64,000 nucleotides of DNA from Bradyrhizobiaceae bacterium (lineage in GTDB: Bacteria > Pseudomonadota > Alphaproteobacteria > Rhizobiales > Xanthobacteraceae): positions 688,574-752,573 of the forward strand of contig CP078014.1 of the NCBI GenBank assembly GCA_020544565.1. Reading direction: 5' to 3'. A program made the translations under genes and the position numbers. The notes beneath the pieces were generated by a model. The model worked only from the letters and a program-made list of their open reading frames with translations, was not told where the DNA came from and did not search any database. This document shows positions 1 through 64,000 of this stretch, piece after piece; the first letter of the stretch is position 1; each line of letters begins with the position of its first letter.

Positions 1-1932
<1,932 letters not shown>

Positions 1933-2049
1933 TTTCGTGCGTGTCCTCATCCACCCGCGTCCCGGCTCGTCGGCGTTGAAGGTTAACGATCGGTGAACGC
2001 CCAATCGCGCGCAGGCGGTGAGAGCTGGTTCATTTTTAGACAACCACGC

Positions 2050-2065
2050 TGGCACGACGCCTGCA
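2050..2065 (+). promoter_or_regulatory. candidate sigma-54 (-24/-12) promoter
   Basis: TGGCACGACGCCTGCA matches the RpoN consensus TGGCAC-N5-TTGCA with one mismatch (C for T just before TGCA), and keeps the GG and GC dinucleotides ten bases apart. It lies 160 bases before the glycosyltransferase start, inside the 292-base gap 1933-2224. I see nothing else definite in that gap. No enhancer site was identified, so this stays a candidate. Confidence 0.4.
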
Positions 2066-2224
2066 CGAGCGGATGTTGCGGATGGACATTCGCGGAACCG
2101 GTTGCGGGGAAATTAACGTTTGTGTGGCGGTATCCGAGAACGCCAATGCCTGTTGCGCCGCGGCTTTCCGTCGCGCCCGGCCGAGGGTGAGGCCGCCGCC
2201 TGCGCAAGTTTGATTGGATGACAC

Positions 2225-3190
2225 ATGCTTCAGTTTGAGCCAGCCCAGGTGAAGGCTCGTAGCACTTTGGTCCAGCCGGAGGATGTCATGCCGGCCGGGC
2301 CCGCGCCTTGTGGCACGGCGATCATCATCTCGACGCGCGGGCGCCCCGACATCGTCAACGCGCTGGTCGAGCAACTTGATGCCCAGACCAAAGCGCCGGC
2401 GCATGTCTTCGTCATCGGAACGTCTGCAGTCGACATTGCCCGTCTCGATGCGAACCGGGCCAATCTGACGGCCGTGGTCGGGCGCGAAGGCTCCAGCTCG
2501 CAACGCAACGACGGGCTGGCGCTGGCCGGCGCGCGCTTCTCCTGCATCGTGTTCTTCGACGACGATTTCGTGCCGTCCCGCTTCTGGATCGAGCGCATGG
2601 AGGCCGTGTTCGCGGCCAATCCGGATATTGCCGGCCTGACCGGGATCGTTCTCGCCGATGGCACGACCACCGCGGGTATCAGTCTCGATGATGCGTGCGC
2701 CACCGTCCGGGCCCATGACGCCCATCCGGATGGCGGTGTCCGCATTCATGACCGGCTGAACTACGGCGGTAACATGGGCTGCAACATGGCGTTCCGGGCT
2801 GCGGCGCTGGAGGGCATCAGCTTCGACGAGCGGCTTCCGCTCTATGCCTGGCTGGAGGATGCCGATTTCCGCAGCCAGGTGGAAAAGCGTGGTCGCATCG
2901 TCCGGGTGGAAGGGCTGTGGGGCGTCCATCTCGGCCACAAGCAGGGACGCGGGCGGGGCGTCACCATCGGCTATTCCCAGATCGCCAACGCGATCTATCT
3001 CGGCCGCAAGGGAACCGTGCCGAAGGCGCATCTCGCCAAGCTCGCCGCCCGGAACTTTGCCGCCAATCTGGTTCGCTCGATCCGGCCGGAGCCGTTCGTG
3101 GACCGGCGCGGGCGGCTGCGGGGCAATCTGCTCGCGCTGGCCGACTATATCCGGGGCCGGGTCAAGCCCGAGCGGATTTTAGAGCTTTGA
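2225..3190 (+). CDS. glycosyltransferase family 2 protein
   Basis: Predicted GT-A fold glycosyltransferase, 321 aa, likely adding a sugar during surface polysaccharide assembly. After a short leader, AIIISTRGRPD starts the nucleotide-binding fold. SSSQRNDGL and the metal-binding run FFDDDF (near residue 115) are typical of GT2 enzymes, and YAWLEDADFR (near 210) fits the acceptor-side ED motif. The C-terminus is basic and amphipathic and may touch the membrane. The polysaccharide flippase gene begins 78 bases downstream on the same strand, so the two probably share a pathway. Sugar donor and acceptor cannot be read from the sequence. Confidence 0.8.
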   Translation: MLQFEPAQVKARSTLVQPEDVMPAGPAPCGTAIIISTRGRPDIVNALVEQLDAQTKAPAHVFVIGTSAVDIARLDANRANLTAVVGREGSSSQRNDGLALAGARFSCIVFFDDDFVPSRFWIERMEAVFAANPDIAGLTGIVLADGTTTAGISLDDACATVRAHDAHPDGGVRIHDRLNYGGNMGCNMAFRAAALEGISFDERLPLYAWLEDADFRSQVEKRGRIVRVEGLWGVHLGHKQGRGRGVTIGYSQIANAIYLGRKGTVPKAHLAKLAARNFAANLVRSIRPEPFVDRRGRLRGNLLALADYIRGRVKPERILEL

Positions 3191-3268
3191 CAAGACATGA
3201 CGGCGTAAATCCCTTTTGAAGGGGGCGGCCCGGAGTCGCCGCCACAACAGGAAGGCGCGGAAGCCTCG

Positions 3269-4630
3269 ATGAGCCCGATCGACGCATCGCTGGAGCCGGC
3301 ATCGACAGGGGTCCGGGGCCTCGTGCGAAAGGTGCTGGCGCGGCGGGGCAATCTCGTCGAGGTGCTGGCGCGCGCCTCGCAAGTGCTGGCGATCCGCCTT
3401 GCCGGGGCGGGGCTCACCTACGCCTCCATGGTGTTTCTGGCGCGCTGGCTCGGGCCGCACGATTTCGGCATCTATGCCTATGTGCTGGTGATCGTCACGC
3501 TGCTCGGGCTGGCGTTCTCGTTCGGCCTGAATTCGTCGGCGCTTCGCTTCGTGCCGAGCTATCTGGCGCGCAACAAGCTGCGGCGCCTGTCCGGCTTCGT
3601 CCGGCGAAGCCATGGCATCGTGCTGGCGCTCGCCATCGCGGGCGCGCTGGGCTGCGCCGGACTGGCGTTCGTGTTCCGCGATCGCATCGAGTCGTTCTAC
3701 TACGCGCCGCTGCTGGTCGGCCTGCTATGCGTGCCGATCTGGACGGTGCTGAACCAGCTCGAGGCCACGGCACGCTCGTTCGGCTGGGTCAACATCGCCT
3801 ACATTCCCGGCTTCATCCTGCGGCCGCTGCTGATCATGGGCGGCGTCGGCGCAACGGTGTGGTTCCACGGCTCGGCCGACGCGGTCAGCGCGTTGTGGGC
3901 GCTGACGGCGGCCTGCGCCGTCGCCGCTCTGGTGCAGGGGATTCTGGTTCTGGCCGGGATCCGGCCCCACCTGGCGAAGGTGAAGCCGGCGTTCCATACC
4001 TCGCACTGGTTCATGATCTCGGCGAGCTTCCTGATGATCGACGGCTTCCGGATGTTGCTCGACAACACCGACGTGCTGATGATCGGGCGGCTGCTCGATC
4101 CGCACAGCGTCGCGATCTACTTCGCCGCGATCCGCAGCGGCGGGCTGGTGGCGTTCGTCTCGTTCTCGATGATGGCGTTCGCGGTGCCGAAATTCGCGGA
4201 GATTCACGCGACCGGCACCCGGCAGGAACTGCAGACGTTCGTCACCGGGGTAATCCAGATGATGTTCTGGCCATCGCTGCTGGCGGCGGCGGGGCTGGCG
4301 ATCCTCGGGCCCTATATCCTCGGGCTGTTCGGGGCGGACTTCACCACCGGCTATCCGGCCATGCTGGTGGTGCTGGCCGGGCTGGTGCTGCGCTCCGCCA
4401 CCGGGCCGGTGGAATATCTGCTCAACGTCACCGGGCATCACCGCGACACCATGCGGGTCTATGCCGGAGCCGCGCTGGTCAGCATCGTCCTCAATCTGGT
4501 CCTGATCCCGACGCTCGGAATCATCGGGGCGGCGATGGCGACCTACATCGCCATGCTCGGCGGCAACGCCTGCCTCTATATTCTTGTGAAGAAGCGACTC
4601 GGCGTCAGCGCATTTATCGTCCGCCTGTAG
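3269..4630 (+). CDS. oligosaccharide flippase / polysaccharide biosynthesis membrane protein
   Basis: A 453-residue protein with about 12-14 hydrophobic segments, beginning with a basic cytoplasmic stretch of about 35 residues. Segments such as VFLARWLGPHDFGIYAY are typical of Wzx/RfbX-type flippases of the MATE-like fold, which turn lipid-linked oligosaccharides across the inner membrane. Pairing with the glycosyltransferase just upstream supports a capsule, exopolysaccharide or O-antigen role. No polymerase or chain-length gene lies nearby in the window, so the pathway cannot be named. Confidence 0.8.
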   Translation: MSPIDASLEPASTGVRGLVRKVLARRGNLVEVLARASQVLAIRLAGAGLTYASMVFLARWLGPHDFGIYAYVLVIVTLLGLAFSFGLNSSALRFVPSYLARNKLRRLSGFVRRSHGIVLALAIAGALGCAGLAFVFRDRIESFYYAPLLVGLLCVPIWTVLNQLEATARSFGWVNIAYIPGFILRPLLIMGGVGATVWFHGSADAVSALWALTAACAVAALVQGILVLAGIRPHLAKVKPAFHTSHWFMISASFLMIDGFRMLLDNTDVLMIGRLLDPHSVAIYFAAIRSGGLVAFVSFSMMAFAVPKFAEIHATGTRQELQTFVTGVIQMMFWPSLLAAAGLAILGPYILGLFGADFTTGYPAMLVVLAGLVLRSATGPVEYLLNVTGHHRDTMRVYAGAALVSIVLNLVLIPTLGIIGAAMATYIAMLGGNACLYILVKKRLGVSAFIVRL

Positions 4631-5335
4631 GATGCCGGCTCCACTGCTAGCTTATGATTCTTAATCAAGATATTGATTTCATTTGATTTTCAGTGGAGCA
4701 AGATTGTCCCGGCGGTTTGAGCGGTCTTCTGGACGGGGCGAGCGCACCGGGCGCAGGGCATCGGGACCCGCCGCCGAAGCGACGGAATCGGCCTTGATGC
4801 CGCACTGCAAAGATTCGCTGGGGGAGAGGCGGGCGGGGGCGCTGCGGGCGTGTCGCGCATGTCAGAAGTGGCTCTGCCACTTGCACTTTTGACATCGCCT
4901 TTTGTCTTGACTTGGCCTTGCATGGCTTATAAAACCCGGCCACTTCACGACAGGCGGTGAGCTTCCCTGCGTCGGAACGGATCACCTTTCTTGCCTTCTT
5001 CAGGGCGGATCGGCACCAACCTCGACGGATGACGCTCAAACGCTGTCGGCACTAGCCAGGCAATGCCAGGACATTATTGATCTCGAGGGTCACCGCGCGC
5101 TCAAGCGCAGCCTTCGGTTCAGTCTCGGATGCATGATCGCGGCGGTTCTTCAAGCCGTGATCCTCTGTGGCGACCAAGCGCTTCCCATTCAGCGATGAAT
5201 GGTTGGCGCGATTTCGTTTTGCGCCATGGGCTGCGCGGGTCGGGATCGGGTGTCGGGTGAAGAGAGTGGGGCGGTGCCCCGAACGAATTTGCGGAGCCGA
5301 TTGAGGTTTCGCGTGAACAAGGGTGAAGGCGAACG
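4631..5335 (+). other. 705-base gap and leader before the str operon
   Basis: No convincing gene is present; short open frames on both strands lack family features. The left part is AT-richer (about 4650-4700). The str promoter candidate is at 4907-4933, leaving a leader of about 400 bases before rpsL. rpoB and rpoC, which sit just upstream of rpsL in many bacteria, are not here. Confidence 0.5.
4907..4933 (+). promoter_or_regulatory. candidate promoter of the str-S10 superoperon
   Basis: TTGACT at 4907-4912 and TATAAA at 4928-4933 are separated by 15 bases, a short spacer. A second consensus-like TTGACA at 4889-4894 has no good -10 partner. Position upstream of rpsL and the local AT-rich -10 support the call; no transcription start evidence exists. 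Confidence 0.4.
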
Positions 5336-5707
5336 ATGCCGACGATCAACCAGCTGATCGCAAATCCGCGCGAAGCGCAGAAGTCGCGCAAGAAGGTGCC
5401 AGCGCTGCAGCAGTCGCCGCAGAAGCGTGGCGTTTGCACGCGCGTCTATACGACCACGCCGAAGAAGCCGAACTCGGCGCTTCGCAAGGTCGCCAAGGTG
5501 CGCCTGACCAACGGCTTCGAGGTCATCGGCTACATTCCGGGTGAAGGTCATAACCTTCAGGAACACTCGGTGGTCATGATCCGCGGCGGCCGCGTCAAGG
5601 ACTTGCCGGGCGTGCGCTACCACATCCTCCGCGGCGTTCTCGATACCCAGGGCGTCAAGAACCGCAAGCAGCGCCGTTCGAAGTACGGCGCGAAGCGTCC
5701 GAAGTAA
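5336..5707 (+). CDS. rpsL: 30S ribosomal protein S12
   Basis: uS12, 123 aa, part of the 30S decoding centre, where it monitors codon-anticodon pairing with 16S rRNA. The loop [11 protein letters not shown] contains Lys43 and the loop [10 protein letters not shown] contains Lys88. Both are the usual drug-sensitive residues, so no streptomycin-resistance change is visible; Asp89 is the usual methylthiolation site. GAAGG lies just before the ATG. First gene of the co-directional ribosomal block, 15 bases before rpsG. Confidence 0.98.
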
Positions 5708-6193
<486 letters not shown>

Positions 6194-6226
6194 CGGCGAC
6201 CCGAACGAAAATCTAAGGACAGGCCC

Positions 6227-8299
6227 ATGCCCCGCCAACATGCCATCGAGGACTACCGTAATTTCGGTATCATGGCGCACATCGACGCTGGCAAGACCAC
6301 GACGACCGAGCGCATCCTCTATTACACCGGCAAGAATCATAAGATCGGCGAGACGCATGAAGGCGCCGCGACGATGGACTGGATGGCGCAGGAGCAGGAG
6401 CGTGGCATCACGATCACCTCTGCCGCGACCACTGCGTTCTGGAACGGCAAGCGCCTGAACATCATCGACACCCCCGGTCACGTCGACTTCACCATCGAGG
6501 TCGAGCGTTCGCTGCGCGTGCTCGACGGCGCGGTGTGTGTGCTCGACTCCAACCAGGGCGTCGAACCGCAGACCGAGACCGTCTGGCGCCAGGGCGACAA
6601 GTACAAGGTTCCGCGCATCGTCTTCGCCAACAAGATGGATAAGACCGGCGCCGACTTCTACAAGTGCCTGGCGGACATCGTCGATCGTCTCGGCGCCAAG
6701 CCGATTGCGATTCAGCTTCCGATCGGCGCCGAGAACACCTTCAAGGGCATGATCGATCTTGTCCGCATGAAGGCGCTCGTCTGGAATAACGAATCTGCCG
6801 GTGCGATGTACGACATCGAGGAGATTCCGGCCGACCTCGCCGACAAGGCGAAGGAATATCGCGAGAAGCTGGTGGAAGCCGCCGTCGAGCTCGACGACGA
6901 CGCCATGGCCGCTTATCTCGACGGCACCGAGCCGGACGAGGCCACGCTCAAGAGCCTGATCCGCAAGGCCGTGATCGGCGGCGCGTTCTATCCGGTGCTG
7001 TGCGGCACCGCGTTCAAGAACAAGGGCGTGCAGCCGCTGCTCGACGCGGTGGTCGACTATCTGCCGTCGCCGCTTGACGTGCCGGCGATCAAGGGCGTCG
7101 ATGAGGATGGCAACGAGATCCTGCGTCATGCGGACGACAAGGAGCCGATGTCGCTGCTGGCGTTCAAGATCATGGACGACCCGTTCGTCGGCACCATCAC
7201 CTTCTGCCGCATCTATTCGGGCATCCTGCAGAGCGGCACCGGTGTCATCAACTCGACCCGCGAGAAGAAAGAGCGCATCGGCCGCATGCTGCTGATGCAT
7301 GCGAACAACCGCGAGGACATCAAGGAAGCCTATGCCGGCGACATCGTCGCGCTGGCCGGCCTCAAGGAAGCGCGCACCGGTGACACGCTGTGCGACGCGG
7401 ATCATCCGGTGATCCTCGAGAAGATGGAATTCCCCGATCCGGTCATCGAGATCGCGATCGAGCCGAAGTCGAAGGCCGACCAGGAGAAGCTCGGCGTCGC
7501 GCTGGCCAAGCTCGCCGCGGAGGATCCGTCCTTCCGCGTGTCGACCGACCACGAGTCCGGCCAGACCATCCTCAAGGGCATGGGCGAACTCCATCTCGAC
7601 ATCAAGGTCGACATTCTCAGGCGCACCTACAAGGTCGACGCCAACATCGGCGCGCCGCAGGTGGCGTTCCGCGAGAAGATCACCAAGCCGGCGGAAGTCG
7701 ACTACACCCACAAGAAGCAGACCGGCGGCACCGGTCAGTTCGCGCGCGTCAAGTTCGTCGTCGAGCCGAACGAGCCGGGCGCGGGCTTCCAGTTCGAGTC
7801 CAAGATCGTCGGCGGCGCGGTGCCGAAGGAATACATCCCCGGCGTCGAAAAGGGCCTGCAGAGCGTGCTGAACTCGGGCGTCGTCGCGGGCTTCCCCGTG
7901 GTGGACGTCAAGGTGACGCTGATCGACGGCGCCTACCACGACGTCGACTCGTCGGCGCTGGCGTTCGAGATCGCGTCCCGCGCGGCGTTCCGCGATGCGC
8001 TGCAGAAGGGCAAGTCGGTCCTGCTCGAGCCGATCATGAAGGTCGAGGTGGTGACGCCGGAAGACTACACCGGCTCGGTGATCGGCGATCTCAATTCCCG
8101 CCGTGGCCAGATCCAGGGCCAGGACATGCGCGGCAACGCCAACGTCATCAATGCGATGGTGCCGCTCATGAACATGTTCGGTTACGTGAACAACCTGCGC
8201 TCGATGAGCCAGGGCCGCGCGACCTTCACGATGCAGTTCGACCACTACGCGGAAGCGCCGGCCAACGTGTCGGCGGAAGTCCAGAAAAAGTTTGCTTGA
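6227..8299 (+). CDS. fusA: translation elongation factor G
   Basis: EF-G, 690 aa, the GTPase that drives mRNA-tRNA translocation and, with RRF, ribosome recycling. G1 [10 protein letters not shown], the switch II DTPGHVD and NKMD of the GTP-binding domain are all visible near the N-terminus. Domain IV, which enters the decoding A site, includes [10 protein letters not shown] and the segment [17 protein letters not shown]. Length and domains II-V are complete. It follows rpsG by 33 bases and precedes tuf by 37 bases. Confidence 0.98.
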
Positions 8300-8336
8300 T
8301 TTCTTTGACGAAAGTCAAAGTTGAACGGAGAACGTC

Positions 8337-9527
<1,191 letters not shown>

Positions 9528-9530
9528 GTG

Positions 9531-9609
9531 AGCGAATAGAGGTGGCGGGCAGCGAAATGCTGCTGCCCGCCACCTCTTGCTACTTGCAATTCGCTACTCA
9601 CTATTCGCT
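9531..9609 (+). promoter_or_regulatory. large inverted-repeat structure between tuf and rpsJ
   Basis: A perfect 16-bp inverted repeat (9538-9553 with 9562-9577, loop 9554-9561) starts AGAGGTGGCGGGCAGC. It is enclosed by a second pair, AGCGAATAG at 9531-9539 with its complement CTATTCGCT at 9601-9609. There is no T-run after the main stem, so it does not look like a simple intrinsic terminator. It could separate str and S10 expression, be an RNA-processing site, or regulate rpsJ translation. Confidence 0.6.
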
Positions 9610-9621
9610 AGGAACCAGGCA

Positions 9622-9930
9622 ATGAACGGCCAGAATATTCGCATCCGTCTCAAGGCGTTCGACCATCGGATTCTCGATACGTCGACCCGCGAGATCGTGA
9701 ACACGGCGAAGCGCACCGGTGCGCAGGTTCGCGGACCCATTCCGCTGCCGACCCGCATCGAGAAGTTCACCGTGAACCGTTCGCCGCACGTCGACAAGAA
9801 GAGCCGCGAGCAGTTCGAGATGCGCACCCACAAGCGCCTTCTCGATATCGTCGATCCGACCCCGCAGACCGTGGACGCGCTGATGAAGCTCGACCTCGCC
9901 GCCGGCGTCGATGTCGAGATCAAGCTCTGA
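9622..9930 (+). CDS. rpsJ: 30S ribosomal protein S10
   Basis: uS10, 102 aa, 30S head protein and NusE antitermination partner. I chose the ATG at 9622 because [19 protein letters not shown] is the usual beginning; a longer in-frame start at 9577 lies inside the hairpin. The conserved core [12 protein letters not shown] is present. It opens the S10 segment and follows tuf after a structured 94-base gap. Confidence 0.97.
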
Positions 9931-9982
9931 GAATTTTGGTTTAAGTCCGCTGTTTGCGGACAGAAAGACAGGAAGCACGCCG

Positions 9983-10708
9983 ATGCGCTCCGGAGTGATC
10001 GCACAAAAGGTCGGGATGACGCGGGTCTTTACGGAGGCCGGCGAACATATCCCTGTGACCGTGCTCAAGTTGGGCAATTGCCAGGTGATTGGCCATCGCA
10101 CCACCGAGAAGAACGGCTACGTCGCGCTGCAGCTCGGTTCGGGCGCACGCAAGTCGGTTTACATGCCGAAAGCCGAGCGCGGCCAGTTTGCCGTCGCCAA
10201 GGTGGAGCCGAAGCGGAAGGTCGCGGAATTCCGCGTGTCCGAGGACGCGCTGATCCCGGTCGGCGCGGAGATCCAGGCGGATCACTTCGTGGTCGGCCAG
10301 TTCGTCGATGTCACCGGCACCTCGGTCGGTAAGGGCTTCGCCGGCGGCATGAAGCGCTGGAACTTCGGCGGTCTGCGCGCCACGCACGGCGTCTCGGTCT
10401 CGCACCGTTCGATCGGTTCGACCGGCGGCCGTCAGGATCCCGGCAAGACCTTCAAGAACAAGAAGATGCCCGGCCACATGGGTGTCGATCGCATCACCAC
10501 GCTGAACCTGCGCGTCGTCCAGACCGACGTCGAGCGCGGTCTGGTTCTCGTCGAAGGCGCCGTTCCCGGCTCCAAGGGCGGCTGGATCACGGTTCGCGAC
10601 GCGGTGAAGAAGCCGCTGCCGAAGGAAGCCGCCAAGCCCGGCAAGTTCAAGCTCGCGGGCGAGCAGGCTGCTCCGGCCGCGGAAGCAACCGCCGAGGAGG
10701 GTGCGTGA
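9983..10708 (+). CDS. rplC: 50S ribosomal protein L3
   Basis: uL3, 241 aa, an early-assembly 23S rRNA binder whose internal loop reaches toward the peptidyl transferase centre. [16 protein letters not shown] marks the true start at 9983; an upstream in-frame codon would add 24 unlikely residues. The loop [20 protein letters not shown] is diagnostic and contains the glutamine usually methylated by PrmB. The Ala/Glu-rich C-terminal tail is longer than in E. coli L3. The stop overlaps the rplD start. Confidence 0.97.
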
Positions 10709-11328
10709 TGGAACTGAATGTCACAACCCTTGACGGCAAGTCGGCCGGCTCGGTGCAGCTGTCGGACGAGATTTTCGGTCTCGAGCCGCGCGTGGATCTG
10801 ATCCAGCGCGTCGTCAACTGGCAGCTCGCGAGGCGCCAGGCCGGCACCCACAAGACCAAGGGTCGCGCGGAGATCGCCCGCACCGGCAAGAAGATGTACA
10901 AGCAGAAGGGCACCGGCGGCGCCCGTCACGGCTCGGCCCGCGTGCCGCAGTTCCGCGGCGGCGGCCGTGCGTTCGGCCCGGTGGTGCGGTCGCATGCCTA
11001 CGACCTGCCGAAGAAGGTCCGTGCGCTCGGTCTGCGTCATGCTCTGTCGGCGAAGGCCAAGGACGGCGGCCTCGTCGTTCTCGACAATGCCGATCTGAAC
11101 GACGGCAAGACCAAGGCGCTGCTCGGCCACTTCTCCGGCCTCGACATCACCAACGCGCTGATCATCGACGGCGCCGAGGTCAACACCGGGTTCGCCGCGG
11201 CGGCCCGCAACATTCCGCACATCGACGTGCTGCCGGTTCAGGGCATCAACGTCTATGACATTCTGCGCCGTCAGAAACTCGTTCTGACCAAGGCCGCAGT
11301 GGATGCGTTGGAGGCGCGCTTCAAATGA
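10708..11328 (+). CDS. rplD: 50S ribosomal protein L4
   Basis: uL4, 206 aa, lines the polypeptide exit tunnel through its long loop. In E. coli it also represses its own S10 operon. [19 protein letters not shown] is the diagnostic tunnel-loop region. The ATG at 10708 shares a base with the rplC TGA (TGATG), pointing to coupled translation; a GTG three bases upstream is possible but less likely. Confidence 0.97.
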
Positions 11329-11624
11329 GCACTCATGATCCGCGCCATTACGACATCATCGTGGCTCCGGTCGTGACCGAAAAGGCCACGATGGCCTCCG
11401 AGCACAACAAGATTGTGTTCAAGGTGGCGGCCAAGGCGACCAAGCCGCAGATCAAGGACGCGATTGAGAAGCTGTTCGACGTCAAGGTCAAGAGCGTCAA
11501 CACGCTGGTGCGCAAGGGCAAGACCAAGGTCTTCCGCGGCCACCTCGGTTCTCAGTCGGATACCAAGCGCGCTGTTGTGACCCTCGAAGAAGGTCACCGC
11601 ATCGACGTGACCACCGGGCTGTAA
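11325..11624 (+). CDS. rplW: 50S ribosomal protein L23
   Basis: uL23, 99 aa, sits at the tunnel exit and docks trigger factor and signal recognition particle. [15 protein letters not shown] and [15 protein letters not shown] are typical. Its ATG overlaps the rplD stop by four bases (ATGA), and rplB starts 12 bases after its stop. Confidence 0.97.
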
Positions 11625-11635
11625 GGCGAACGACG

Positions 11636-12469
11636 ATGGCATTGAAAACATTCAACCCCACGACGCCGGGCCAGCGCCAGCTGGTGATGGTCGATCGTTC
11701 GGCGCTCTACAAGGGCAAGCCGGTCAAGGCGCTGACCGAGGGCAAGTCGTCCAAGGGCGGCCGCGGCAACACCGGCCGCATCACCGTGCGCTTCCGCGGC
11801 GGCGGCCACAAGCAGACGTATCGTCTGGTCGATTTCAAGCGCGCCAAGGTCGATGTTCCGGCCAAGGTCGAGCGTCTTGAATACGATCCGAACCGCACCG
11901 CGTTCATCGCGCTGATCAAGTACGCCGATGGCGAGCAGTCCTACATCCTGGCGCCGCAGCGTCTGGCCGTGGGTGACACCGTGGTGGCCGGCAACTATGT
12001 CGACGTGAAGCCCGGCAACGTCATGCCGCTGGGCAACATGCCGGTCGGCACCATCGTCCACAACGTCGAGATGAAGATCGGGAAGGGCGGCCAGATCGCG
12101 CGTTCGGCGGGCACCTATGCCCAGATCGTCGGCCGCGATCAGGAATACGTCATCCTGCGCCTCAACTCCGGCGAGCAGCGCATGGTTCACGGCCGCTGCA
12201 CCGCCACCATCGGTGCGGTGTCGAACCCGGACCACATGAACACTTCGATCGGCAAGGCTGGCCGCAAGCGCTGGATGGGCCGTCGCCCGCACAACCGCGG
12301 CGTTGTCATGAACCCGATCGACCATCCGCACGGCGGCGGCGAAGGCCGCACCTCGGGCGGCCGCCACCCGGTCACGCCGTGGGGCAAGCCGACCAAGGGC
12401 AAGAAGACGCGGTCGAACAAGTCGACCAACAAGTTCATTCTCATCAGCCGCCACAAGCGGAAGAAGTAA
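11636..12469 (+). CDS. rplB: 50S ribosomal protein L2
   Basis: uL2, 277 aa, full length; needed for subunit joining and for the peptidyl transferase centre. The C-terminal segment [20 protein letters not shown] holds the conserved histidine linked to peptidyl transferase activity. OB-fold and SH3-like domains are intact. It is followed 13 bases later by rpsS. Confidence 0.98.
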
Positions 12470-12481
12470 GGATCGCCGGAC

Positions 12482-12757
12482 ATGGTTCGTTCAGTCTGGA
12501 AAGGCCCGTTCGTCGAAGGCTCCCTGCTCAAGAAGGCAGATGCCGCGCGGGCAAGCGGCCGTCACGATGTCATCAAGATCTGGAGCCGCCGCTCGACGAT
12601 CCTCCCGCAGTTCGTGGGACTCACCTTCGGCGTCTACAACGGCCAGAAGCACGTTCCGGTCGCGGTGAACGAGGAAATGGTCGGCCACAAGTTCGGCGAA
12701 TTCTCGCCGACGCGGACCTTCCATGGTCATGCCGGCGACAAGAAAGCCAAGAAGTAA
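12482..12757 (+). CDS. rpsS: 30S ribosomal protein S19
   Basis: uS19, 91 aa, 30S head protein that pairs with S13 and contacts the large subunit. [19 protein letters not shown] and [14 protein letters not shown] are diagnostic, and the C-terminus [18 protein letters not shown] is complete. Start and stop give the usual length of about 92 residues. Confidence 0.97.
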
Positions 12758-12775
12758 AGGCTTGAGGACTTAGTC

Positions 12776-13162
12776 ATGAGCAAACCAAAGCGCGAACGGG
12801 CTCTGCCGGATAACGAGGCGAAGGCGGTTGCCCGCATGCTTCGCGTCTCGCCGCAGAAGCTCAATCTTGTTGCGCAGCTGATCCGCGGCAAGAAGGCGTC
12901 GTCGGCGCTGGCCGACCTGCAGTTCTCGCGCAAGCGGATCGCGGGCGACGTCAAGAAGTGCCTGGAGTCGGCGATCGCGAACGCCGAGAACAACCATGAC
13001 CTCGATGTCGACGCGCTCGTCGTCGCCGAGGCCCATGTTGGCAACGGCATCGTGATGAAGCGTTTCGCACCGCGCGGCCGTGGCCGTTCGGGTCGTATTT
13101 TCAAACCGTTCTCGCAACTGACGATCGTGGTTCGTCAGGTCGAGGCGGAGGCGAGCGCTTAA
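12776..13162 (+). CDS. rplV: 50S ribosomal protein L22
   Basis: uL22, 128 aa, whose beta-hairpin lines the exit tunnel. The family core [20 protein letters not shown] is near the N-terminus, and the hairpin runs through [22 protein letters not shown] near the C-terminus. No deletion of the tunnel loop, the usual macrolide-resistance lesion, is evident. Gap to rpsC is 19 bases. Confidence 0.97.
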
Positions 13163-13181
13163 ACGGGCGCGGGAGAGAACG

Positions 13182-13883
13182 ATGGGTCAGAAGATCAATC
13201 CGATCGGGCTGCGTCTGGGCATCAACCGGACCTGGGATTCCCGGTGGTTTGCCGGCAAGAACGAGTATGCGAAGCTCCTCCACGAGGACATCCGCATCCG
13301 TGAAGTGCTGATGAAGGAGCTGAAGCAGGCGGCCGTGGCGCGCATCGTGATCGAGCGCCCGCACAAGAAGTGCCGCGTGTCGATCCATTCGGCTCGTCCC
13401 GGCGTGGTGATCGGCAAGAAGGGCGCCGACATCGACAAGCTGAAGAAGAAGGTCGCGGAGATCACCGATTCCGACGTCGTCATCAACATCATCGAAATCC
13501 GCAAGCCGGAACTCGATGCGACCCTGGTGGCGGAATCGATCGCACAGCAGCTCGAGCGCCGCGTTGCGTTCCGCCGCGCCATGAAGCGCGCCGTGCAGTC
13601 GGCGATGCGTCTCGGCGCCGAAGGCATCCGCATCAACTGCTCGGGCCGTCTCGGCGGCGCGGAAATCGCCCGCATGGAGTGGTATCGCGAAGGCCGCGTG
13701 CCGCTGCACACCCTGCGCGCCGACGTCGATTACGGCGTCGCCACCGCGTTCACCACGTTCGGCACCTGCGGCGTCAAGGTCTGGATCTTCAAGGGCGAGA
13801 TCCTCGAGCACGATCCGATGGCCCAGGACAAGCGCATGGCCGAAGGCGACAGCGGGCGTCCGTCCCGTCGCGACGCGGCCTGA
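13182..13883 (+). CDS. rpsC: 30S ribosomal protein S3
   Basis: uS3, 233 aa, forms part of the mRNA entry channel and helicase site. [22 protein letters not shown] opens the protein, and the KH-type domain carries [13 protein letters not shown]. The C-terminal domain ([23 protein letters not shown]) is complete, followed by a charged tail. The next gene, rplP, starts 34 bases downstream. Confidence 0.97.
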
Positions 13884-13917
13884 TGGACATTCAAGAGAAG
13901 GTTTGAGGGCGTAAGCC

Positions 13918-14331
13918 ATGATGCAACCAAAGAAGACAAAGTTCCGCAAGGCGCATAAGGGCCGTATCCACGGCGTCGCCTCGTCGGGCGCGACGTTGTC
14001 TTTCGGCCAGTTCGGCCTGAAGGCGATGGCGCCGGAGCGCATCACCGCGCGCCAGATCGAAGCCGCCCGCCGCGCGCTGACCCGCCACATGAAGCGCGCC
14101 GGCCGCGTCTGGATCCGCGTGTTCCCCGACCTTCCGGTGTCGAAGAAGCCCGCCGAAGTGCGCATGGGCTCGGGCAAGGGTTCGCCGGAATTGTGGGTGG
14201 CGCGGGTGAAGCCGGGCCGCATCCTGTTCGAGATCGACGGCGTTACCGATCAGACCGCCCGCGAGGCGCTGACGCTGGCCGCCGCCAAGCTTCCGATCAA
14301 GACGCGCTTCGTCGCGCGCATTGCGGAGTAA
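13918..14331 (+). CDS. rplP: 50S ribosomal protein L16
   Basis: uL16, 137 aa, lies near the A site of the large subunit and is added late in assembly. [15 protein letters not shown] and the segment [15 protein letters not shown] are diagnostic. Two consecutive ATG codons (13918 and 13921) could both serve as start. Short 10-base gap to rpmC. Confidence 0.97.
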
Positions 14332-14341
14332 GGAAACCACC

Positions 14342-14554
14342 ATGGCCGAACTCAAGATCGAAGACATTCGCGCGATGAGCGCCGATCAGATGGACGACGC
14401 CGTCCTCAATCTGAAGAAGGAGCGCTTCAACCTGCGGTTCCAGCGTGCCACCGGGCAGCTCGAGAACACCTCGCGCCTGCGTCAGGCCCGCCGCGACATC
14501 GCGCGCATCAAGACCGTCGCCGCGCAGAAGCGCGCCGACCAGAGCAAGAAGTAA
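14342..14554 (+). CDS. rpmC: 50S ribosomal protein L29
   Basis: uL29, 70 aa, a two-helix protein at the tunnel exit next to L23. The ATG at 14342 gives [16 protein letters not shown]; an earlier in-frame ATG at 14321 lies inside rplP and is unlikely. [15 protein letters not shown] and the [10 protein letters not shown] segment match the family. Confidence 0.95.
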
Positions 14555-14564
14555 GGGGCGAAAG

Positions 14565-14810
14565 ATGCCGAAGCGTACTCTCCAGGGCGTCGTCGTCAGC
14601 GACAAGCAGGACAAGACCGTTGTCGTGCGCGTCGACCGCCGCTTCATCCACCCGATCTACAAGAAGACCATTCGCCGGTCCAAGAACTACCACGCGCATG
14701 ACGAGAACAACCAGTTCAAGGCAGGCGACACGGTCTGGATCGAAGAAAGCAAACCACTCTCGAAGTTGAAGCGCTGGACCGTGGTCCAGAGCGACAAGAA
14801 AACAGCTTAA
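14565..14810 (+). CDS. rpsQ: 30S ribosomal protein S17
   Basis: uS17, 81 aa, OB-fold protein that binds helices 7 and 11 of 16S rRNA early in assembly. [21 protein letters not shown] is a standard start, with GGGGCGAAAG just upstream. [16 protein letters not shown] closes the fold. It is the last gene of the S10 segment. Confidence 0.96.
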
Positions 14811-14849
14811 GCGCAACCAAGCGCATCAGAAAGAGGACGAGGTGCATCA

Positions 14850-15218
14850 ATGATTCAGATGCAGACCAACCTCGACGTGGCCGATAATTCCGGCGCGCGC
14901 CGTGTCATGTGCATCAAGGTTCTTGGAGGTTCCAAGCGCCGCTATGCCACGGTGGGCGACATCATCGTCGTCTCGATCAAGGAAGCCATTCCGCGTGGCA
15001 AGGTGAAGAAGGGCGACGTCATGAAAGCCGTCGTCGTGCGCGTGGCGAAGGATATTCGCCGCGCCGACGGGTCTGTGATCCGCTTCGACCGCAACGCCGC
15101 AGTGCTGATCAACAATCAGTCCGAGCCGATCGGCACCCGCATCTTCGGACCGGTGCCGCGCGAACTGCGCGCCAAGAACCACATGAAGATCATTTCGCTT
15201 GCGCCGGAGGTGCTGTGA
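14850..15218 (+). CDS. rplN: 50S ribosomal protein L14
   Basis: uL14, 122 aa, part of intersubunit bridges and the RsfS silencing-factor site. [28 protein letters not shown] is diagnostic. It begins the spc segment, with GAGGACGAGG upstream. The stop shares a base with the rplX start. Confidence 0.97.
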
Positions 15219-15532
15219 TGGCTGCCAGGATTCGCAAGGGCGACAAGGTCGTCGTGCTGACCGGCCGCGACAAGGGCCGCACCGGCGAGGTGTTCGAGGT
15301 GCGTCCGTCCGAGGGCCGCGCGCTGGTGCGCGGCGTCAATCTCGTCAAGCGCCACCAGAAGCAGAGCGCGACCCAGGAAGGCGGCATCATCTCCAAGGAG
15401 TCGCCGATCCACCTGTCGAACATCGCGCTGCTGGCCAAGGACGGCAAGCCGACCAAGGTCGGGTTCAAGATTGAGCAGGATGGCACCAAGGTGCGCGTCG
15501 CCAGGCGCGCGGGAGCTGAGATCGATGGCTGA
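15218..15532 (+). CDS. rplX: 50S ribosomal protein L24
   Basis: uL24, 104 aa, an assembly initiator near the tunnel exit with a KOW motif ([20 protein letters not shown]). The ATG overlaps the rplN stop (TGATG). The protein ends eight bases inside rplE, so translation of the three genes is probably coupled. Confidence 0.96.
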
Positions 15533-16082
15533 GACCGCATACGTTCCGCGCCTGCGCGCGCAATTCGACAAGGAAATCCGCGGCAAGCTGGTCGAGCGGT
15601 TCGGTTACACGAACCCGATGCAGGTGCCGTCGCTGGAGAAGGTGGTGCTCAACATGGGCATCGGCGAGGCCGTCAACGACCGCAAGAAGGTCGAACTGGC
15701 CGCCGCCGATCTCGCGCTGATCGCCGGCCAGAAGCCGATCGTCACGCATTCGCGCAAGGCGATCGCGACCTTCAAGCTGCGCGAAGGCCAGGCCATCGGC
15801 GCCAAGGTGACGCTGCGCAAGTCCAGGATGTACGACTTCGTCGATCGTCTGGTGAACATCGCGCTGCCTCGCGTGCGCGACTTCCGCGGCCTCAATCCGA
15901 AGAGCTTCGACGGCCGCGGCAACTATTCGCTCGGCCTCAAGGAGCACCTGGTGTTCCCGGAAATCGACTACGACAAGTCGGGCGAGACCTGGGGCATGGA
16001 CATCACGATCTGCACCACCGCCGCCACCGATGACGAGGCGCGTGCGTTGCTGACCGCTTTCAATTTCCCGTTCCGGCAGTGA
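15525..16082 (+). CDS. rplE: 50S ribosomal protein L5
   Basis: uL5, 185 aa, binds 5S rRNA in the central protuberance and contacts S13 across the subunit interface. [15 protein letters not shown] gives the usual start, overlapping the rplX end. Core segments such as [16 protein letters not shown] and [16 protein letters not shown] are present. Length is normal. Confidence 0.97.
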
Positions 16083-16130
16083 GGCGCTGACTTCGGCGTC
16101 TCAAACGCGGAAAGGTATGGAGACTACTCT

Positions 16131-16436
16131 ATGGCTAAGAAGAGTTCTGTCGAGAAGAACAACCGGCGCCAGCGGATGACGAAGAACGCCGCCGCCAAGC
16201 GTGCCCGGCTGAAGGCGGTCATCGCCGACAAGACGAAGCCGATGGAAGAGCGTTTCGCCGCCACCATCAAGCTCGCCGAGATGCCGCGCAATTCGTCGGC
16301 CACCCGCATCCGCAACCGTTGCGAGATCAGCGGCCGGTCGCGCGCGGTCTATCGCAAGCAGAAGATGAGCCGCATCGCCATCCGTGACTTCGGTTCGAAG
16401 GGCCTTATTCCCGGCCTGGTCAAGTCGAGCTGGTAA
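16131..16436 (+). CDS. rpsN: 30S ribosomal protein S14
   Basis: uS14, 101 aa, the long zinc-free form: there is no CxxC pair, unlike the 61-residue zinc-binding type. [16 protein letters not shown] and [15 protein letters not shown] are diagnostic. It folds into the 30S head next to S3 and S10. Confidence 0.96.
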
Positions 16437-16450
16437 GGGGAGGGCAGGGC

Positions 16451-16849
16451 ATGTCAACGCACGATCCCATCAGCGATCTCATCACCCGCATCCGCAACGC
16501 GCAGATGCGCAACAAGTCCAAGGTCTCGACCCCGGGCTCGAAGATGCGCGCCAACGTTCTCGAAGTGCTGAAGGCCGAGGGCTATATCCGCGGCTATGCG
16601 GCGGTCGAGCACAAGGGCGGCCACAACGAGCTCGAGATCGAGCTGAAGTATTTCGATGGCGAGCCGGTCATCCGCGAGATCGAGCGGGTCTCCAAGCCCG
16701 GGCGTCGGGTTTACGCCTCGGTGAAGAACCTGCCGCGCGTGAAGAACGGTCTCGGCATCTCGGTGCTGTCGACGCCGAAGGGAATCATGGCAGACCACGA
16801 CGCGCGCGACGCGAATGTGGGCGGCGAAGTTCTCTTCACGGTGTTCTAA
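16451..16849 (+). CDS. rpsH: 30S ribosomal protein S8
   Basis: uS8, 132 aa, central-domain 16S rRNA binder. In E. coli it also represses the spc operon by binding mRNA near rpl[21 protein letters not shown] and the C-terminal [18 protein letters not shown] are diagnostic. No repressor hairpin was identified here. Confidence 0.96.
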
Positions 16850-16862
16850 GGAAGGAAGATCA

Positions 16863-17396
16863 ATGTCCCGCGTAGGCAAAAGGCCCGTCGCGATCGCCTC
16901 CGGCGTCACCGCGAATGTCGAAGGGCAGACCGTGAAGATGAAGGGTCCGAAGGGCGCCCTTCAATTCGTCGTGCACGACGACGTTTCCGTCGAGATGAAG
17001 GACGGCGCGATCCGCGTTGCGCCGCGTTTCGAGACCAAGCGGGCGCGCTCGCTGTACGGCACCGCGCGCGCCCAGATCGCCAACTTGGTCGAAGGCGTCA
17101 CCAAGGGCTTCGAGAAGAAGCTGGAAATCACCGGCGTCGGCTATCGCGCCGCGCTGCAGGGCAAGAACCTGCAGCTCGCGCTCGGCTACAGCCACGACGT
17201 GATCTATCCGATCCCGGAGGGCATCACGATCACCGTTCCGAAGCCGACCGAGATCACCGTCGCGGGCAACGACAGCCAGCGCGTCGGCCAGGTCGCCGCC
17301 GAAATTCGCGCCTATCGTCCGCCGGAGCCCTACAAGGGCAAGGGCGTCAAGTACGCGAACGAATTCATCTTCCGCAAGGAAGGCAAGAAGAAGTAA
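16863..17396 (+). CDS. rplF: 50S ribosomal protein L6
   Basis: uL6, 177 aa, sits near the sarcin-ricin loop and factor-binding site. [15 protein letters not shown] at 16863 is the correct beginning, preceded by AAGGAAG; an in-frame codon 48 bases upstream lies inside rpsH. The two homologous domains end in [16 protein letters not shown], typical of the family. Confidence 0.96.
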
Positions 17397-17407
17397 CGGA
17401 GCCGGTC

Positions 17408-17770
17408 ATGTCGAAACTCAAGGTCACGAATGCCCGGCGCAAGCAGCGCGTGCGTCTCGCGCTGCGCCGGACCGCGAACGGACGTCCGCGCCTGTCGGTG
17501 TTCCGCTCGTCGAAGCACATCTATGCGCAGGTCATCGACGACCTGAAGGGCGAGACGCTGGCGTCCGCCTCGTCGCTGGAAAAGACGCTGCGCGACGGCG
17601 GCAAGACCGGCGCGGATATCGACGCCGCCAAGGCCGTCGGCAAGCTGCTGGCGGAGCGCGCCGTGAAGAACGGCGTGAAGGAAGTCGTTTTCGACCGTGG
17701 TGGCTATCTCTACCACGGGCGCGTCAAGGCGCTCGGCGAGGCCGCGCGCGAGAGCGGCCTGAGCTTCTGA
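17408..17770 (+). CDS. rplR: 50S ribosomal protein L18
   Basis: uL18, 120 aa, binds 5S rRNA with L5 and helps bring it into the central protuberance. [20 protein letters not shown] and [24 protein letters not shown]-like ending (ARESGLSF) are diagnostic. A 90-base gap to rpsE follows. Confidence 0.96.
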
Positions 17771-17860
17771 GGCTCGGGTCTCTGCAATTTGGTTTGAACG
17801 GACACAGGACAGGGGCGCTTAGTCTGCACAAGGCGAGCCCCGTAAGGATTGGAAAACACC

Positions 17861-18430
17861 ATGGCAGGTGAACGCGAACGCGGCGGTCAGCGGCGAGACC
17901 GGGAAGAGCGCGATAGCGAGTTCGTGGACAAGCTCGTCCACATCAACCGCGTGGCGAAGGTCGTCAAGGGCGGCAAGCGCTTCGGTTTCGCGGCTCTGGT
18001 CGTCATCGGCGACCAGAAGGGCCGGGTCGGCTTCGGTCACGGCAAGGCGCGCGAAGTGCCGGAAGCGATCCGCAAGGCGACCGAGTCGGCCAAGCGCAAC
18101 CTGACGCGCGTGGCTCTGCGCGAAGGCCGCACGCTGCATCACGACATCGCCGGCCGCCACGGCGCGGGCCGCGTCTATCTACGCGCGGCGCCGGCCGGCA
18201 CCGGCATCATCGCCGGCGGCCCGATGCGCGCGGTGTTCGAGACGCTCGGCATCCAGGACGTGGTGGCGAAGTCGGTCGGCTCGTCGAACCCTTACAACAT
18301 GGTTCGCGCCACCTTCGATGCGCTGAAGCATCAGGATTCGCCGCGCTCGGTGGCCAACCGTCGCAACATCAAGGTGTCCACGCTGCAGTCGCGCCGTGTC
18401 GGCGGCGATGCCGAAGCGGCTGCGGATTAA
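17861..18430 (+). CDS. rpsE: 30S ribosomal protein S5
   Basis: uS5, 189 aa, lines the mRNA entry channel with S3 and S4 and affects decoding fidelity. [20 protein letters not shown] is the double-stranded-RNA-binding-like domain, and [20 protein letters not shown] is the C-terminal fold. The ATG at 17861 (MAGERERGG) is preferred to one four codons upstream. No spectinomycin-resistance-like deletion is obvious in the Lys/Gly loop. Confidence 0.95.
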
Positions 18431-18457
18431 TTCACGCGCCTTTCTGGAGTTAAGACA

Positions 18458-18655
18458 ATGGCCAAGGCCGCAACCAAAACCATCAAGGTCGAGCAGACCG
18501 GCAGCCCGATCCGCCGCCACAGCTCGCAGCGCGAGACCCTGATCGGTCTGCGCCTCAACAAGATCGGCCGCGTTTCCGAGCTGGAGGATTCGCCTGCGGT
18601 TCGCGGCATGATCGCCAAGGTTCAGCACCTCGTTCGCGTCGTGGACGGGAAGTAA
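18458..18655 (+). CDS. rpmD: 50S ribosomal protein L30
   Basis: uL30, 65 aa, binds 23S rRNA in the large subunit. The core [20 protein letters not shown] and [14 protein letters not shown] is complete. This is the housekeeping copy. Its sequence is closely mirrored by the N-terminal domain of a much larger island protein encoded at 51770-52747 (37 identical of 55 aligned residues). Confidence 0.97.
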
Positions 18656-18666
18656 GGAACAGAGCG

Positions 18667-19185
18667 ATGAAACTCAATGAGATCGCCGACAATGCCGGCT
18701 CGCGCAAGAAGCGCATGCGCGTCGGCCGTGGTATCGGCTCCGGCAAGGGCAAGCAGTCCGGCCGTGGCGGCAAGGGCCAGACCGCGCGCTCGGGCGTGCG
18801 CATCAAGGGCTTCGAGGGCGGCCAGATGCCGCTGCATCGCCGCCTGCCGAAGCGCGGCTTCAACAACATCTTCCGGCTCGAACTGACCGAGGTCAATCTC
18901 GATCGCCTGCAGGAAGCCATCGACGCCAAGAAGATCGACACGAGCGCGGCCGTGAACGCGGAAGCGCTGGTCAAGTCCGGCCTGCTGCGCCGTGCCAAGG
19001 ACGGCGTGCGTCTGCTCGGCCGCGGCGAACTGACGGCGAAGATCAACATCGAGGTGTATGGCGCGACCAAGGCCGCCATCGCGGCGGTCGAAAAGGCCGG
19101 CGGTTCGGTGAAGATCCTGGCTCCCGCGAAGGACGCCGCCGCGCAGAAGGCGGCCGCCAAGAAGCCGAACAGGAAGGCTTCGTAA
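18667..19185 (+). CDS. rplO: 50S ribosomal protein L15
   Basis: uL15, 172 aa, a late-stage 23S rRNA binder with a long glycine- and lysine-rich N-terminal extension ([21 protein letters not shown]). The C-terminal fold includes [10 protein letters not shown]. An Ala/Lys-rich tail of about 20 residues makes it longer than E. coli L15 (144 aa). secY follows after a 123-base gap holding a dispersed palindrome. Confidence 0.96.
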
Positions 19186-19190
19186 AATTC

Positions 19191-19286
19191 CGTCTCGCCC
19201 GGCCTTGTGCCGGGCATCCACGCCTTTACTTCTTTATCGCCCCCGAAAAGAAGGCGTGGAGGGCCGGGACGAGACCGGCCGTGACG
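19191..19286. repeat. dispersed palindromic repeat (REP-like), copy A
   Basis: Between rplO and secY. Two nested palindromes: CCGGCCTTGTGCCGGG-type GC arms on both flanks, and an inner pair CCACGCCTT (19218-19226) with AAGGCGTGG (19251-19259). Similar units with the same GGATG/CCGGGC core occur at 22228, 32808 and 37746. It lies inside an essential operon and must be transcribed. Confidence 0.7.
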
Positions 19287-19308
19287 ACTGAAAAGGACCG
19301 GGATCAAG

Positions 19309-20636
<1,328 letters not shown>

Positions 20637-20640
<4 letters not shown>

Positions 20641-21620
20641 GACTGATTCTTCTCGGGCCGCCGGGGGCGGGCAAGGGAACGCAGGCGCAGAGGCTGGTCG
20701 AAAAGTACGGCATCGTTCAGCTGTCCACCGGTGACATGCTGCGCGCGGCAGTGGCGGCGGGAACGCCGGTCGGCCTTCGCGCCAAGGACATCATGGCCGG
20801 CGGCGGGCTTGTCCCGGACGAGGTCGTGGTCGGAATCATCTCGGACCGGATCGAAGAGCCCGACGCCAGGAACGGATTCATTCTCGACGGCTTCCCGCGC
20901 ACGGTGCCGCAGGCCGAAGCGCTCGACGACCTCCTGAAGAACAAGCGCCTCAAGCTCGACGCCGTGATCGAACTGCGCGTCAATGAAAGCGCACTGCTGC
21001 AGCGGGTCGAAACCCGTGTCGCGCAGATGCGGGAGCGCGGCGAGACCGTCCGCGCCGATGATACGCCGGAAGTGCTGTCGAAGCGGCTGGCGAGCTATCG
21101 CGCCCAGACCGAGCCGCTGGTGCATCACTATGCCGACAAGGGCAACCTGATCACCATCGACGGCATGATGAGCATCGAAGAGGTGACGGCGGCGATCGAC
21201 CGCGTGCTGGCGGCGCTGGGAGCAGCCGAATCGGTCGCCAAGCCGGCCAGGGCCGCGGCCCGCAAGACCGCCCGGAAGGTTGGCAAAAAGGCTGCCAAGA
21301 AGGGCGCCAAGTCGGCCAAAAAGCCGGCCGCGAAAGCGGCCAAGCCGACCAAAAAAGCCGCCAAGAAGGCCAAAAAAGCCGTGAAGGCCCCCGCCAAGGC
21401 TGCGAAAGCCTCGCCCCGGAAGGCCAAAAAGGCCGCCAAACCGGCCGCTAAGGGCGTGAAAAAGCAGGCGAAAAAGGCGGCGAAAGCGACCAAAGCCCGT
21501 TCCGCCGGGAAGAAGGTTGCCAAGACCCGCAAAACGGCCGGCAAGACCGCCCGCAAGGCGGCCAAAACGGTCACGAAAAAGCGAGTTGGAACGGCCAAGC
21601 GGTTGACGAAACGCCGTTAA
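20637..21620 (+). CDS. adk: adenylate kinase with a Lys/Ala-rich C-terminal tail
   Basis: Catalyses AMP + ATP = 2 ADP. The core (residues 1 to about 195) has the P-loop [10 protein letters not shown] at 8-17, the AMP-binding STGDMLR, GFPRT, and a short LID ([14 protein letters not shown]) without zinc cysteines. About 130 further residues are almost wholly Lys, Ala, Arg, Pro and Thr, in repeats such as AAKK and KPAAKAAK. They resemble the tail of eukaryotic histone H1 and bacterial Hc1/HU tails. Total length is 327 aa against roughly 190-220 for the family. The tail is in one uninterrupted frame, so it is probably translated; a nucleic-acid-binding role is inference. Confidence 0.93.
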
Positions 21621-21683
21621 ATACATTAATAAGCCCGCATCCAGTCGGATAGTTCAGACGATGCCGGGCCCCGAAAGAAAATG

Positions 21684-21753
21684 GGGAGGGCGTCGTGTTC
21701 GCGTTTGTGAACACCCGCCCGACGCAAAAGACCTAAACACGACAAGCCCTCCC
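21684..21753 (+). promoter_or_regulatory. alternative-hairpin leader upstream of rpsM
   Basis: GGGAGGGC plus GTCGTGTT (21684-21699) can pair with AACACGAC and GCCCTCCC (21736-21753) across a two-base bulge. An inner pair GTGTTC (21695-21700) with GAACAC (21709-21714) uses part of the same left arm, so the two hairpins compete. It lies in the 159-base adk-rpsM gap, ahead of the alpha segment, where E. coli has its S4-controlled leader. Regulation is inferred. Confidence 0.45.
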
Positions 21754-21779
21754 GACGGATGGCGACAGGAGCGAAGACA

Positions 21780-22148
21780 GTGGCCCGTATTGCCGGTGTG
21801 AATATCCCGACCAACAAGCGCGTTCTGATTGCGCTTCAGTATATCCATGGCATCGGCCAGAAGAATGCGGCCGACATCGTCGAGAAGGTGAAGATCCCGC
21901 TCGATCGCCGCGTGTCGCAGCTCACCGACCAGGAAGTGCTGCAGATTCGCGAGATCATCGACCGCGACTATCTCGTCGAGGGCGACCTGCGCCGCGAAGT
22001 CGGCATGAACATCAAGCGTCTGATGGACCTCGGCTGCTATCGCGGCCTGCGCCATCGTCGCGGCCTGCCGGTGCGCGGTCAGCGGACCCACACCAATGCG
22101 CGTACGCGCAAGGGTCCGGCCAAGGCCATCGCCGGCAAGAAGAAGTGA
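21780..22148 (+). CDS. rpsM: 30S ribosomal protein S13
   Basis: uS13, 122 aa, 30S head protein touching P-site tRNA and L5. I place the start at GTG 21780, giving [14 protein letters not shown], the standard S13 beginning, with AGGAG eight bases before it. An ATG 21 bases upstream would add seven residues. [15 protein letters not shown] near the end is diagnostic. Confidence 0.95.
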
Positions 22149-22325
22149 CCTTGGCGGCTTAGCCAAGATCATCCCCGGGGAACGCGAAGCGGCAGCCCGG
22201 GGATTTGGATATTACAAGCGAGATCAAGACGTGGATGGCCGGGACAAGCCCGGCCATGACGGACTGAAAATGAAATTCCCCAGCGTCTGGAATCACGGAC
22301 GCGCTTGAAGGAAGAGAAGAGACTT
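22149..22325 (+). other. rpsM-rpsK gap with hairpin and repeat
   Basis: The 177-base gap holds a GC-rich imperfect hairpin (CCCGGGG near 22172 with CCCGGGG near 22197), then the dispersed palindrome at 22228-22263, then GGAAGAGAAGAG as the likely rpsK ribosome-binding region. No gene fits here. Confidence 0.4.
22228..22263. repeat. dispersed palindromic repeat (REP-like), copy B
   Basis: GACGTGGATGGCCGGG followed by ACAAG and CCCGGCCATGACGGA; the GGCCGGG/CCCGGCC arms form a seven-base stem. It lies inside the alpha ribosomal segment and shares its core with copies A, C and D. Confidence 0.7.
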
Positions 22326-22715
22326 ATGGCTAAAGAAGCTACCCGCGTTCGCCGTCGTGAGCGCAAGAACATCGCGTCCGGCATTGCCCACGTGAACTCG
22401 TCGTTCAACAACACCACCATCACCATCACCGACGCGCAGGGCAACACCATTGCCTGGTCGTCGGCGGGCACGATGGGCTTCAAGGGCTCGCGCAAGTCGA
22501 CCCCGTATGCGGCGCAGGTGGCTGCCGAGGACGTGTCGAAGAAGGCGCAGGAACACGGCATGCGCACGCTGGAAGTCGAAGTCGCCGGTCCCGGTTCGGG
22601 CCGCGAATCGGCGCTGCGCGCGCTGCAGGCCGCGGGCTTCACCGTCACCTCGATCCGCGACGTGACCGCGATCCCGCACAACGGCTGCCGTCCGCGCAAG
22701 CGCCGCCGCGTCTGA
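22326..22715 (+). CDS. rpsK: 30S ribosomal protein S11
   Basis: uS11, 129 aa, platform protein of the 30S next to the anti-Shine-Dalgarno helix. [22 protein letters not shown] and [17 protein letters not shown] are diagnostic. The ATG at 22326 is used; an in-frame codon at 22305 would add seven residues. rpsD, which follows rpsK in E. coli, is missing here and rpoA is next. Confidence 0.96.
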
Positions 22716-22818
22716 TTGTTTGACTGCCGCGGGCGCGTCGTCCGCGTGATTTCAAGATGCGATGACGCGGAGCACTGCTCCGCGCCGCAACCCCTCCAAC
22801 GCCAACCCTTTGAGTGGC

Positions 22819-23850
22819 ATGGGTGAACAAGTGACAATCCAGAAAAATTGGCAAGAACTTATTCGTCCGAACAAGCTCAACGTGACGCCTGGTTCGGATC
22901 CCGCCCGTTTCGCGACCGTGATCGCCGAGCCGCTTGAGCGCGGCTTCGGCCAGACTTTGGGCAACGCGCTGCGCCGCGTGCTGCTGTCGTCGCTGCAGGG
23001 CGCGGCGGTGCAGTCGGTGCACATCGACGGCGTGCTGCACGAGTTCTCGTCCATCGCCGGTGTGCGCGAGGACGTCACCGACATCGTGCTGAACGTCAAG
23101 GACATCTCGATCAAGATGCAGGGCGAGGGCCCCAAGCGCATGGTCGTGAAGAAGTCCGGTCCGGGCGTCGTCACCGCGGGCGATATCCAGACCGTGGGCG
23201 ACATTGTCATTCTCAATCCCGAACTGCAGATCTGCACCCTCGACGAGGGCGCGGAGATCCGCATGGAATTCACCGTCAACACCGGCAAGGGCTATGTCGC
23301 CGCCGAGCGCAACCGCCCCGAGGACGCGCCGATCGGCCTGATCCCGGTGGACAGCCTGTTCTCGCCGGTGCGCAAGGTGTCCTACCGGGTGGAGAACACC
23401 CGCGAAGGCCAGATCCTCGACTACGACAAGCTGACGCTGACCATCGAGACCAACGGCGCGATCTCGCCGGAGGACGCGCTCGCCTATTCGGCGCGCATCC
23501 TGCAGGATCAGCTCAACGTGTTCGTCAACTTCGAGGAACCGCGCAAGGAAGTGGCGCAGGAGATCATTCCGGATCTCGCCTTCAATCCCGCGTTCCTCAA
23601 GAAGGTGGACGAGCTCGAACTGTCGGTCCGCTCGGCCAACTGCCTGAAGAACGATAACATCGTCTACATCGGCGACCTCGTGCAGAAGTCGGAAGCGGAA
23701 ATGCTCCGCACCCCGAACTTCGGCCGCAAGTCGCTGAACGAGATCAAGGAAGTGCTGGCCCAGATGGGGCTGCATCTCGGCATGGAAGTGCCGGGCTGGC
23801 CGCCCGAGAACATCGATGAGCTGGCCAAGCGCTTCGAGGATCACTACTGA
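22819..23850 (+). CDS. rpoA: DNA-directed RNA polymerase subunit alpha
   Basis: RNA polymerase alpha subunit, about 343 aa; the N-terminal domain dimerises to start core assembly and the C-terminal domain contacts promoter UP elements and activators. [28 protein letters not shown] is the dimerisation core; [22 protein letters not shown] and [12 protein letters not shown] form the C-terminal domain. The start is uncertain: ATG 22819 gives [11 protein letters not shown], while GTG 22831 gives the shorter VTIQKNW form with GGTGA just before it. An open frame reaching 22762 is not conserved-looking. Confidence 0.96.
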
Positions 23851-23857
23851 GAATGTC

Positions 23858-23892
23858 CATTCCGGATCGTCGCTGACGCGACATCCGGAATG
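23858..23892 (+). promoter_or_regulatory. strong hairpin between rpoA and rplQ
   Basis: CATTCCGGAT (23858-23867) pairs perfectly with ATCCGGAATG (23883-23892), extended inward by GTCGC/GCGAC around a four-base loop. It begins seven bases after the rpoA stop. There is no T-run, so it may stabilise or process the mRNA rather than end it. Confidence 0.5.
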
Positions 23893-23974
23893 ATATCCAC
23901 CGGGCGAACGCAGGCAGCCCACCTGAGCAACTGTCCGACATGCGGTCGCGACACGAGAGATAGAGGATCAAGTC

Positions 23975-24391
23975 ATGCGTCACGGAAAAGTGCATCGTAA
24001 GCTCAACCGCACCGCGGAACATCGCAAGGCGATGTTCGCCAACATGTCGGCTGCGCTGATCAAGCACGAGCAGATCGTCACCACGCTGCCGAAGGCGAAG
24101 GAGCTTCGCCCGATCGTGGAGAAGCTGGTCACGCTCGGCAAGAAGGGCGGCCTCGACAAGCGCCGCCAGGCCATCAGCGAACTGCGCGACCAGGATCAGG
24201 TCAGGAAGCTGTTCGACGTTCTGGCCCCGCGCTACAAGGACCGTCAGGGCGGCTACACCCGCATCATCAAGGCCGGCTTCCGCTACGGCGACAACGCGCC
24301 GATGGCCGTGATCGAGTTCGTCGATCGCGACGAGGACGCCAAGGGCCAGGATTCCGGCCCGGTGCAGACCAAGGACGCCGAGGCGGCGTAA
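23975..24391 (+). CDS. rplQ: 50S ribosomal protein L17
   Basis: bL17, 138 aa, near the tunnel exit. [24 protein letters not shown] is diagnostic and [23 protein letters not shown] is the conserved C-terminal core; an Asp/Glu/Gln-rich tail follows. Last gene of the ribosomal superoperon, directly before an intrinsic terminator. Confidence 0.97.
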
Positions 24392-24430
24392 GCGCGCCGG
24401 CGCCGACGGCACCCCACCGCGTTTCAAGAA

Positions 24431-24455
24431 AGCGGCGCTCCGGCGCCGCTTTTTT
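24431..24455 (+). terminator. intrinsic terminator of the ribosomal superoperon
   Basis: AGCGGCGC (24431-24438), loop TCCG, GCGCCGCT (24443-24450), then an unbroken run of T to 24455. Perfect eight-base GC-rich stem plus T-run, 40 bases after the rplQ stop. Confidence 0.9.
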
Positions 24456-24593
24456 CATGGGGGGATAGTTCGGCCCGGGCGAGGGAGCGAACAAGGCATC
24501 GTGAACGCGTGGATGCGGGACCCCTCGGCGTTTGTCACCCTTGTCGTTTCAGGGGTATAGTTTCCGTTCGGATACAATTTCAGGATCGTTTTC

Positions 24594-25988
24594 ATGACCG
24601 CCGTTCGCGCGCTCGCTGCGCTCATTCTGTCCTCGGTTCTCGTCGGTCCCGCGCTGGCGCAGGACCGCATCGTGCCTTCGTCGTCGGCGCAGCTGCGGCT
24701 GTCCTATGGCCCGATCGTCCAGCGGGTGCAGCCGGCGGTGGTCAACGTCTACGCCGCCAAGGTGGTGCAGAACCGCAATCCGCTGCTGGAGGACCCGATG
24801 TTCCGCCGTTTCTTCGGCGTGCCGGGGGGGCCGCAGGAGCAGATGCAGCGCTCGCTGGGATCGGGCGTGATGGTGGATGCGTCCGGTCTGGTCGTCACCA
24901 ACAACCACGTCATCGAGGGCGCGGATCAGGTCAAGGTCTCGCTCGCCGACAAGCGCGAGTTCGAGGCCGAGATCGTGCTCAAGGACAGCCGCACCGATCT
25001 CGCGGTGCTGCGCCTGAAAGACACCAAGGAGAAATTCCCGACGCTGGATTTCGCCAATTCGGACGATGCGCAGGTGGGTGACGTGGTGCTTGCCATCGGC
25101 AATCCGTTCGGCGTTGGCCAGACGGTGACCCACGGCATCATCTCGGCGCTGGCGCGCACCCAGGTCGGCATCACCGACTATCAGTTCTTCATCCAGACCG
25201 ACGCGGCGATCAATCCGGGCAACTCCGGCGGCGCGCTGGTGGACATGAGCGGCCGCCTCGTCGGCGTCAACACCGCGATCTTCTCGCGCTCCGGCGGCTC
25301 GCAGGGCATCGGCTTCGCCATTCCGGCGAACATGGTGCGCGTGGTCGTGGCCTCCGCCAAGAGCGGCGGCAAGGCGGTGAAGCGTCCGTGGCTCGGCGCG
25401 CGCTTGCAGGCGGTGACGCCCGAGATCGCCGAGACGCTGGGCCTGAAGCGGCCCACCGGCGCGCTGGTGGCGAACGTCGCGGCTGGCAGCCCGGCGGCGC
25501 GGGCCGGCCTCAAGCTGTCCGACCTCATCGTGTCGATCGACGGTCAGACCATCGACGATCCCAATGCGTTCGATTATCGCTTCGCCACGCGACCGCTCGG
25601 CGGCACCGCGCAGGTGGACGTGCTGCGTGGCGGCAAGCCGGTCCGGCTCTCCATCGCGCTTGAAACCGCGCCCGATACCGGCCGCGACGAGATCGTCATC
25701 AAGTCGCGCTCGCCGTTCCAGGGCGCGACGGTCGCCAATATTTCGCCGGCGCTCGCCGATGAACTGAAGCTCGACAGCAGCGTCGAGGGTGTCGCCATCA
25801 CCAACATCGCCGATGACGGTTTTGCCGCCAATGTCGGCTTCCGCAAGGGCGACGTCATCGTCGAAGTCAACGGCCAGAAGATCGGCCGCACCTCCGATCT
25901 GGAAAAGGTGGCGCGCGAATCCTCGCGGCTGTGGCGCATCACCGTTCTGCGCGGCGGCCAGCAGATTTCCGTCGTGCTCGGGGGCTGA
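24594..25988 (+). CDS. DegP/Do-type periplasmic serine endoprotease
   Basis: HtrA family protease, 464 aa, degrading or refolding damaged envelope proteins. Residues 1-23 (hydrophobic run ending ALAQ) look like a signal peptide. The catalytic triad is visible: His105 in TNNHVIEG, Asp135 in RTDLAVL and Ser211 in NPGNSGGAL. Two PDZ domains follow (about 275-360 and 375-460). It is compact compared with E. coli DegP. It has its own start region after the ribosomal terminator, and rarA follows after a repeat-bearing gap. Confidence 0.9.
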   Translation: MTAVRALAALILSSVLVGPALAQDRIVPSSSAQLRLSYGPIVQRVQPAVVNVYAAKVVQNRNPLLEDPMFRRFFGVPGGPQEQMQRSLGSGVMVDASGLVVTNNHVIEGADQVKVSLADKREFEAEIVLKDSRTDLAVLRLKDTKEKFPTLDFANSDDAQVGDVVLAIGNPFGVGQTVTHGIISALARTQVGITDYQFFIQTDAAINPGNSGGALVDMSGRLVGVNTAIFSRSGGSQGIGFAIPANMVRVVVASAKSGGKAVKRPWLGARLQAVTPEIAETLGLKRPTGALVANVAAGSPAARAGLKLSDLIVSIDGQTIDDPNAFDYRFATRPLGGTAQVDVLRGGKPVRLSIALETAPDTGRDEIVIKSRSPFQGATVANISPALADELKLDSSVEGVAITNIADDGFAANVGFRKGDVIVEVNGQKIGRTSDLEKVARESSRLWRITVLRGGQQISVVLGG

Positions 25989-25994
25989 GCGCAT

Positions 25995-26114
25995 GTCCCG
26001 GAGGCGGCGCAGCGCGCTGGCGCTGCTCCGCAGAGCCGGGACCGCTGCGGGAACGTGTTTCGTTACGGCCCCGGATCAGCAGCGCACCGCTTTGCGCTGC
26101 ACTGCGTCCGGGGC
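25995..26114. repeat. tandem pair of GC-rich palindromes (second repeat type)
   Basis: Two adjacent imperfect palindromes fill the degP-rarA gap. The first has outer arms GTCCCGG (25995-26001) and CCGGGAC (26036-26042). The second has GCCCCGG (26068-26074) and CCGGGGC (26108-26114), with inner AGCGCA/TGCGCT. This core differs from the GGATG-type repeats, so it is probably another dispersed family. Confidence 0.55.
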
Positions 26115-26146
26115 ATGGTTGCAACAGGATCCGCGTCAAACGTCGC

Positions 26147-27478
26147 ATGAGCGCTAAACGCACCGCACCGTCATCGAACCTCTTCGCCGCCGCCGGGCTG
26201 GAGGAGGATGCGCCGCGTCCGTTGCCGGAGAAGCTGCGGCCGCGGAAGCTGTCCGACGTGGTGGGGCAGGATCACATCCTCGGGCCCGACGGCGCGCTAA
26301 CGCGCATGCTGGAGACGCGCACGCTCGGCTCGCTGATCTTTTGGGGGCCGCCCGGCACCGGCAAGACCACGGTGGCACGGCTGTTGGCGGATGCCACCGA
26401 CCTGCATTTCGAGCAGATTTCCGCGGTGTTCTCCGGCGTCGCCGATCTGAAGAAGGTGTTCGACGCCGCCCGTGCCCGCCGCGAGACGGGCAGGGGCACG
26501 CTGCTGTTCGTCGACGAGGTGCATCGCTTCAACCGCGCGCAGCAGGATTCCTTCCTGCCGGTGATGGAGGACGGCACCGTGGTGCTCGTCGGTGCCACCA
26601 CCGAAAATCCCTCGTTCGAACTCAACGCGGCGCTTCTCTCGCGCGCCCGTGTGCTGGTGTTCCATTCGCTCGATGCGGCGGCGGTGGAGAAGCTCTACGC
26701 CCGCGCCGAGGAGGTCGAGGGCCGGCCGCTGCCGCTAGATGCCGAGGCGCGCGCCGTGCTGGTGCGGATGGCGGACGGCGACGGCCGCGCCGCGCTGACG
26801 CTGGCGGAGGAAGTGTGGCGCGCCGCGCGCAAGGACGAGGTGTTCGATGCCGCGCAGCTGCAGGACATCCTGCAACGCCGCGCGCCGATCTACGACAAGT
26901 CCGCCGACGGCCATTACAATCTGATCTCGGCGCTGCATAAAGCCGTGCGCGGCTCCGATCCCGACGCCGCGCTGTATTATCTCGCGCGCATGCTGGACGC
27001 GGGCGAGGACCCGCTGTTCCTGGCGCGCCGCGTGGTGCGGATGGCGGTGGAGGACATCGGCCTTGCCGATCCGCAGGCGCTGGTGATCGCCAACGCGGCC
27101 AAGGACGCCTACGATTTCCTCGGCAGCCCCGAGGGCGAACTGGCCATCGCGCAGGCGGTGATCTATGTCGCCACCGCGCCGAAATCCAACGCCGCCTACA
27201 AGGCGTTCGGTGCGGCAAAACGGGTGGCAAAGGAGGGCGGCTCGCTGCTGCCGCCCAAGCACATCCTCAATTCGCCGACCAAGCTGATGCAGGCTGAGGG
27301 CTACGGCGCCGGCTATCAGTACGACCACGATGCGCCGGAGGCGTTTTCCGGGCAGGACTATTTCCCGGAGGCGCTCGGCCGCCAGACGTTCTACAATCCG
27401 CCCGATCGCGGCTTCGAGCGCGAGATTCGCAAGCGGCTCGATTACTGGGCCAAGCTGAGACGGGACAGATCATCATGA
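26147..27478 (+). CDS. rarA: replication-associated recombination protein A (AAA+ ATPase)
   Basis: RarA/MgsA family, 443 aa, acts at stalled replication forks and gapped DNA. Start MSAKRTAPSSNLF at 26147 is preferred, since upstream codons fall inside the palindromic repeat. Walker A GPPGTGKTT is near residue 67-75, Walker B LLFVDEVHRF near 120, and ATTENPSFELN is the sensor-1 region. The C-terminal tetramerisation domain includes DPDAALYYLARMLDAGEDPLF and PPKHILNSPTKLM. Its stop overlaps the next gene by four bases (ATGA). Confidence 0.93.
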   Translation: MSAKRTAPSSNLFAAAGLEEDAPRPLPEKLRPRKLSDVVGQDHILGPDGALTRMLETRTLGSLIFWGPPGTGKTTVARLLADATDLHFEQISAVFSGVADLKKVFDAARARRETGRGTLLFVDEVHRFNRAQQDSFLPVMEDGTVVLVGATTENPSFELNAALLSRARVLVFHSLDAAAVEKLYARAEEVEGRPLPLDAEARAVLVRMADGDGRAALTLAEEVWRAARKDEVFDAAQLQDILQRRAPIYDKSADGHYNLISALHKAVRGSDPDAALYYLARMLDAGEDPLFLARRVVRMAVEDIGLADPQALVIANAAKDAYDFLGSPEGELAIAQAVIYVATAPKSNAAYKAFGAAKRVAKEGGSLLPPKHILNSPTKLMQAEGYGAGYQYDHDAPEAFSGQDYFPEALGRQTFYNPPDRGFEREIRKRLDYWAKLRRDRSS

Positions 27479-28758
27479 GCCGGCGTTTCAGGAAGCCGCT
27501 TGAGAAGAAGGGCGTGCGCGAGGCGCGCAAGGACGACAAGCGCGCGGCGAAGCGCGGCAAGCCGTCGTCCGCCAAGCCGTCGTCCGTCAAGACAACGTCG
27601 GCCAAAAAGGCGTCGGGCAAGCCGGCAGGCCATTTCGAGGGGCGCGGGGACGGCGTGTCGCGAAGGACGACGCCGGCGAAGGCGGCGCGATCCTCCGCCG
27701 CTGTTCGCCCGCAGCGTCCGCCCGCGCCTTACGAGGAGGCTCCCGCGCCACAAGCCGCGCCGCTGCCGACCAAGGTGCAGACCGTGGTCGTCACCGCCGA
27801 CGAGAACAACATGCGCGTCGACCGCTTCCTCGAACATCGCTTCCCCGGCCTGTCGTTCTCCCACATCCAGCGCATCGTCCGCAAAGGCGAACTGCGCATC
27901 AACGGCAAGCGCGCCGACAGCAAGGACCGTCTCGAGGAGGGCCAGAGCGTCCGCATCCCGCCGCTGAAGCTCGACGCGCCGAAGGCCGTCGGCGTGCTCT
28001 CGGAGGCGGCGGAGAAGACGCTCGAAGACCTGCGCAAAATGACCCTGTTCGAGGACGCCGACGTCATGGTGCTGAACAAGCCCGCGGGCCTCGCCGTGCA
28101 GGGCGGCTCGGGCATGACGAAGCATGTCGACCAGATGCTGGAGGTGATGCGCGACGCCAAGGGGCAGAAGCCGCGCCTGGTGCATCGGCTCGATCGCGAA
28201 ACCTCGGGTTGCCTGCTGATCGCCAAGACCCGCTTCGCTGCGTCCGCGCTCACCGGCTCATTCCGCCATCGCTCGGCGCGCAAGATCTACTGGGCGCTGG
28301 TGGCGGGGGTGCCGAAACCGAAGCAGGGCCGCATCTCCACCTATCTTGCCAAGGAGGAGAACGAGGAAGAGTCGATCATGCGCGTCGCCAGTCATGGCGA
28401 CGAGGGCGCGAGCCACGCGGTGACATATTACGCGGTGGTCGAAGCCTCGGCGCAGAAGCTCGCCTGGGTGTCGCTGAAGCCGGTCACCGGCCGCACCCAC
28501 CAGCTCCGGGCGCATATGGCGCATATCGATCACCCCATTGTCGGCGATCCGAAATACTTCAACAAGGAGAACTGGCAGTTGCCCGGCGGCCTGCAGAACC
28601 GGCTGCATCTGCTGGCGCGCCGCATCGTCATCCCGCATCCGCGCGGCGGCGTGATCGACGCCACCGCGCCGCTGCCGCTGCACATGCTGCAATCGTGGAA
28701 CCTGCTCGGACTCGAGGCCGACCGCTTCGATCCCATCGAGGGCGCGCCGGAGGAGTAG
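27475..28758 (+). CDS. RluA/RluC-family 23S rRNA pseudouridine synthase
   Basis: Converts specific uridines in rRNA to pseudouridine. A very basic, Lys/Ala/Pro-rich N-terminus of about 100 residues comes first. The S4 RNA-binding domain follows (MRVDRFLEHRFPGLSFSHIQ, RKGELRINGKR, about 112-160). The catalytic domain has the motif HRLDRETSG with Asp240 as nucleophile, and GRTHQLRAHMAHI near 340. Most like RluC, but RluD is not excluded. Length of 427 aa exceeds the usual 320 because of the N-terminal extension. Translationally coupled to rarA. Confidence 0.88.
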   Translation: MSRRFRKPLEKKGVREARKDDKRAAKRGKPSSAKPSSVKTTSAKKASGKPAGHFEGRGDGVSRRTTPAKAARSSAAVRPQRPPAPYEEAPAPQAAPLPTKVQTVVVTADENNMRVDRFLEHRFPGLSFSHIQRIVRKGELRINGKRADSKDRLEEGQSVRIPPLKLDAPKAVGVLSEAAEKTLEDLRKMTLFEDADVMVLNKPAGLAVQGGSGMTKHVDQMLEVMRDAKGQKPRLVHRLDRETSGCLLIAKTRFAASALTGSFRHRSARKIYWALVAGVPKPKQGRISTYLAKEENEEESIMRVASHGDEGASHAVTYYAVVEASAQKLAWVSLKPVTGRTHQLRAHMAHIDHPIVGDPKYFNKENWQLPGGLQNRLHLLARRIVIPHPRGGVIDATAPLPLHMLQSWNLLGLEADRFDPIEGAPEE

Positions 28759-28866
28759 GACCCTTGCTCGAGCTGCTCCCGGGCACGATATGCCGAAGGG
28801 AAAGCCGTCATGGCCGGAGTACATTCGGACGTGACGAACGGGTGGGAACGGACGATTGGAAACGCC

Positions 28867-29247
28867 ATGAAGGCCAGCACGATTATCGCGACAATGTCGG
28901 GTCTGGTGATCGCGATCCTCTCATTCGCGATGCCCGCCCACGCCCAGATCATTGGGCCGCCCGGCACCCAGCCGGTGATCCCGTTTCCCACCGCGCCGCC
29001 GCCGCCTCCGCCGCCGCGGATCGATGTGCCGCAGGTGCCGCAGATGAATTCGCCACCGCCGTTCGCGCTGCAGAACACGACGCCTGGTCGTGTGACGTCG
29101 AATGGAAAGCCGCCGCGCTCGCGGCTCAAGCCGGCGCGGCGCGAGTCCTACGGCGACCGCATCGCGCGGTGCCTGGACGAGGGTGCGGCGTGGGGGCTTG
29201 GCCCCAACGAGCGCGCGGCCTATTCGCGCGCCTGCGCCAACCGCTAG
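28867..29247 (+). CDS. small secreted proline-rich protein of unknown function
   Basis: About 126 aa from the ATG at 28867, with a clear signal peptide ending AMPAHA. A proline-rich stretch follows (IGPPGTQPVIPFPTAPPPPPPP-like, over 20 residues), then a basic C-terminus with PPRSRLKPARRESYGDR and Cys in RCLDEGAAWG and RACANR. An earlier in-frame ATG at 28810 would put 19 residues before the signal. No family recognised; likely periplasmic. It lies between the pseudouridine synthase and ATP12 genes on the same strand. Confidence 0.6.
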   Translation: MKASTIIATMSGLVIAILSFAMPAHAQIIGPPGTQPVIPFPTAPPPPPPPRIDVPQVPQMNSPPPFALQNTTPGRVTSNGKPPRSRLKPARRESYGDRIARCLDEGAAWGLGPNERAAYSRACANR

Positions 29248-29316
29248 GCATGGCCGCCGAAAAGTGGATGCCGCTTTCGGTCAGGGTCATGCCCAGCACA
29301 TAAAGGTGAGTTCGTC

Positions 29317-30090
29317 ATGCGTGAACTGTTCGACGAGGTCGCGGGGAAATCGCCGCTCGATCCGCGCGAGGCGTCGCGCCAGTCCTCCCGCGCGCCGCTG
29401 CGCAAGCGGTTCTATACCCAGGCTGGCGTCGTCGAGGGGCCGGACGGTTTCGCCGTGACGCTGGACGGCAAGCAGGTGCGCACCCCGGGACGCAACCTGC
29501 TGGCCGCGCCGAACCGCGACCTCGCCGAGGCCATGGCCGCCGAATGGCAGGCGCAGACCGAGGCGATCGACCCGATGGCGATGCCGCTGACGCGGCTCGC
29601 CAACAGCGTCATCGACGGCGTGTCGGCCAACATCGTGGCGGTTGCCGACGACATCGCGCGCTATTTCGAATCCGACCTCGTGTTCTACCGCGCGGGGTTT
29701 CCCGAGACGCTGGTGGCGCGGCAGGCGCAGCATTGGGACCCGGTACTGCGCTGGGCCGCCGACGATCTCGGCGCGCATTTCATCCTCACCGAGGGGATCA
29801 TGCATGTGCGCCAACCGGAGGCGGCGGTGGCCGCGGCGCGCGGGGCGCTGCCGTCCGGGGCGTGGCCGCTTGCGGCGCTGCATGTCGTCACCACCATCAC
29901 CGGCTCGGCGATGCTGGCGCTGGCCCTGAACCATCGTGTGCTCGACGCGACGCAGGTGTGGGCCGCCGCGCATGTGGACGAGGATTGGAACAGCGAGACC
30001 TGGGGCATGGACGAGGAGGTGGAGGCCCGCCGCGCCGCCCAGCACCGCGATTTCGAGGCGGCGGCGCAGGTGCTGCAGGCGCTGGGGTAA
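29317..30090 (+). CDS. ATP12-family F1-ATPase assembly chaperone
   Basis: 257 aa. Alphaproteobacterial homologue of mitochondrial Atp12, which binds free F1 alpha subunit during ATP synthase assembly. RKRFYTQAGVVEGPDGFAVTLDGKQVRTPGRN, EWQAQTEAIDP and MPLTRLANSVIDG are strong family signatures. ITGSAMLALAL and WNSETWGMDEE near the C-terminus complete the fold. No ATP synthase genes lie in the window. Confidence 0.9.
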   Translation: MRELFDEVAGKSPLDPREASRQSSRAPLRKRFYTQAGVVEGPDGFAVTLDGKQVRTPGRNLLAAPNRDLAEAMAAEWQAQTEAIDPMAMPLTRLANSVIDGVSANIVAVADDIARYFESDLVFYRAGFPETLVARQAQHWDPVLRWAADDLGAHFILTEGIMHVRQPEAAVAAARGALPSGAWPLAALHVVTTITGSAMLALALNHRVLDATQVWAAAHVDEDWNSETWGMDEEVEARRAAQHRDFEAAAQVLQALG

Positions 30091-30174
30091 CGCTCTGGCA
30101 CGATGCCATCGCAGTTCGGTTAACAAGCCGTTTACGTCGCTGCTCTAGCTTCCGGTTCGAAGGAAGCGAAAGCC

Positions 30175-31647
30175 ATGCCCGTCGCCATCAATCCGGTGTT
30201 TCCCGTCGTCACCGCGCAGGGCGCGGCCGCGGGCGCGGCGCTGCAGCCGGGCACGGTGATCGACGCGCAGGTGCTGGCGCAACTCGGCGCCGACAAGGTG
30301 CGCATCGCCATCGCCAATCTCACCATCGAGGCGTTGACCGAGGTCCCGCTCCAGTCCGGCGACCGGCTGCAACTGGCGGTGTCGCAGACGCCGCAGGGCG
30401 TGCGGCTTCAGATCGTGCCGGGCGAGGGCGGCGTCGCGTCTCCGGGGACGCAGGCGTCCGCTGGCGAGGCGTCGGCGTCGGCGCGTGTCGCTCAGCCGGG
30501 TGCGCCGGTGCAGGCGGCGGCGTCGGGGCGTGCGCTGACCGATCTCGAAGCGCTGGCGGTGTCGGCGGCGGTGCAGGTCGCCGCCGCGCGGCAGGGCAGC
30601 CTGTCGCCGCTGTTCGCCAATCTCGGTGCGGTGGCGTCGTCGCAGGCGCTGCCGCAGACGCTCCAGCAGGCCGCGGCGCAGCTTCTGGCGCGGCGTCCGG
30701 TCCTCGGAGAAAGCCTGACCGGTGACGACATCAAGACCGCGTTCCGTGAATCCGGATTGTTCTTCAATCAGGCTCTGGCCGGCGGCTCCGCGCCGGCGGA
30801 TCTCAAGGCAGTGCTGACGGTGTTTCGCCAGACGGTGGCGTCGTGGCTCGGCGAGGCTGCGGCACCCGAAGCGGCGTCACCGCCGCTGTCGCCGGTCGCT
30901 GATGAGACGGCCCTGCCGGATATTCGGATGCCGATGGCCGCGGGCCGTGCTGCTGCCGAGGCCGAAGCCGACATGACGGCGCTCCTGCGAAACTTGCCGA
31001 AGGGCGTCCGCGACGCCATGGCCGAGCTTCTCGCTGCGGAAGGGCGATTGACACCGGCGCGCGCCGAAAGCGCGCATGGGACAGTCCCGCCGCCGCCGTT
31101 TCGCGGCGCCGCGCCGAGCGCGCAGCCGGCGCTGCCGTCCTCCATTGCGCCGGACGATCCAGTCGTGGTTGTGGCCCATCGCCTGATCGCGGACGTCGAT
31201 GCTGCGCTGGCGCGCCAGACATTGTTGCAGGCGGCCTCATTGCCCGATGCCGCCGGGGCGCGGGCCGAGGCGGCCATGCCGCGCTGGAATTTCGAAATCC
31301 CGTTCGCGACGCCGCAGGGTACCGCCATCGCCCAGTTCGAGATTTCCCGCGATGGCGGCGGTGCGACTGCGGAGCCGGCGCGGCGGGCGTGGCAGGCGCG
31401 CTTTTCCCTCGACGTGGAGCCGACCGGGCCGGTGCATGCGCTGGTCTCGCTCAGCGGCGCGCGGACGTCGGTGCGGATGTGGGCCGAGCGGCCCGCCACC
31501 GCCGCGCAACTGCGCCTCAATGTGCCGCAACTGTCCCACGCGCTGCGCGAGGCGGCGCTGGAGCCCGGCGACATCGTGATCGGCGACGGCGCGCCGCCGC
31601 GGCCCGCGCCGCCGCCCGCCGGGCATTTCCTGGATCGTGCGCTATGA
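30175..31647 (+). CDS. FliK-like (flagellar hook-length control C-domain) protein
   Basis: 490 aa. Long low-complexity Ala/Pro/Gln-rich N-terminal and middle parts precede a folded C-terminal region (about 370-480: FEIPFATPQGTAIAQFEIS, ARFSLDVEPTGPVHALVSL, VRMWAERPATAAQLR), the arrangement of FliK hook-length rulers. The next gene, four bases overlapping, encodes an FlhB C-terminal-like protein. That is the export-switch partner of FliK, and it strengthens this call. No other flagellar genes are nearby. Confidence 0.65.
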   Translation: MPVAINPVFPVVTAQGAAAGAALQPGTVIDAQVLAQLGADKVRIAIANLTIEALTEVPLQSGDRLQLAVSQTPQGVRLQIVPGEGGVASPGTQASAGEASASARVAQPGAPVQAAASGRALTDLEALAVSAAVQVAAARQGSLSPLFANLGAVASSQALPQTLQQAAAQLLARRPVLGESLTGDDIKTAFRESGLFFNQALAGGSAPADLKAVLTVFRQTVASWLGEAAAPEAASPPLSPVADETALPDIRMPMAAGRAAAEAEADMTALLRNLPKGVRDAMAELLAAEGRLTPARAESAHGTVPPPPFRGAAPSAQPALPSSIAPDDPVVVVAHRLIADVDAALARQTLLQAASLPDAAGARAEAAMPRWNFEIPFATPQGTAIAQFEISRDGGGATAEPARRAWQARFSLDVEPTGPVHALVSLSGARTSVRMWAERPATAAQLRLNVPQLSHALREAALEPGDIVIGDGAPPRPAPPPAGHFLDRAL

Positions 31648-31910
31648 TTTCCGAGCCCCGAAACATGCTCGCGGTGGCGCTGCATTACGACAGAAAGGGC
31701 GCGCCGCGCGTGGTCGCCAAGGGCCGCGGCACGGTCGGCGACAAGATCGTCGCGGTCGCCCGTGAGCACGGCGTGCCCATCGAGGACAACGAGGTGCTCG
31801 CCGGCGCACTGGCCAACGTCGAACTCGGCGACGAAATTCCCGCCGAACTGTACAAGGCGGTGGCGGAAGTGCTGATCTTCGTCATGCGGTTGAGCGGCCG
31901 CCTGCGCTAG
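31644..31910 (+). CDS. FlhB C-terminal domain-like protein (FhlB/EscU type)
   Basis: 88 aa, corresponding only to the cytoplasmic C-terminal domain of FlhB/YscU. NMLAVALHYDRKGAPRVVAKGRG corresponds to the region after the NPTH cleavage site, but the NPTH itself is absent. VPIEDNEVLAGALANVELGDEIP is typical. Its ATG overlaps the FliK-like stop. It may mimic cleaved FlhB in substrate switching; the role is inferred. It ends tail to tail (four-base overlap) with the next minus-strand gene. Confidence 0.8.
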   Translation: MISEPRNMLAVALHYDRKGAPRVVAKGRGTVGDKIVAVAREHGVPIEDNEVLAGALANVELGDEIPAELYKAVAEVLIFVMRLSGRLR

Positions 31911-32278
31911 AGTTGCGGCGCGGGTCCGAAGAATCCGATGATCTTCGACAGCCGCCCGTCGGGCCCGATCTCGCCGATATCGATGGACGTGTCGCCATAG
32001 GAGCCATCGGCGCGCGCCAGCCGCCAGAGAAAACGCAGCACGTTGTGATGCCCGTCCGTCCGGCTCATGAATTCGAGCCGCGCGCCGGGACGGCTGGCCT
32101 GGACGTCCTTGATCCGGCGCGACAGCGCATCCCGCCCGTGCACCTCGATATTCGGATCGACATAGACCCCGTCGTCGGCCCAGCATTGTTCGAGCAGCGC
32201 GTTCCGTCTGGCGTCGTCGGTCTCGTTCCAGGCGTCGATGTATTGTGTGGCGATTGTCGCCGCGTCCGCCGCTGTCAT
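31907..32278 (-). CDS. NTF2/SnoaL-like protein
   Basis: 123 aa with the cone-shaped alpha+beta barrel pattern of the NTF2-like superfamily: helix AATIATQYIDAWNETDDARRNALLEQCWADDGVYVDPN, then strands ending IIGFFGPAPQL. Members are enzymes or binding proteins with varied ligands, so no reaction can be assigned. A second NTF2-like gene lies divergently 140 bases away. Confidence 0.7.
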   Translation of the reverse strand: MTAADAATIATQYIDAWNETDDARRNALLEQCWADDGVYVDPNIEVHGRDALSRRIKDVQASRPGARLEFMSRTDGHHNVLRFLWRLARADGSYGDTSIDIGEIGPDGRLSKIIGFFGPAPQL

Positions 32279-32417
32279 AAGTCTCCTCCGTGTTCAGGCT
32301 TGTCTATCGGCTGAAGGCGCTCCGGATCAATACGGGCCTGCGGCCGGGTGGCGCGGTGGATTCCCGGCCGAAAACCGGTAGTGTTGCGCCAACGGAAAAT
32401 GCAGGGAGCGCCCACGA

Positions 32418-32792
32418 ATGTCCGTAGCCGCTTGGAAGGATCTCGCCATACGCTACAACGCCGCCTGGAACGCCCACGATGTTGCGGCGATCATGGCGTT
32501 TCATGCCGACGACACCAGCTACCAGCGCCATGGCAGCCCGAAGGTCTACAAGGGCCGGGAGGCGGTGGCCGAGCAGTTCGGCAAGGATATTTCGGGGTTG
32601 CCCGGCATCGCCTTCGAGCCCGTGGCGCTCTACGGCAGCGACGAGCACTTCGTCTCCGAATCGATCCTCACGGCGACGAAGCCGGACGGCACGCCGGTGG
32701 TAATGGAGCTGGTGGACGTCATCACGCTCCGCGACGGCAACGTGGTGCACAAGTCGAGCTATTTCGTGCCGAGCCGGCCGCCAAAGGCGTAA
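32418..32792 (+). CDS. NTF2/SnoaL-like protein
   Basis: 124 aa, also an NTF2-like fold: WKDLAIRYNAAWNAHDVAAIMAFHADDTSYQRHGSPKVYKGREAVAEQF then barrel strands. It diverges from the other NTF2-like gene across a 139-base gap that should hold both promoters. Function unknown. Confidence 0.75.
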   Translation: MSVAAWKDLAIRYNAAWNAHDVAAIMAFHADDTSYQRHGSPKVYKGREAVAEQFGKDISGLPGIAFEPVALYGSDEHFVSESILTATKPDGTPVVMELVDVITLRDGNVVHKSSYFVPSRPPKA

Positions 32793-32807
32793 GGCGCGAT
32801 TTAATTG

Positions 32808-32899
32808 TCGTCATGGCCGGATTCATCCCGGCCATCCACGTCTTTTATCTCGGCATTGTCCGCAAGACATGGATGCCCGGCACAAGGCCGGGCAAGACG
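32808..32899. repeat. dispersed palindromic repeat (REP-like), copy C, paired
   Basis: Two palindromic units face each other in the 328-base gap 32793-33120: TCATGGCCGG...CCGGCCATCCACGTC and, after a spacer, GACATGGATGCCCGG...CCGGGCAAGACG. The rest of the gap has no convincing gene; the last 100 bases lead into pccB-like translation. Confidence 0.75.
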
Positions 32900-33120
32900 A
32901 ATTTGCGGGAGCACCTCCTTCGAAGGGGAGGCCCAGGGTCACCTGTCCATGAGCAGGATTTGCCGGCGGCCATTCGAGCCGACCCACCTCTCGCCGGAGT
33001 GGGGGCATTTGGCTATTTCCCTGAGGACAAAGCCATTTTCTCGGCCTTCGCCTGCGTGCTAGAAAGCTGCCCACCAGAGACCGGAAGGGCGGCGGCTGCC
33101 GCCGAAGTTGGGGCGAATCC

Positions 33121-34653
<1,533 letters not shown>

Positions 34654-34806
34654 GCGGCGCCTCCCGTCCGATTGTTGCATTGCGATATCGCTGATCCCGG
34701 CGCGCGAGCGGGGCAGGCCGAGGTTGCGCCGCCGCCGTGCACTGTTAAACTTTGTTCGAACAGAGTTGCCGCGTCGTCTGCGGGCGGGCGCGGGGATGGG
34801 ATTTGC

Positions 34807-35880
34807 ATGGGCGACCACGTGCGGTTGCGCGACGGCTCCGGGCCGCGCGCCGCCGTCTCAGGACCGGCCGGTTATGGAACGGCAGCGCGCGGGCACGACC
34901 GCGGCCGCGCCGCTCCCATGACCTATGCCGCGCTCGACCTCGGCACCAACAACTGCCGCCTGCTGATCGCGCGCACCGCCGGCGACGGCTTCCGCGTGGT
35001 CGACTCGTTTTCGCGGATCATCCGGCTCGGCGAGGGCATCTCCACCCGCGGGCGCATCAGTGAAGCGGCGATCGCCCGCGCGATCGGCGCGCTCAGCGTG
35101 TGCGGCGACAAGATCCGGGCGCGTGGTGTCCGGCGGGTGCGCACCATCGCCACCGAGGCGTGTCGCGCCGCTGACAATGCCGACGCCTTCCTCGATCTGG
35201 TCGAGCGCAAGGCGGGCATCCGGCTGGAGATCATCGACCGCGAGACCGAGTCGACGCTGGCGGCGATCGGATGCTCACCGCTGCTGGACCGGACGGCGCG
35301 CGGCGCGATCCTGTTCGACATCGGCGGCGGCTCCAGCGAGGTCGTCCGCATCGAGCGCCCCGCCGGCGCGCCCCATGCGCCCCCGGTGAAGGGGCCGTGG
35401 ACCTCGCTGCCGCTCGGCGTGGTGACGCTGGCGGAGCGGTTCGGCGGCACCGACGTCACCCGCGAGACTTACCGGGCGATGGTGGAGATGGTGGCCGGGC
35501 ATCTCGCGCCGTTCGCCGCCGCCCATGGCCACGATCTGGCGGACATGCACCTGCTCGGCACCTCGGGCACCGTCACCACGGTGGCGGGCGTCCATCTCGG
35601 GCTGGCGCAATACGACCGCCGCCGGGTCGACGGCCTGTGGATGAGCGACGATGATATCGACCGCGCCATCGCCGGCCTGCTCGCCATGAGCTACCGGGAG
35701 AGGGCGCAGAACGGCTGCATCGGCACCGAGCGCGCCGATCTCGTGCTTGCGGGCTGCGCCATTCTCGATGCCATCCGTGCCGCGTTCCCGCTGCCGCGGC
35801 TGCGGGTCGCGGACCGCGGCCTGCGCGAAGGCATGCTGGTGGAGATGATGCGCGCCGACGGCGTCAACCTCGCCTGCTGA
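34807..35880 (+). CDS. Ppx/GppA family phosphatase
   Basis: About 357 aa from ATG 34807; family members hydrolyse polyphosphate or pppGpp. YAALDLGTNNCRLLIAR is the phosphate-1 loop of the actin-like ATPase fold, FDIGGGSSEVVRI the phosphate-2 loop, and LLGTSGTVTTVAGVHLGL the adenosine region. An ATG at 34918 (MTYAALDLG) is an alternative start. It lacks a large C-terminal HD domain, so it resembles the shorter form. rlmE follows on the same strand. Confidence 0.85.
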   Translation: MGDHVRLRDGSGPRAAVSGPAGYGTAARGHDRGRAAPMTYAALDLGTNNCRLLIARTAGDGFRVVDSFSRIIRLGEGISTRGRISEAAIARAIGALSVCGDKIRARGVRRVRTIATEACRAADNADAFLDLVERKAGIRLEIIDRETESTLAAIGCSPLLDRTARGAILFDIGGGSSEVVRIERPAGAPHAPPVKGPWTSLPLGVVTLAERFGGTDVTRETYRAMVEMVAGHLAPFAAAHGHDLADMHLLGTSGTVTTVAGVHLGLAQYDRRRVDGLWMSDDDIDRAIAGLLAMSYRERAQNGCIGTERADLVLAGCAILDAIRAAFPLPRLRVADRGLREGMLVEMMRADGVNLAC

Positions 35881-35977
35881 TCGCGCCGCGCCGGTGACGG
35901 CGTGGCCGAAACATCGTAAGGGAGGCCGGGCCGCGCCGGTGCGCGGGCGCGAAGGTCCCACCCAGAGGCGGTTCTCC

Positions 35978-36673
35978 ATGGCGAAAGACACCACCGGGCG
36001 GCTGCATGTCACGGTCAAGAGCGGCGGCAAGCGCAAGCTGTCGTCCAAGCTCTGGCTGGAGCGCCAGTTGAACGATCCCTATGTCGCGCAGGCCAAGCGC
36101 GACGGTTTGCGCTCGCGCGCTGCCTACAAGCTGCGCGAGATGGACGACAAGCACCATTTCCTCAAGTCGGGACAGGTGGTGGTCGATCTTGGCGCAGCAC
36201 CCGGCGGCTGGAGCCAGATCGCGGCGAAGCGCGTCGGCGCGGTGGAGGGGCGGGGCCGGGTCGTGGCCATCGACCTGCTGGAGATGGCGGAGATTCCCGG
36301 CGTCACCTTCGCGCAGATGGATTTTCTCGACGCGGACGCCCCCGAGAAGCTGCGCGCCATGATCGGCGGCGGCGCCGACGTGGTGATGTCGGACATGGCC
36401 GCCAACACCACCGGCCACCGCAAGACCGACCAGTTGCGCATCATCGGGCTGGTGGAGAATGCCGCCGCCTTCGCCTGCGAAATCCTCAATCCGGGCGGTG
36501 CTTTTCTGGCGAAGGTGTTCCAGAGCGGGGCCGAGGCCGACCTGCTGGCGCAGCTCAAGCGTGACTTCGCCACGGTGAAGCACGTCAAGCCCGCCGCGAG
36601 CCGGCAGGATTCATCGGAACGCTACGTGCTGGCGCTGGGGTTTCGCGGCACCCGCCCTGGCGGCGACGCCTAG
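35978..36673 (+). CDS. rlmE: 23S rRNA 2'-O-methyltransferase (FtsJ/RrmJ)
   Basis: 231 aa; methylates the 2'-O of U2552 (E. coli numbering) in the A loop of 23S rRNA. SAM-binding VDLGAAPGGWSQ is clear, and the K-D-K-E catalytic set can be seen in SRAAYKLRE, VMSDMAANTTG, FLAKVFQSG and SSERYVL. Start at 35978 (MAKDTTGRLHV) follows AGAGGCGG. The stop codon TAG (36671-36673) lies inside the CCTAGA target of the adjacent IS481-type element; the coding sequence is intact. Confidence 0.93.
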   Translation: MAKDTTGRLHVTVKSGGKRKLSSKLWLERQLNDPYVAQAKRDGLRSRAAYKLREMDDKHHFLKSGQVVVDLGAAPGGWSQIAAKRVGAVEGRGRVVAIDLLEMAEIPGVTFAQMDFLDADAPEKLRAMIGGGADVVMSDMAANTTGHRKTDQLRIIGLVENAAAFACEILNPGGAFLAKVFQSGAEADLLAQLKRDFATVKHVKPAASRQDSSERYVLALGFRGTRPGGDA

Positions 36674-37715
36674 ATGTGGAGCCTCAACAGGTTGTCCTCG
36701 GTCAGGCCGAGTCTGCTGATTGGTGTCTTTGATTTTATGCCGCCATGGGGTCGATGCCAATTGTATCGGTGCAACCAGATAGGAAGCTCCTCGGCCCGGC
36801 GATCGGATGTTGGATAGGCGTGAGCGTAGGCCCACTCCCTGAGCGCGGTCTGGATGAAGCGCTCGGCCTTGCCATTGGTTTTTGGCGTATAGGGTTTGGT
36901 GCGGACGTGCTTGATGCCCAAGTGCCGGCAAGCGTCGCGGAAGGCGAAGGCCTTGTAACAACTGCCGTTATCGGTCATGACGCGGGCGACGGTGATGCCT
37001 AGGCTTTTGTAATAAGCCACGGCGGCCTTGAGGAAGGCAACGGCACTATCGGCCTTCTCATCGGGCTTGATCTGGGAGAACGCGACACGGGAGTGATCGT
37101 CGATGCTGACGTGGACGAACTCCCAGCCGACGCCGCGACTGTTGCTTTGACCGGTCCGATCACCGGTGATGCGGTGACCGACCTTGTCGAAACGACCGAG
37201 CTTTTTGATATCGATGTGGATCATCTCGCCGGGAGTGGCACGCTCATAACGGTGCACAGGCTCAACCGGCTCCAGGTCGCGTATCCTGTTCAGTCCCAGC
37301 CGCTGTAGAATGCGGCTGACGGTTGCCGCCGACACGCCGGTCTCAACGGCAATCTGCTTGCCCGTGTAGCGCTGCCGGCGCAACGCCTCGACCACCGCAC
37401 ATGTGGCAGGCACTGTTTGGCTTGGCAATGAAAGAGGCCTTGAGGAGCGATCACGCAATCCATCGACACCTTCCGCGCGGAACCGCTCGACCCATTTGGC
37501 GACCGTCTTCGGGGTGGTGTTGAACTGGCGCGCCGCGGCGGCCTTGCTCAACCTCCCGTCAATCACAAACCGCACCATGGCCTCTCGACCTCTTGGCGTC
37601 AGGGGAGCATTCTTGTGGCTGTTCATCTGGTCTCTCCGTGGAACACTGAAGCTTCGCAACCTCAGCTTCCTCGGTCCGGACCAGATGGACAACCTCCCGA
37701 AACACCACACCTAGA
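36669..37715. mobile_element. IS481-family insertion sequence with 6-bp target duplication
   Basis: The element proper runs about 36675-37709 (1,035 bp). Its ends begin TGTGGAGCC and (inverted) TGTGGTGTT, with 17 of the first 23 bases matching between ends. CCTAGA occurs immediately outside both ends (36669-36674 and 37710-37715), a 6-bp duplication of the NCTAGN target preferred by IS481. One transposase gene is on the minus strand. Ends, duplication and frame all look intact, so it may be recent. Confidence 0.9.
36670..37626 (-). CDS. IS481 family transposase
   Basis: 318 aa from ATG 37626, preceded by GGAGAGACC. N-terminal winged-helix region (about 8-110: GRLSKAAAARQFNTTPKTVAKW) is followed by an rve integrase core with the triad Asp139 (IHIDIKKL), Asp219 (MTDNGSCY) and Glu255 (NGKAERF), the last two 35 residues apart. 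The stop codon TAG (complement of 36670-36672) is formed by the target duplication, not by the element itself. Full length, likely active. Confidence 0.93.
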   Translation of the reverse strand: MNSHKNAPLTPRGREAMVRFVIDGRLSKAAAARQFNTTPKTVAKWVERFRAEGVDGLRDRSSRPLSLPSQTVPATCAVVEALRRQRYTGKQIAVETGVSAATVSRILQRLGLNRIRDLEPVEPVHRYERATPGEMIHIDIKKLGRFDKVGHRITGDRTGQSNSRGVGWEFVHVSIDDHSRVAFSQIKPDEKADSAVAFLKAAVAYYKSLGITVARVMTDNGSCYKAFAFRDACRHLGIKHVRTKPYTPKTNGKAERFIQTALREWAYAHAYPTSDRRAEELPIWLHRYNWHRPHGGIKSKTPISRLGLTEDNLLRLHI

Positions 37716-37745
37716 GCAGGTTTTGTTCAGATGAAATCGGCAACT

Positions 37746-37834
37746 CGTCATGGCCGGGCTCGTCCCGGCCATCCACGTCTTTCTTTCTGCAATTTTTAAG
37801 ACGTGGATGCCCGGCACAAGGCCGGGCATGACGG
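37746..37834. repeat. dispersed palindromic repeat (REP-like), copy D, paired
   Basis: Two units in opposite orientation: GTCATGGCCGGG...CCCGGCCATCCACGTC and GACGTGGATGCCCGG...CCGGGCATGACGG, separated by an AT-rich spacer. The arms CCACGTCTT and AAGACGTGG let the pair fold into one long hairpin. It lies between the IS element and the MFS gene. Confidence 0.8.
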
Positions 37835-37880
37835 ATCAATGCGAGGCTACCAAAACGTAAAACACGCCAGCACCGCGCGG

Positions 37881-39344
37881 TCAGTTCAGCTTCTGGTCGC
37901 GGGCGTCCTGAGTGGATTCCGCGGCGGCGGCGTCCGCCGCCTTGGGGCCTTCCATGGCCGCGATCCTGTGGCCGGAGATCTGGTGGCCGGCGTTGTCCGG
38001 CAGCTTCCAGAACGCATAGCATGAGGTCGCCGACAGGATCGCCACAACCACGAAGGCCGGCCAGAAATCCTCGGCGCCGGGCTGGGCGACATTGCGCGCG
38101 GCGATCGTCGCCTCCACCGCGAACGCGCCGACGGCGACGCCGGCCGAGATCGCGAGCTGCTGGACCACGCTGACCAGCGTGGTGGCGCGGCTGGTCTCCT
38201 CGGTGGCGATCTCGGCGTAGGCCAGCGTGTTGATCGCGGTGAATTGCAGCGAGCGCAGGAAGCCGCCGACGATCAGGATGATCATGATCAACAGCAGCGG
38301 CGTCGTCGGCGTGAACAGCGCGCAGGCGGCGAGGAAGAACGAACTCACCACCGAATTCACCGTCATGATGTTGCGGAAGCCGAAGGCGCGGATGATCCGC
38401 GCCGCCAGCGTCTTCATGCCGAGCGCGCCGACGGCGGAGGCGAAGGTGACGAGGCCGGACTCGAACGGCGACAGGCCGAAGCCGATCTGCATCAGCAGCG
38501 GCAGCAGGAACGGCAGCGCGCCGATCCCAAGGCGGAACAGAAACCCGCCGGTGAGGCTCGCGCGCAGCGTCGGATAGCGCATCAGCCTGAAATCCAGCAC
38601 CGGCGAGGCGGTGCGCCGGGCGTGGCGCAGATAAAAGCCCATCGCCAGTGCGCCGCCCAGGATCAGGGCCACCACCACCGGCCACGGCAGCAGGCCGAGC
38701 CCCGCGACCGAGAGCCCGAAGGCGAGGCCGGCGACGCCGACGCCGGCCAGCACCAGCCCGGTGAGATCGAACCGTTCGGGAACCTCGCTCTTGATCGGAT
38801 CGATGAACTTCAGCGCCATCCAGATGCCGAGCAGCCCGATCGGGATGTTGATCAGGAAGATCCAGTGCCACGAGAAATAGGTGGTGATGAAGCCGCCGAG
38901 CGGTGGCCCGATCAGGGGGCCGATCAACGCCGGAATCGTCACCCATGCCATGGCGTTGACCAGTGCGCTCTTGTCGATGGAGCGCAGCAGCACCAGCCGG
39001 CCGACCGGCGTCATCATCGCGCCCCCGACCCCCTGCAGGGTTCGCGCGATGACGAAGTCGGTGATCGACGACGAGATTGCGCAGCCGATGGAGCCGACCA
39101 TGAACACCGCGATGGCGGCGCTGAACACGGCGCGCGCGCCGAAGCGGTCCGCCGTCCAGCCGCTGGCCGGAATGAACACCGCGAGCGAGAGCAGGTAGGA
39201 GGTGATCGCGAGCTTGAGCGTCAGCGGGCTCGTGCCGATATCGGCGGCGATGGCCGGCAGCGAGGTCGCGATCACCGTCGAGTCCATGTTCTCCATGAAC
39301 AGCGCGCAGGCCACGATCAGCGGTATCAGGCGTTCCTTCTGCAT
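37881..39344 (-). CDS. MFS multidrug efflux transporter (DHA2/EmrB-QacA type)
   Basis: 487 aa from ATG 39344 (MQKERLIPLIVACALFMENMDSTVIATSLP). About 14 membrane helices. ENMDSTVIATSLPAIAADIG in helix 1 and GWTADRFGARAVF (motif A) fit drug:H+ antiporters with 14 helices. SVVQQLAISAGVAVGAF is typical near the end. A longer in-frame N-terminus (to 39542) is unlikely. Substrate unknown. It diverges from guaB across a 366-base gap. Confidence 0.88.
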   Translation of the reverse strand: MQKERLIPLIVACALFMENMDSTVIATSLPAIAADIGTSPLTLKLAITSYLLSLAVFIPASGWTADRFGARAVFSAAIAVFMVGSIGCAISSSITDFVIARTLQGVGGAMMTPVGRLVLLRSIDKSALVNAMAWVTIPALIGPLIGPPLGGFITTYFSWHWIFLINIPIGLLGIWMALKFIDPIKSEVPERFDLTGLVLAGVGVAGLAFGLSVAGLGLLPWPVVVALILGGALAMGFYLRHARRTASPVLDFRLMRYPTLRASLTGGFLFRLGIGALPFLLPLLMQIGFGLSPFESGLVTFASAVGALGMKTLAARIIRAFGFRNIMTVNSVVSSFFLAACALFTPTTPLLLIMIILIVGGFLRSLQFTAINTLAYAEIATEETSRATTLVSVVQQLAISAGVAVGAFAVEATIAARNVAQPGAEDFWPAFVVVAILSATSCYAFWKLPDNAGHQISGHRIAAMEGPKAADAAAAESTQDARDQKLN

Positions 39345-39470
39345 GGGTCCTGGGCGATGAAAGGCCGGAATGGTCGCGAGGGGCGGGGAACAGGCGCGGG
39401 CAGAGGAATCTCCGTCCCGGACCCGGCAGGCCGGCCTTGATAGGCCAATCTTGCCGGGCGGGGTCAATAA

Positions 39471-41207
<1,737 letters not shown>

Positions 41208-41266
41208 GCGGGGCGGCGCTTTCGGCCGCGCCGGCGCGCGGTCATTCAGGAACCGGAGGACACACC

Positions 41267-42301
41267 ATGGCCCAGACCGCCAAGCGCATCGTACTTGCAT
41301 CCCGTCCCGTCGGCGAGCCGACCGCGGCGAACTTCCGGCTGGAGGATTATCCGGTGCCGACGCCCGGCGCGGGCGAGGTGCTGCTGCGCACGATCTGGCT
41401 GTCGCTCGATCCCTATATGCGCGGGCGCATGAGCGAGGGGCCGTCTTATTCGGCCCCGGTGCCGGTGGACGGCGTGATGGAGGGCGGCACGGTGTGCGAG
41501 GTGATGGCCTCCGACAATCCCGCCTTCGCCAAGGGCGACATCGTGCTGTCGCACTCCGGCTGGCAGCAATATGCGCTGTCCGACGGCAAGGGCCTGCGCA
41601 AGCTCGATCCCAAGGCGGCGCCGATCTCCACTGCGCTCGGCGTTCTCGGCATGCCGGGCATGACGGCCTATATGGGCCTGCTGCAAATCGGCCAGCCGAA
41701 GGCGGGCGAGACGGTGGTGGTCGCGGCCGCCTCCGGTGCGGTGGGCTCGGCGGTCGGCCAGATCGCGAAGATCAAGGGCGCGCGCGCCATCGGCATCGCC
41801 GGCGGCAAGGACAAGTGCGCCTATGTGAAGAATGAGCTCGGTTTCGACGCGTGTCTCGACCATCGCGATCCCGATCTCGCCGCCCGGCTGAAAGAGGCGT
41901 GCCCGAACGGCATTGACGTCTATTTCGAGAATGTCGGCGGCAAGGTGTTCGACGCGGTGTTTCCACTGCTGAATTTCTTCGCGCGCATTCCGGTGTGCGG
42001 CCTGATCGCCGACTACAACACCATCTTCGGCAAGGACACGCCGACGCCGCCGTGGGCGAATGCGATCATGCGCGCCATTCTGGTGAAGCGCCTGACCTTC
42101 CGCGGCTTCATCGTGCGCGATTTCGACGCCAAGTTCCCCGATTTCATCCGCGACATGCCGCAGTGGCTGCGCGAGGGCAAGCTCAAGCATCGCGAATTTG
42201 TCACCGAGGGGATCGAGAGCGCGCCGGCCGCTTTCATGGGCCTGCTCAAGGGCGCGAATTTCGGCAAGCAGCTCGTGCGTGTCGGCCCCGACAAGCTCTG
42301 A
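41267..42301 (+). CDS. NADP-dependent oxidoreductase of the MDR (CurA/YncB-like) family
   Basis: 344 aa medium-chain reductase without structural zinc, similar to leukotriene B4 dehydrogenase/2-alkenal reductases. RPVGEPTAANFRLEDYPVPTPGAGEVLLRTIWLSLDPYMRGRM is the family N-terminus and ETVVVAAASGAVGSAVGQIAK is the NADP-binding motif. YFENVGGKVFDAVFP follows. Start after AACCGGAGGA. Physiological substrate unknown. Confidence 0.88.
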   Translation: MAQTAKRIVLASRPVGEPTAANFRLEDYPVPTPGAGEVLLRTIWLSLDPYMRGRMSEGPSYSAPVPVDGVMEGGTVCEVMASDNPAFAKGDIVLSHSGWQQYALSDGKGLRKLDPKAAPISTALGVLGMPGMTAYMGLLQIGQPKAGETVVVAAASGAVGSAVGQIAKIKGARAIGIAGGKDKCAYVKNELGFDACLDHRDPDLAARLKEACPNGIDVYFENVGGKVFDAVFPLLNFFARIPVCGLIADYNTIFGKDTPTPPWANAIMRAILVKRLTFRGFIVRDFDAKFPDFIRDMPQWLREGKLKHREFVTEGIESAPAAFMGLLKGANFGKQLVRVGPDKL

Positions 42302-42594
42302 CAGGGGCGGGTTTTTGCAGTTCGATCGAAAAAGATCGTGACGATGAAAAAGGCAAAGTCTTACGTGATGCAAATATTCCCGTAACCGGGAATGTCGGAA
42401 AATCTGGTCGCCGAACCGGTCGGCGACCCTTCACGCCATTGGTCGGCGCGCGTGCCGGCGAGGTTCAAACGGTTGCGATAATTTCTGGCGACCCGCCGCC
42501 GCCGCGCTATTTTGCCCGCCGTGGCTTGTTTCCTGCCGGACGGACGGTTAGGTCAGGCGTCTGTCGCCTGAACCCATCGCCTTGAAAGATCGCA
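42302..42594 (+). other. 293-base gap upstream of the RNA methyltransferase gene
   Basis: No gene or repeat family recognised. The first part (42320-42400) is AT-richer and may hold a promoter; the rest is GC-rich. Nothing firmer can be said. Confidence 0.3.
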
Positions 42595-43893
42595 ATGACG
42601 CCCGCCGCCCGGCTGTCCGCAGCCATCGAGATTCTCGCAGCCATCGACGCGCAACGCATTCCCGCGCCCAATGCGCTGAAGGAGTGGGGCACCGCGCACC
42701 GCTTCGCCGGCTCCGGCGACCGCGCCGCTATCGCCGGGCTCGTATTCGACGCGCTGCGCCGCCGCTCGTCGTCGGCATGGCTGATGGAGGCCGAAGCGCC
42801 GCGCGCGCGTCTTCTCGGTATGCTGCGGCTTGAACGCGGTCTCTCGACGGAGGCCATCGCGGATTTGTGCGACGGTGGCCGCTTCGCGCCGGGTGCGCTG
42901 AGCGATCCGGAGCGCGCGGCGCTGACCACGCGCACACTGGACGGCGCGCCGGCCCACATCGCCGGCGATTATCCCGAATGGCTCGATCCGCATCTCGCCG
43001 CGGTGTTCGGCGACGACCGCGCCGCGGAGGCCGCGGCGATGGCGAGCCGCGCGCCGCTCGATCTGCGCGTCAATACACTGAAAGCAAAGCGCGACAAGGT
43101 GCTGGCCTCGATGGCTCATCTCGGCGCGCAGCCGACACCATGGTCGCCATGGGGGCTGCGCATCGCGCTGCGGGCCGATGCCCGCAATCCCGGCATCCAT
43201 TCCGAGGAAGATTTCATCAAGGGCGGCGTCGAGGTGCAGGACGAAGGCTCGCAGCTCGCGGCGCTTCTCACCGCGGCCAAGCCCGGCGAGCAGGTGATCG
43301 ACCTGTGCGCAGGCGCGGGCGGCAAGACGCTGGCGCTCGCCGCGATGATGCAGGGCAGGGGCCGGCTGATCGCCACCGACGGCGACAAGCGCCAGCTCGC
43401 GCCGATCCATGAGCGGCTGTCGCGCGCCGGCGTCCACAATGCCGAGATCCGCACCCCGCGCGGCGCGGATGATCCGCTCGCCGATATCCGCAGCTCCGCT
43501 GATCTCGTGCTGATCGATGCGCCGTGCACCGGCACCGGCACCTGGCGGCGCAACCCCGACGCCAAATGGCGGATGCGCCCCGGCGCGCTGGAGGTGCGGC
43601 TGAAGGATCAGGCCGAGGTGCTGGAGCGCGCCGCCGGTCTGGTTAAGCCGGGTGGGCGCATCGTTTATGTCACCTGCTCGGTGTTGACCGAGGAAAACGG
43701 GGCGCAGGTGCGCGCCTTCGCCGCCCGCCATCCGGAATTCGCGGTGGTGCCGCCGGCGCAAGTGGTATCGGTGCTGTGGGACAAGGCCGACGATTTTCTC
43801 GCCGCCACTCTGCAAAGTCCGGAGGGGCTGCTGATGACACCGCGCCGCACCGGCACCGATGGGTTTTTCGTCTCGGTTCTGAAGCGAGGCTGA
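42595..43893 (+). CDS. RsmB/NOP-family RNA m5C methyltransferase
   Basis: 432 aa. Likely methylates a cytosine of 16S rRNA or tRNA. An N-terminal helical NusB-like region comes first. The SAM fold has VIDLCAGAGGKTLALA (motif I) and LIDAPCTGTGTWRRNPDAKW with the motif IV Pro-Cys. VTCSVLTEENG holds the motif VI catalytic Cys. Whether it is RsmB itself or another NOP paralogue is not clear. Confidence 0.88.
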   Translation: MTPAARLSAAIEILAAIDAQRIPAPNALKEWGTAHRFAGSGDRAAIAGLVFDALRRRSSSAWLMEAEAPRARLLGMLRLERGLSTEAIADLCDGGRFAPGALSDPERAALTTRTLDGAPAHIAGDYPEWLDPHLAAVFGDDRAAEAAAMASRAPLDLRVNTLKAKRDKVLASMAHLGAQPTPWSPWGLRIALRADARNPGIHSEEDFIKGGVEVQDEGSQLAALLTAAKPGEQVIDLCAGAGGKTLALAAMMQGRGRLIATDGDKRQLAPIHERLSRAGVHNAEIRTPRGADDPLADIRSSADLVLIDAPCTGTGTWRRNPDAKWRMRPGALEVRLKDQAEVLERAAGLVKPGGRIVYVTCSVLTEENGAQVRAFAARHPEFAVVPPAQVVSVLWDKADDFLAATLQSPEGLLMTPRRTGTDGFFVSVLKRG

Positions 43894-44005
43894 GGCCGTC
43901 CTGAGGCTTGAGGTTTCCAGGGGGGACTCGAAAACCTGCCGATAAGCCCGGTTTTGCGATGTTTCCGGGGTTGCGAGGTGGCCACGGCTCGCGTATTCCG
44001 TCCCC

Positions 44006-45601
44006 ATGACAGCACACAGCCAGACCGCCTCCGTGACGCCTGACCGGGCGGGCGCGCACGAAAAGATTCTGATCGTCGATTTCGGCTCTCAGGTGACGCA
44101 ACTGATCGCGCGCCGCGTCCGCGAGGAGGGCGTCTATTCCGAGATCGTTCCGTTCCAGAAGGCCGAAGCCGCGTTTCGCGCCATGAAGCCGCAGGCCGTG
44201 ATCCTGTCCGGCGGCCCGGCCTCGGTGCTCGACGACGATGCGCCGTCCGCGCCGATGGCGATCCTGACCGCGGGCGTGCCGGTACTCGGCATCTGTTACG
44301 GCGAGCAGACCATGGCCAAGCAGCTCGGCGGCACCGTGGAGGCGGGGCACCATCGCGAGTTCGGCCGCGCGCTGATCGAGGTGACCGACGATTGCGCGCT
44401 GTTCCACGATCTCTGGAAGGTCGGCGACAAGCATTTCGTCTGGATGAGCCACGGCGATCGCGTGACGAAATTGCCGGACGGCTTTCGCGCCGTCGCCAGG
44501 GCGCCGGGCTCGCCGATTTCGGTGATCGCGGACGACAAGCGCAAGTTCTACGCCATGCAGTTTCACCCCGAGGTGGTGCATACGCCGGATGGCGCCAAGC
44601 TGATCCACAATTTCGTGCGCAGGGTCGCGGGGCTGAAGGGCGATTGGACCATGCGCGCCTTCCGCGAGGAAGCGGTCGAGAAAATCCGCGCGCAGGTTGG
44701 CAAAGGCAAGGTGATCTGCGGCCTCTCGGGCGGCGTCGATTCCTCCGTCGCGGCCATTCTCATTCACGAGGCCATTGGCGATCAGCTCACCTGTGTGTTC
44801 GTCGATCACGGCATGCTGCGCAAGGACGAGGCCAAGACCGTCGTCGATCTGTTCCGCCATCACTACAACATCCCGCTGGTGCATGTGGATGCCTCCGCCA
44901 CCTTCCTCGGCGAGCTCGACGGCGTCACCGACCCGGAGGTGAAGCGCAAGACCATCGGCCGCCTGTTCATCGACGTGTTCGAGGCCGAGGCGAAGAAGAT
45001 TGGGGGCGCGGATTTCCTCGCCCAGGGCACGCTTTATCCTGACGTGATCGAGAGCGTGTCGTTCACCGGCGGTCCGTCGGTGACGATCAAGTCGCACCAC
45101 AACGTCGGCGGGCTGCCGGCGCGCATGAACATGAAGCTGGTGGAGCCGCTGCGCGAACTGTTCAAGGATGAGGTGCGCGCGCTCGGCCGCGAGCTCGGCT
45201 TGCCGGAGGTGTTCGTCGGCCGCCATCCGTTCCCGGGGCCGGGGCTCGCGATCCGTTGCCCGGGCGAGATCACCCGCGACAAGCTCAACATCCTGCGCGA
45301 GGCCGATGCGGTCTACATCGACCAGATCCGCAAGGCGGGTCTTTACGACACGATCTGGCAGGCGTTCGCCGTGCTGCTGCCGGTGAAGACCGTGGGCGTG
45401 ATGGGCGATGGGCGCACTTACGAATACGTGGTCGGCCTGCGCGCGGTGACATCCACTGACGGCATGACGGCGGACTACTATCCGTTCGACATGAAATTCC
45501 TCGGCGAAACCGCAACCCGCATCATCAACGAGGTGAGGGGCGTCAACCGCGTGGTCTATGACGTGACCAGCAAACCGCCGGGGACGATCGAGTGGGAATA
45601 A
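44006..45601 (+). CDS. guaA: GMP synthase (glutamine-hydrolysing)
   Basis: 531 aa, converts XMP to GMP using glutamine and ATP. The amidotransferase half has Cys97 in GICYGEQTM and MQFHPEV; the ATP-pyrophosphatase half has the P-loop [11 protein letters not shown]; the C-terminal dimerisation domain ends in [11 protein letters not shown]. The complete C-terminus is regenerated although a foreign island begins right after it, as expected when integration uses the 3' end of the gene as attachment site. Confidence 0.97.
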
Positions 45602-45605
45602 TCCG
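45570..45605 (+). other. probable island attachment site (attL) at the guaA 3' end
   Basis: guaA 3' ends are known integration sites of one group of genomic islands with tyrosine integrases. Here the integrase gene starts 314 bases after the guaA stop, and everything downstream has accessory content. The exact core cannot be fixed because the right junction, which should repeat part of this sequence, is outside the window. Confidence 0.5.
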
Positions 45606-45717
45606 AGCCTATCCGAACGTCGCCGAAACCACGCCATGGTACGACACAAGCTACTGAAATAACTCAAATAATCAGCCGAAATCATTCGCCGCCATTTGCG
45701 AGCGAGCGCTTGGTCCT

Positions 45718-45870
45718 GACGGTATGGCCGACGGTATCGCATTTTGGCATCTTGGTCGTTTTCCCGATACCGTCAGCCCGTTTCGAGCCAATCACTGGCA
45801 TGATATCGGCGTATGTTTTTGTAATTACTTATTAAATGTTTTCTCTTGACGGTATTTGTTCCGACGGTAA
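45718..45870 (+). promoter_or_regulatory. cluster of five GACGGTA sites upstream of the integrase
   Basis: GACGGTAT occurs at 45718-45725, 45730-45737 and 45848-45855, GACGGTAA at 45863-45870, and the inverted form ATACCGTC at 45767-45774. All are within 153 bases of the guaA-integrase gap (45602-45915), which has no gene. The first two are 12 bases apart and the last two 15. Plausible roles are integrase arm-type sites, excisionase sites or repressor operators. Confidence 0.55.
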
Positions 45871-45873
45871 AAA
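45846..45873 (+). promoter_or_regulatory. candidate integrase promoter
   Basis: TTGACG (45846-45851) and TAAAAA (45868-45873) with a 16-base spacer, 43 bases before the integrase ATG. Two GACGGTA sites overlap the -35 and the -10, so a protein bound there would block transcription. Confidence 0.45.
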
Positions 45874-45915
45874 TGCCCCTGAAGCGGCGATTTTCACCTG
45901 CCCGGGACGACGACG

Positions 45916-47220
45916 ATGCTTACCGACATCGCGCTTAAACAACTGAAGCCACAGCAGAAATTGTACAAGGTCGCAGACCGTGACGGTATGTACGCGGCAG
46001 TGGCGCCCTCAGGTCATATCACTTTCCGATTTGACTACCGTCTCGCCGGCCGCCGGGAAACCTTGACCATCGGGCGCTACGGAGCTGGCGGGGTGTCCCT
46101 CGCTAAGGCTCGCGAGCAATGTCTCAAAGCAAGGCAGGCGGTCGAGGAGGGACGTTCGCCGGCTCAGCAAAAGCAGCGGGACAAGCGCCGGATCGCGGCG
46201 GGCGAAACCTTCGGCGCCATCTCTAAACGATGGCTCAAAGAAGCCCCGATGGCCGATAGCACCCGCGCCATGCGTAAGTCGATTTTCGATCGCGACATCT
46301 ATCCTATCTGGAAGAGCCGACGCCTTGACGAGATAACGCCCGATGATCTTCGCGCACAGTGCATCAAGGTCAAAGATCGTGGCGCACCGGCTACCGCCAT
46401 CCATGTGCGCGACATCGTCAAGCAGATTTACGCCTTCGCCATCCTCCACGGCGAGAAGATCGCCAACCCCGCCAACGAGGTCGGGCCGGCCTCCATCGCG
46501 ACCTTCACGTCGAAGGACCGGGCACTTTCCCCGTCCGAGATCCGGATTGCGCTAGCAGAGGTCGAGCACGTGCCGACGCTGCCGACCATCCGGCTCGGTC
46601 TTCGATTCATTTTGCTGACGATGGTGCGCAAGAGCGAATTGCTGGATGCCGTATGGGATGAGGTTGATTTTGAGAATGCGGTCTGGAGCATCCCCAAGGA
46701 GAGAATGAAGCGGCGGAAGCCTCACAATGTCTACCTATCGCGCCAATCGCTCGACATCATGGTCGCGCTGAAGACCTGCGCCGGAAATTCCCGTTACGTT
46801 CTGCCGTCGCGCTACGATGCCGACGCGCCGATGTCTCGTGCCACCTTTAACCGGATTACGACCGCGATCGCGGAACGTGCCAAGGCGAAAGGGCTTCCGT
46901 TGGAGCCTTTCACCGTCCATGACCTGCGCCGCACCGGCTCGACGTTGCTCAATGAGCTCGGGTTTAATCGCGATTGGATCGAGAAATGTCTCGCCCACGA
47001 AGAGGGCCGTGGCTCGCGCGGCGTTTACAACAAGGCCGAATATGAGCAGCAACGCCGGCACATGCTGCAGGAGTGGGCGGATATGATCGACGCCTGGACG
47101 AAGGGCGGGAGCCACACCCCGACGCTCTTTCCGCCATCCATGCGGGCGATCGCACCTGACGTCATTGCCTCACCCGCCGGTTCTTCCGCAACCGGACGTC
47201 GGGGGCGGGAGCTCGCTTGA
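45916..47220 (+). CDS. tyrosine-type site-specific integrase (P4 type)
   Basis: 434 aa. An N-terminal DUF4102-like arm-binding domain (LTDIALKQLKPQQKLYKVADRDGMY), a SAM-like core-binding domain (about 95-195) and the catalytic domain follow. Catalytic residues are visible: Arg238 in TMVRKSELL, Lys in KERMKRRKPH, His335 and Arg338 in VHDLRRTGS, His361 in CLAHEE and Tyr371 in GVYNKAEY. It is full length and next to guaA, so it is the likely enzyme that inserted the island. The 3' end overlaps the opposing AlpA-like gene by 59 bases. Confidence 0.93.
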   Translation: MLTDIALKQLKPQQKLYKVADRDGMYAAVAPSGHITFRFDYRLAGRRETLTIGRYGAGGVSLAKAREQCLKARQAVEEGRSPAQQKQRDKRRIAAGETFGAISKRWLKEAPMADSTRAMRKSIFDRDIYPIWKSRRLDEITPDDLRAQCIKVKDRGAPATAIHVRDIVKQIYAFAILHGEKIANPANEVGPASIATFTSKDRALSPSEIRIALAEVEHVPTLPTIRLGLRFILLTMVRKSELLDAVWDEVDFENAVWSIPKERMKRRKPHNVYLSRQSLDIMVALKTCAGNSRYVLPSRYDADAPMSRATFNRITTAIAERAKAKGLPLEPFTVHDLRRTGSTLLNELGFNRDWIEKCLAHEEGRGSRGVYNKAEYEQQRRHMLQEWADMIDAWTKGGSHTPTLFPPSMRAIAPDVIASPAGSSATGRRGRELA

Positions 47221-47527
47221 ACTGTGCAGCGTCCGATGCGCGGCGCCGCTCTTCGATCCACGCTTCCACTTCGGCGAGATCCCAGACCACACACCGCGCC
47301 GTCAAATAAAAGCGGCGGGGAAATTCGCCGCGCTGCTCCATCTCGTAAATCGTCGTGTCGCCCAGAGGCACAATTTTCCGCAGCTCGGGACGGCGAATGG
47401 TTCGACCGGATTGTACTACCTTTTGGGTTAGTGGGCGCGTGAGAGCGTCGTGTATTTGTTCGACCGGACGCGGCACGCCGTTCTTGGAAGGCGGCACAGC
47501 GTTTTCTCGAGACGACCTGCGTACCAT
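47162..47527 (-). CDS. AlpA-family regulator / excisionase-like protein
   Basis: 121 aa from ATG 47527, with AGGAATG nine bases upstream; a longer frame to 47758 is unlikely. The MerR-type helix-turn-helix of AlpA proteins is clear: RPELRKIVPLGDTTIYEMEQRGEFPRRFYL followed by VVWDLAEVEAWIEERR. AlpA proteins control integrase expression or excision of P4-like elements. It converges on the integrase gene and overlaps its 3' end. Confidence 0.8.
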   Translation of the reverse strand: MVRRSSRENAVPPSKNGVPRPVEQIHDALTRPLTQKVVQSGRTIRRPELRKIVPLGDTTIYEMEQRGEFPRRFYLTARCVVWDLAEVEAWIEERRRASDAAQFKRAPAPDVRLRKNRRVRQ

Positions 47528-47852
47528 GCGATCATTCCTGTAGCGATCTCTCCCGAACCTTGGACTGCGCATGCGGGGAAAATAAATAGAATAAATGGCG
47601 TGAGCGTAGTGCCGGATACATTGGCGCGCGTATCGGACGGCCGGACGGCTAGAGGTCTCCCGGCTTCCCCAACCTGACGACCATCGTGGCTCGTGCTCAC
47701 GACCGGGCGGCGCTTGCCGACGGCTTAACGGTGGGTCGTTGGGTGCGAGCAAATTCATTGCCTTGCCGCGCCCGGTTTCTCCCGCGTTGCGCTCAGATCC
47801 TGTATGGAAGTAAGGGATGTAGACAATCTGTCACACCGATCAGGATGCACAT
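47528..47852. other. 325-base gap upstream of AlpA-like and HEPN-like genes
   Basis: Divergent promoter region for the minus-strand AlpA-like gene and the plus-strand gene at 47853. A short AT-rich stretch (ATAAATAGAATAAAT, 47581-47595) may be the AlpA-like promoter. No repeat or gene recognised. Confidence 0.3.
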
Positions 47853-48809
47853 ATGAGCTTGTTCGACAACGCTATCGAGTCGATCCAGATCGGCGTCGAG
47901 GATCTTCTGCGAAACGACGACCGTCGCGTTCTGTCGGCCGTTCGCAATGTTCACGCTGGCGCGTTGCTGCTTTGCAAGGAGAAGCTGCGCCGGCTGTCAC
48001 CCGGGGACGAGATTCTTCTGGCGCAACGTTTCGAGCCGCAGCGGAATGACAAGGGCGACGTTTCAATCGAAGGCGTAGGCCGCAATACCGTCGGCCTCGA
48101 AGACATTAAGAAGCGCTTTAAAACTTTCGACGTCGCATTCGATTGGAAGCGTTTCGACGGGATCGCGGAAATCCGCCACCACATGGAGCATTCCTATTTC
48201 AAAGGAACACGAGAGCGAGCGCGGCAAGCGGTCGCCGATGCGTTTATGGTCATTCGCCAGCTTCTCGTCGAGGCATTGAAGGAGGATCCGCTGAAAGTGC
48301 TCGGACCCGAATGCTGGAACGCGCTTCTGGAAAATGCCGACCTATTCGAAGCCGAATTGCAAGCCTGTCGAAAGACGCTAGACAATGTTGCATGGGAAAC
48401 GGACGCCGCGGTGCGCGCGCTTCCTGACTTCATCTGCCCCTCGTGCAGATCGTCTTTGGTCCGACAGCGTGAGCCGGGCAATTCGGCCCAGTTGGACGTG
48501 GTTCTTCTTTGCGCAGCATGCGGTACGGAAACAGAGCTTGGACCCGTCTTGACATTAGCTTTCGACGAGACCTTTGGCGGCGAAGCCCACATCGCCATTA
48601 AAGATGGCGGTGATCCGCCGATCTCGACATGTCCGGAATGCAGCGAAGAGACCTATGTGATCGAGGAGAGTAGGTGCGCCGCCTGCGACTTCGTTGTTCC
48701 GACTGACGCGACCTGCGCAATCTGCGGCAGCGGCCTTAGCGCTGAAGACTATTGCGAGCACGATGGATTATGCGGGTATCACGCATATGTCGCCGCCAAA
48801 GATGACTAG
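47853..48809 (+). CDS. HEPN-like protein with C-terminal zinc knuckles, unknown function
   Basis: 318 aa, no named family recognised. The helical N-terminal part (1-150) holds RHHMEH (Arg108 to His113), an RX4H arrangement like the catalytic motif of HEPN ribonucleases. The C-terminal part has six Cys pairs or near-pairs (195/198, 220/223, 260/263, 275/278, 288/291, 301/307), enough for three zinc ribbons. Combination suggests an RNA- or protein-binding nuclease, but activity is inference. Its last base abuts the last base of the minus-strand gene, so the two genes converge with no gap. Confidence 0.6.
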   Translation: MSLFDNAIESIQIGVEDLLRNDDRRVLSAVRNVHAGALLLCKEKLRRLSPGDEILLAQRFEPQRNDKGDVSIEGVGRNTVGLEDIKKRFKTFDVAFDWKRFDGIAEIRHHMEHSYFKGTRERARQAVADAFMVIRQLLVEALKEDPLKVLGPECWNALLENADLFEAELQACRKTLDNVAWETDAAVRALPDFICPSCRSSLVRQREPGNSAQLDVVLLCAACGTETELGPVLTLAFDETFGGEAHIAIKDGGDPPISTCPECSEETYVIEESRCAACDFVVPTDATCAICGSGLSAEDYCEHDGLCGYHAYVAAKDD

Positions 48810-49595
48810 TCATTTATTGTTTAAGGCGCGCGCTCGCGACGTGCGGCGCACGAATGCGCCGAGCCCGACGATGACAGCGTTGATCGTTTCGAGGCAGTGA
48901 TCAACGAAGGCGGGGCTGAGGTAGAAGACCCAAGGCTCCCCGCCGGTGGTCGCGCGGCCGAACCAGTCCGCCGGCCAGCCCTCGTCGAGAATCCGACGGG
49001 CGAACGATTGGCGCTCGGACTCGGGCCATTCAAATCCGAAGTGAAACATCTTGTTGCGATAGCCGAAAAGGGCGCTCAACGTGGCAGGAAGGCGGGCGGG
49101 GAGTTCTGCGCTCAGGCCAGTTGCATCCGCCAACTCCACAATTCCTAAGACGAGATCGCGGCGGCGCGGAGAAGTGAAACGGCAGTCCCAACGTACATCA
49201 GTTTTCATACTCCACCGGCTATGAGGTGACGGCGTGAGGCATCGTTGATCGAGCAGTAATTTAATTCCTGGAAACGCTTGCTTGAAGAGAGCTTCGACAA
49301 ACGGCGCAAGCATTCCGACTGCCGCCATGCTGTGCGCGGCGTCCTGAAAGACTGAATCGTGAAGATGATCGACCCAGTCGTCGACGGCACGCTGGTTGAC
49401 CAGCCCGGAGGTACGCCGCGCGAAGTCATCCAGTTCATTGATGCTTTCGGACAACTCTTCAGCGGCCCGCCGGTGCCGCCCGAGCAGGGCGTGAATCGCA
49501 CGCAGCTGGGCATCGTAATCCAGTGAATCGAGCAGTTGTGAAGCAAGGTCTCGATCATCGAATTGAAGGGCTAGTTCATCGCGCTCCTGTTCCAT
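48810..49595 (-). CDS. RX4H-containing (HEPN-like) helical protein, unknown function
   Basis: 261 aa from ATG 49595, chosen because AAGGAAGG precedes it. Mostly helical. YRNKMFHFGFEW (Arg180 to His185) has the RX4H spacing of HEPN RNases, in the C-terminal half. The N-terminal part is rich in Asp/Glu/Leu helices and may form a coiled coil. Last gene of a minus-strand run that begins with the SRAP gene; the gap from the cyclase-like gene is 100 bases. It could equally be a non-catalytic HEPN relative. Confidence 0.55.
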   Translation of the reverse strand: MEQERDELALQFDDRDLASQLLDSLDYDAQLRAIHALLGRHRRAAEELSESINELDDFARRTSGLVNQRAVDDWVDHLHDSVFQDAAHSMAAVGMLAPFVEALFKQAFPGIKLLLDQRCLTPSPHSRWSMKTDVRWDCRFTSPRRRDLVLGIVELADATGLSAELPARLPATLSALFGYRNKMFHFGFEWPESERQSFARRILDEGWPADWFGRATTGGEPWVFYLSPAFVDHCLETINAVIVGLGAFVRRTSRARALNNK

Positions 49596-49695
49596 GTCGC
49601 CTTCCTTCAACGCCTCTGAACGGGCTTGGCTGCTATCGCGATAGGATCGAGAAATGATGGCCCATGAAGAGGGCACTTCGCGCAAGACGACGGAG

Positions 49696-50574
49696 CTACG
49701 AACCTCCCTTCGTCTGCTTTTTCCGGGCCGCCTTTGTGATGCGCTTTGCGTTTCTTGCGTCCTCGGTCAGTTTAGAAAGCCCTTCGATCGCCTCGCAGTT
49801 CTCAGGGTTGTTGATGCGGTAGGCGTGCTTTGCACCGAGCTTCTCGAACTGCTCGATCGCGGCAACGTATTGCTCGTGAATCCAAAGATATTTCGAGAGC
49901 ACGCCGGGATCCGTCTTCGCAAGGCCGCGCTTTAGTATGATGCCAATATCGCGCAGGTAGAGCGGATAGTTGTCGTCATCCATTCCTACGATTTCAACCA
50001 CCGACTTCCACGACACGTAGTTGAGGTAGTGGTGCCCGTCTTCATCCTTGGTCATGAAGTTTCGCACATAGTCCGCTTCGTGCTTTCCATCATGCTGCTC
50101 TGCATGAGCCTTACGCGCGATCGAAACCAGCTTGCGGTCGATCAGCACGCGTGGGGTCCTCGCGAGCTTGGATTCCATCTCATATGCCGTCACCATCGCC
50201 GGGCCGACCAAATAGCGTGTCGTATGGACCAGGTCTCCGACGGTGACAGCGCCACGCACCAGATAGCCCTGGATCGCAAGGTCGATGACCGCAAAAGCTA
50301 TGTCGTTGAGGAGATAGAACACGGCCGACTGCTCGTGGATTGCATACGACAACACCACGGAATCGGAAAAGGTGGTGATGCTTCGTGTCTTGTAGAGATC
50401 CGCATCCTCTTGGCCGATGTCATACAACCGATCAATCGCTTTCAGGAGGGATTGCAGTTTTTCATCATCGCGGACTGTGTTCTCGACGATCTCTTTAAAG
50501 CCAAGGAAGTCGAGAAACAGAATGATCCTTCGTTCGTATTCTCGCTTCAGTGTCTGCTTTTTCCGCTTCGCCAT
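49696..50574 (-). CDS. class III nucleotidyl-cyclase-like protein
   Basis: 292 aa from ATG 50574 (GGGGGA upstream). ILFLDFLGFKEIV has Asp22 where cyclases hold the first metal, and TTFSDSVVLSY has Asp71 where the second metal aspartate sits. RGAVTVGDLVHTTRYLVGPAMVTAYEMESK follows the pattern RIGxxxGxVV...GxxVNxAxRLE of class III cyclases. However, the Asn-Arg pair that stabilises the transition state is not evident, so catalysis may be altered or lost. It sits 43 bases after the HNH gene. Signalling-linked defence is possible, not shown. Confidence 0.55.
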   Translation of the reverse strand: MAKRKKQTLKREYERRIILFLDFLGFKEIVENTVRDDEKLQSLLKAIDRLYDIGQEDADLYKTRSITTFSDSVVLSYAIHEQSAVFYLLNDIAFAVIDLAIQGYLVRGAVTVGDLVHTTRYLVGPAMVTAYEMESKLARTPRVLIDRKLVSIARKAHAEQHDGKHEADYVRNFMTKDEDGHHYLNYVSWKSVVEIVGMDDDNYPLYLRDIGIILKRGLAKTDPGVLSKYLWIHEQYVAAIEQFEKLGAKHAYRINNPENCEAIEGLSKLTEDARNAKRITKAARKKQTKGGS

Positions 50575-50617
50575 AATTACGAGTCCCCCGTTGTGCGGCT
50601 TGTAGCCGCCATAAATC

Positions 50618-51709
50618 TCAAGATGCTGGAACGTTTGGCGGCAAAGGTATGAAACTTCTTTCGATAAATTTACCATCGTCATTGAAAAGAACTGTGAAGA
50701 GACCGTCGTCGATGGCCTTCTCGACCTCTTGCGCAGACTTACCGGCAGCTTGCAAATGATCGATCCGGTCGCCCAGCGCTTGCCGCAAGAGCGCGCCTCT
50801 CATTGCATAGTCAAGATCGCCGAGTTCAAACTGATCGGACAGCACGGCGCGTTCTGTGAGAGTTTCGTTCAGCAGATCGCACTCGGTGTGGAATCGTGGC
50901 CGTTCCTTCAGGCTCAGATTCATAAATGCGAAATCGACCATGACCTCCCGGGTCTGAATTTCTGAGAGAGCGCCTCCGATCCGCTCAAGTCGCGGCATCG
51001 CCCCCTGAAGCGCTCCGCCGGCGTCATTGAAAGTTGTTATCAGAACAACGTCGCCAAGCCTCAACAGCATCGTTTGGGCCGCAAACAGGTCTGCGTAATC
51101 GAATTCGTCAAGCGACCCTTCGCTTTTCGCGGCAAACGCGCCGAGTGAGCCAAACACGTCCTTGTCGAGATGTGCGCCGTTTACGAAGCAGCGGACGATA
51201 CAGTGGATGTGATGCAATGTTTCCCAGTCGTAAAGATCGCCGATCTTGTCGTCCGGCTGCCGGCGATCGCGTTCGATACGGAAGTCGCGATCCTTCAAAT
51301 GCGTCTTGAGAAAGATCAGGCCGAGCCACACGAAGAATTCGAGGGAGTTTCCATTCGCAATATGATCTCGGACCGCTTGCGGGCCGGAATTGACCACGGC
51401 GCTGATGCGCTGCTCGATCTGGAGTCCCATGAGTGAGTTACATTCTTCGCAGCAAGGAACCTTGTATCTGCTGTATTTGATCGTCGTTCCATTTGGAAGC
51501 GTGAGCGTCCTGTCAAACAGATTGAACTTCCGCAAGACCCAGTCGGGTATGACGTGTTCATCGTTAAAGGGCTTCGAGCCGGGCTGTGCCCCACATATGA
51601 AGCAGCAATGGCCGAGACAGATGTCGTTCACAAATCGGTCTTTGCTGAAAAACAGAACCTTGCCGGTGCTGTCGAGAAATGATCCGTCCGGGGTCTTTGA
51701 CCAAGCCAT
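50618..51709 (-). CDS. HNH-endonuclease-like protein
   Basis: About 363 aa from ATG 51709; an in-frame ATG at 51727 is an alternative and neither has a strong ribosome-binding site. The N-terminal 100 residues hold CFICG, DEHVIPDWV and CCEECNSLMG: two zinc Cys pairs (36/39, 87/90) round the putative catalytic His52, with Asn91, as in HNH nucleases. The rest (100-363) is not recognised. It lies in the same minus-strand run as the L30-nuclease fusion. Confidence 0.65.
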   Translation of the reverse strand: MAWSKTPDGSFLDSTGKVLFFSKDRFVNDICLGHCCFICGAQPGSKPFNDEHVIPDWVLRKFNLFDRTLTLPNGTTIKYSRYKVPCCEECNSLMGLQIEQRISAVVNSGPQAVRDHIANGNSLEFFVWLGLIFLKTHLKDRDFRIERDRRQPDDKIGDLYDWETLHHIHCIVRCFVNGAHLDKDVFGSLGAFAAKSEGSLDEFDYADLFAAQTMLLRLGDVVLITTFNDAGGALQGAMPRLERIGGALSEIQTREVMVDFAFMNLSLKERPRFHTECDLLNETLTERAVLSDQFELGDLDYAMRGALLRQALGDRIDHLQAAGKSAQEVEKAIDDGLFTVLFNDDGKFIERSFIPLPPNVPAS

Positions 51710-51769
51710 GATGAAAGCAAATCCCATTGACGTATGAAGGAAGACGAGCCCTTGCCCGCAAGGGCGTAT

Positions 51770-52747
51770 CTAGCGTCCGCGACCGAATGCCGGACCTCTT
51801 ATTGGGAAAGTAAGGCCTGACCGTCGCGCCTGTTCAAAGGGACGCTGAAGCCACGCAAAATGATCGACATTTCGTTTGAGCTCGATCGTCTTCTTCTCGA
51901 TATGATCTTTCTCCATCGGGCCGAACGGATCGTCCGCCCGATGTCGCCCGAGATGGTAGAAGTCGGCCCAATCCTCGAGATTTGACTTCCGCCAGGCAAA
52001 ACCATTGCCGCAGAAGACGAGGACGCCAGGTCCCGGTCGAATTGCTTTGGCGGCGGCGAGGCGCTCCTCAAAGTCCATGGTGTATTCAAGGAAGTGAGAG
52101 CGTGAGGCGAAGGCGTCGCCGTAGATGGCGCCGCCCATCTGTTGAGGATTTACAATGAACTCGACATTCTCCGGATGATATTTCTTTCGTTTCTCGAACT
52201 TGCTGTAAGCCTCCCGTGTCGCCTTGGTCTTCGGCCGCACCGTCTTCACCTCGACGTACAGATTGTCCCTGCCGCGATCGACCACGAAATCGATCCTGCG
52301 CCCGTCGGGCAGCAGGTCAGGCTCGTATTCGATCCGCGCCGCCTGCAGAGCCGGGTCGTCGACGAGAACCTTGGCGACAGATAGTTCGTTGACAACCTCG
52401 AGCAATCGCCGGTCGCGCTTGCCATGCGAGGCATGATATTCGGCCACCGCGGCCTCAAACTGATCCCAAAGAACATTGCCGCGGACGACGCGGCTTCCTT
52501 GCCCGATCAGGATGTCCCGGTATTCCGCCGTGACCTCCGCGGCGAAAGCATCGAGTTCGCTCGTCGCATAGACGACGCGAATGAGATGGCCGACCTTCGC
52601 GATCATGCCACGGGTGGCCGGTGTGTCGGGCAGCTCTATAAACCGGCCAATGCGGTTTAGTCCGAGCCCGATCAAAGTTGCTCTTTGATCGCCGGGACGT
52701 CGGATCGGGCTACGGATTTGTTCGATGGTGAGCGTGGCTGGCGGCAT
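51770..52747 (-). CDS. ribosomal protein L30 domain fused to a PD-(D/E)XK-like nuclease
   Basis: About 325 aa from ATG 52747 (ATG 52777 is an in-frame alternative; no strong ribosome-binding site at either). Residues 4-59 are an L30 domain: SPIRR, TLIGL, RGMIAKV and HLIRVV match the housekeeping rpmD product in the same window at 37 of 55 positions, without gaps. A helical linker follows (60-145). Then comes [20 protein letters not shown], with Asp153, Glu166 and Lys168 in the D-Xn-EXK spacing of restriction-type nucleases. Codon choice in the L30 part is unlike rpmD, so it is not a recent local copy. The function of the fusion is unknown; targeting to ribosomes or 23S rRNA is a hypothesis. 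Confidence 0.8.
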
Positions 52748-52795
52748 GGCAGAACTCTGGGCTGCCGAGCATAGCATGATCGGGCTATATCGTTG

Positions 52796-53497
52796 TTATT
52801 TTAGAGTATCGCCGCGGTCTTCCTTTTCGCTGCCGCGCATCACTTCGGCAAGTGACGAAGCGGCCAGGGGACGCTGCAACTGGGACGCCTCATCCCACGG
52901 AGCGCGCATCCATACATCCCATTCCTGCTTGGTTGTCAGGATCACAGGCATCGCTTTGGCATGAACGGACGCGACGATGCTGTTGGGCTCGCAGGTGAGG
53001 AAGCCGTAAACGAGGTGCTTGCCGTCGATCGGATTGGATTTGGTGCCGCGCGCGCCTTCCCATTCGGACCAGATTCCGGCAAAGGCGAAGAGCGGCCGCG
53101 AGGGATTAAGCGCGAACCAGACGACGTCCTTCTTTCCGGCCATCGGGTGAGGCGACCCGTCAATGTTCTTCAGCGATTTCGAATTGGCCTTGTCATTATA
53201 TTCCGAAAAGCTCGTCGCCGGCACGAGGCAGCGGTTCTCGGGCTTGGTCCAGCGCCGCCAATGCGGCGAGGCGAGGTTGCGGATGTTGGTGCTGATGCCG
53301 CCGAATTTCGGCGGGTTCGGCATGCCCCAGCGCATCTTGATCAATTCGCGAGCGCTATCGGGGCCGCGAACGACTGGCGCCTCCCAGTCGGGAAACACCG
53401 CCGGCATGCTCGGCAGATTGCCGACGCTGTCTTTCAGGACGCCGAACAGCGCCCGGATCGCCTCTTGGTTGGTGGTGATACTGTAGAGATTACACAT
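52796..53497 (-). CDS. SOS-response-associated peptidase (SRAP/HMCES/YedK) family protein
   Basis: 233 aa from ATG 53497, giving [10 protein letters not shown] with the essential Cys2 exposed once Met is removed. The family's other active-site residues are visible: Asn in TNIRNLA (about 71-74), Glu99 in SFSEY and His179 in [14 protein letters not shown] proteins cross-link to abasic sites in single-stranded DNA to protect them. First gene of the minus-strand run; the L30-nuclease gene starts 48 bases after its stop. Confidence 0.9.
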
Positions 53498-53641
53498 GAT
53501 GCCCTGGATAGCCGACCCCCGCCCATATTGGCCGGGGTCAGCCGTGCCGCCAACCTCATAGGGCGGCGACGGGAACCCGCTGGATTTCACAAGCGATTTC
53601 AAAGCCAAAATATGCCGGTTGACTCCGGTCCGAACTTTATC

Positions 53642-53656
53642 GTTCTCTATTTGTTC
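53642..53656 (+). promoter_or_regulatory. LexA box (GTTC-N7-GTTC)
   Basis: GTTCTCTATTTGTTC is an exact match to the alphaproteobacterial SOS box. It lies 33 bases before the degenerate SRAP gene that leads imuA-imuB-dnaE2, and 145 bases upstream of the divergent SRAP gene. DNA-damage control of the mutagenesis cassette is well known in this class. Confidence 0.8.
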
Positions 53657-53688
53657 TAATCGCATCTGGGAGTGGTGAGATCGCGTGG

Positions 53689-54267
53689 ATGGGTGGCGCA
53701 GAGAACCAATCATGTCGTGAGACCGGCACCGTTATGCGCAGCGGCGCGCCCGCGCAGGTGCTGCCGGTGTTTCGCCGTCACCCAGAAACCGGCGAGCCGG
53801 CCGAAGGCGAGTTGCGCTGGGGTCTCATCCCGCATTACGCCGATGCGCGACCCCACATTCAGCCAATCCATGCGCGCGCCGAGACCATCACCGAACAGCG
53901 GATGTTCCGCGACGCCTACCGCAAACGACGCTGCATCGTCCCGATGACCGGATTCAATCTGAAAGATCAGAACGGCAAACGTCGCGTTATCAGCCGCATC
54001 GACGGCGCGCCCTTCGGTGTCGCCGGCATCTGGGAAAACTGGAAAGACCCGCTGACCAGCCGCTGGGAGCGCACTTTCGCAATCATCACCGTGCCGGCCA
54101 ACAAGTTGATCGCACCGGTGCATGATCGGATGCCGGCCATTCTGCACAATAGCGATTTTAGGCGTTGGATCGGACCCGAAGACGATCCGCACGATCTTCT
54201 CGTTCCCTATGCCGGGGACGATCTCGTTGTCTCGCCGCCCGCAGGAAAATCGCGGCGGCGGCCATGA
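53689..54267 (+). CDS. degenerate SRAP-family protein (lacks catalytic N-terminus)
   Basis: 192 aa as read. [38 protein letters not shown] and VHDRMPAIL are clear SRAP (YedK-type) segments. But there is no MCGR start with the essential Cys2, the usual PINARAE reads PIHARAE, and GFYEW reads GFNLK, losing the Glu. It is therefore truncated or inactive. Real translation may start at ATG 53734. It overlaps imuA by four bases, so it may persist for translational coupling. Confidence 0.65.
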
Positions 54268-55019
54268 TCGATAACACGGCGATCGTCGACCGGCTTCGCG
54301 AACGCATCGCGTCGCTCGAGACAAGCCCTACGCGTGATCGCCAGGTGCTGCCGTTCGGCATCGACTTGCTCGATCGCGTGCTGCCGGGAGGAGGGTTGGC
54401 TCTCGGCGCGCTGCATGAAGTGGCCGGTGGCGGCAACGGCGCCATCCATGGCGCTGCCGCAGCGCTGTTTGCCGCCGGCATCGCCGCCCGCAGTCACGGA
54501 CAAATCCTGTGGTGCGTGACGCGACCGGATTTGTTCGCTCCGGCGCTGGCGCAGGCCGGTCTGGCGCCGGACCGCGTCATCTATGTCGAGGCTGGCGACG
54601 ACAAGGCCGTGCTCGCCTGTTTTGAGGAAGGGCTACGGCATGGCGGCTTGGGCGCTGTGGTCGCCGAGGTCGCTCGGCTGTCGATGACGGCTTCGCGGCG
54701 ATTGCAGCTTTCGGCCGAAAGCTCCGGAACGCTGGGCGTCGCCATTCGGCGCTGGCGACGCCAGACCGAGGCGGCGGATTTCGGACAACCCACCGCCGCC
54801 GTGACCCGCTGGCGTGTGACGGCGCTGCCGTCGTCGCCGTTGCCGGTGCCGGGCATCGGACGCGCCCGCTGGCACATCGAATTGATCCGTTGCCGCGCCG
54901 GAGACAGCGCGGAGTTTGAGTTGGAAGCGTGTGATGCCCAGGGTCGTCTCTCTGTTTCTTCCGACGTGGCCGACCGACCGGGTGCGAAGGATCACGAACG
55001 GCGCTTCGCCGTCCGGTGA
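54264..55019 (+). CDS. imuA: ImuA, RecA-like component of the ImuABC mutasome
   Basis: 251 aa from ATG 54264, which overlaps the SRAP-like stop (ATGA). VLPFGIDLLDRVLPGGGLALGALHEVAG begins a RecA/SulA-like fold without a full ATPase P-loop, as in ImuA proteins. Overlaps imuB by about 86 bases. In relatives ImuA stimulates error-prone translesion synthesis with ImuB and DnaE2. Confidence 0.9.
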   Translation: MIDNTAIVDRLRERIASLETSPTRDRQVLPFGIDLLDRVLPGGGLALGALHEVAGGGNGAIHGAAAALFAAGIAARSHGQILWCVTRPDLFAPALAQAGLAPDRVIYVEAGDDKAVLACFEEGLRHGGLGAVVAEVARLSMTASRRLQLSAESSGTLGVAIRRWRRQTEAADFGQPTAAVTRWRVTALPSSPLPVPGIGRARWHIELIRCRAGDSAEFELEACDAQGRLSVSSDVADRPGAKDHERRFAVR

Positions 55020-56454
55020 AACGCCGCTCGTCTTGGTCGGCCGTGACGGGACGCGGCGGGTGGTGCTGGCTGCGGATGCGGCGGCGCGCGCCGCGGGGTT
55101 ACGGGTCGGGATGCCGGCGACCAAGGCCCAGGCGTTGGTACCGGGTCTTGTCGTGCAGGACGCCGAGCCCGCGGCGGATGCCGCGGCGCTGGAGCGTCTC
55201 GCGGTCTGGGCGCTGCGCTACGCGCCGGTCGTTGCCGCCGATCCGGCCGACGGGCTCGTCATCGACGCCAGCGGCGCGGTGCATCTGCACGGCGGCGAGA
55301 CCGCCATGCTCGCAGACATGATCGGCCGGCTCGCGGGCTCTCGCATTTCTGCGCGGGCCGCGATGGCCGACACCTGGGGCGCGGCGTATGCGCTCGCTCG
55401 TTTTGTGGCGCGACCAGCGATCGTGATTCCGCCGGGCGCCAGTGTTGCCGCGATCCTGCCGCTGCCGATCGCGGCGCTGCGTTTGCCGATCGATATGGTG
55501 GACAGTCTGCGCCGGCTCGGCTTCGATCGCGTCAGTGATCTGATGGACAAGCCGCGCGCGCCGCTCGCGCTGCGCTTCGGTCCCGAGCTCGGCCGCCGCC
55601 TCGATCACGCCACCGGCCAGCGCGCCCAGCCGATCGATCCGGTGCGGCCACCTGATGTCGTCGAGATCCGGCGCGGGTTTGCCGAGCCGATCGGCGCCGC
55701 CGAAACGCTGGCGCGCTACACCGGCAAGCTCGTCGTCCAGCTCTGTGAAGCGCTGGAGGCGAGGGGCCTCGGCGCGCGGCGGCTCGATCTTCTGTTTCAT
55801 CGCACCGACGGCCGCATCGCCGCGATCCGCATCGGCACCGCCAAACCAGTGCGCGATGTAAAGCGTCTGACGCGATTACTCTGCGACAAGATTGAGACGG
55901 TCGATCCGGGCTTCGGCATCGAGATCATGAGTCTGGCGGCGACGCTCGCTGAGCCGTTCCAGGCCAAACAGGGCGTCTCGTCCCTGACCGAGGAGACGGT
56001 TGCCGACATCTCCGGCCTGATCGATACGCTATCCAATCGCATCGGCGGCGAGCGGCTCTATCGTATCGCGCCAGTCGCGAGCGACGTCCCGGAACGGTCG
56101 GTCGGCCGTGTGGCGCCGACCGCGCCGCCAACCGGGGAGGGCTGGCTTCAGCACTGGCCGCGGCCGTCGCGCCTGTTCGCGCCACCCGAGCCGATCGAGA
56201 CCCTGGCGCTGTTGCCCGATCATCCGCCGGTCAGCTTCACCTGGCGTGGCATCCGCCGCCGGGTAAAGCGTGCCGACGGACCCGAACGCGTGTTCGGCGA
56301 ATGGTGGAAGCGCGACGCCGAACTGATCGCCGTGCGCGATTATTTCCAGGTCGAGGATGATGCCGGCGAACGGTTCTGGATCTTCCGCGCTGGTGACGGT
56401 GAGGATGCCGCAACCGGCTCGCAGCGCTGGTTCCTGCACGGCATCTTCGCATGA
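54934..56454 (+). CDS. imuB: ImuB, Y-family polymerase-like protein
   Basis: 506 aa from ATG 54934 ([17 protein letters not shown]); GTG 54931 or TTG 54916 are possible. It has the DinB-like fold ([43 protein letters not shown]) but lacks the catalytic acidic set of active Y-family polymerases, typical of ImuB, which acts as a scaffold that binds the clamp. Ends four bases into dnaE2. Confidence 0.9.
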
Positions 56455-59400
56455 GCGGCGTGCGCTACAGCGAATTGCAGGTGACGTCGCATTTCTCGTT
56501 TTTGCGCGGCGCCAGTTCCTGCGAGGAGTTGTTCGCGCAAGCGGCGATGCTCAGCATCGAGGCGCTCGCGATCGTCGATCGTAATTCGCTGGCCGGTATC
56601 GTGCGCGCCCATGAGGCGGCGAAAGTCACCGGCGTCAGGTTGATCGTCGGCTGCCGTCTCGATCTGACGGATGGCATGTCGCTGCTGGTCTATCCGACCG
56701 ATCGACCCGCTTACGCGCGGCTGTGCCGACTGCTCTCGCTCGGCAAGAAGCGCGGCGGCAAGGCCCAATGTCATCTCGATTGGGATGATGTTGTCGCCTA
56801 CGGCGACGGTCTGGTCGCGGTGCTGGTGCCCGATGAGGCTGACGATACCTGCGCGCTACGGCTGCGCCGTCTGCTCGAGGCATTCGGCGATCGCGCCTAT
56901 CTGGCGTTGACGCTGCGGCGGCGCCCGAACGACGCGCTGCGGCTGCATGAGCTGTCGAACCTCGCGTCGCGGGCGCGGGTGCCGACCCTCGTCACCAACG
57001 ACGCGCTGTTTCATGTGCCGGCACGCCGCCTGCTGCAGGATGTCGTCACCTGCATTCGCCACAACGTCACCATCGACGATGCGGGATTCCGCCGCGAGCG
57101 CCATGCCGACCGCTATCTTAAAGCCCCTGAAGAAATGGCGCGGCTGTTTGCGCGCTATCCCGAGGCATTGGCGCGGATCACCGAGATCACCGGGCGCTGT
57201 CGTTTTTCGCTCGATGAGCTGGCCTATCAATATCCGGAAGAGCGCAGCCTGCCGGGGCTGACGCCGCAGCAGGCGCTGGAGAAGCTGACCTGGGAGGGCG
57301 CTATCGAACGCTATCCTGAGGGATTGCCCGACAAAGTCAGCGCGTCGCTCGCACATGAACTGCGGCTGATCGAGAAGCTCGAATACGCGCCGTACTTTCT
57401 GACCGTGAATGCCATCGTCCGCTTCGCCCGCAGCCAGGACATCCTCTGTCAGGGCCGCGGCTCGGCCGCCAACAGCGCGGTCTGCTACGTGCTTGGCGTT
57501 ACCTCGATCGATCCTGACCGCAACGACCTATTGTTTGAGCGCTTCGTCTCCGAGGAGCGCCGCGAGCCGCCGGACATCGACGTCGATTTCGAGCACGAGC
57601 GGCGCGAGATCGTCATGCAGTGGGTGTTCGAAACCTATGGCCGCGATCATGCGGCGCTGTGCTCGACCGTGATCCGTTACCGATCGAAAGGCGCATTGCG
57701 CGATGTCGGCAAGGCGCTGGGTCTGCCCGAAGATCTGATCAAGATGCTGGCGTCGCAGGTCTCCGGCTGGCACCGCGACGGCATCGAACCGCAGCATGCG
57801 GAAGATCTCAATCTCAATATCGGCGATCGGCGGTTGCGACTGGCGCTGGACCTGGCGCGCAACCTGATCGGCGCGCCGCGGCATCTGTCGCAGCATCCCG
57901 GCGGCTTCGTCCTGACCCACGACCGGCTCGACGAGTTGGTGCCGATCGAGCCCGCCGCAATGCCCGATCGCCAGGTCATCGAATGGGACAAGGACGACAT
58001 CGACGCGCTGCGCTTCATGAAGGTCGATTGCCTGGCGCTCGGGATGTTGAGCTGCATGAAGCGCGGCCTCGATCTCCTGGCCGAGCACAAGGGCACCAGG
58101 CTCGACCTCGCCACCATCCCGGCCGAAGACCCGCGCACCTACGCCATGATCCGCAAGGCCGATACGCTCGGCACCTTCCAGATCGAGAGCCGGGCGCAGA
58201 TGTCGATGCTGCCGCGGATCAAGCCGCGCACCTTCTACGATCTCGTCATCGAAGTAGCGATCGTCCGTCCCGGCCCGATCCAGGGCGACATGGTGCATCC
58301 GTACTTAAGACGCCGGGAAGGCAAGGAGGCGGTGGTCTATCCCAAGCCGGAGTTGGAAAAGGTGCTGGGCAAGACGCTCGGCGTGCCGCTGTTCCAGGAA
58401 CAGGCGATGCGGGTCGCAATCGAATGCGCTGGTTTTACGCCAGGCGAGGCCGATCAGTTGCGCCGCGCTATGGCGACCTTCAAGCACACCGGCGGCGTCT
58501 CCAAGTTCGGCGAGAAGCTGATCGGCGGCATGGTGGCCAATGGTTACACCCGGGAATTCGCCGAGCAGACGTTTCGGCAACTGGAGGGCTTCGGCAGTTA
58601 TGGCTTTCCGGAATCACACGCGGCTTCTTTCGCGCTGATCGCCTACGCCTCGTCCTGGCTGAAATGCCATCACCCCGATGTGTTCTGCGCCGCGCTCCTG
58701 AACGCACAGCCGATGGGATTCTACGCGCCGGCGCAGATCGTGCGCGATGCGCGCGATCACGGCGTCGAGGTCCGGCCGGTCTGCATCAACGCCTCGCGCT
58801 GGGACTGCACGCTGGAGCCGGCCGATGATGAGGATCGCTTCGCGGTCCGGCTCGGCCTGCGCATGGTCAAGGGTCTCGCCAATGCCGATGCGGCGTCGAT
58901 CATCGCCGTGCGCGCCGACCGGCCGTTCGCCTCGGTCGATGACCTGTGGCAGCGCGCCCGCGTGCCGGCGGCCTCGCTGGTCGAGATCGCTGACGCCGAT
59001 GGATTCCGATCCTGTTTGCATCTCGCCCGCCGCGAGGCGCTGTGGGCGATCAAGGCGCTGCGTGACGAACCGCTGCCGTTGTTTGCGGCTGCTGCCGCCC
59101 GCGCGATGGCGATAGTCCCCGAAATCATCGAGCCGCCCGTGGCGCTGCGGCCGATGACGGCGGGCGGCGAGGTAGTCGAGGATTACGGCCATGTCGGACT
59201 GACCCTGCGGGGCCACCCGCTATCGTTCCTCCGCGACGATCTGCGGCGCCGGCGCATCGTCACATGTTCGGAAGCCATGGCGGCGCGCGATGGCCGGTGG
59301 CTCGAAACTGCCGGTCTCGTGCTGGTGCGGCAGATGCCGGGATCGGCCAAGGGCGTGCTGTTCGTCACCATCGAAGACGAAACCGGCATTGCCAACCTCG

Positions 59401-59720
59401 TGGTCTGGCCGCGGGTGTTCGAACGGCAGCGCCGTGTCATCCTCGGTGCAAGCATGATCGGTGTGCAGGGCCGGATTCAGCGCGAAGGCGAGGTGGTGCA
59501 TCTCGTCGCCCGGCAGCTCACCGACCTGTCGCCGGAACTGGCCAGCGTCGGCGATCGCGATACGGCGTTTCCGGTGCCGCACGGTCGGGGCGATGAATTC
59601 CATCACGGCGCCCCCAGCCTCGATCCCCGCAGCTTGCCCAAAGGACCGAAACCGCGCGACATCGAAGATTCTTATCGTCACCTCGATCAGATCAGGGTGA
59701 AGACGCGGGATTTTCGGTAG
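56451..59720 (+). CDS. dnaE2: error-prone DNA polymerase III alpha subunit DnaE2
   Basis: 1,089 aa. N-terminal PHP domain ([18 protein letters not shown]), then the C-family palm with [12 protein letters not shown] near residue 374-385 as catalytic aspartates, and the finger and thumb segments [14 protein letters not shown] and [28 protein letters not shown]. The C-terminal OB-fold region contains [24 protein letters not shown] overlap with imuB. With ImuA and ImuB it carries out SOS mutagenesis. Confidence 0.95.
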
Positions 59721-59792
59721 CGTACCGCCAAACTGCTCCACGAGCCCTTGATCGACTCACAGGGAAGGGTCTGATAGCCATTTCTTAAAACA

Positions 59793-59815
59793 AGATCGGG
59801 TACGTTACCCGATCT
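59793..59815 (+). promoter_or_regulatory. perfect palindrome, likely operator of the MerR-like regulator
   Basis: AGATCGGGTA, spacer CGT, TACCCGATCT: ten-base perfect arms around three bases, spanning 59793-59815. It ends 12 bases before the start of the regulator gene, so bound protein would block its own transcription or translation initiation region. Confidence 0.6.
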
Positions 59816-59827
59816 GAGGGAGCGATC

Positions 59828-60364
59828 TTGCGCTACGTCACAACGCCTCACGCCTGCCAGCTCACCGGTCTTTCCACGGAAAGGCTTCGGGAATGGACGA
59901 GCCGCCGCGCCTTGATTCCAGCCGACGTGAAACCCAGACGGAAGGGGTCTCCGGCCAAGTATACGTGGCAGACCATCCTTATTCTAAGGCTCGCAGTGAC
60001 CCTGCGGGAGCAATTTCATATCGAACTCCAGGCTCATAAGAGCCTTTTCAACAGCCTGCGACGGGAGCTGCGCACCAAGTCGTTCATCGCCCTCTGGGGA
60101 CAGAACGTGGCCCTCCTCGACGGCGATCGATGGACATTTGTAGAGGACGCCGCCGGTCAACTTCCGGCCGGCGACGTGCTGCTCCTTCGCCTGAACGCTC
60201 ATCTTGATGTGTTGTCGGCGGGATTCGCATTGCCAAGTCCGGCTGCCGTTCCCGGCCAATTCGATCTGTTCCCGGTCCAGGCCGTCGCTGGCCCGCCAGT
60301 CAAACAAGTGCGGCGGCGAGCCCCGAGCAAGCTGACCGTTCCGGCACGGAGGCGTTCGGCATGA
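59828..60364 (+). CDS. MerR-like helix-turn-helix protein, probable regulator
   Basis: 178 aa, starting at TTG 59828 with GAGGGAG upstream. The N-terminus TPHACQLTGLSTERLREWTSRRALIPADV followed by KYTWQTILILRLAVTL matches the MerR winged helix-turn-helix. No ligand-binding Cys or metal site is seen. The C-terminal part is unrecognised and ends in basic residues. The palindrome just upstream suggests autoregulation; the large methylase gene starts 112 bases downstream and is a likely target. Confidence 0.6.
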   Translation: MRYVTTPHACQLTGLSTERLREWTSRRALIPADVKPRRKGSPAKYTWQTILILRLAVTLREQFHIELQAHKSLFNSLRRELRTKSFIALWGQNVALLDGDRWTFVEDAAGQLPAGDVLLLRLNAHLDVLSAGFALPSPAAVPGQFDLFPVQAVAGPPVKQVRRRAPSKLTVPARRRSA

Positions 60365-60426
60365 GGCGCGCCATTGACCGGGACAACCCAGGTTGCTCGC
60401 CTGCAGACCGCTTCACCGGCAGCTAT

Positions 60427-60441
60427 GTTCATGATATGTTC
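60427..60441 (+). promoter_or_regulatory. second LexA-box-like site (GTTC-N7-GTTC)
   Basis: GTTCATGATATGTTC fits the alphaproteobacterial SOS box exactly, 36 bases before the methylase start. Eight fixed bases occur by chance about once per 33 kb when both orientations are counted, so position in a 112-base gap is the main support. Confidence 0.5.
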
Positions 60442-60476
60442 TCATTTTCGGGGCATGAATGCCGGAAGGGACCAGC

Positions 60477-63400
60477 GTGACAATTTCGGCCCTGCAGAAC
60501 TGGCTTGAAAGGCTCGGCTATGCCGCCGAGCCCGCCGTGCTGCATCGCCGAGGTGAGGACGTTCCGGAAGTTCACCCCTATGCACTGGAGATCAAGTCCC
60601 TTCTCAAGCCGGACGGGGTGATTCGCGCCCAGGCCGTCTTTGAGGTTGAGGGCGTCCCGACGGTGGTCTTTGTAGGCGATACGGACGAGCCACTCACCGC
60701 CGCCGCTTTGGACGAGATCCGCAAGCGGATATGGAACCAGAATCTCGCCACGGTGGTGATCGAGATCAAGGGCGAGACGGCAGTTGCCGTGCCGGCCCGA
60801 AAGCTCCGCAACGCGGAGGAAAGGCTGACGCTCGGCGAAGCGCGTCCCGATGGGCCGTTCTCGGCGTTCGACATCGCTTCCGCCAATCTCTCCCGCCGCG
60901 CACCCAAATGGTTCGACATCAAGGCGCGTGTCGATCGCAAGTTGCTCGCCAATCTCTCGAGCACCGTACTCAAGATGTCGAAGGTCGGATTCCGGGCAGC
61001 CATCGATGCATCGCTGCGGCGGCGCCACGCCGAGTTGCTGATGGGGCAGGTGCTCTTCATCTCATATCTCGAACATCGCGACATTGTCGGTGCGACCTAT
61101 CGTCAGAGACGTGAGGTCGATCAACTCCATGCGCTCGTCGGTCAAGCCAACCGCAGTGGTGTTCGCAGCCTCATCGACGCGCTTCGTCAGGATTTCAACG
61201 GCGATTTCTTAGGGGGCGATCGGCACGATCCTTGGGCGGCGTTGAACACAGAGGGGTTCGCGCTGCTCGATCAATTCCTGCGCCGGACCGACATGACCAC
61301 CGGGCAGGGCGATTTCTGGAATTACGATTTCAGCTATATCCCGGTTGAGCTGCTATCCGGCCTCTACGAATCTTTCCTATCTCCCGACCAGAAGGCAAAA
61401 GACGGCGCTTACTACACGCCGCGTCACCTCGCGATGCTGGCGGTTGATCAAGCGTTCGTCACCTCGGCCGATCCTCTTTCCGAGACGATCTTCGACGGCG
61501 CTTGCGGATCTGGAATTCTGCTTACCACGGCCTACCGCCGTCTCATCGCGCTATCGGAGGCGCGCGACGGCCGCCAACTCAGTTTCAAACAGCGTCGAGA
61601 GCTTCTGGTCAAACGCATATTCGGCGCCGACATCAACCTGATGGCTTGCCGCGTCACGGCCTTCAGCCTCTATCTGTCGTTGCTGGAAGGCCTCAACCCC
61701 GCCGATATTATGGAGGCGCAGGAGCGCGAAAACGAGAAGCTGCCACCGCTGGACGGCAGCAATCTGCGCCACGGCCCGACGGCCGACTTCTTCGGACCCA
61801 AGCACGGGTTTGCTGACAAGCGCTTCACCCTCATTATCTCCAATCCGCCATGGTCGGAGCCCGAAGGCGAAGACGTCACGTCGGCCGACGTTTGGGCGGA
61901 GCGCGCTGGCGCCCCATTCGTTCGACGCCAGATCGCCGGCGCATACGCGCTGAGAGCGAGCGACTTCCTTGCCGAGCAAGGGCGCGTCTGCCTCATCCTG
62001 CCGATTGGACAGTTCTTAGGACCGTCCAGCGCATCCTTCGTCGCGCGCCTGTTCAGCCTGTTCCGGCCTGCGCGTCTCATCAACTTCGGTGATCTTCAGG
62101 GACTGCTGTTTCCGACCGCCGAGAACACCTGCCATGTATTCCTCGGGCAACGCCGCGCCGTCGAGGCGCAAATTCCATTTGGCGAGACTTTCGATTACTG
62201 CGTCCCGAAGGCGGACATGAGCCTGGCCTTCGGTCGGCTCACCATGCAGTCGGCCGATCGACACGTTTTGCAAACCCGCTCAGTCGCCCAGGACCCGCAG
62301 CTTCTCGTCACGCTGATGTGGGGCGACGCCAACGATATGACTCTGTGGACGCGCCTGACGGCGCGCGGAACGTTCAGCGATTTCTGGAAGGGGCCACAAC
62401 CATTCCGGCGATGGGTCAATCGCAAGGGCATTCATCTCCATGACAAGAGTCGCACCGCCGTCAGCGCTGGTCGGTTGCGCAAGATGCGGTTCGTGCCTGT
62501 GCCTGCGCTCAGTGCGGGTTCGCCCGTGTTGCATCCCGATCTCTTGAAGCCATGGCCGAGGGCGCAGGCGACGGTCGTCGGTCTTAACGATGAGGTGATG
62601 GCCGTCTTCGACGGTCCCCGCGTGCTTTTCCCGGACGGGTTCTCGAAGCTCGAACATACGGTCCGCGCGGTCTATTACGACGGCCCAGCCACCTTCACGC
62701 ATAGCATCGGCGTCATTTCCGGATCGAGCCAGGATGCAGCGCTACTCCAGTTCGCCGCGGTCTATTTGCGATCCAAGCTCGCCCGTTACTTCCTCATGAT
62801 GCGCGGCTGGAAGATGCTCTGCGAACGTAATGGCGTCCATCTGTCCGATGTCGAAACCTTCCCCTTCTTTGACGTCGACGCGGCGCCCGATCCGAAGGCG
62901 GCTAAAGCGGCACTCGCGAGGGTCGGCAGCTATATGCAAGAGCTCTCCGGCCTGCCGGAACTCGATCAACGCCGTCGCTACGGCGAAATCCAGAATGCAC
63001 TCGACAAGGCCATCTTCAAGTATTTTGGCCTGAACGAGAGCGAACAGGCGCTGGTTCGCGAAACCGTCGACATCCTGATGCCTTCGATCCGGCCGCGAAG
63101 TTTCAAAAGCCTCGACACGCCGGCTCAGGCCACCGCCCATCTGGAGGATTTTCGGACATACGGCGACGCGCTGGCTGCCTCCTTGACCACTTGGCGCGAA
63201 CGGACCGGTGGCGGCGGACGGTTTCATGTCGCCGTTGTCGCCAGTGATCCGGCTCGCCAAGGCCCGTCGGGAATCGTTCGGGTGAGCTACGCCAAAGAGA
63301 CAACTGCGCCGGCCACTTCCAGCGCTCAGCTTAATGACGATCTGGTCATCACGACGCTCGCTCAACTTCGCGCAGCGGGGCTGATGGCGATTTCATCGGG

Positions 63401-63575
63401 CGATGCGCTTCAACTTGTCCCCGATGCCCATGTTTGGATCGACGGGTCGCTCTATCTGGTGCGCCCGTTGTCTCGACGCAGTTGGACCGTACGGCAAGCG
63501 CTTCGCGATGCCGAGCACATCGTGCGATCCGTTCAGAGCCGGCTGTCGCCCGCGATCCGTCCGGAGGTCGCGTGA
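60477..63575 (+). CDS. large N6-adenine DNA methylase (restriction-modification type)
   Basis: About 1,032 aa from GTG 60477, which has GGAAGGG six bases upstream; ATG 60459 is an alternative. DGAYYTPRHLA (near 309), FDGACGSGILL (SAM motif I, near 339), FGADINLMACRVTAFSLYLSLL and the catalytic motif IV SNPPW (near 456) identify a gamma-class N6-adenine methylase. The first 250 residues and the long C-terminal half (target recognition or other functions) are unrecognised. No helicase motifs are seen. It overlaps the next gene by four bases (GTGA). It could be a Type IIG-like enzyme or part of a phage-defence operon. Confidence 0.8.
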   Translation: MTISALQNWLERLGYAAEPAVLHRRGEDVPEVHPYALEIKSLLKPDGVIRAQAVFEVEGVPTVVFVGDTDEPLTAAALDEIRKRIWNQNLATVVIEIKGETAVAVPARKLRNAEERLTLGEARPDGPFSAFDIASANLSRRAPKWFDIKARVDRKLLANLSSTVLKMSKVGFRAAIDASLRRRHAELLMGQVLFISYLEHRDIVGATYRQRREVDQLHALVGQANRSGVRSLIDALRQDFNGDFLGGDRHDPWAALNTEGFALLDQFLRRTDMTTGQGDFWNYDFSYIPVELLSGLYESFLSPDQKAKDGAYYTPRHLAMLAVDQAFVTSADPLSETIFDGACGSGILLTTAYRRLIALSEARDGRQLSFKQRRELLVKRIFGADINLMACRVTAFSLYLSLLEGLNPADIMEAQERENEKLPPLDGSNLRHGPTADFFGPKHGFADKRFTLIISNPPWSEPEGEDVTSADVWAERAGAPFVRRQIAGAYALRASDFLAEQGRVCLILPIGQFLGPSSASFVARLFSLFRPARLINFGDLQGLLFPTAENTCHVFLGQRRAVEAQIPFGETFDYCVPKADMSLAFGRLTMQSADRHVLQTRSVAQDPQLLVTLMWGDANDMTLWTRLTARGTFSDFWKGPQPFRRWVNRKGIHLHDKSRTAVSAGRLRKMRFVPVPALSAGSPVLHPDLLKPWPRAQATVVGLNDEVMAVFDGPRVLFPDGFSKLEHTVRAVYYDGPATFTHSIGVISGSSQDAALLQFAAVYLRSKLARYFLMMRGWKMLCERNGVHLSDVETFPFFDVDAAPDPKAAKAALARVGSYMQELSGLPELDQRRRYGEIQNALDKAIFKYFGLNESEQALVRETVDILMPSIRPRSFKSLDTPAQATAHLEDFRTYGDALAASLTTWRERTGGGGRFHVAVVASDPARQGPSGIVRVSYAKETTAPATSSAQLNDDLVITTLAQLRAAGLMAISSGDALQLVPDAHVWIDGSLYLVRPLSRRSWTVRQALRDAEHIVRSVQSRLSPAIRPEVA

Positions 63576-64000
63576 TAACCGGACAAGATTGGCTTTCCGC
63601 CTTCCCGATCCGCCCGGCGACCGAAGCGGTCGATGCTTTGCGGGAGAGCTGGCGAGTACTTGCCGAACAGCCACGAGCGCACTTCCATCCGGGAATGAAA
63701 GAGCCGAACCTCACCAAGGCGCTCAAGGCCTATGTCGAAAACGTAACGGCTCGGGAGCGCGGCTTGCTCGGAATGTGGGCCGCCGAGGGCGTGCTTCACA
63801 ACATCGATCTGGAAACAGCGAAGCTCACCCAGGAACGCCGCACCGACATCGTCTACGGATGGAATGACGATGCCCGTCGCATCGAACTGGTATTCGAATT
63901 CAAGAAAGTTGGCCGGCAAAAGAGCCACCGCACCCATTACCTTCGCGAGAAGGGGCTAGGTCGTTTTGTCACCGGCATCTACAGCCGTCGGCAAGCCGTC
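63572..64000 (+). CDS. PD-(D/E)XK-like protein (3' partial)
   Basis: The frame opens at GTG 63572, overlapping the methylase stop, and stays open for 143 codons to the window edge. RRTDIVYGWNDDARRIELVFEFKK has Asp, then Glu-Phe-Lys, in the spacing of PD-(D/E)XK nucleases. Coupled to the methylase gene, it is plausibly the cleavage partner. No full-length or family call is possible because the gene is cut. Confidence 0.6.
   Translation, partial: MITGQDWLSAFPIRPATEAVDALRESWRVLAEQPRAHFHPGMKEPNLTKALKAYVENVTARERGLLGMWAAEGVLHNIDLETAKLTQERRTDIVYGWNDDARRIELVFEFKKVGRQKSHRTHYLREKGLGRFVTGIYSRRQAV

Follow-up and report, generated by a model that had tools for sequence, protein, structure and literature searches.

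An open reading frame on the minus strand of a Bradyrhizobiaceae genome raises two questions: whether a complete ribosomal protein L30 is really joined to a nuclease in one protein, and what such a protein would do on a mobile element. The frame lies in a window of 64,000 nucleotides (the whole stretch of DNA analysed, to which all positions refer) from contig CP078014.1. A preliminary description of this DNA, made from the sequence, had presented it as L30 fused to a PD-(D/E)XK-like nuclease in a genomic island.

The fused gene and its reading frame

51770-52747, minus strand: L30-nuclease fusion gene, a single open frame of 325 aa (335 aa if the start is the ATG at 52777)
52571-52735, minus strand: uL30 domain, residues 5-59, recognised by profiles, BLASTP and predicted fold
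51773-52567, minus strand: PD-(D/E)XK-like nuclease domain, residues 61-325, recognised by stand-alone homologues, predicted fold and conserved residues

The coordinates 51770-52747 proposed for the gene are correct, it is coded on the minus strand, and the frame is uninterrupted. It runs through 325 residues without a stop, and at the junction, where a frameshift between the halves had been a worry, there is none. An in-frame ATG at 52777 would lengthen the protein by 10 residues. Between residues 48 and 101 there is no ATG, GTG or TTG codon, so that a complete nuclease domain is made only with all of L30 or, from the ATG at residue 48, with its last part. When the whole protein was searched against its own genome (one contig, 4.13 Mb), two places were recovered, the fusion and rpmD. 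The presence of L30 and a nuclease-like domain in one frame was borne out, with an intact L30 domain and a PD-(D/E)XK-like core, and the fusion is a real, intact and so far unique architecture joining two known kinds of domain.

The L30 half

18458-18655, plus strand: host rpmD, ordinary L30 given for comparison, between the S5 and L15 genes

Residues 5-59 of the fusion and 8-62 of host RpmD were aligned by BLASTP without gaps, with 37 of 55 residues identical (E 4e-22), which reproduces the 37/55 gapless matches counted earlier. Profile PF00327 (cut-off 23) scored 62.8 bits in the fusion, against 65.0 in host rpmD, and was matched over positions 2-51 of 51; the NCBIfam profile TIGR01308 scored 70.8 bits (cut-off 44.65) over positions 1-54 of 55. 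The L30 fold, on which the preliminary description had let its proposal depend, is present in the predicted model, as residues 4-60 match L30 chain 8ceu_y of a 50S subunit with Z 12.3 and 0.7 Å over 57 residues. The fusion thus has the full uL30/RpmD domain, above the cut-offs of both profiles and with the same predicted fold. It differs from uL30/RpmD in being a second copy outside the S5-L30-L15 cluster and in carrying 266 further residues, where about 100 other L30 frames have at most 8. Since host rpmD lies between the S5 and L15 genes, the fusion is the second L30 copy; the place in the ribosomal protein cluster is held by the ordinary rpmD and not by the fusion, which sits in an island beside guaA.

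Twenty-two bona fide L30s, drawn from the better-matching ones, have 23 positions conserved in at least 95%, and 21 of these are kept in the fused L30; at the other two it has I for V and R for K. The fused domain departs from the majority at 12 positions, and these mostly spare the conserved ones, on which 2 of the 12 lie (hypergeometric P 0.039). As far as its sequence tells, it bears no signs of decay, and the constraint may predate the fusion.

The DNA of the fused L30 is identical to that of rpmD at 107 of 165 bases (65%), with dS about 2.0 and dN about 0.27. Third-position GC is 0.65 in the fused L30 and 0.68 in the nuclease half, against 0.87 in rpmD. The argument from codon use made earlier holds, as the value of the fused L30 matches that of the nuclease half and not that of rpmD. 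Because both halves have it in common, they have been in one genome for some time, and the fusion is not brand new. In an L30 tree of 72 rows and 56 columns, the 27 genus L30s included formed a starred group (100/99) with the fusion outside. The fusion paired weakly (89/84) with L055, from another family of the order, and because of this weak support no donor is named. Its branch is long (0.82), its residue make-up is unlike that of the alignment, and the place of so long a row was flagged as unsure. Median L30 identity within the genus is 84%, while the fusion is 64% identical to the genus L30s and 65% to others. The proposal that the fused L30 is not a recent local duplication is supported by the dS and by the position outside the genus clade. 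A recent duplication of host rpmD was rejected on the 107/165 identity, the saturated synonymous change and the place outside the genus group.

The nuclease half and its relatives

52385-52387, minus strand: E121, helix glutamate of motif NEL, invariant in 10 of 10 aligned members
52289-52291, minus strand: D153, motif IDF, invariant in 10 of 10
52250-52252, minus strand: E166, motif (E/D)xK, E in 6 of 10 and D in 4 of 10
52244-52246, minus strand: K168, motif (E/D)xK, invariant in 10 of 10

Conservation of residues was counted in alignment A4, which holds ten intact members including the fusion; the broken relative L050 was left out of A3 and A4. Residues D153, E166 and K168, singled out earlier as a nuclease motif, are at the positions given for them, with D153 and K168 invariant and E or D at 166 in the ten members. 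The D...(E/D)xK motif together with a helix glutamate, by which the PD-(D/E)XK superfamily is recognised, was found in all ten. Also invariant in the 10-row alignment are R216, D259, G267, R270, D272 and D273, and the family has an extra conserved motif at the C-terminus, around LED and GxHRxDDPF.

Ten relatives of the nuclease half were found, one of them broken (L050), and none of the ten carries L30. The nine intact relatives have frames of 256-295 residues from stop to stop, with no space for L30 beside the nuclease match, and no L30 was detected in the stretches retrieved around the relatives. The closest one, L004, is 52-54% identical and is a complete protein without L30. Judged from sequence comparison, residues 61-325 make up a complete member of a sparse nuclease-like family that has no name.

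Neither Pfam nor NCBIfam gave a match above the curated cut-off on the nuclease half of the fusion, and no Pfam model exceeded its cut-off on the family members. The SfsA RE domain (PF03749) reached 19 bits in the fusion, below the cut-off of 22.8, over positions 21-56 of 138, and 3 of 10 members matched it at E up to 1 (best 0.0026). With PADLOC, no model was better than E 0.01 on the nuclease members, HEC-02B (0.013) and PDC-S01 (0.017) being the best, each in 1 of 10. The fusion protein matched phrog_5018 (unknown function) weakly at 0.0015, and neither this match nor its weak ones to PDC/HEC models were used. A search of PDB sequences with the profile of the nuclease family returned nothing better than E 0.15. 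A Peptidase_M24_C match in two of the ten members (best 0.0015) was taken as chance.

The full fusion was modelled in AlphaFold2 with a mean pLDDT of 87.5 and pTM of 0.79 on alignment A3, in which the relatives' first residues are wrongly set against L30, an error that mainly touches the junction. In this model, no flexible linker separates the last L30 strand (56-61) from the first nuclease helix (62-81), into which it passes straight. The nuclease modelled alone on the properly aligned A4 reached pLDDT 89.6 and pTM 0.89 and has the same first helix; the arrangement of the domains is less sure than either domain, as the pTM of the whole compared with that of the nuclease alone indicates. The best matches of the nuclease model in VIA-align were CdiA-CT 4g6v (Z 9.0, 3.6 Å, 132 residues), the XisH-type proteins 2okf (Z 8.5, 3.0 Å) and 2inb (Z 8.2, 3.1 Å), PaqCI (Z 7.5) and Can2 (Z 7.3), with McrC, SfsA and restriction enzymes lower, and acetyl-CoA carboxylase rows, surely unrelated, reached Z 5.4-5.8 on the same scale. 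We take 4g6v CdiA-CT, XisH 2okf and 2inb, PaqCI, Can2, SfsA and McrC to have the PD-(D/E)XK fold. Foldseek returned no match to the nuclease model at E 0.001 or better, the best row being SfsA at 0.041. No weight was given to a family's being missing from the fold lists. A nuclease core, the second element on which the preliminary description had let its proposal depend, is predicted, with a moderate match (best Z 9.0) and with the conserved residues. The PD-(D/E)XK-like assignment of this half is well supported by the fold list of the predicted model together with the conserved residues. With the superfamily it shares the predicted core with E121, D153 and E/D166-x-K168, and the structural matches to the proteins just named have Z 5.7 to 9.0; it differs in reaching no Pfam or NCBIfam cut-off and in its extra C-terminal motif.

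Chosen neighbouring genes were scanned at six of the relatives, L004, L006, L007, L040, L046 and L049. Within 5 kb, HicA/HicB genes were found at L049, PemK and PIN genes at L046, and TIR genes at L006 and L007; the contig of L006 also has a resolvase-type recombinase. No toxin- or TIR-type gene was found among the two neighbours scanned at L004 (a membrane-type ORF and ribonucleotide reductase) and the one at L040. Directly upstream of the relative that begins at 1453 in L006, a 201-aa protein is coded at 851-1456 on the plus strand; its CHAT match is weak (E 0.14, 12 bits, cut-off 24). Counted with its stop, this gene shares 4 bases with the start of the nuclease, suggesting that the two form one unit.

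Searches for other fusions and further relatives

Among the matches listed for the class set, 70 of 71 L30 domains are followed by at most 6 residues, and the fusion by 266. In the family of genome G327, tails of at most 8 residues were counted at 32 further L30 loci, in a survey that leaves out six frames of 162-233 residues; two large tail values in that set are partial second matches, the proper L30 ending 3 residues before the stop. Long L30 open frames extend upstream and not downstream in all regions retrieved, which were 15 from the class set (13 picked for frame length and 2 for the double L30 of G632), 20 from the G327 family and two more. In the G327 family, 111 of 119 genomes matched the fusion, all in the L30 part save two that cross the stop into the next gene. 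The longest alignments of that family, in G1428 (3-151) and G1385 (3-88), cross a stop and were rejected as ordinary L30s.

In the genus of the fusion, 27 of 29 genomes matched it, the nuclease part being matched in its own genome only. At the level of the family, 2 of 248 genomes matched the nuclease (its own and that of L004), at that of the order 1 of 397 (its own) and at that of the phylum 2 of 398 (its own and that of L011). In the class, 6 of 385 genomes matched at E up to 0.001, namely its own, L006, L007 and L008-L010, the last three with 19-23 bits only, in frames of 408-713 residues, and not counted as relatives. In the genus of G066, the nuclease was matched in 1 of 18 genomes, G066 itself. 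Relatives L006, L007 and L011 were found with a two-row profile. A degenerate motif scan of the contigs of 84,980 species gave 16 stretches, of which 7 are members of the family by profile; one of these 7, L047, apparently lies on the contig of L006, the two contigs being equally long.

The related-locus search with the nuclease returned nothing in species contigs or viral contigs, the same search with L30 returned nothing in viral contigs, and neither did the nuclease motif scan of viral contigs; since the search patterns were narrow, these empty results argue only weakly for absence. The whole protein in tblastn matched 9 plasmid and 3 phage records, all in the L30 part only, and L004 and L049 used as queries against plasmids and phages gave no match. 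No L30-nuclease fusion was evident in the titles and abstract beginnings of open-licence literature among the matches listed.

The island and its genes

44000-45601, plus strand: guaA (GMP synthase), GMP_synt_C 4.4e-43; start coordinate approximate, stop at 45599-45601
45916-47217, plus strand: phage-type integrase of the island, PF00589 3.5e-21 and PF13356 3.2e-19
47853-48809, plus strand: homologue of the PADLOC defence candidate PDC-S64, 4.9e-44
49696-50682, minus strand: ORF of 328 aa, unknown function, overlapping the HNH-like ORF, phrog_23933 6.4e-29
50618-51727, minus strand: downstream ORF of 369 aa, HNH_5-like, PF14279 23.5 bits, below the cut-off of 27.5
52796-53713, minus strand: SRAP-domain ORF upstream of the fusion, PF02586 2.1e-19

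The DNA of guaA was matched in all 29 genomes of the genus, and in 24 of the 28 others the similarity ends at 45597-45603; from this comparison of sequences, we set the left border of the island at the 3' end of guaA. From about 45.5 to 54 kb, GC content in 500-base windows is 0.50-0.64, against 0.63-0.73 in the DNA flanking that interval. The break at the end of guaA, the integrase and the lower GC agree with the genomic island proposed earlier. A right border was looked for and not found in the window, which is also without tRNA and Rfam matches. At 54211 the end of guaA is repeated over 13 bases; the repeat does not extend and was taken as chance.

Among seven nearby proteins, PADLOC made one strong match only, that to the candidate PDC-S64. 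For the ORF at 49696-50682, Pfam returned nothing at E values as high as 1; the motifs of this ORF, in our view, resemble class III nucleotide cyclases. No sigma-70-like promoter site was found in 49600-53900. The stop of the SRAP-domain ORF is separated from the ATG at 52777 by 18 bases, and the real start of this ORF is probably nearer 53500, since its profile match begins at residue 73.

It stands head to head with a second SRAP-domain ORF on the plus strand (53689-54267). Of the profile, this second ORF covers only the part from position 36 on, as if its N-terminus had been lost, perhaps where the island ends on the right. An imuB-like ORF (IMS domain) follows within 54916-59720 on the plus strand and after it an ORF of 1089 residues, presumably DnaE2. 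Three of the 28 other genomes of the genus match the DNA at 53700-56400 along some 2 kb.

As in islands integrated at guaA, which is mentioned as an integration site in the literature, the integrase lies next to the 3' end of guaA. Genome G188, of the same genus, has a 70% similar integrase beside guaA (L112 4339-5814), and the rest of the 7.8 kb there has no match to the island described here.

Possible role and alternatives

Nucleases that hit translation are common weapons. The likeliest role of the fusion, put forward tentatively, is that of a mobile-element nuclease docked by L30 on 23S rRNA or 50S particles, for which we infer docking, activity and target. On this view, a PD-(D/E)XK-like nuclease from a rare family, in origin a stand-alone protein, would have been joined to a complete, foreign uL30 gene. 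The fused L30 would still bind its 23S rRNA site, competing with host L30, most likely while the 50S is being assembled, and this docking would hold the nuclease on ribosomal particles. There it could cut rRNA, tRNA, mRNA or invading DNA during infection or stress, which would make it a defence or element-maintenance effector.

A docked nuclease is favoured by the L30 domain, which is complete, has an ordinary score and keeps its conserved positions, by the lack of a start codon between residues 48 and 101, and by the candidate catalytic residues kept in the ten aligned members together with the fold matches. It is favoured too by the island with its integrase and PDC-S64 homologue and by the toxin-antitoxin or TIR genes near four relatives. 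The entry of phage proteins into ribosomes points the same way: phage-encoded bS21 and bL12 are reported to be incorporated in 70S ribosomes in E. coli, in a study that also speaks of an eS30 of retroviral origin joined to a ubiquitin-like domain (PMC6375957). Like the fusion, phage bS21 and bL12 are copies of ribosomal proteins on mobile elements; no nuclease fusion is described in the passages of that article on these proteins, and its main text has no occurrence of uL30. Many bacteria are reported to lack L30, which is also linked to ribosome heterogeneity (PMC4014445); elsewhere it is described as often missing, yet an rpmD-like gene is taken as probably essential in minimal sets (PMC9035817). 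In the solved ribosome of T. kodakarensis, chain 6skf_Ba is an L30 of 155 residues with its L30 match at 3-54; such a long C-terminal extension on L30 can thus be tolerated.

Against docking on finished ribosomes, L30 is not among the readily exchanged ribosomal proteins bS21, bL12, bL9, bL31 and bL33 in the list given in PMC6375957. Viral HPF, in that study, was not incorporated. Several results speak against docking more generally: the relatives evidently work without L30, the L30 branch is long, with a constraint that may date from before the fusion, the structural match of the nuclease is moderate and without a Foldseek match at E 0.001, and the possible internal start at ATG 48 would give a nuclease without the whole of L30. 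As the fusion is known from one gene and none of its ten relatives has L30, no selection on the joint architecture is seen, and no conservation of the fusion backs any functional idea, including the three of the preliminary description (a nuclease placed on the 50S, an L30 mimic sensed at phage shut-off, regulation by binding rRNA).

A fusion in which the nuclease acts alone on foreign DNA or RNA, and in which L30 was recombined in and serves at most as a leader for folding or expression, is nearly as likely as the docked nuclease. It agrees with the absence of L30 from all 10 relatives, including the full-length L004, and with the single L30-nuclease gene in all searches. A merely passive L30 is harder to reconcile with a domain that is complete, without stop or frameshift, and that keeps 21 of 23 conserved positions despite its long branch; the gap in start codons between residues 48 and 101 and the third-position GC shared by the halves, by which the fusion is not brand new, count against it as well.

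It is unlikely that L30 is a sensor gauging ribosome assembly, the nuclease being inactive while docked on nascent 50S or 23S rRNA and active when freed by a halt of rRNA synthesis or assembly, as at phage shut-off. In the predicted model, the direct passage of strand 56-61 into helix 62-81 could let docking block or orient the active site, and the PDC-S64 homologue in the island and the toxin-antitoxin or TIR genes near some relatives would suit such a trigger; the arrangement of the domains on which this depends is less sure (pTM 0.79, against 0.89 for the nuclease alone) and comes from A3, with the first residues of the relatives misplaced on L30. Slightly less probable again is a decaying or newly formed chance chimera without function, as would befit a singleton with a long L30 branch in an island of lower GC, since the frame is intact, the candidate catalytic residues and conserved L30 positions are kept and the halves match in composition. 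An assembly artefact, for which nothing speaks beyond the singleton status, is very improbable in a single-contig genome with no frameshift at the junction and with a composition common to both halves, and an assembler could not have joined the local copy, the fused L30 being only 65% identical to rpmD in DNA.

Returning to the docked nuclease, L30 might be an aiming module that replaces host L30 in new 50S particles (or senses their absence), with the nuclease delivered to or released from the translation machinery, which we regard as possible and rather doubtful. We know of no description of a ribosome-targeted or ribosome-gated nuclease of such kind. If this were true, the element could steer its nuclease to the ribosome or have it triggered by ribosome assembly. 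The nuclease family itself, to which no Pfam model corresponds above cut-off, recurs in several proteobacterial lineages according to record titles.
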